Assembly (NCBI GenBank): GCA_037389465.1
Contig: JAZARR010000197.1
Span: 3,210,501-3,274,500 of the forward strand
Length of the DNA: 64,000 nucleotides
Direction: 5' to 3'
From: Baylisascaris procyonis
Lineage: Eukaryota > Nematoda > Chromadorea > Rhabditida > Ascarididae
Shown here: piece after piece, positions 1-64,000 of the stretch
How positions within the stretch are numbered: the first letter of the stretch is position 1
Layout: the number at the start of each line of letters is the position of its first letter
Program-made: the position numbers and the translations under genes
Notes under the pieces: generated by a model
What the model was told of the DNA's origin: nothing
Databases searched by the model: none
Seen by the model: the letters and a program-made list of their open reading frames with translations, nothing else

Positions 1-2879
1 GAGGTTGTAAATTTGAAAAACCCGCAAATTTGCATAACTAATTTACTTGCATAGTCGGATAATTTGCATGACAAATTATCCTTTCTAGGCCATGTTCAAG
101 GACTACTTAATAAAATAAACTTTTTTAGGACACAAATAGCCAAAATTTGCTTTAGGCCATTAGATAGTCGAACTGAGGAGATTCCTAGTGTATTTTTTGA
201 GTATTCATATAGACACTCTTCCCAACGGAAACTGCCAGCGTAAAAACTTCTCTCATTCGCTTATCTAAATGCTAATGGACCTAATCAGACAATGCATTTC
301 CGCTTGTTGTTTTTCTTTGTCCACTTAAACAACTTTGATTAGATTCTTCACATACCTTTTCTCTGTATGCCTATAAATAATGCAAGATTTTCTATTCGCT
401 AAGTATAACAAAGAACTAATAAAAGCACTGAAACTACATTACCTTCATAAAAAATGAAAAAGTCTTGAAATTGACAAAACCACCCACAAGCGAAGTTGCT
501 AGAACAATGAACAGATTACCGATCGATCATCTAATTTTAAATTACTTATGAATAGAGATGTTCTGAAATTTGCATATGCTAATTTTTTGGTTCTAAAAAA
601 ATTTGGAACTTCGAAATCTCCATCAATTTTTTATATAACCACTTAAATGAAAGATAAAAAAATATTTTAATTAAAGCCTAATAGAAGAGTATATCATCCA
701 TATAGATTCAATGAATAAAGAGCGAAACATAATGAGAGTACTGAACAGGATTGGCTTCACAAAAGCGGTTACATTCTTATTTTGGCGAATTTTAGGACCG
801 CCCTATTCGATACTTAGCTTTGTTGGTTCCAACCAATGTTTTTACAATAAAATCAAAACAAATTAAGGCTAATAAAAATTTATTGAATAAGAATGGAGCA
901 TTTAATAACAAATGGAGCAATAAGTTTAGCACACCTCTAATAATTAAAACAAAATGAAATGAAGCAAGTGAAGATGAAACAGCAAACAAACATATGCATT
1001 AAAATGATCGCTTTCAACATAGCATTATCACAACGCAAATTCATTTTTCAATTTTGTTTAATTCGTTGAGCATCCCATTTATAACAAACGATACACCCTG
1101 CAAGTCCCATCAATATGAGCCTAGAAACTGGTCAAAGGAGATGCCATTCAACAAATATATTACGTTATCAAAAAGGTACATAAAATGCTGTCGAGAATAA
1201 TGACAAGAGGTAACAAAATGGAGAAAATCTGCATTAAACCAATCTGAATGAAGTATCAATGCTGCTTAAATTACATGGAAAAAATGAGAATTTTTGAAAA
1301 TAATTACTAGTGAAATACCTGAAATAATTATTTTTGGCCGTAAGCCCTTAAAAGAGTAGTTACCTTATAGCATTATTCCAATATGCAAATGAATGACATG
1401 AAATAAACCTATATAGTAAAACTCTCCTTCACAAACATTAAAAAAACCCTTGAGGCAGACAATGATACTTGATCAAACGTAAACAATACTGATTACAGAT
1501 TAGAACAAATGGAATAAGAAGTCATATCCATATGCAACGTTTCCAAAGAACAACAAATATTTTGTTATTGGTATTTTTTACGGATTAGAGGTCGAAAAAA
1601 GAAAGAAGGTTAGCTATAACAACCAGACTGAATTAGTTCGTCGTGTTTCAAAGTTCGCAGTACTTACCGAACTTGCCTAGAAAATTCGTCTCCCCAAACG
1701 CTCAGCTTGCTAACAAAATGGGCGACTAAATTATGAGCTAATTCTATGCAAATTTTTGCGTGGTAATAAGCTAATTCGATGTGCAACGGTCTGAAATGCT
1801 CAAATATTTTCATTCAAGTGCTTCTAGCCAATAATATCAACTTCTTGTTTGATGATGATGGACTCATATGAAGCGATTTATTTTTAATCATCACAATAAC
1901 ACCTCATGATTTACTCTTTTCTCGTATGAAATATTTCATCCGGTCGTAAAATTGTATACGAAAAAATCTTGACAGATCCTGCATTGGCTAAAAAATAAAC
2001 TCCACACGGACTCGCTGAGGACATCCTTCGTGCACTTTTTGTGCATCCTTATAAACTTGCAATTGTTTTACAAACTTACAGCTTTAGTGGGCATAGCCTA
2101 CGTCTACACAACAAAGACAACAGATCATCCGCTGATCCTTTAACTTTAAAACGAATTAAATGCACTTGCAGGTAATCAAAAAATTGCACGTCGAAGGACA
2201 TTTTATAATTGATACACAGCAAAACACGTGGTAAAATGAATCTTTCACAGTAGCTTTATGTGAGCGGTTAGACCAGACAAAACATGAGTGAGCTAGCACT
2301 CTTATTATTTGAAAATAACTTATACAACTTTTAACCTTATTATTTGGTGGCAATTTATGGTTGACCCTATTATCTGATGTTTTCTTACGAAGTTGGTTAA
2401 CCATATTGTTTGGCGGTAATTTATAAACCTGGTTAACCTAATGAGTGAGATGGACAAAAGAACCTATCTTTTCAGCCCCTCTGATATGCTTCCCGCATGT
2501 TGAATACGTTCAAAGCTAACAAAACCACAGTACACCTGAGTAGCATTATTAAAACAATCCAAAAATAACAGGCGCTGAATTCACAAACAGGTATTGCCAC
2601 TGCGATGCAAAGACCATGTCGCAATCAGTACACACAAATAAAATTGTCCCTCATCGAGTGTGACGCAACGCTAGATGTGGGCAAGCTAAAGGACTAGTGC
2701 AGCGAGTTTCTTCTCCCGCAGAAAAACCGCATGTGCTCTAATTGACTTTTCATTGCAAACAATGTTTCCTTAAATACCCACTTGCTTTTTACGTAGTTGT
2801 TCACGTTACAGCAGTTAAGGATCTATATACAATAAGCGTATTATTAACTTTCTGCAGTAAACAACAGGCTATTCAACAG
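1..2879. other. AT-rich DNA downstream of the beta-catenin gene
   Basis: It should include the 3' UTR of the minus-strand gene at its right edge. The only structure seen is an imperfect direct repeat at about 2337-2437 (a TATTnTTTGGnGGnAATTTAT motif twice). No convincing coding exon, RNA gene or mobile element was found. Confidence 0.5.
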
Positions 2880-24678
<21,799 letters not shown>

Positions 24679-27600
24679 CTGAAATACAAATGCTTTACTA
24701 TCAAATAAATAACTGCTATATACAAACATCGAGATCTCAAAGGTTCATTGAGTTAATCAATATTCCCCTACTCACATAAAGTTAGATCACAGTACTTCTT
24801 CTCATTCCTCCCCCCACCCCCCCCCTTCCCTCTCCTTAATTTAATGTACCTCAATAAAGCACCCGTAGTTAATCTTGAAGGATGGAATAAAAATTCCCCC
24901 TAAGGAAAATTTTTCGCATCTGAAGTCAACATCGGCGAAAACCTAATATACCATCATTTCTATCACATCTGTGGCATTCTTACGCTCACATTCCACTGCT
25001 TCGTTATCCCTAACTAATATCCATTCACCTTTCAATCTCTAGATCACTTTCCAATGCTTTCCTTAAAAATGCTTCCCCTATGGTTGTGATCGACATCTCT
25101 AGAAGGTCAAATCCACAGCTAACACTGTCATAACCTGAGTTCTTTTACAAACCCATATTAAGCCTGCGTGAAAAGAAATGCTATGATTCTCTTGAACCAG
25201 GAACTTGATTCGAATAACTTTCTAGTCATAACCACGCGACCGATATTGGCCCCTCCTCGCCGGAAAACCCTGTGCGGTTCTCTAAAATTCGAAGCGAGCG
25301 AATTTTCTCATAGCCCTTAATTTTCTTGGTTTTGAATTTTGAGGCTCTCGAAAAACCTAGATATCAATCGTGCATCCATGTCTTTTCCTTTGTTGCCTTT
25401 CTGTGGTTTCATACTTCTCACATCTAGAAGCTTTTCCTGTACGAATCTCTGGATAAATCAATAAAGCATTGTGTCAATGTGAACTTTTCAGGGGATCAAT
25501 AATTTTCAAAGATCTCCACGCAAGAAATTTGCCCATTTTATATGTTTAAGTTTAAATTTGCCCACTTCTTGCAAAACCAACGAAAATTCAGAAGAAAATG
25601 GCGACTAATATTCAAGCTATATGGCATATTGCGTTAAATAATGGAATAAGTTTTCCTCTGATAATCAAGATCTTATTGCGATCTGCCTAAGTTTCAAGCA
25701 ACGAGTAAGCCTTTCTTCGATGTTTCGAAAGCATATAATACAAATGGCTGACACCTTCAAAAAAAAAAATGTCGCGGATGCAGAACAGGTGAAATATTTT
25801 CCGTAGCACTTCCAAGCTAGAAGCATATAATATCTAATAATGTGCCTTACATTTGGGTAGCATAGTACATCGTGTCGGTTCTATTCAACCCATGTTGGCT
25901 TAAATATGGGGAGTGTTGTTAAATATGCTGTCTACATAATTCGACAATACTAGGCTCCCCCCCCCCCAACAAAAAAAGGGACCTCAAATCATAGAGAATG
26001 ACTGCAACCAGCTCAAATGCTAATACTATATAAGATATTTCTATGGGCCGGAAACCTAGCTCCACGAGTGCTTACACTTAATGTCATTTTTCCAAAACAA
26101 TAGAAATATGAGAGCTCGCATGGTTCATCACAAAACAGTCGTAAAAATGACAACAAAAAACAAGAAACATTTGGAAAAATAGAAACTTTCAAAAAAATAC
26201 GATACGCGTTTTTCCATACAGCTTACTTCGACTAATTATTTCAATAATTTCTTAACAAATAATAATACACTTACACCTTAATTGTTACGACCCTTCGTAA
26301 AAATACTTTTCAAAAATCTATTTTTCTACAGTCCGATCAACATATAAAAAGAAAATTCGATTGGGTACATACGTAAATATAAATATACGTAACTTTTGCA
26401 CCTTTATTGGCCTATAACTTTTCTCGACATCAGCAGACAAACCTAGGGATAGCAGAGGTTCAGTGGGTTGTCTAACACAATATTCATCAAATTCGACGAC
26501 TTTAGCTTCACTGGTTCCCAAGTTGCATTCACTAAATCGACAGATGCATATGCACACCCATAAACACTACCCCTCACATTTGCATTGCAAATTTTGCAAT
26601 GCAAATGCAACCCGTTTTATTGTAGTGGACATGAATAAAGTTCAACTCGCTGACTGTGACCACCTTAAAACCACCGTGATTATGCTAATATCACAACCAG
26701 GATGACAGCAATAAAATCACCGTTGATACGTCCTCTAACAGAACGACAGTAACAACTTTATCGAGTGCAACTTGCAAACAATACAATAGTTGCAAAAATG
26801 CTTCGGTCGAATCTGTGAAAGGTTTGCAACGATATTGCAAGGCTTGAGAGGGTCACTTTCCTATGACTGTCAATAAATATCTAAATCCAACCTCGGCGAT
26901 TACCAAATTGCAACTACCATGAAAATATCCATGCATATATAAGCACAGATATGCAATCGTAATAATGTGCTTTGCAAACGGAGTTCACATAAATACAAAA
27001 AATATGATGAACACTCGTTTTAGCAAACGTACGACGATCAGCAAGATATAAGGACTTCACCGAAAATCTTCAGCACTTTATATAGTGTCTACTGGTGATC
27101 AGGTGGTCAATAATAGAAACACAAATGTTAAAAAGGCCATCTTCAGTGACTCCACAACGTCAATCCAACGTTGCTATGAAAGTTTAGCGCCCAAGTGTCG
27201 CATCGATAAATGATAAATGATCTGTGTGCCTTTGTTGGCCTACCTCAGCGCACAACCGGTTCAACACACAGCATCCACTTTGGTACACTAACATTGCGAT
27301 CGCGTTGCCTTCATTATGAACAAAGAAAAGACACAAGAGAGAGAAAAGAAAAATATAAGCGAAAAACAATCGACTGCAAAATCACAATATAAAATTCTTT
27401 AAAACAAGCATGATCATCGAATAATTAAATTTGTACAGGTGAAATTGCCAATACCTAACAAGAATGAAGCCATCTTGAAGTGATGCTAATTTCACAACAG
27501 TTAAATAAAACACAAATTTCAAACTTCATAAATTCATATCGAATAGGCAAAACGATCTGATCTATAAGAAATTCGCATCCGACAAAAATCGCAAACAAAA

Positions 27601-30600
27601 AAATTCTCCGTTTTTGGCTAATATGTTAATAAAAAGAATACAAAAATTCCTCTATTGCACTCATCTCACAACAAGCTTATAATAACATTGCCTTCAAAAA
27701 AAAAGACAAAAAAGCAAAGCCAACAAAACATTTTCACATATTCATCCACTACGGAATTTATCAACAACCTAAACCTTAACACACTAACCGTATCCAATAC
27801 GGCTGTAGAGTATAGCTTTACGCCGAATGTATCAATATTACTTCCTCTAAAATATTTTTAAATCAAATATTACTAAATTAAGGACAAAATGAGACGCATT
27901 TCTATGTATACGATCGCAATGAAGCTATAAAAACATATGCCAAAAATATTCTCCTTCCTATCTCATAATATCACACCGACAGGTTCTTCTTATTCGAATA
28001 AATTTCTATTGAAGGTTGTCATTATTTTTTTTTAAACAGTCCATTTTACCCAGCCAATCATAGGCATATTAAGGCAAAACAACTGCCCAGCTCAATGCTT
28101 ATAAAATCAATTCAAAAAAAGCAAAAAAGAAAAAAATAAGCGTAACATCAACCTCTACGAAAAAGTATATCACTACTTTTTAGAAAACAATTTGCCAATG
28201 ATATGCATCATTTGTGCACAGTTTCGCCTATATCCTTACGATGAAATATTCAATCAAATCATCACATCAAAAAAATTGCCTTAGAGAAAGTAAATCAATT
28301 TCAACTAAATTCTCTGAATTATAAACAAATTTTACGTACTAAAACCTATCGAGTGAAAAATGTCAAATAAGAGATCCAATCACATGAATTTTTCATTTAT
28401 TCACTAAAATATTCATCCCTTTCGATTATTTTATTCCGAAAATTATGCGTAGTTTCAGCCGATATTCAATAAAATTCAATAAAAACACATTAACAGATAG
28501 CGTTCTTTAATATCACCACCCATTACAGCAATACTTCATAGCGATTTATCGAATTGCTTATATGATGATATCTAAGGGTTAAATTCTCCCTTTGATGGAC
28601 ATAAAAGTTGAAATTTTCTTCCTAACATTCTTTTATCTACATCCTCTCAACCATTTCTTACTTAGTGGAAAAATCCTTCATGCATCACATTTGTTATTCT
28701 TTGCCCTAATTCACATTCCTCTCATAAATCGAACCCAATTCGAGGCTACTAAAAGTTGATATAGTGAAAACAATATTATGCAGGTGATTTAACTACTCAA
28801 AACAGTACAGTGGGAGAATTTTTCTATTTTAAGATACAATCTGAAATATAGAAGAATGGAAATAATGAAATTTTGTCAACACTGAAGTGATAGGAGAATC
28901 AATTTGATTTAATAAATCACGCCAGAGAAATTCTTCTATTGAGCAACAAAACTCGTCATTGCATCGCTTTCACTCTGTCATCAATATAGCAATTTAATCG
29001 AAGAAGAATGAAAATAAAACGTTCATAAATTCGAATTAAATGAAAAAAAACCTTTCTACCTAGTAAAAAAAAAAAGACATTACAAAATGCCACCCCTATC
29101 CTTCCACTTAGTTGAACATATTTAATACTCAAGATTCATTGCATTTGGAAGAAATTTATAAGTAGCTATCGATGCCACCTTGGATTCACCTCTAAAGACT
29201 CACTATCCTTCTATGATCACTGAATTTGTTTTCAAAATTTTAGAATCACATTCGACATGTTATACTTTTGTGCTTCTTTTACTCTTGTTTTTATTTTATG
29301 CCTTTATATGCTCTTTATAAACCTTTATAGAGTCAATAAAAAAGATATTTCGCTCTACTTTTATTGTGCATCAATTTTTCAAATAAAAATTCCTATAACA
29401 TTTATTTCGCTCCGCTACTGCATAAAAACATTTTGTACTTTGTCATACAACGGCATCAATGGTCGATTGAAATTGGGCAAAGATATACAGGTATATACCT
29501 TTGCACAAAGGTATATGTACCATAAGGCTCCCATTTCTGTATCTAAATAAGATTGATATTTTTCAGTTATCTTACGGCAAAACAAATATTCACATTTCAA
29601 ACAGCAAAACTCACCTTACCCACATAATTTCAAACCTTCCTTGCTTCCACCCACCTTGATCACCTTCAATTATTGATATATTCAGGCCAGAGAGGTTAAA
29701 GATAACATTTAAAAGTACAGACAGATAGTAAATAAGAGTGAAGTTAATTGTTCGACAAAAACCATAGTATAATAATAATAATAATACGCATCACTAAAAA
29801 ATCTTGAACGTAACCTTTTCACGTGATCCATTCAACAAAATTTTACTAACGACAAGTAAAATTTCGAAACTAAAACGTCGGCTTAAATATTATCTCACTA
29901 AATGTTCAAGGCACATCTTTAGAGGGGGTGGGGGGGGGGGAGTGGTTTAGATATGAGAATTAATTACTTTCACCAACCTCGAGGCATTCGAATCACATCG
30001 ATTAACGTTATTAAGATCGCATTCAGATTATCAGAAAAAAGAAGCCAATGTGGGCACTAAAGTTTGCTCCAACCCATTCCCCCCCCCCCTTCTCTTAAAG
30101 GTGAACGCGACTGACAGATTGGCTTGCATTTCTAGACTTGAGATAACTGCAATTCTACTTGACTTTTATAAATCAATTAATGAATGCAATAAATGCATAA
30201 TTTTTTATACCCATTTTTAGGTAATAACATCGTTCATCTGATATACAGTTTTCTTTACAATTATAGAAAAGTGACAGATTAGATGATCGCAATAAAATAA
30301 AACTACAACGAATGCTGATACTGGTAAACAAAATAAGACTAGAACTTCATAAAAAAGCTGTATGAACGATTAAAACTTTAATTTATTACTTACTATAAAC
30401 AATATGAAAGATGCATCATTTGTTCTCTTCAATCCTCCCAAGATAATCTCCAAACCTTAGATACATATCACTAGATGCCTCTATTGCTCGATGCTCTATG
30501 CCTACATCGACAATTTGCTAGTGATTGAAAACCACACCTTTTCATGGTTAAATGCGCCTCATAAACAAGAGCAAAAAAAGTGCGGCGCAATATGCGATCC

Positions 30601-30949
30601 TATCGGAGTCATATTTGAAAAAAGGTTTAACTTAATAGTTCAAGTGCTAAAATATTTTAAAAAAGAGCCGAAAATTCAAAGATTGAAGATGAAAGAAAGA
30701 TCCGTAAAACATTTTTCAAGGCTATGGCGCCATGAATACCAAACAAATTCAGAGAAACAAACATAGTTGTACTGTCAAAAAGAAAAAACATTATATAAAG
30801 TTGCATTATTATTCCGAATAAAAAAATGCATTATTTATATACGACAGTGATAATCAGACACTATGCAACACAACCACATCCAACAAAACATACAAACCGA
30901 CAAACACATACAACAATCCCTGCCGTAGGCTTTTAACCAAATGACCGCC
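24679..30949. other. gene-poor AT-rich region upstream of the beta-catenin model
   Basis: It presumably includes the undetected 5' exon(s) and promoter of the minus-strand gene. Homopolymer C or G runs occur near 24812, 25961, 29925 and 30080. No exon with homology support and no RNA gene was found. Confidence 0.45.
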
Positions 30950-31069
30950 ATGAACGCTGATGAACTTTGCGTTCGCAGTGTTCGTCCCGCAGCTGTTGAA
31001 TCGTTTTCCCTGCGAGACTCGATGCGCCTTCGAATACCCCCAATTATTCGGCACCCCATTAATGAGTAA
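30950..31069 (+). CDS. possible small ORF, 39 residues, unknown
   Basis: It starts at an ATG in a GCCATG context and reads MNADELCVRSVRPAAVESFS through PPIIRHPINE to a TAA stop. Base composition is richer in G+C than the surroundings and lacks low complexity, which is the only support. The opposite strand is also open here, so this may be a fragment of a decayed element. No family recognised. Confidence 0.2.
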   Translation: MNADELCVRSVRPAAVESFSLRDSMRLRIPPIIRHPINE

Positions 31070-34000
31070 CGTTTATAATGGTAGTACATGCTGGACACAA
31101 TTCAAAACATAAATAACTGTCAAATAGAAGGAAAACCCATGGAAATTTTACGTAAATAACTGAAACTTTGAAAATAAAACCACATTGAAACGAAAACCAA
31201 CCCTTTGAACTAAAGAAAAATACATGGAAATGTTTGAGATCAGCATTAAATATTCGAATATATAGAAAAATTTAAGGAAGGTATTCACTTTCGGCTAAAC
31301 GAAGTGATCGCAAAATAGTGCGCCCATTAAAAACTATTTATCTACCGATATTCACTCTAAAATATAGGGAAATTTGTTCTGAAAATAATTTTCAAATGAC
31401 TTCTTTTTAGAAATTCGATGATTGCAGAAATATAAACGAATCAAGATTGCAATCGTTAGATCTGCAAATGTAATTCTTGAAATTTTTGCATATTCAAGAA
31501 AATGTATCACATTATTCACAATTAAAATCAACTAAAATTTCTTCTAATAATTTCTATTCGTTGCATTAATTGTCAAGTAAATTTCTTCCTCTTCTATTGT
31601 TCAATATCGTCAAATATGCTGAACATACCAATTTATTAAAGAATTAGGATGATTTCCTACATTCGTTAGTTGAATAAAACTCTCATATTGTAAATAAATG
31701 AATAGCATGAAAGTCGTATCTCTACATAGAAAAGAATCAGTAGTCAATTTATTTTACCCGTGTCGATTGCTACTTCACCAAATATTTGCAATATTTGATA
31801 GCGCTCAATTAATATGAACGTCATCAAAGAGAATCAATTTCATCCAATATCCTATGATCAAGATTTATGCCAATTGCTATATTATTTTATATTTAGTTAC
31901 GAAGTCGCAGATTTTTTAGTAGAATTTCAGAAAAAGGGGTTATTTACCAGTCTCTCCTCCCCCTCCCCTTCACCTTTAGTCACCTACGGGAACAAAATTT
32001 TATGACGACTGCTACAGGTTTGTGACGGTTATGAAGCTTTGAAATTTTAGTAACAAACGAACTGAATATCGTTTTGCACAAAATAGTCTATTTACTTGTA
32101 CTGCGGAGCTAATGGCTATACTATCGAGCTATGGAAGCAGATGTCAAAGGATAAGGGCTAGTTCTTAGTTTGCAATATCGATTCGATTTATCGCACTTAG
32201 CGCAAACAAAACGCTCGTCTTTGCACAGATTTGAACCTTGAAGCTTTAGATATGTTTAACGACGGAGGGATATAAAGCGCTAAACAGAATCTACAGGAAT
32301 GATTTTTTGGGATTTAGCACCAAAATTGGCCAAAATATACGCTCTATGAAAGCCCCTAAACTGGCCAAAATGTACACTCTATGAAACCTTTTCCATCGAC
32401 GCAATGAACATAGAGAGTGAAAAATGGGAAACATTGAGAGCAGACAAATAGCAGTTTGCAACTTCATTTTTTTTTATAAAATAAAGAAATGAAAAATATA
32501 GATGGAAAAACGTATTTGGGCAAGTGTCACAAATACAAGCAACCGCATTTCAATGCATCTCATTAATTAGTTGCATCAATATCAGAAAGCAATTTTCATA
32601 ACGCCCAATAATTCTTCCCGTTAAAAAAAAATCCGCCTAACATGAAAATTTCCAACCTGGGCGGAAAAAAAGATCATTTTTTTTAAATAAAAATGAATTT
32701 AAATTTATAGTTATGAAGTGAATTAAATTAATCCATGAAAATGCCTATATTCTCATAATAATTCATATGGGAAAATGTTGAATCATTCAATGAATGAAAA
32801 TAATTATAGACTATAACCCCCATCAAACCTTATCGGTTATAGCTTTTTAGGAGACCCCAAAGATAGACGCAAATAAATATAGAAAAATAGTCAAGAGATT
32901 TGCCATTATTCGCTCATCCTAGCCGCCTCTTCTATACACATCAAAAATAAACTGATTCAGTGTGGCATCAATACTTTTTTATTTCAATATTTTTTTTAAT
33001 ACGCAAATTTTCCAGGTCAGTAACTCTTTAAAAAAAGTGCATGAGTTGAAGCAAAGTGTCATATAAAAAAGTCAAAGTTGTAGTTTCCGCTTTACAGGTG
33101 AAAATAGTGGATGGATGGACGAAAGCACACGGTAGAGGATCCGATAGCATTGACAAATATTTGTGAATGCAACTATGGAAGAGGTATAACAGGAACGAGT
33201 GGGACGATACCCATTGTACACGATCATCCCCGCTCAATGAGGCCAGCCGGCTGCATTATTGCCGCAAACAAAGCAAACCTACAATCCCCAATCATAGGCG
33301 CTTTTTTTTGTGCAAAGAGCCAGCACTTTATAAAATAAGTTGAAATGTATACCTAAGTGCCGCCACCTTTATGCTTTATTCTCTAATCATTTATCCCCCA
33401 ACGCTTAATAATAATTTTTCATATGAAAGCGACCGGATATTTAAATCTATAGAAAAAAAAACATCTTTGTAGCGTTTATACAATGATATGTGAAGTCTCA
33501 GCCTTCGTTAAACTATCAATAATTTATATAGGTATGAAATTGGATACCTGATATGCAGAATATAGGTATGATGATCCATTATTACTGCTTGGTGATTAGC
33601 GAGTTATGATTACAACACGCAGACAGACACATACAGACATGCACAGACACATCGCCGCCACAGTACAGTTTTACGAGCATCTACAAAACGCATGCATGTG
33701 AAAACCTTTCTTTAAATATTCGACTTGAAAACTTTTTCGTGTCCAGACTTTTTTTGAGAGGTAAAGAAAATAATGCTCCTTATATTTTACAATCTTTGTT
33801 TTAGTTTTATTTTTACATTGAAAGTTTCGAATAAACATACAGTTATAAATGTTTGCTTATTATAGCATATTGCGGACGATCAACTTTTGCCCCAGCAAAC
33901 AATAAAACTTTTTTAAAGCATTATTTGCTGACAGCCGATTAAAGATAGCAACTAAATACCTTTGATAAGTAACGATCAATTGTTAACAAATGATAATATC

Positions 34001-35216
34001 AAGTTCCAGATATATATACAAATGGGATAGTACGCATCAGCCTCCCTCATTCGCATATTGGAGGAAAAAAAAGATTTTCGCATGCGATATGATAAAATAA
34101 CTCAAGCAATACAAGAGAAATTTCCTCTAATAAGAATCTTCAAATATGCGAACTTCTTTATGGCTTTCGTAATTCAGTCTTTCCCACATAAGGAATTCGC
34201 ATGCGAAATTTTTTCCAAATATATAAACGTTCCTTGAAGACTCAGCATGCTGATGTTTTTTTTTTAAAGAATACTTGGTCGTTTGTATGCAGTGAACATG
34301 CAACTAATGGGAAATCCTTCAAACAATCTAATGATGCAACATGTATTCACTGTCAAACAAATAACACAAGCAAAACAGATTCATTGTGAATTACAGAAGT
34401 GGCAGAACGAATCAGCAATTTTTGGAAAAGAACAAGTTTGTTCGATCAGGTTCCATCTGTCGGGTTGTATTATATTCTTCCCGAGGTGTACCCTTGAATT
34501 TGAATAAAAATTTCTGCCTCAAAGACCCTTTACGTGGCCTGGTATTGTGCAACCTTCTCCTTACCGATGTATATTTCAATTTCAGCTTCTAAACTTACCT
34601 AATAAAGCAAACCACAGGATAAATGAGAACGTTTAGCGCGCTTAGAACCTGGTTTTGTCGTTAGAACGCCTTTTTTAAAAACCTTATCTTTCCAGAAAGC
34701 TGTATTCATCTCTTTTTTTTATTCAAGAGCGGCAATGTTAGCATCTTAGTACACGTTATGCATTTTTACACTCTTAAAAAACATAACATAAGTACTCTTT
34801 TTTCGGCAATGATTAGAGAGTTCAAATAGATGAAATTATTTACAGACGTGAAAACAATTGAAGTAAAAAATAATGAAAAACAATAAAGGCAAACGATTGC
34901 CTTCTAAATGAGCTCATAAGTATACGTGCCAATTGGTAAGGTGTGCCACCTTCCAACATTATATAAGCATCACCATTTTAATAGTCGAGAGAGGTGTGCT
35001 GTAACGATGAATGCGTTTTTGTTGCTGCACTTGAATATCAATGACATATAAACCTAGAGATGCTTTGCAGCAAGCTATGCACATTATAGATTCGTTATGC
35101 GTTCAAACCCCCCATAAAAAAAGCGAAAGAAGCGAATTGGACGATAGCTATGAAAAAGATAAGCAGAACAGTTTCCTGCAATACACCGTCCTCCAAATTA
35201 CGGCATCCTGATCGGA
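31070..35216. other. gene-poor AT-rich region
   Basis: Only simple features were seen: an imperfect direct repeat at about 32330-32382 (GGCCAAAATnTACnCTCTATGAAA twice) and an ACAGAC-rich stretch near 33620-33650. No coding exon or RNA gene supported. Confidence 0.5.
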
Positions 35217-35408
35217 TACCACTTAATGATAAAACATCCCTCAAACGGATATCATTTAATGATAAAACATCCTTCAAACGGATATCATTTAATGATAAAA
35301 CATCCTTCAAACGGATATCATTCAATGATAAAACATCCTTCAAACGAATATAATTTAATGATAAAACATTCTTCAAACGGATATCACTTAATGACAAAAC
35401 ATCCTTTA
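35217..35408. repeat. minisatellite, 33 bp unit, about 6 copies
   Basis: The unit begins AATGATAAAACATCCTTCAA and continues ACGGATATCATTT. Copies differ by one to three bases. As 33 is a multiple of three, frames stay open on both strands (for example an 11-residue DVLSLNDIRLK repeat on the minus strand). I take those as consequences of the repeat, not genes. Confidence 0.95.
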
Positions 35409-36896
35409 GAAATTCCAACCTACAATCATTTCGCTACTAATATAGTTTATATTTTAGGTCATCGAAAAAATCAAAAATTAACAGGGAATTTGAAAGTTTC
35501 GCTTAAAAAATAAACGAATAAATATAGCAGCAATATAAGAAATTCTAATGTGAAGGTTTTTGAATAACACTGATCTTTGGGGTGGAATATACGATAATAA
35601 TATGCTTCAAAGATATAACATCAATGTGACCTAGAGCTTTTATTCATTTTTCCTTTTATTTCAATCAACTGATAGCTTTAGTGAGAAAGCATCTCATATA
35701 ATATTCCCACAAGAACGTGCAGGAATTTTTATATGCACCCAGGAAAAAAAAGATGAAAAAATGGTGAAAAATTTCAATTTCAGTGAGAAAAGTCAGTCGG
35801 AATCTAAAGGGATTTTTTTTGAAAATGCAAAGGAAATGAATCATTCTTTCGGCTGTTCGCTCTTTGTATTGCCAATGAGGTAACCCGATTGTATTCGCAT
35901 AAATCGCCGCAACGAATTATAGCCACTTTGGTAAAAAAACGATTTAACTGCCTCTCTTGCTTTATACTCTCTGAACAAATGAATTGAAGTGTTTATGAGT
36001 CTCTTAATGAAACAATTAAAAATTGGTAAATTTCTAAAAACATAGGCTTTCGTAATTTATAAATAATAAGTAATTCTCCCAAACCTTACTAGAGAAAAAC
36101 GAGCTCAATGGATTAAATTATAAAACTTGAACAAAGATTTTTCAAATATTTCTCTAACTCTTTTATTTTGTCTTAATATTTTTTCAGGATGTAATTCAAG
36201 GCTGATTACGTTTCCTTACTCATCGTTAAGCAATTAAAACAACCTTTCAGAGGTCAACGGCATATCATATGCGGGCATTTCTTGCCCAATTGTATATGAT
36301 TACCTTTGATATCTGACTCATGAACAACATAGATAAATATTACTTTAATTTGATACCTTCAAGGAGCTATCTACACGATAGAAGAACCAATATATCGTAT
36401 GCAACTCGACGGGGAATTTCGGGCACTCTCGAAATCACAGAGGATTAAATGCGCTTCACTATAAGGAAACATAACTCATTCTAATCCATATCGTAAGAAA
36501 ATAGTACAACGAAACACAATTTATCAATGAAGTGTTCGGAAGTCATTTAAGTGAACTCAAAAACTCAACTCCTCCTTGAGGTAGAAAATTTTCTGCAATG
36601 ATCTAGAAGGATGTATCATTATTTATGGGTTATGAAGGATAATTTTTAGAAGTGCTTAGACTTCTGAATGGTACTTCTGGGATTTTTCACTAAATGATAT
36701 GTATGAAAAAAAAGAAAATTTCTAAATTAGCAAAATCAAAATCAATGCCTTTATCCGAAACTGAATAGCAGAACAATGCCTTTAAAAAAAATCGCGAAAC
36801 TCGAAATCCGGGTTTGGAAAACTTCTAAACAAAAATCTTTGCATTAAAATCTACTTTGCCCTTATCATGAGCATAGCTGAAACAGTTGACTGCCCC
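35409..36896. other. AT-rich spacer between minisatellites
   Basis: Nothing recognisable was seen: no supported exon, RNA gene or mobile-element motif. Confidence 0.5.
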
Positions 36897-37147
36897 AAAT
36901 GTTGCACGGACCCATGACGACGGGCGATAATTTGCACGGACCCATGACAACTGGCGTTAATCTTGCACAGACTAATGGCGACTGGCGATAATCTTGCACA
37001 GACTCATGACGACTGGCAATAATCTTGCACAGACTCATGACGACTGGCAATAATCTTGCACAAACTCATGACGACTGGCAATAACCTTGCACAGACTTAT
37101 GACGACTGGCAGTAACCTTGCATAGACCCATGACGACTGGCAGTAAC
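36897..37147. repeat. minisatellite, 31 bp unit, about 8 copies
   Basis: The unit contains TTGCACAGACTCATGACGAC followed by TGGCAATAATC. The left-most copies are the most diverged (CGGACCCATGACGACGGGCG); the middle copies are nearly identical. The 31 bp period does not keep a reading frame. Confidence 0.95.
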
Positions 37148-40100
37148 TATCCTCGATATGATATACCCGTCACGTGATTGCTGAAATGTTGTGTAAATAC
37201 TCCCAACTTGTTTATTGCTAAGTTTTCGGTATATAAAGCTACAGTTGCTGATGATAAAGTATGTCGCCTTCTGCAACTGCTATTTTGTCCCTAATGAATA
37301 CCAAGACAACAGAATCTTCCACCAAAGATCGAACAGACGCCCCTTAAATTTTCTCAGCGCTCCTCTATTACCAATTGCTCCGAGTTGCAATCCTTGTACG
37401 TTGTTCTCTACACTCGCTATTCTGTCTCAGAGCTGTTTGCCATCACTACCTTTCTTCTTACAGCTATTTACTTTTGTACTTTTATTAACTCAGCATTCAA
37501 TCAATAGTTTCTTCGACCATTATTTCATATTTGTTTTATTGTTTAAGCTCGTCATCATACTCTCCTTCACCTATATTTCCTAAAATACACTATGAGTTTT
37601 CTTACACCAATAAGATCCGAATTGCGCGCATTGAGTCTTTATAGGCCAGAATAACAGCGTTAACGATTTTATAACATATCACTAAGCATCACGTATCATC
37701 GGCCATATCATATCAGAAACAACTAAATATTTTTATGATAGCCATTGTTCAATGATAAGTGAAAACATCACCTGCAGGCTATATACAAACCTATCACCTT
37801 CTGCTTTCTGGGCAGATGATATAGCATACTAAACAAATTTCTTCATGAAGTCGCATCAGTCCGTTGCTCATATACTGCAACTGAAGTGATGACTGTCTAA
37901 CGCCAAACAATGAACACACAAATGGCTTAATTTGCGATGAGGTGATAAATACATTTTTCTTTACTTTAGTCTACAAAGCATTCTTAACGAATACAGATCT
38001 CTTCGTATCGCTTTCACTCCCACTTTGGAGTTGTAAGGTAGCGTGAAGGTGAGAGTTCAGGCTCATCTCTTGCTCGTTAGATGCTCACGAATCGTTTCAT
38101 CGTGGTTCCGCTTAGAATGAGGGGTCTGAACCTATTTCACCGCACTCATCTCGATGAGATTGCTTGGCAGATTGGCTCGGTAGAACAAAGGGAAACAGTC
38201 TAATTCGAGCGCACTTCTAGCTAACCGTGCAATAACCAAATCGAAACAATGAAACCTCTTTGTCTCTCACTTCCTCACTCAAGCGCACTCTCTTTCGCCC
38301 TCTCTCTCCCTCTATATACCATCAGTTCTGTGAGCATATATATGCTGAATTTATCAAATGCAATTATCTACCTTTATCCCAAATCGAAGTCTGCGGCGTG
38401 ATAGTGCTCTAATTTATTAGCATTAATCACCACTCAAATGTTAAAAATGAGTGATTTTCAAAGCATCACGGAAATAAACTCTAGCAACTTTCACAAAACA
38501 CTATCAATGTTAAGTGAAAAAAAGCAGAACGATTTCCGTTCTTAATAAAGCCTTATCTTTAAACAGTATATCCCAAACAAAGATACTCTAATAAAAGTAA
38601 CATAACTCATTTTTTGTCAGCTAAACAGCGTCTATATCCGACAAACGAGCTTCGATTTGCGGCAGCTCAGGATTTCCTTATCTGCGCTTTTGCTGCTTAA
38701 TCATGTGAGGGAAAGCCATCCGATATAACAACTCTTTGCTAATACAGCGAGCACTCCACTGTTATCTATCAATGCCACTCAATTATTGATAAAGACACAT
38801 CCTTCATATAAGTAACCGTTATTTCGACCATTGTCACCAGCTTTATCCCTATTTCCTCCCCCCTTCCCCCTCCCCAGCAAAACTTAGCGATTCTCATGGA
38901 CAAGATGAAAAAATCGCCCTTTCGAGACCATCATAGTGTCGTCCAATATTGAAAAACAGCACAAAACAAATTATGCAATCAATGGAATTTCCCACTGTGT
39001 TTCTTAAATATCTGAAATTGCCCCTTGCAGGGAATATTTTATCTTGCTGAAGTTCAAGTTTCCCCTTTTAACCTGAAATGTTCACTTAGTGAACGACACT
39101 CCCCTTTATACGTAAATATTTCCTCGCCCACTTTTGTTATGTATCATTAATAAACACTTAAAATTTTGGGATCAATTGCGTATACTTTATTGATTATGTT
39201 GACTTATAAGTTGAATAGCGCACACGTTTGCAGAATGATTAACAAAGATAAGCCGAACCCGTTTGCTGCCTTCTTATTTCGTTTCATTTGTATGCATACC
39301 TTATCATATCACCGCTTTTATCATTTCTATGAGCAAACGGCAGAATGAAGTTTTATTGTTTCTTTATCGATGCTTTTAGTCAACAGAACGACATCCCTCC
39401 TCCTATATTTTGGATTGCGTCATCTATCTTTCTATTTTCATTTCGTCGACCAAATTTCTGATCCTATAGAATTGACCTTCGGAAGGTTGGCATAATTAAG
39501 GAGGAAGACCATGTCGACTTGGATGTTCAAGTCTAAACCACAGATAACACAGCCCAACCAAACCATACTCCTTTACAACAAAGCGTCAGATCAGATACTT
39601 CGAAAGAATTAGATATGAAAATGAACATTCACAAAGGTTCAAAGCATTACTAAATAGGCTTACGAGCGAGTAAAAGAATTTCCCACTTCTCTTTTAAAGT
39701 TTTGAAGTAATGAAATAGATTTGCTTGCATTATAGCATTTAATTAGAGATAATATCATGACAGCACCTTGTTGACTGCTTCAGCTTCCTTCAAAACACAT
39801 CACTCCTTGTTGAGCGATTATCGCTAAATGCATGGAAAGAAGAGGATCAGTTCGAATTTAAACTCCCAATAGGCAACATAAGAAGTGATAGCGAAACATC
39901 AAAATCGCTGATAATCGTTTCTCGCACAGAACTATTCGCTCTGTACAATTCGAAACCTCCCGATCAGCATCACTCGCTCTAGTTAGTAAATTTTTTGCCC
40001 ACTTCAAGCACTCATAATCGAAAATTTTCCACTCATTCCGCTAGTATAATCTCACCAAATATATGCGTAAATCATGAAAGTTATTTCACTCCTTATTTGC

Positions 40101-40393
40101 ATATTTAAAAAATTCGAGTAATTCCCTCATGAAAAATTTGCATTAGAAAATCCACATAGAAATTCCGTCCATCATCAGCTTCCTTCCCATTCCTAAAGAA
40201 GTTAAACATCATTCAGTGGTTACCCCATGGAGGGACAAATATATACTCCGTATGTCAAACATGCAAAAACTGCTATGTTCTTTTATTGAATTCCTTAGCT
40301 CTGCTCTTCAATTCAATTGTCTGCGCACCAATAAGTTTTAAACGACATTAGTTACCCTCTAAACGTTAGATATTGCCTTCAGAAGGACATTAG
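37148..40393. other. gene-poor region with a pyrimidine-rich patch
   Basis: A CT-rich stretch lies at about 38270-38322, just before a TATATA and the palindrome AGCATATATATGCT (38333-38346). It could be promoter-like, but no transcription unit is assigned. No supported coding exon was found. Confidence 0.4.
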
Positions 40394-40585
40394 ACACCAA
40401 AGAGGATTCAGCATCCTTCTTATAGAAACCAAAGAGGATTCAGTATCCTTCTTACAGGAACCAAAGAGGATTCAGCATAATTCTCATAGACACCAACGAG
40501 GATTCAGCGTCCTTCTTACAGAAACCAAAGAGGATTCAGCATTCTTCTTATAGACACCAAAAAGGATTCAGCATCCTTCTTACAG
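40394..40585. repeat. minisatellite, 32 bp unit, about 6 copies
   Basis: The unit contains AGAGGATTCAGCATCCTTCT followed by TATAGAAACCAA. Unit starts fall at 40401, 40433, 40465, 40497, 40529 and 40561, exactly 32 apart, with a few substitutions per copy. Confidence 0.95.
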
Positions 40586-41455
40586 TAAACGTTTTAAGCG
40601 TAAAGCGATTTTATATCAGTAAGCATTTTCCAGTACTCTTCTGGCAGACTAGAAATTTCTAAAATTGTTGGCCCGGCTATTCGCCAACTTTGCTTTGCTT
40701 TTAGCGCGCTACGAAATCTTGTCATTTCTGCAGAAAAATTATGCGCCCACTTATGCATGCAAATATGGTGAAACAATACAATGCTGAATAACGTAATATC
40801 GAAATCTTTGAAACACTACTTGGCGAGCACTACTGGTCCTTGCACTGTCCGGCAATTTAAAAATTCATTCCTCCATCTTAATACCTAGTAATTTTCAAAT
40901 CTTTCTTTGTCACCCCTTCAAAGATGACCACTCAAAGAACCTCAAAAGGTATGCAAAGGCGCCGGGGAAACGACTGTCGCGAAGATTCGCGAATGAGTTA
41001 GTGGGCTGCTGCACACAGTAAATCAAACTGTGTGTCAACGCAATAACTCAAAAAACGATCTAAGTTGATCTCTGACTGTGGCGACTATATCGTCTTCTAA
41101 TGCGGCGTTGCGGTCGTGTGTAAACGCGTGTCTTCTAATGCGTCGTGTGTAAGCGTGTAAGTGTAGCGCCTTTACTTCATTTGTCAGCACTTTCTTCTTC
41201 ATTGTTTTTTCTGAATTTAAACTTTATTTTCATGGTTACTTGTGGATTGCCTCAAAGTTCCACGATCTCGTCAGTAGTTTGTGACGTTTTTTTTCACTCT
41301 CCTCGTCATTTGTTTGTACCTTTTCGTTAGCTCATTACCAGAATCATCGCATTTGACTCAGATCATGTTTTATGATGGTTTTGTATTCGTTTTTCGAGTA
41401 TATCGCGTTTTTACGTTGTTTGTAAAGCATCAGAAGGTTTAATTACCCAAGTTTG
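40586..41455. other. spacer with GC-richer block and short direct repeat
   Basis: From about 40950 the DNA is clearly richer in G+C. A direct repeat of GTCTTCTAATGCG...GTCGTGTGTAA occurs at about 41091-41123 and 41128-41153. This may belong to the same element as the LTR to its right. No protein recognised. Confidence 0.4.
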
Positions 41456-41778
41456 AGGTGTCGGGCGATTCGCACGCAAAAAGGTGTCCCCCGAACCGTG
41501 TGAACAAACTTGGGACGGACCAGCCAGGAGGTTGGTATAGCCAAGCACAAAAAGAAGAAAAAGGGCGCAAGCGGACGAGCCCTCATCAAAACAGGCCGGT
41601 TTCTTTGTTGAAATCAATTATAGTTCATCACTGTTCAAGTTGTCGAGTAGCCACAAACCCGAAGACTCAATCCCAGCGCGGGAGAAAAGAAATTGCGGCG
41701 AATAGAATCAGTCGCACGAGTTAGACGGCGATACATTGATAACCAGGTGTCGGCACGAAAGCGATCGCCCGACACCTC
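41456..41778. repeat. short inverted repeat around a GC-rich segment
   Basis: AGGTGTCGGGCGATTCGC near 41456-41473 is the inverse, with one extra base, of GCGATCGCCCGACACCT near 41761-41777. The right copy lies inside the candidate LTR. The segment between has an 88-codon open frame rich in K, R, Q and S that I do not recognise. Confidence 0.6.
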
Positions 41779-42180
41779 GTTTCCCTTGTGCTTATATTGC
41801 GCTTCATTGTATCAGGCCGTGAGACAGTTGACAATAAGTGCCATACTCTAAACGTGTGTCCCGCTCATTCGGTATTATATCGCTCAATTCGCCCAACCTG
41901 CCCGAAGTCAAAGCTTTGGCCTTCGATTGTCGTTGTTTTCTTTATTGCTTTTATATTGCCAATTTTTTTGACAGGCCTGCGCAGCTTGTTGGTTTTACTT
42001 CACGTGCATTGTGACCTTAACTTTGTTGATCTCTTTTCTAATAAACCGTCGATCTCTTCTTTATCTTTTTCTGTCGTCTGCATACGACCATCAACTTCGT
42101 TTTGTTCACGACAACGACAGTGGCAACCCAAGCGGCTAAGGGGCGCCAGAGCAAAACAGATCGAACAGATTAGATTGCGT
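41748..42180 (+). mobile_element. candidate LTR plus primer-binding site (LTR retrotransposon fragment)
   Basis: A segment of about 372 bases starts TGTCGGCACG and ends ...ACAACGACA at 42119. It contains a TATATT-type box near 41791 and an AATAAA at 42040-42045. Immediately after comes TGGCAACCCAAGCGGC (42121-42136), which has the TGG start expected of a tRNA-primed minus-strand primer-binding site. This order matches a 5' LTR. No gag or pol follows, and no second LTR copy was found, so this is a truncated element or an LTR with a stub of internal DNA. BEL/Pao type is a guess. Confidence 0.45.
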
Positions 42181-42240
42181 GGAGGCGAAGGGATCAGCCC
42201 CCTTCCACTTTTAATGGTCTTCGAGCTAGTTAGATCCTGA

Positions 42241-45200
42241 AGACGGTTTGCTTCGACGGTGATATGGAAACGAATCTAAGATCATATACTGCATCAATGC
42301 CCCGAAATGGGAAAATACAAAAGTATGTAAGTGTGGATACCAAGGAGAAAAACGTCCACACAGGCTACATTACAGTCGAATAGACATACAAAACATAACA
42401 ATGGCTATAGTGTGCAAATCAATACGACAGCAGCAAATTCAGATTCGCACAACATGAAGCCAAATACTGTGCAGAACATTGTTTATGATGCAATATTCTT
42501 TGGCCAAATAAAATTGAGGCACATGTCGACTATAGGGAAGAGTAAACTGAAATATTTCCAACAGGGTGATGTTAGAAAATTCGAACGCAACATTAAAGCA
42601 AAAATTAAGTTAAACTTAAGCCTATGGTATTGAAACGATTCTAGGTTAAAGATCTCTAGCTCGATAGCAATAATTTGGCTGGTGTGGGGCTAGGAAATTC
42701 TTGCAAAAAGCAATACGGGCAAAGCGTTTCTAGACGTTCCCCAACCTAATATCAAAACCTAATACCACATAGGAGTGCGGTGTTTTAAAATGGGATCGGA
42801 ACAAGCACCTGACGAAGGCATTTCAATAATCCTAAAAACATTTATATTGCAAAATGCAATTTCCGACGAATTTTCAGGAACAGTGGAACAACCTTCAATG
42901 AAATTTAGAGTCGATTATAATATCAATATCACAAGCGCCATCTATATTAGTAAGAACCTCACCTCATCGTCTGAAAAAATATTCATGCCGCGAATTGATA
43001 TCACCCAAAATAAAATTCCTCATGGAAAAAATTGCAATGTCATAATTTCGAGCATTTGGCGAATACATGAAAACCCCTTAGCAAAATTTGGAAGTCATAG
43101 ACAGGATCACACAATAGACGATATACCTTGAAAACGTTATCAAAGAACTTATTAATGCTCTGAATGTTATCGGCAATATTTTTAATTTATATGAGAGAAA
43201 AAAAATACAAAATATTTCTTCATAACACATCTCACTTGGAATTGGGCATAAGACGCAGTAACTCTCTCTGCAATTCTTATTTGAAAAGTTTTTCCACATA
43301 AAAACGTTCCGATTCATCTTAGAAAACAGTCAAACGGCGCCATATTTCTCTAATTTCAAGAACAGCTTTCCATAACAGATTACATCAAAGGCATTAATGT
43401 AATCAGTATGACGGAAGGGGAAATCGGTGGCATATATCCATATAAAGATTGAAAATCGTCCAGGACATGCAAGCGTACATCCTGTAATTTTTTTATTCTC
43501 ACAAATATAACATTAAAAAAATGAACAAAAATTCATAAGCGTTAGCTCTCATAAACCTACATGAGCTTATTTATTTTAAACACAACGCTTATTGCTAATG
43601 TTGTACAATGTAAAATTCAATCATCAGTATAGATCATTTTTCGCTTATACAAGCCACTAATTTCTATGAAGTCAATAACTTAAAGAGTAGGAAAAGAGTC
43701 AAGATTTAACAAAAAAAAAAAAAAAATGATTCCAAAAGACAAGAAATCAGTGCAAAAATTGCTATCCTCAACAACAACGAGCAGATAAATAAAGCAGCAG
43801 CCGCTTGTGAAATGGGAAGAAACCCTATGGCCTGAGATGAACGCACAAAAAGCCATAAATCAAAGCGCAGCCTAAGTGATGCCCTCTTCGCTAGCGCAAT
43901 ACTAAACCCACACATACGCTCATATAGCTGTTGTTTGCCACTAATATCCTCTCAATGCGCAAACTTATCGCAATTGAACTAGATAGTGTAACGATTCAAT
44001 AAAGCTATAATTATTCGAATAATAGTGAAAAGAATAGAAATATTATTCTTAAATGTTTAATTTTAGAAAAATGCTTAAAATAATTGAGGTGAATTTAAGA
44101 ATGAATAAAGAATAACATTTTTTTTTTCATCATAGAGCATCTCAAAGATGCGAATATTTGAATCGGAACGAAATACTTGGAATATGAATTGATATGCGAA
44201 TGAATCTTTTTTAAATAGCACTCTTTAAAATAAACTCAACTAAGCAATAAATATCGAGAGCGAACTCTCACCACTCTTCGAATCTGCTTTGATTCGTGCG
44301 AATAAAAGCGAAACGTCCTCATATTTTATGAGATTCTTTACCACATCTTTGTTCTTCCTATACAACTAAATGTTAATATTAACTTATTTAAACGTTTAAA
44401 TTATTGTCAGCTAGCTTAATTCAAAAATAAATCTTTTATAGTTTATATAAAAAACTGGAATCAGATGAATTCCTCCTACTTAATAAGACCCTCATAATTT
44501 CCTTTAGTAAAGCTTTGGAAATATTTCAAAGATGAACGTCGCATTTGGCAGGTGTTCACTAACTTCTGATTTTTCGATTTATTGGTGATAATTACGACTG
44601 TCATTTATACTTATAACTCAGCATCATACTTCACCATATAGGATATGGATATTTCATTTTAAATATTTTATCTTCCAAGATGAAATTTAAATTAATATTC
44701 ATATTTCGATTTCATTTAGGGGGATAGTAATTTTGCATTAATCGAATAGCAGTGCTAAAAAGCTCAAAATATCAATAAATTTAAGAAGGAAACATAAATA
44801 AAACGCCACCTCATAAACATAAATGACCATTCCATACGCATAAAGCAATGAGCTTTGTCCAAAAAAAAGATTAATCAAAGCAGATAGATTTATTTACTGT
44901 GAAATGAAATTTGCAAATGAGAATAGCCGCACCTTTATCGGAGAGGCAAAGTGAGACAATGAAAGAGGAGAACAACCTGGGGGCGGGAAGCCGAAACTGC
45001 GGCTTTAGGTCGCTTATCAAGGAGGATAGGGTTAGGTGAAGCTCTTAATTTATATTGAAATAATAACGGAGATTCGAAATCTGTCGATTATTTAACAGAA
45101 AGGAGAATATGGGAATAAAGGAAAGAAAAAAAGAAGAAACCAAATGAAAACAAAGGTAAAACTTTGGAGTATTGCGTTAAACTTAATAGAGCATAATGTT

Positions 45201-46330
45201 TTCAAAAAGAAGCCCTCACGACATTGCCAGGTTTCTCGAATTATTTAATACCGAACCATTAGCAATAGAGTGAGTGTCGCTGTTTCGTGCATTTCGAGCT
45301 TCAACGGTTATATTCGCTCCCTCGGGATTTTCATAGCAACGAGTTCAATTCCCGCTTCATGAATCTTCGACATTCAGGAGCGCCTAGGATTAGAGACATC
45401 CCGAATGGGAATTCACCATCGAAACAGCAAAACAACATTGTGTACGAACACTGATTCCAACTTGCACATTAGGATTGTTTCATTGTTAATCTCACTCAAT
45501 TAAGGTTGCATTCAACAATACTGCTTTAATACTGCACGATTTAAATCAGCAGTAATATATGCTAATCTATCAATACCACTGTGGTCCATTTCCTAGAAGG
45601 TAAGATAATTCAATGAATGCTTTAAGGCAATCGCAAAAAAAGACACCTTGACATCAAATGGATTATGCAATTATTTATTAATTAAATTTTCATAATATAT
45701 GAATGAAATACGTTGATATTGCACACAAATACTATGACATTCAGAGATTTCCGTTGATTAAATACACTCATACGAATAGCCACCTCGTAGATATTCCAGC
45801 GGATGGGGGATAGTGCAATTGTCAACAAATTTTTAGCAGCATGCAGTCATCAAAGAGAATATACACCCAAAGAAAAATTTAAAAAAAAGGAAAGTTCGGT
45901 AATTAACAAATAATCGTCAACCACCAATCGCTTAGGTGTCTTAGCTATGTCTCAGCCATCATAACATATCACCTCTTGGAAGCCACTACAGCAATTAAAT
46001 TCAACTTGCTACATGAAGATCACCCACCTTGTTACATATATTTAATTTAATTCATAATTTCTTTTCTTTTCAGCTTTTCAAAGAGTAGAATAAACTTCCC
46101 ATTGATATCGTTTCACCGTTTAGTATATCTTTGCATTCATTATTTACCTAATGTATTTCAACCTCACCAAAATCTATGAGTTTATATTTAATCGACACCA
46201 AATTTGTGGTCGCGTTTTTTCCTTCTCCCTTTATTTGATACTTTTATATTGAATACCCTTTAGTTTGCTTAAGAAATAGAAAATTCACAACAGCAACAAC
46301 AACGTACAAAGAACAAAAACCAACTTACCC
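42241..46330. other. gene-poor AT-rich region
   Basis: It has short open frames without homology or splice support (for example 42331-42633 and 42775-43131 on the plus strand, which I cannot tell from chance). A slightly GC-richer patch at 44935-45050 contains a small hairpin (GCCGAAACTGCGGC). A patch with tRNA-like T-loop wording near 45340 does not fold into a tRNA. Confidence 0.4.
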
Positions 46331-47057
46331 ATTCGTATGCGAAACTCAGCCAAATGTAGTTCTACGAGTGAGTTTCTGACGGATTCGACAATTTTCAGAT
46401 CTCCATGAGGCGCTGCCCAATTCGTAGGTCCAACGCACATGAGGCCAATTGGTCATTGAAGTGTTTCAATTCGTTACTGGATTCTACAATGAACAAGCCT
46501 GAAACATTATTAAAAATGCTATTAATTTTATCGGATTTCAATTTAAACCTTACTAAAATATCATTCATCATACAAATAACGGAAAATATTCTCAGAAAAA
46601 CGAAAAGAATATTTTATCTTCTAAATATCACTGCAAATATTTAAAAAACGATGCGAGACTTTCGTACACGAACCAAATAGAACACAATCGGGTGAGTTAA
46701 CTATTCTTTCAAAGAAGCTTATAAACCGTCGTTAATAAATAATAAAGAAAATCAATCATATAACTGGCAAAGACTGACCTAATATGAAGAACTATCGATT
46801 GCTTTCCGCTGTTTTTAAGAATTGAGCGCAATCTTTGCAATATCAGCACATCGTTTTTCCTTTGATACTTAGAATGCACGTTCGTAACTCCTTTTCTCTT
46901 TTATTGAAGAGTAGCTGTTTGATGCCTAAAAATTTGAAAACCTCAACTTATGAGACGAGTTTATCGCTAAAAATTGAAGTTTATTTAGGCAAATTAAGGA
47001 AAAAATGATCTGGTAAACACCAGCGCCTGCGCTGTTTAAGCCGTGACTACACGGCGA

Positions 47058-47255
47058 TCACCTGAACCGCAACCCCTGCCTCAACTGTGCTAAATTCGGT
47101 CGGCCATCGGGGACTTGCTTGAAGCATTTCCAAGTCGCCATGGATTGAACCTGATCTCGGTCGCCACAGTAATCAATCGGTACCATATTTTTGTCAAATC
47201 TTAATGAAATATCCGTAACCATATATTCGGTAGCTAACAACGATTGACCGCACAC
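47058..47255 (-). CDS. possible exon of an unidentified protein
   Basis: The minus strand reads YMVTDISLRFDKNMVPIDYC then GDRDQVQSMATWKCFKQVPD, ending LRQGLRFR before a TGA. Composition and residue mix look protein-like, unlike neighbouring AT-rich frames. A plausible acceptor (CGTTGTTAG) lies near 47233, and TTCAG|GTGATC just before the stop could be a donor. No partner exon with matching phase was found: a possible segment at 46340-46440 does not join in frame. It could be an isolated pseudo-exon. Family not recognised. Confidence 0.35.
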   Translation of the reverse strand: MCGQSLLATEYMVTDISLRFDKNMVPIDYCGDRDQVQSMATWKCFKQVPDGRPNLAQLRQGLRFR

Positions 47256-48848
47256 ATTTCATACTCTCTTGAACGAGTTACACGACTTTTGATTGAAATT
47301 CAAATTAAGTAAGCGTTGATTAGTTTACTTTGAAAACAATTAAACCTACAAATTTGCACAAAATTTTATGGCGGATAAATAAAAAGAGGATTTTGCTTAG
47401 TAAAATAGACAACACTCTAAATCCCGTTTAGATTAAAAAGACGCCGTTGAGTCTATATGATGTGAAGGAGGGAATGACGAAAACGAAAAATCAACGTAGA
47501 AGCAGTGACCTGTCATCGTTGATTTATTGAGCAATACAAACAGCACCAACAAATAGTCAATTTTTCATAGAAAGGAAATCCGATAGCAGCAATCGTAATA
47601 ATTTCGGCGAAATGTGCACCTTTGCATAAAATTGATTACTTCAATTTGCAATCAAGTAATCATATGTCTTGAGATTTATTGTGATTAAATGAGGGGAAGG
47701 GGAGCGATTGATTCGATTCAAATAATTTAAAGCTAAAAATTTCTTAAAACCTTACAGCCCTAATAAAAATGAGCCTATACCTCCCTACATTCAAATATTG
47801 TCCCTTTTAATGCGGCCTTTATGCAGCTAAGTTCTGAAGAAAACGGAGCTCAATCATCTTCAATTTTAGTCACTTCCGTCATGGGTATTGTTTCCCAACC
47901 ACTTGAACAGTGAAGGAATAACGGCCAGTCCAAGTGGTATTCGTCCGTACTTCTTGGCATCAAATCAGAGGCTGGTGGATGCCTCTAGAGCAGATTTTTG
48001 TAACGTAAAAACGTTATGCATCACATTTATAAGTGTAGGAACTTATGCCATACGCCAATTCTTGAAACTTTATACGAAAAGATCATAATCTTAAGAATAC
48101 CAAATTTTCTGCGAAAACATGCCCTCTCAACAATTTTCATCAAACATGTGCCCTCATCTTGGGACTTTTTTCTTAAACATTTTAAAATTCAGAAGTGCAT
48201 AGAAAAATGGAATTCCTTATAATCCGAGGGATGGAACTTATATTTTTTGGAACTCATAATTCACGCAAAAGTTTATCAAGGAAAGGAGTTCTTTTACGGC
48301 AAAATTAGGTACCCAATGATAAAAGGAATAATTCGTAATGAACGCGGTTTTCATTTTGCCCAAGCAAAGAACTCCTTTAAACTTGCTTTTCTCTTACATT
48401 CTGCTGAGATCATCAGATTGCAATGCAAATTAGCTTAAGGAATTCTCGAAAAGAATACGTCAAGCAATGAAAGAGATTTTCGAATGTTCTTTGTTTTTAA
48501 CTGAATAAACAATATTTCCGACTGAATGTTATTCCTGATGTTTTCGAAAGAAAATAAAGCAATCAATCGGTATAAACACGAATTGCATAAGCGAAAAAAT
48601 CGAAAATGATGCAAAAAAAATTGATAATATTTCTCAAAGAAACTATGAACACCGATTAATGTTAGCGGAACATTGCACAAAAATATTTTTCTTCATTATA
48701 TAGCATAATCTTAGCATTCTTTACCCAGTCAAATACCTTTGGGATCCAAATCATCTCACCTATCTTTGCATAGTTAAGTAGTACAAAATCTAAAGAATTT
48801 CGATGTTTTTTCTCTTACTAGATATTATGCAATTTAAACAATCGTAGC
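47256..48848. other. AT-rich subtelomeric DNA
   Basis: No recognisable gene. Short open frames on both strands lack homology or splice support. Confidence 0.45.
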
Positions 48849-49366
48849 ACTTGTGCAAATCCACAAAATTCTTCCGGGTCTTTTTTGTTCCTCACATTTA
48901 TCAACGATCTTTCTGATAACACTGTGAGTGGCACCAGGCTCTTTTTTGATGTCACTAATGCAACACGGCTTTGTACTCTCAGCCTCCTAACTAGAACTTC
49001 ATTACTTCGCCAGCACATCTTGAAGTACTCCTATATACTCCTCTTATTTGGTTTCCTATGTCAAATAGCTAAAGAGTGCCCAAAAATGCTTAATCCATTC
49101 TTCCAGCAAAGTTTGTCCTAGTCTATGCCACTCAGCAGCCTAAAAATTTTCAACTTATGGTCATTGGAAAGTTGCAAGCTTAAGTTTGACTCGATTCTTT
49201 GTGTAATGAAATTATGCGCCACTTCTCCAATATTCCACCATCGGGAACGTTTCAGTTTGACCCTCCTCGTCGGGATATCGGTCTCACGTTCTGTGGATTC
49301 GAAATCCCCTTCCTGCTAAAATCGTTAACGCACCCATTCCATCTTTCAAATTTCCCTCACTTTCCA
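48849..49366 (+). pseudogene. non-LTR retrotransposon reverse transcriptase relic (CR1/jockey-like), next to the telomere array
   Basis: Successive plus-strand frames give the landmarks of a non-LTR reverse transcriptase in order. CANPQNSSGSFLFLTFINDL (about 48852-48911) stands for SGVPQGSVLGPLLFLIFINDL. TRLFFDV (about 48936) stands where the catalytic FADD should be, and both Asp are lost. HILKYSY (about 49014) matches RPILEYxS. NLWSLESCKLKFDSILCVMK (about 49150-49210) matches the C-terminal LxxLNLWSLExRRLRFDLIxCYK. IRNPLPAKIVNAPIPSFKF (about 49297-49352) matches WNSLPxxVVNAPSxxSFK. At least three frameshifts and a large internal deletion are present. It reads toward the telomere. Confidence 0.7.
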
Positions 49367-49544
49367 ATCTTCACACTATTATTGCTATTACATGTAAAGT
49401 GTCTATTCTCCCGAGCTGTTGCTTTTAGGACGTTCTGCTCTTTGTTTCTGCTCGCGTTCATATACTTTTAGTGTTTTCCCAATTCGCTATATCGAAGTTA
49501 ACTAGAAATAAAAGAAATAAAAGCAAATTCAATGATAGCAAACA
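49367..49544. other. short unique spacer between retroelement relic and telomere repeats
   Basis: About 180 bases, possibly the 3' UTR of the retroelement relic. It ends in a purine-rich stretch (AGAAATAAAAGAAATAAAAG) and ATGATAGCAAACA before the first TAGGC. Confidence 0.5.
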
Positions 49545-52500
49545 TAGGCTTAGGCTTAGGCTTAGGCTTAGGCTTAGGCTTAGGCTTAGGCTTAGGCTTA
49601 GGCTTAGGCTTAGGCTTAGGCTTAGGCTTAGGCTTAGGCTTAGGCTTAGGCTTAGGCTTAGGCTTAGGCTTAGGCTTAGGCTTAGGCTTAGGCTTAGGCT
49701 TAGGCTTAGGCTTAGGCTTAGGCTTAGGCTTAGGCTTAGGCTTAGGCTTAGGCTTAGGCTTAGGCTTAGGCTTAGGCTTAGGCTTAGGCTTAGGCTTAGG
49801 CTTAGGCTTAGGCTTAGGCTTAGGCTTAGGCTTAGGCTTAGGCTTAGGCTTAGGCTTAGGCTTAGGCTTAGGCTTAGGCTTAGGCTTAGGCTTAGGCTTA
49901 GGCTTAGGCTTAGGCTTAGGCTTAGGCTTAGGCTTAGGCTTAGGCTTAGGCTTAGGCTTAGGCTTAGGCTTAGGCTTAGGCTTAGGCTTAGGCTTAGGCT
50001 TAGGCTTAGGCTTAGGCTTAGGCTTAGGCTTAGGCTTAGGCTTAGGCTTAGGCTTAGGCTTAGGCTTAGGCTTAGGCTTAGGCTTAGGCTTAGGCTTAGG
50101 CTTAGGCTTAGGCTTAGGCTTAGGCTTAGGCTTAGGCTTAGGCTTAGGCTTAGGCTTAGGCTTAGGCTTAGGCTTAGGCTTAGGCTTAGGCTTAGGCTTA
50201 GGCTTAGGCTTAGGCTTAGGCTTAGGCTTAGGCTTAGGCTTAGGCTTAGGCTTAGGCTTAGGCTTAGGCTTAGGCTTAGGCTTAGGCTTAGGCTTAGGCT
50301 TAGGCTTAGGCTTAGGCTTAGGCTTAGGCTTAGGCTTAGGCTTAGGCTTAGGCTTAGGCTTAGGCTTAGGCTTAGGCTTAGGCTTAGGCTTAGGCTTAGG
50401 CTTAGGCTTAGGCTTAGGCTTAGGCTTAGGCTTAGGCTTAGGCTTAGGCTTAGGCTTAGGCTTAGGCTTAGGCTTAGGCTTAGGCTTAGGCTTAGGCTTA
50501 GGCTTAGGCTTAGGCTTAGGCTTAGGCTTAGGCTTAGGCTTAGGCTTAGGCTTAGGCTTAGGCTTAGGCTTAGGCTTAGGCTTAGGCTTAGGCTTAGGCT
50601 TAGGCTTAGGCTTAGGCTTAGGCTTAGGCTTAGGCTTAGGCTTAGGCTTAGGCTTAGGCTTAGGCTTAGGCTTAGGCTTAGGCTTAGGCTTAGGCTTAGG
50701 CTTAGGCTTAGGCTTAGGCTTAGGCTTAGGCTTAGGCTTAGGCTTAGGCTTAGGCTTAGGCTTAGGCTTAGGCTTAGGCTTAGGCTTAGGCTTAGGCTTA
50801 GGCTTAGGCTTAGGCTTAGGCTTAGGCTTAGGCTTAGGCTTAGGCTTAGGCTTAGGCTTAGGCTTAGGCTTAGGCTTAGGCTTAGGCTTAGGCTTAGGCT
50901 TAGGCTTAGGCTTAGGCTTAGGCTTAGGCTTAGGCTTAGGCTTAGGCTTAGGCTTAGGCTTAGGCTTAGGCTTAGGCTTAGGCTTAGGCTTAGGCTTAGG
51001 CTTAGGCTTAGGCTTAGGCTTAGGCTTAGGCTTAGGCTTAGGCTTAGGCTTAGGCTTAGGCTTAGGCTTAGGCTTAGGCTTAGGCTTAGGCTTAGGCTTA
51101 GGCTTAGGCTTAGGCTTAGGCTTAGGCTTAGGCTTAGGCTTAGGCTTAGGCTTAGGCTTAGGCTTAGGCTTAGGCTTAGGCTTAGGCTTAGGCTTAGGCT
51201 TAGGCTTAGGCTTAGGCTTAGGCTTAGGCTTAGGCTTAGGCTTAGGCTTAGGCTTAGGCTTAGGCTTAGGCTTAGGCTTAGGCTTAGGCTTAGGCTTAGG
51301 CTTAGGCTTAGGCTTAGGCTTAGGCTTAGGCTTAGGCTTAGGCTTAGGCTTAGGCTTAGGCTTAGGCTTAGGCTTAGGCTTAGGCTTAGGCTTAGGCTTA
51401 GGCTTAGGCTTAGGCTTAGGCTTAGGCTTAGGCTTAGGCTTAGGCTTAGGCTTAGGCTTAGGCTTAGGCTTAGGCTTAGGCTTAGGCTTAGGCTTAGGCT
51501 TAGGCTTAGGCTTAGGCTTAGGCTTAGGCTTAGGCTTAGGCTTAGGCTTAGGCTTAGGCTTAGGCTTAGGCTTAGGCTTAGGCTTAGGCTTAGGCTTAGG
51601 CTTAGGCTTAGGCTTAGGCTTAGGCTTAGGCTTAGGCTTAGGCTTAGGCTTAGGCTTAGGCTTAGGCTTAGGCTTAGGCTTAGGCTTAGGCTTAGGCTTA
51701 GGCTTAGGCTTAGGCTTAGGCTTAGGCTTAGGCTTAGGCTTAGGCTTAGGCTTAGGCTTAGGCTTAGGCTTAGGCTTAGGCTTAGGCTTAGGCTTAGGCT
51801 TAGGCTTAGGCTTAGGCTTAGGCTTAGGCTTAGGCTTAGGCTTAGGCTTAGGCTTAGGCTTAGGCTTAGGCTTAGGCTTAGGCTTAGGCTTAGGCTTAGG
51901 CTTAGGCTTAGGCTTAGGCTTAGGCTTAGGCTTAGGCTTAGGCTTAGGCTTAGGCTTAGGCTTAGGCTTAGGCTTAGGCTTAGGCTTAGGCTTAGGCTTA
52001 GGCTTAGGCTTAGGCTTAGGCTTAGGCTTAGGCTTAGGCTTAGGCTTAGGCTTAGGCTTAGGCTTAGGCTTAGGCTTAGGCTTAGGCTTAGGCTTAGGCT
52101 TAGGCTTAGGCTTAGGCTTAGGCTTAGGCTTAGGCTTAGGCTTAGGCTTAGGCTTAGGCTTAGGCTTAGGCTTAGGCTTAGGCTTAGGCTTAGGCTTAGG
52201 CTTAGGCTTAGGCTTAGGCTTAGGCTTAGGCTTAGGCTTAGGCTTAGGCTTAGGCTTAGGCTTAGGCTTAGGCTTAGGCTTAGGCTTAGGCTTAGGCTTA
52301 GGCTTAGGCTTAGGCTTAGGCTTAGGCTTAGGCTTAGGCTTAGGCTTAGGCTTAGGCTTAGGCTTAGGCTTAGGCTTAGGCTTAGGCTTAGGCTTAGGCT
52401 TAGGCTTAGGCTTAGGCTTAGGCTTAGGCTTAGGCTTAGGCTTAGGCTTAGGCTTAGGCTTAGGCTTAGGCTTAGGCTTAGGCTTAGGCTTAGGCTTAGG

Positions 52501-54943
52501 CTTAGGCTTAGGCTTAGGCTTAGGCTTAGGCTTAGGCTTAGGCTTAGGCTTAGGCTTAGGCTTAGGCTTAGGCTTAGGCTTAGGCTTAGGCTTAGGCTTA
52601 GGCTTAGGCTTAGGCTTAGGCTTAGGCTTAGGCTTAGGCTTAGGCTTAGGCTTAGGCTTAGGCTTAGGCTTAGGCTTAGGCTTAGGCTTAGGCTTAGGCT
52701 TAGGCTTAGGCTTAGGCTTAGGCTTAGGCTTAGGCTTAGGCTTAGGCTTAGGCTTAGGCTTAGGCTTAGGCTTAGGCTTAGGCTTAGGCTTAGGCTTAGG
52801 CTTAGGCTTAGGCTTAGGCTTAGGCTTAGGCTTAGGCTTAGGCTTAGGCTTAGGCTTAGGCTTAGGCTTAGGCTTAGGCTTAGGCTTAGGCTTAGGCTTA
52901 GGCTTAGGCTTAGGCTTAGGCTTAGGCTTAGGCTTAGGCTTAGGCTTAGGCTTAGGCTTAGGCTTAGGCTTAGGCTTAGGCTTAGGCTTAGGCTTAGGCT
53001 TAGGCTTAGGCTTAGGCTTAGGCTTAGGCTTAGGCTTAGGCTTAGGCTTAGGCTTAGGCTTAGGCTTAGGCTTAGGCTTAGGCTTAGGCTTAGGCTTAGG
53101 CTTAGGCTTAGGCTTAGGCTTAGGCTTAGGCTTAGGCTTAGGCTTAGGCTTAGGCTTAGGCTTAGGCTTAGGCTTAGGCTTAGGCTTAGGCTTAGGCTTA
53201 GGCTTAGGCTTAGGCTTAGGCTTAGGCTTAGGCTTAGGCTTAGGCTTAGGCTTAGGCTTAGGCTTAGGCTTAGGCTTAGGCTTAGGCTTAGGCTTAGGCT
53301 TAGGCTTAGGCTTAGGCTTAGGCTTAGGCTTAGGCTTAGGCTTAGGCTTAGGCTTAGGCTTAGGCTTAGGCTTAGGCTTAGGCTTAGGCTTAGGCTTAGG
53401 CTTAGGCTTAGGCTTAGGCTTAGGCTTAGGCTTAGGCTTAGGCTTAGGCTTAGGCTTAGGCTTAGGCTTAGGCTTAGGCTTAGGCTTAGGCTTAGGCTTA
53501 GGCTTAGGCTTAGGCTTAGGCTTAGGCTTAGGCTTAGGCTTAGGCTTAGGCTTAGGCTTAGGCTTAGGCTTAGGCTTAGGCTTAGGCTTAGGCTTAGGCT
53601 TAGGCTTAGGCTTAGGCTTAGGCTTAGGCTTAGGCTTAGGCTTAGGCTTAGGCTTAGGCTTAGGCTTAGGCTTAGGCTTAGGCTTAGGCTTAGGCTTAGG
53701 CTTAGGCTTAGGCTTAGGCTTAGGCTTAGGCTTAGGCTTAGGCTTAGGCTTAGGCTTAGGCTTAGGCTTAGGCTTAGGCTTAGGCTTAGGCTTAGGCTTA
53801 GGCTTAGGCTTAGGCTTAGGCTTAGGCTTAGGCTTAGGCTTAGGCTTAGGCTTAGGCTTAGGCTTAGGCTTAGGCTTAGGCTTAGGCTTAGGCTTAGGCT
53901 TAGGCTTAGGCTTAGGCTTAGGCTTAGGCTTAGGCTTAGGCTTAGGCTTAGGCTTAGGCTTAGGCTTAGGCTTAGGCTTAGGCTTAGGCTTAGGCTTAGG
54001 CTTAGGCTTAGGCTTAGGCTTAGGCTTAGGCTTAGGCTTAGGCTTAGGCTTAGGCTTAGGCTTAGGCTTAGGCTTAGGCTTAGGCTTAGGCTTAGGCTTA
54101 GGCTTAGGCTTAGGCTTAGGCTTAGGCTTAGGCTTAGGCTTAGGCTTAGGCTTAGGCTTAGGCTTAGGCTTAGGCTTAGGCTTAGGCTTAGGCTTAGGCT
54201 TAGGCTTAGGCTTAGGCTTAGGCTTAGGCTTAGGCTTAGGCTTAGGCTTAGGCTTAGGCTTAGGCTTAGGCTTAGGCTTAGGCTTAGGCTTAGGCTTAGG
54301 CTTAGGCTTAGGCTTAGGCTTAGGCTTAGGCTTAGGCTTAGGCTTAGGCTTAGGCTTAGGCTTAGGCTTAGGCTTAGGCTTAGGCTTAGGCTTAGGCTTA
54401 GGCTTAGGCTTAGGCTTAGGCTTAGGCTTAGGCTTAGGCTTAGGCTTAGGCTTAGGCTTAGGCTTAGGCTTAGGCTTAGGCTTAGGCTTAGGCTTAGGCT
54501 TAGGCTTAGGCTTAGGCTTAGGCTTAGGCTTAGGCTTAGGCTTAGGCTTAGGCTTAGGCTTAGGCTTAGGCTTAGGCTTAGGCTTAGGCTTAGGCTTAGG
54601 CTTAGGCTTAGGCTTAGGCTTAGGCTTAGGCTTAGGCTTAGGCTTAGGCTTAGGCTTAGGCTTAGGCTTAGGCTTAGGCTTAGGCTTAGGCTTAGGCTTA
54701 GGCTTAGGCTTAGGCTTAGGCTTAGGCTTAGGCTTAGGCTTAGGCTTAGGCTTAGGCTTAGGCTTAGGCTTAGGCTTAGGCTTAGGCTTAGGCTTAGGCT
54801 TAGGCTTAGGCTTAGGCTTAGGCTTAGGCTTAGGCTTAGGCTTAGGCTTAGGCTTAGGCTTAGGCTTAGGCTTAGGCTTAGGCTTAGGCTTAGGCTTAGG
54901 CTTAGGCTTAGGCTTAGGCTTAGGCTTAGGCTTAGGCTTAGGC
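49545..54943 (+). repeat. telomeric array (TTAGGC)n, left arm, about 900 units
   Basis: About 5.4 kb of essentially perfect TTAGGC on the plus strand. TTAGGC is the nematode telomere repeat, and the G-rich strand runs 5' to 3' toward a chromosome end, so this is the right end of the left-hand DNA. The unique-to-array border is abrupt. Open frames through it (poly Leu-Arg, poly Leu-Gly) are by-products of a stop-free hexamer. Confidence 0.99.
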
Positions 54944-55489
54944 TAAGCCTAAGCCTTAGCCTAAGCCTAAGCCTTAGCCTTAGCCTTAGGCTTAGGCTTA
55001 GGCTTAGGCTTAGGCTTAGGCTTAGGCTTAGGCTTAGGCTTAGGCTTAGGCTTAGGCTTAGGCTTAGGCTTAGGCTTAGGCTTAGGCTTAGGCTTAGGCT
55101 TAGGCTTAGGCTTAGGCTTAGGCTTAGGCTTAGGCTTAGGCTTAGGCTTAGGCTTAGGCTTAGGCTTAGGCTTAGGCTTAGGCTTAGGCTTAGGCTTAGG
55201 CTTAGGCTTAGGCTTAGGCTTAGGCTTAGGCTTAGGCTTAGGCTTAGGCTTAGCCTTAGCCTAAGCCTAAGCCTAAGCCTAAGCCTAAGCCTTAGCCTTA
55301 GCCTTAGGCCTAGCCCTAGGCTTAGGCTAAGCCTAAGCCTAAGCCTAAGCCTAAGCCTAAGGCTAAGCCTAAGCCTTAAGCTTAAGCCTAAGCCTAGGCT
55401 AAGCCTTAGGCTTAGGCTTAGGCTTAGGCTAAGCCTAAGCCTAAGCCTAAGCCTAAGCCTTAGCCTTAGGCTAAGCCTAAGGCTTAGGC
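54944..55489. repeat. mixed-orientation telomeric junction zone
   Basis: TTAGGC- and GCCTAA-type units alternate here with hybrid hexamers AGCCTT and AGGCTA. A pure TTAGGC block of about 265 bases (54986-55250) is embedded. Rarer units (AGGCCT, AGCCCT, AAGCTT) occur at about 55305-55390. The six-base register of the left array is kept throughout. Here the array changes polarity. Confidence 0.97.
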
Positions 55490-58400
55490 TTAGCCTAAGC
55501 CTAAGCCTAAGCCTAAGCCTAAGCCTAAGCCTAAGCCTAAGCCTAAGCCTAAGCCTAAGCCTAAGCCTAAGCCTAAGCCTAAGCCTAAGCCTAAGCCTAA
55601 GCCTAAGCCTAAGCCTAAGCCTAAGCCTAAGCCTAAGCCTAAGCCTAAGCCTAAGCCTAGGCTAAGCCTAAGCCTAAGCCTAAGCCTAAGCCTAAGCCTA
55701 AGCCTAAGCCTAAGCCTAAGCCTAAGCCTAAGCCTAAGCCTAAGCCTAAGCCTAAGCCTAAGCCTAAGCCTAAGCCTAAGCCTAAGCCTAAGCCTAAGCC
55801 TAAGCCTAAGCCTAAGCCTAAGCCTAAGCCTAAGCCTAAGCCTAAGCCTAAGCCTAAGCCTAAGCCTAAGCCTAAGCCTAAGCCTAAGCCTAAGCCTAAG
55901 CCTAAGCCTAAGCCTAAGCCTAAGCCTAAGCCTAAGCCTAAGCCTAAGCCTAAGCCTAAGCCTAAGCCTAAGCCTAAGCCTAAGCCTAAGCCTAAGCCTA
56001 AGCCTAAGCCTAAGCCTAAGCCTAAGCCTAAGCCTAAGCCTAAGCCTAAGCCTAAGCCTAAGCCTAAGCCTAAGCCTAAGCCTAAGCCTAAGCCTAAGCC
56101 TAAGCCTAAGCCTAAGCCTAAGCCTAAGCCTAAGCCTAAGCCTAAGCCTAAGCCTAAGCCTAAGCCTAAGCCTAAGCCTAAGCCTAAGCCTAAGCCTAAG
56201 CCTAAGCCTAAGCCTAAGCCTAAGCCTAAGCCTAAGCCTAAGCCTAAGCCTAAGCCTAAGCCTAAGCCTAAGCCTAAGCCTAAGCCTAAGCCTAAGCCTA
56301 AGCCTAAGCCTAAGCCTAAGCCTAAGCCTAAGCCTAAGCCTAAGCCTAAGCCTAAGCCTAAGCCTAAGCCTAAGCCTAAGCCTAAGCCTAAGCCTAAGCC
56401 TAAGCCTAAGCCTAAGCCTAAGCCTAAGCCTAAGCCTAAGCCTAAGCCTAAGCCTAAGCCTAAGCCTAAGCCTAAGCCTAAGCCTAAGCCTAAGCCTAAG
56501 CCTAAGCCTAAGCCTAAGCCTAAGCCTAAGCCTAAGCCTAAGCCTAAGCCTAAGCCTAAGCCTAAGCCTAAGCCTAAGCCTAAGCCTAAGCCTAAGCCTA
56601 AGCCTAAGCCTAAGCCTAAGCCTAAGCCTAAGCCTAAGCCTAAGCCTAAGCCTAAGCCTAAGCCTAAGCCTAAGCCTAAGCCTAAGCCTAAGCCTAAGCC
56701 TAAGCCTAAGCCTAAGCCTAAGCCTAAGCCTAAGCCTAAGCCTAAGCCTAAGCCTAAGCCTAAGCCTAAGCCTAAGCCTAAGCCTAAGCCTAAGCCTAAG
56801 CCTAAGCCTAAGCCTAAGCCTAAGCCTAAGCCTAAGCCTAAGCCTAAGCCTAAGCCTAAGCCTAAGCCTAAGCCTAAGCCTAAGCCTAAGCCTAAGCCTA
56901 AGCCTAAGCCTAAGCCTAAGCCTAAGCCTAAGCCTAAGCCTAAGCCTAAGCCTAAGCCTAAGCCTAAGCCTAAGCCTAAGCCTAAGCCTAAGCCTAAGCC
57001 TAAGCCTAAGCCTAAGCCTAAGCCTAAGCCTAAGCCTAAGCCTAAGCCTAAGCCTAAGCCTAAGCCTAAGCCTAAGCCTAAGCCTAAGCCTAAGCCTAAG
57101 CCTAAGCCTAAGCCTAAGCCTAAGCCTAAGCCTAAGCCTAAGCCTAAGCCTAAGCCTAAGCCTAAGCCTAAGCCTAAGCCTAAGCCTAAGCCTAAGCCTA
57201 AGCCTAAGCCTAAGCCTAAGCCTAAGCCTAAGCCTAAGCCTAAGCCTAAGCCTAAGCCTAAGCCTAAGCCTAAGCCTAAGCCTAAGCCTAAGCCTAAGCC
57301 TAAGCCTAAGCCTAAGCCTAAGCCTAAGCCTAAGCCTAAGCCTAAGCCTAAGCCTAAGCCTAAGCCTAAGCCTAAGCCTAAGCCTAAGCCTAAGCCTAAG
57401 CCTAAGCCTAAGCCTAAGCCTAAGCCTAAGCCTAAGCCTAAGCCTAAGCCTAAGCCTAAGCCTAAGCCTAAGCCTAAGCCTAAGCCTAAGCCTAAGCCTA
57501 AGCCTAAGCCTAAGCCTAAGCCTAAGCCTAAGCCTAAGCCTAAGCCTAAGCCTAAGCCTAAGCCTAAGCCTAAGCCTAAGCCTAAGCCTAAGCCTAAGCC
57601 TAAGCCTAAGCCTAAGCCTAAGCCTAAGCCTAAGCCTAAGCCTAAGCCTAAGCCTAAGCCTAAGCCTAAGCCTAAGCCTAAGCCTAAGCCTAAGCCTAAG
57701 CCTAAGCCTAAGCCTAAGCCTAAGCCTAAGCCTAAGCCTAAGCCTAAGCCTAAGCCTAAGCCTAAGCCTAAGCCTAAGCCTAAGCCTAAGCCTAAGCCTA
57801 AGCCTAAGCCTAAGCCTAAGCCTAAGCCTAAGCCTAAGCCTAAGCCTAAGCCTAAGCCTAAGCCTAAGCCTAAGCCTAAGCCTAAGCCTAAGCCTAAGCC
57901 TAAGCCTAAGCCTAAGCCTAAGCCTAAGCCTAAGCCTAAGCCTAAGCCTAAGCCTAAGCCTAAGCCTAAGCCTAAGCCTAAGCCTAAGCCTAAGCCTAAG
58001 CCTAAGCCTAAGCCTAAGCCTAAGCCTAAGCCTAAGCCTAAGCCTAAGCCTAAGCCTAAGCCTAAGCCTAAGCCTAAGCCTAAGCCTAAGCCTAAGCCTA
58101 AGCCTAAGCCTAAGCCTAAGCCTAAGCCTAAGCCTAAGCCTAAGCCTAAGCCTAAGCCTAAGCCTAAGCCTAAGCCTAAGCCTAAGCCTAAGCCTAAGCC
58201 TAAGCCTAAGCCTAAGCCTAAGCCTAAGCCTAAGCCTAAGCCTAAGCCTAAGCCTAAGCCTAAGCCTAAGCCTAAGCCTAAGCCTAAGCCTAAGCCTAAG
58301 CCTAAGCCTAAGCCTAAGCCTAAGCCTAAGCCTAAGCCTAAGCCTAAGCCTAAGCCTAAGCCTAAGCCTAAGCCTAAGCCTAAGCCTAAGCCTAAGCCTA

Positions 58401-58736
58401 AGCCTAAGCCTAAGCCTAAGCCTAAGCCTAAGCCTAAGCCTAAGCCTAAGCCTAAGCCTAAGCCTAAGCCTAAGCCTAAGCCTAAGCCTAAGCCTAAGCC
58501 TAAGCCTAAGCCTAAGCCTAAGCCTAAGCCTAAGCCTAAGCCTAAGCCTAAGCCTAAGCCTAAGCCTAAGCCTAAGCCTAAGCCTAAGCCTAAGCCTAAG
58601 CCTAAGCCTAAGCCTAAGCCTAAGCCTAAGCCTAAGCCTAAGCCTAAGCCTAAGCCTAAGCCTAAGCCTAAGCCTAAGCCTAAGCCTAAGCCAATAAGCC
58701 TAAGCCTAAGCCTAAGCCTAAGCCTAAGCCTAAGCC
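55490..58736 (-). repeat. telomeric array (GCCTAA)n, right arm, about 540 units
   Basis: About 3.2 kb of GCCTAA on the plus strand, which is TTAGGC on the minus strand running leftward: the polarity of a left chromosome end for the DNA that follows. It is nearly perfect. Exceptions are one 5-base unit (GGCTA) at about 55660, which shifts the register by one, and CCAATAAG at about 58691. A stray AGCCTAAG at 58752-58759 lies just past the edge. Confidence 0.99.
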
Positions 58737-59053
58737 TTCGTCAAAGCTCAAGCCTAAGTGTTTCAAAGCTCACTATGATTCAGACTATAAGTCCTTATTC
58801 GATTGTATTTCGGACTAAAAGCTAATGAAATACATGAGAGCCGAGAATTGTAAATGGAATTCAGAACAAGTAGTCCTAAGAAATGAAATCATTAGAACAT
58901 ATCATAATGCGTATAAAAATTCCTCTACGACCAGCCACAGCTTCTTACGAAATGCACACGAGAGAATACATCATGAACATGGGTTTTAACTATTGATAGA
59001 AAGTGATATATTCACAGAATAAATGTCCCTATTTTTGAAAGCATTTCCTCTAG

Positions 59054-59125
<72 letters not shown>

Positions 59126-59532
59126 TGTTCAACGTCGAAACTGTGTATTATTTGGCGTGAGGAATATGAACAAAAACAAAAAATGGAAGCCAACCAGCTG
59201 AGATTCTGCTTTGCTTCTGATGCGAACAAACTGATGCATTTTCTATGGCTTCACTGGGATGCTCACTCATCCGTTACGGAGGCCAAATATAACAGTGGTT
59301 CTTCCCCGCAAGACTCGCTTCCCCGCAAGTTTGCTTTTAGGCATCATTTGAATCCATCGGCCACCCACTCTCTGGCGCGAAGCGTTATAAACATACCACC
59401 TATAAACATACCGCCTTTCACGCTCTTATTGTAGCCAACTACGAAACAATTTTCAATGCATGATAGAATAATCAATTACGAAGATCACCTAACTCACGTA
59501 ATGATTATTCGAGTAAAACGAAACATTTTCAG
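58737..59532. other. unique DNA at the right subtelomeric edge
   Basis: The first bases are degenerate telomere-like and then unique. A plus-strand frame at 59183-59434 lacks homology or splice support. The short repeat CTTCCCCGCAAG-T occurs twice near 59293-59330, and ATAAACATACC twice near 59389-59412. Confidence 0.45.
59057..59123. repeat. (AT)n microsatellite
   Basis: About 67 bases of alternating A and T, 320 bases outside the right telomeric array. Confidence 0.97.
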
Positions 59533-59667
59533 TTTCTGTCACATCGGATAACAACGAGCAGAAAACATCTTCACAGCCAACAAGTGCCGAAGTATTGAAT
59601 AAATCAAAGACGGACAGCAACAGTATGGAAAAAGAAGCACAACAACCGTCAACAGCAAATGCCCAAC
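59533..59667 (+). CDS. probable coding exon, hydrophilic S/T/Q/K-rich, unknown protein
   Basis: 135 bases between acceptor CATTTTCAG and donor CAAC|GTAAGT. It is open in only one frame, phase 1 in and 1 out, reading SVTSDNNEQKTSSQPTSAEV then LNKSKTDSNSMEKEAQQPST and ANAQ. Both splice sites are strong, and the composition is that of a disordered linker. The next acceptor (TTTTTCAG at 60310) can be joined in phase for only about 38 bases before a GT or stop, so the partner exons are unresolved. It may belong to the 61691-63122 gene. Confidence 0.5.
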
Positions 59668-61298
59668 GTAAGTGCAAGACATATATTGGGTTAGAATCAG
59701 TGAACAGTGTTGTGCACTTACATCGAAAATGCCACACACGAATGCGATATGTTCTTCGAACTATCGTCGATCATATAATAAAGGCCATCTTTTTACTGAT
59801 ATTTTATATTGTTTAATGTAATATTCAACACACCATTACGGGAATCAGCAACTAGAAAATCTTATGAATAAAGGATGAAAGCAGTGAGGATCTAAAGCGC
59901 CTTTATTAAGCTCACATTTGATAATTTTTAGATCTACTTTCATGCATAGTGAACGAACGATAAACTCACTAAGCAAACAGACAGCTTTTGCTCACCTAAT
60001 GTCCCCCTCAATCTTTGTTCTTCCCTCGATCAGTATAGAATTCAAGAGCGTTCAGGAAAGTTCATATTGTTTTGGTTGACTCAACTGCTTGAAAACTCAT
60101 CAACATATATATGTTGAATTTATGAAAGTGAAGAATGCTGATGATGCAATCACATTCATTTTCGATTCTCCAATCAAATGCTTAGCTTGCGATAGTGTTC
60201 CATCAATTCAGATAATCTAAATTTCTCATAATTCTTTCAATATTGCCATTATTACAGCAGTATCATTGTTTGTTAAATCCAAACTTTTGCTTGCAAATAA
60301 AATTTTTCAGCGCAAACTTCGAAAGGTGGATGGCTATCTTTCTGGTAGTAACCTGTAAGTGATAATATACATTTTTTCTAGATCTTAAGCAGCTAGCATA
60401 GTGCATCAATTTATATTCCCTTTCGAATGGCTATTTAAGGAACCTATTAGTGTACTGCAAAGCGCTACAATGAGGCGAGGACCTAAAATGAACTGTGATC
60501 TCCTCTCTTCTTTTCTCTAAACGAATAAATGGCATTTGGAAAGGCTAATTTAAATAAAACTGTGTCGATGTAGAATATGAATCCGTCAATAATATGTACC
60601 TATCAGCATTCCCACTTATTAAATGCTGACAGTCGTCCGGAATTTCCGAATTTAGAGTAAAGAGAAAGGACCGTTACCAGAAATTTTGCGATGTTACGCA
60701 GTAACTATTTGCGAGACGAACCCTTTTCGCCTTATGTCATGCAATGTACCAACAGGATAATACTGCGGTGTCTGCGAACGTTAATTGTGCGTTCTCTGAA
60801 GCATATCATTTCAAGGCATATATGTGCTGATCAAAATATGTAAGTGAACAAAGACAAAGAAGGAAGAGAGAAAATGTTTTCATATCGAACGTCGTTCAGG
60901 AGGTTCACGTTTGATGCCTCGAAATATCTGTTTTCTTTTAGAAGAAAATAAGCGATCACTCACTCGCCCAATCATAAAAATCTCTAAATATTCATAATCA
61001 AGGCAACTCAACGATTGCTTTGCAAAATTTTCAGTTGCCTCAATCAAGAAGGAATGATCGCCGAACAGTGATATAATATAATTTCGAAGAGCCTCTAGTG
61101 TAAGATGGAGTTTATGTGATGATGTGAAAGAATGTATGATTGAATTGAATTATGTATCGATCATAAAGCTGCTATTTCAGAAGTCGAAGATTTATATAAT
61201 TTTAGCATTCAATAAGAACAGCACCTCCCAACTTCTAGTGTTCCAAGTATAATCAAGAGAGGCTTTACAATGAAATGGAACCAAATACCTGAAAATCG
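59668..61298. other. spacer or introns upstream of the right-hand gene
   Basis: Candidate short exons follow TTTTCAG acceptors at 60310 (RKLRKVDGYLSGSNL in one frame) and 61035 (LPQSRRNDRRTVI), but none can be phased with confidence. The palindrome CAACATATATATGTTG is at 60101-60116. Confidence 0.35.
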
Positions 61299-61545
61299 CG
61301 GCTAACTATCGCTGACCATCGTAAAGCATTTGACTAGGTAGAATCAGCAAAAGGCAAAAACGCTTTGCATGAGGCTGCTGTACGAGCGGCATACGTTAAC
61401 ATCATCCAATTCATCAAAAAATGGGGACAACTGAAGTTCTATTCTTCGATGATCTATCATATGAGGATCAACTTAGCAGTCCCATGTGATACTACCTCTC
61501 TGCTTTTTTTGTGAATACCCTAGAAAGAGTATTTAGAGAGACTAA
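61299..61545 (+). pseudogene. RTE-type non-LTR reverse transcriptase relic
   Basis: The plus strand reads RLTIADHRKAFD, a stop, then VESAKGKNALHEAAVRAAYV and NIIQF, ending near KEYLER. This follows nematode RTE reverse transcriptases, where LTFVDYEKAFDSVE (containing the first catalytic Asp) is followed by xNAVLxALxxQGVxxxYVxII and later a FxxxLExVFR stretch. Stops at 61335 and about 61514 and the lack of GVRQGDTISPKLF show it is dead. No flanking repeats were identified. Confidence 0.6.
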
Positions 61546-61690
61546 TCCTCACACATTTTTGCATTATTTATCTAACACCTGTGAAAGTCCTGCGATAAAC
61601 CGAACAAAATTTTGAATATGAAGTTGGAGTAATGAAACCTTTTCAACAAGTCTATTAAACAACTTTTCATCATTCGTTTCGTAAAGTTAG

Positions 61691-63122
61691 CCACTTCGCG
61701 GTTCGGTTATTAAAATTTTCGCTTTTGGATTTCGGGTTATGATCGATACAATGAACGTGTTAAACGCAAAGATTGACGTCGATGAACGATTCGGATACGA
61801 AATGCAGAGGAGTAATATAGAGTTGAAGAATAAGGGCAACATCGTAACGAGTTTTGCTTCCGGTGGCAAAAGGCGCGATATGCGAACTGCAGGTGTACAG
61901 GCGATCCTATGTGTAACTCCATCCGACACTATTGCTTTGGTGCTGTCACATGATGTGATTGTCGAAATTACTCTCCAAAAGCATGTACGTCTCAGTCAGA
62001 TAGCTGGCATCACAGCTGCTATTTGCCGTGCTGGTAGTGTTGCTACTGTGCACCATTCATCCGTTCACATCGTTCAACAGAAGACTCAGGTGAGTGGCTG
62101 TGTTGCTTGCTTCGCGCTTTGCATCGTCTGAACTTAGAGGCGGTTCAATGCAAGGAAATAGGCGAATGGGAAACGCGGAAGACAGTCGCCGACCAATTGG
62201 CCAAAATTCATCGCCTACTCACAGGCCACCGAAGGATAGCTGAATAGTGGATCTGACAGCCATTGGACCCTCTAATGGTTGGCCGTTAGAGGTGCGAGCA
62301 TTATAGTAGTACTTATTATAGTAGTACTAATAATCCTGCACAACACAACTGCACGTGACGATGAATGTTCAAACGATGATATGCATAAGTGGCCAGAGGG
62401 TAGCGAAAGAATCAAAAACCGTGATCGGGAGGTAGCTATTATCTCACACTGCTTTTATAGCTTGGCGGTAATGAACGTCGCGAGGTGCTAACATAGCTTA
62501 GTTGCAGGTGCAGTTCGATTTGGTGAAAGGAGCGCGTGTGCGAGCAACTAGCGATACGGTGCATGTGTTGGGAGTCGAAAGTGCGAGTGTGCAGCAGAAG
62601 GTCCATTCGGTGACCGAGAATGAGGTGCTTTCTCATGACGATTTATCCGTGGCAACCGATGGCTTCTGTAATCGAAGTATTATCGAAACAACGAGTTCAT
62701 TATTTCGTGACGATGCAGCTGGTGGCGATGTTTTAGGCATCCAAGAGGATAAACGTGCCCGTTGCCTGATGGTTGCACGTCGTGCAATAATCGACATGAA
62801 GGATTCTTTGCTGAGCGCCATTGTGCAAGGCGTTAAAATCAAACACAACGTATGTACCGGCGATACTCGTGTCTATTGTGGTCGCAACTTTATTTCACTT
62901 TGTGTCGCTACACAAGCTCTCACACTGCATTCACCTTGGGTAGAAATTAACATCGATCGATCGGCGAGGACACGGCTTGTACGCGGCAATCAGATAATCG
63001 AGACCAGCGACCGATATTTACATATCACTCAAAACAGCATGCGCTTCGATTTCCCCCTTCAGTCAACCAATGCTTACAAGAAGTTGTCGAATGATCAAGC
63101 CGACCAAAAAATTTTGGCATAG
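61691..63122 (+). CDS. unidentified nematode protein, two exons seen
   Basis: Exon A (open from 61691; ATG at 61739) ends CAG|GTGAGT at 62089. Exon B runs from acceptor TAGTTGCAG to TAG at 63120-63122. The 62090-62507 intron is phase 0. From the ATG the product is 321 residues. If the open frame before the ATG (SVIKIFAFGFRV) is coding, there is an upstream exon ending near 61690. The protein alternates short hydrophobic strands with glycines (for example ILCVTPSDTIALVLSHDVIV and CRAGSVATVHHSSVHIVQQK), suggesting beta-strand-rich repeats. A central Asp/Ser-rich linker precedes a helix (KRARCLMVARRAIIDMKDSL) and a final strand-rich part (NQIIETSDRYLHITQNSMRF). It has no signal peptide or membrane span. 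AATAAA lies 4 bases after the stop, giving a very short 3' UTR. No family recognised. Confidence 0.75.
62508..63122 (+). CDS. terminal exon of the unidentified right-hand gene
   Basis: 615 bases, 204 codons plus stop, phase 0 in. It begins VQFDLVKGARVRATSDTVHV, continuing the strand pattern of exon A, and has balanced composition with no repeats. Its size and G+C content make it the clearest coding block on the right arm. Confidence 0.8.
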   Translation: MQFDLVKGARVRATSDTVHVLGVESASVQQKVHSVTENEVLSHDDLSVATDGFCNRSIIETTSSLFRDDAAGGDVLGIQEDKRARCLMVARRAIIDMKDSLLSAIVQGVKIKHNVCTGDTRVYCGRNFISLCVATQALTLHSPWVEINIDRSARTRLVRGNQIIETSDRYLHITQNSMRFDFPLQSTNAYKKLSNDQADQKILA

Positions 63123-63125
63123 CTA

Positions 63126-63131
63126 AATAAA
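63126..63131 (+). terminator. poly(A) signal AATAAA
   Basis: A canonical hexamer starting four bases after the stop codon of the 61691-63122 gene; such short 3' UTRs occur in nematodes. Confidence 0.6.
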
Positions 63132-63605
63132 CTTCGTTTCATTGCTTATCTTGTATTATGTTGGACCTTTTTCGATGTATTTATCGGTTTATAGCACAAG
63201 TGAGTTTAAAGGACAAAAGTATGCCTAGCAAAATTCACTAACAAACATAAAAAACACCCATGAAAAAAAAACAAACCCACAGGAACTAGGGCACTATATC
63301 TGATTGGCAGATCGATGTTTATAACATTATGGTGTTGAAAGTTGCTCGAAATTCGCTCAGCAAGGCGAATATAAAACTGTCTATACTAAGACTGCTTTTG
63401 TTTTAGTCAAGGATTGTGCATAATGTCGTTAACGAAGTGCTCTGGGAACCGCTCATAGGTACATGACGCATATTCAGTGAGCATGAAATCTGAGCCGTTT
63501 ATTATGATAGATGGTGGCGAAGACGTCATTATGCCCCTCATCTCCTTCCCTCTCTCATGCTTGCCACGCACTCGAAACTGTAATTGTTTTTCACGGATAG
63601 TGTGG
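63132..63605. other. spacer after the right-hand gene
   Basis: No convincing gene was seen. A minus-strand frame at 63407-63706 overlaps the 21 bp repeat and looks like a shadow. Confidence 0.45.
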
Positions 63606-63822
63606 CTATGATTCAGGCGAATACGTCCATGGTTCAGGGGAATAGGGTTGTGATTCAGGCGAGTAGAAATACACAGAAAACTTGACGCTGCCAGTTCCCA
63701 GCTCATTGACGGTCACGTTATAGGGGCGTGTCATCGGTGACATCGCGGCCAACCAGTTGGCACCAAGCCGTGGAACAACTGGAAGCAACCAATACTTTCT
63801 TGCTCGTGCAGCTAAGTAACTG
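63606..63822 (-). CDS. possible minus-strand exon with a short YSPE repeat
   Basis: From a possible acceptor (TCTATTAG, edge 63822) the minus strand is open to a TAG at 63608-63606, reading ARKYWLLPVVPRLGANWLAA, then PYNVTVNELGTGSVKFSVYF, and ending in three copies of a YSPE-type heptad. The copies correspond to a 21 bp tandem repeat at about 63606-63668. No family recognised; it may be the tail of a decayed gene or element. Confidence 0.3.
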
Positions 63823-64000
63823 CTAATAGAAGAAATGAAGCTGTGCGGACAACTTCTTTAAAAAATTGAGCTCTAAGTTCCTCGACTCCCCTTCGGAGAA
63901 GCCTCCGCTCGACCTGCGCTTGCGCAAGTAGCCCTCATGATTAAAATTATTTGCAAATAAGGCTCATCTGTATGAACATTGCAAGGGGCGCCCATCGCGT
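63823..64000. other. GC-richer block at the window edge
   Basis: Two minus-strand frames are open. One reads LLAQAQVERRLLRRGVEELR then AQFFKEVVRT, charged and helix-like. The perfect palindrome CTTGCGCAAG lies at 63919-63928. It may be an edge of a dispersed repeat or of a coding exon cut by the window. Confidence 0.3.

Follow-up and report, generated by a model that had tools for sequence, protein, structure and literature searches.

Misjoins through telomere repeats form a general class of assembly error. The fusion site of human chromosome 2, by comparison, is short and decayed and has one switch point. In ascarids with programmed DNA elimination the soma loses all germline chromosome ends, and the germline chromosomes themselves are regarded as fused chromosomes that come apart again in the soma (PMC9894435).

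Here we analyzed a 64-kb stretch of DNA (the window; C195:3210501-3274500) from an assembly of 272.8 Mb in 293 contigs, in which two telomere arrays face each other inside one contig. A sequence-only reading of the window had left two explanations standing, namely a recent end-to-end chromosome fusion and an assembler joining two chromosome ends. By comparing the arrays, their flanks, and similar junctions elsewhere in the assembly, we conclude that the window junction is very probably an assembly misjoin, in which two different capped ascarid chromosome ends were joined tip to tip. The features on which this comparison is based are as follows.

48268..48856, plus strand: subtelomeric element in the left flank, 73-77% identity to C227, C235, and C95
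49545..54944, plus strand: telomere array of TTAGGC capping the left chromosome piece at its right-hand end, a single exact run of 5,400 bp with zero deviations
54943..55661, no strand assigned: in-register strand mosaic, attributed to a putative misjoin, with nine strand flips, eight of them sharing one register
55662..58737, minus strand: telomere array, TTAGGC as read on the minus strand, capping the right chromosome piece at its left-hand end, exact in 55662-58692 and again in 58695-58737

Tandem Repeats Finder called TTAGGC at 49545-55493 (991.5 copies, score 11450) and GCCTAA at 55252-58737 (580.8 copies, score 6719) in the window, and given these scores chance is no explanation for the arrays. 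Together with the exact runs, these calls establish that the head-to-head TTAGGC arrays proposed from the sequence are real (49545-54944 versus 55662-58737), and unit orientation confirms that each arm has the polarity of a chromosome end, the two ends facing each other. The arrays had also been described as long and nearly undecayed, which holds for both: the plus-strand arm runs for 5,400 bp without deviation, and the minus-strand arm consists of 3,031 bp of exact GCCTAA (55662-58692), followed by a small indel and then 43 bases to 58737. The statement that the arms meet stands only in part, in that they do face each other but not at one point; a mosaic of approximately 720 bp, missed earlier, lies between them.

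Unique DNA had been claimed on both outer sides, and in agreement with this both flanks are non-telomeric and show no mutual similarity by blastn; a fold-back of a single end at the window site is thereby excluded. Telomere units outside the arrays and the mosaic occur in the window as isolated singles only. Where the 48268-48856 element recurs, in C227, C235, and C95, a TTAGGC array of matching polarity is approximately 0.8-1.4 kb away and the contig end 7-8 kb away. Genome searches with the two 3-kb flanks returned, among the 32 and 6 matches listed, no near-identical second copy of either, and hence none running past the array as a germline continuation would; this result is to be read with the assembly possibly holding mostly soma, and with a similar genome search having missed its own query place. 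Pfam gave a single match, below the cut-off, for six open reading frames of the window, and an Rfam search of the window gave zero matches. Tandem Repeats Finder also called three minisatellites within 5.4 kb of the window (35213-35406, 36898-37146, and 40391-40590), whose units measure 33, 31, and 32 bp, respectively.

The mosaic between the arms (about 54943-55661) contains nine strand switches, eight of which keep one 6-bp register. Read in a common frame, it is made up of TTAGGC, the opposite-strand unit TAAGCC, and two hybrids, TTAGCC and TAAGGC, each of which takes one column from each strand. A census of its 116 units gave 53 TTAGGC, 52 TAAGCC, 9 TTAGCC, and 2 TAAGGC.

Contig C195 is 9,805,156 bp long and the junction lies 3.27 Mb inside it. 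The first 10 kb of the contig have no telomere array and include 2,500 N. Its right end carries a TTAGGC array of approximately 5.4 kb, and the part to the right of the junction is therefore a telomere-to-telomere piece of approximately 6.5 Mb, capped on either side like a complete chromosome. A second contig, C8 (4.11 Mb), carries a telomere array at either end, approximately 5.5 and 4.7 kb long. The window arms, at 5.4 and 3.1 kb, resemble the arrays that terminate C8, C170, and C195 (4.7-6.2 kb), that is, the arms are like intact terminal telomeres of this assembly.

Several further observations concern the contigs themselves. At C195:9796449-9797676, 2-3 kb inside the right telomere, there are 49 GCCTAA units opposite in orientation to the terminal array. 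C162:1-10000 reads as 10,000 N, which, like the N at the start of C195, are either gaps or withheld letters. The right end of C170 (1753-3803 of the end piece) and the left end of C8 (6603-8699 of the end piece) have 2.1 kb of subtelomeric DNA in common, with 88% identity. Short arrays of the pentamer TTGCA, the unit of a Parascaris satellite, occur in C89, C110, C169, C177, C186, and C228 (85 overlapping 35-mer matches altogether), and the Parascaris 10-mer satellite is absent from the assembly. Four exons in C169 match an Ascaris haemoglobin domain at 75-93%; together with the telomere repeat, this indicates that the source is probably an ascarid related to, but distinct from, Ascaris.

Head-to-head junctions are not confined to the window. 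An exact in-register pattern was found at 10 places on six contigs (C32, C162, C168, C170, C172, and C195), and a phase-free head-to-head pattern gave 31 matches per strand, some of them nested, on 11 contigs, adding C88, C152, C179, C210, and C258. Seven of the 11 sites (C32, C162, C168, C170, C172, C195, and C210) were read in sequence and C258 was placed by position. The distance from junction to nearest contig end is 1.1 kb in C32, 2.1 kb in C210, 4.7 kb in C172, 22.8 kb in C162, 25.1 kb in C258, 27.9 kb in C168, 52.8 kb in C170, and 3,265.5 kb in C195; seven of the eight placed sites thus lie less than 53 kb from a contig end, with C195 the sole exception. C32 and C172 start inside a telomere array of the wrong strand, C210 has a sharp palindrome in a different register, and both C210 and C170 have only one strand switch. 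The arms on the overhang side are noisier at C162:3894606-3898996, C170:46665-52778, and C172:1-4372, as if read support there were low.

A tail-to-tail pattern, which misses the strand flips inside the window mosaic, was limited to C32, C162, C168, C172, and a cluster in C88; given this restriction, the idea that tail-to-tail arrays point to random inversion was rejected. In the C88 cluster (C88:6264258-6293867), analyzed by position only, short inverted telomere motifs number five, namely two pairs approximately 1.33 kb apart plus one single; they recur every 14.5-14.9 kb, each with a tail-to-tail motif 125 bp later. The cluster looks like a long tandem unit containing interstitial telomere repeats.

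Hybrid units account for 36 of 276 units in six mosaics versus 0 of 4,815 in six clean stretches of arm, the latter having been trimmed so that noisy edges were left out; in ten further arms, hybrids numbered 14 of 2,417 units in four noisier overhang-side arms and 1 of 6,947 in the remaining six. Of the 25 strand flips at the seven sites read, 21 preserve a single register, against a chance expectation of 1 in 6, and the nominal p of 3e-13 is not to be taken literally, given that six of the seven sites were picked by the in-register pattern and one flip at each is therefore biased. A toy consensus built from mixed-strand noisy reads gave pure units plus hybrids, and one built without strand mixing still yielded 6 hybrid units in 83. 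As a matter of plausibility only, the toy model indicates that a column-wise vote over reads of both strands could make a mosaic-like pattern. Column voting fails to explain every junction, the palindrome of C210 and the single flip of C170 being the cases in point.

Both flanks were compared at three sites (C195, C162, and C170), and of these only C195 has flanks that are not mutual copies. In C162, a 6.6-kb stretch beyond the junction (C162:3899201-3905800) is an inverted copy of C162:3882204-3888818, with 99.5% identity over 2,943 aligned bp (3 substitutions plus 11 gap columns, each gap being a base absent from the short overhang copy). In C170, 45001-46566 repeats 59148-60713 in inverted orientation, with 1 difference in 1,566 bp. 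At both sites the inverted copies diverge right beside the array: the clean array begins 113 bp versus 18 bp past the shared point in the two copies of C170 (approximately 95 bp apart), and 308 versus 114 bp past it in C162, where the pre-array sequence differs between copies. At each of C162 and C170, a chromosome end is thus joined tip to tip with a second copy of itself that is capped differently, and one folded molecule is excluded at either site by the different cap positions. Caps at different positions are known from these two assembled copies each at C170 and C162; the window flanks occur once each among the matches listed. A genome search for a duplicate of the C170 left overhang scored 38 of 219 candidates, and the query's own place was not among the matches listed. 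The variable caps (C170:45001-46700/59100-60713 and C162:3886001-3889300/3899000-3902000) fit variable end healing in programmed DNA elimination. Senseless joins therefore occur elsewhere in the assembly, both as the wrong-strand starts of C32 and C172 and as the self-copy joins of C162 and C170.

The repeat itself suggests how such joins could arise. TTAGGC and its in-register reverse complement TAAGCC are identical at 4 of the 6 positions, which gives a similarity of 0.67; the similarity to the own reverse complement is 0.33 for TTAGGG and <=0.40 for five other telomere repeats. At a simulated read error of 13-15%, same-strand similarity drops to approximately 0.8 and opposite-strand similarity stays near 0.62. 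Opposite-strand similarity is high, and an assembler tolerating noisy reads could therefore overlap tips across strands. We infer both the particular reads and the assembler step behind the join: the quasi-palindromic repeat would let noisy long reads of two ends overlap across strands, an assembler tolerant of such reads would join the two telomere tips, and reads of both strands, once stacked, would be put to a column-by-column consensus vote that leaves an in-register mosaic and hybrid units. A 3.26-Mb chromosome end would in this way have been joined to the telomere-to-telomere piece, and the capped ends may be somatic ends healed after programmed DNA elimination. A related published assembly, that of Baylisascaris schroederi, was produced from PacBio subreads with Canu (PMC9684166); the same route is not implied for the present assembly. 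Reassembly with reads of ten or more telomere units put aside has been used for Caenorhabditis monodelphis (PMC13370393).

The assembler join, raised as the competing explanation in the sequence-only reading, is favored because the junction mosaic mixes strands, because similar joins recur at other chromosome ends in the assembly, two of them joining an end to its own copy, and because the arms match terminal telomeres of the assembly in length. Against it, among the placed sites C195 alone lies far from any contig end, the flanks on its two sides are unlike each other, its arms stay flawless until the mosaic begins, whereas the overhang arms of C162, C170, and C172 are noisy, and highly accurate reads would reject a 67% overlap. 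The position 3.27 Mb inside a contig suits a true, recent germline end-to-end fusion that kept both telomeres and was tolerated through the holocentric chromosomes of nematodes, as do the head-to-head polarity and the distinct, unique DNA on either side. Stable end-to-end fusions are carried by C. elegans telomerase mutants (PMC9071541), and ascarid germline chromosomes are regarded as fusion products (PMC9894435). Such a fusion would be expected to leave a single strand switch point, whereas there are nine flips in approximately 720 bp, nearly all in one register, plus hybrids; both arms are long and undecayed, and like junctions sit at other contig ends, including the two that join an end to its own copy. 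The recent fusion envisaged earlier is thus left without support and is very unlikely.

Two further explanations draw on the joins of C162 and C170. Near-identical inverted copies at these sites, and the palindrome so close to the end of C210, could come from chimeric or folded-back library molecules, with array-to-array overlap then pulling in a second chromosome; the C162 and C170 copies, however, are capped at different positions, such that neither represents one folded molecule, and from one chimeric read a lone switch point would be expected rather than a mosaic, which makes this route extremely improbable. Real somatic telomere fusions following programmed DNA elimination, involving sister or homologous ends as well as different chromosomes, would also give the differently capped copies, if sister or homologous ends had healed independently before they fused. 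We give this reading equally little credence, and the associated proposal, that holocentric chromosomes let the fused products persist until they were sequenced, remains highly improbable: sequence past seven of the eight placed junctions extends for at most 52.8 kb, and biology offers no ready source for the mosaic or for the hybrid units.

The apparent telomere-to-telomere fusion in C195 is most likely an assembly error and not a real chromosomal feature. Anyone accepting the contig as it stands would cite it as a recent chromosome fusion, and in this nematode lineage fusion is a live question. Cutting C195 at the mosaic would give the telomere-to-telomere piece of approximately 6.5 Mb and a separate 3.26-Mb piece with a telomeric end. 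The combination of in-register mosaic, hybrid units, and the quasi-palindromic TTAGGC can serve as a quick flag for false telomere fusions in nematode assemblies.

None of the papers listed in literature searches was seen to deal with this exact misjoin case. The site can be compared with the systems named at the outset. Like the human chromosome 2 site, it has inverted telomere arrays that face each other and are bordered by unique DNA, but the window arrays are long and undecayed and are separated by nine flips. With programmed DNA elimination and new telomere formation in ascarids, the assembly shares the capping of one end at different positions (C170 and C162), although these variable caps come from two assembled copies outside the window site. 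With the general telomere-repeat misjoin it has in common that ends are joined tip to tip with nothing else between them and that the fault recurs within the assembly; what differs here is that the repeat is quasi-palindromic, which would provide a specific route for the join and leave an in-register scar.
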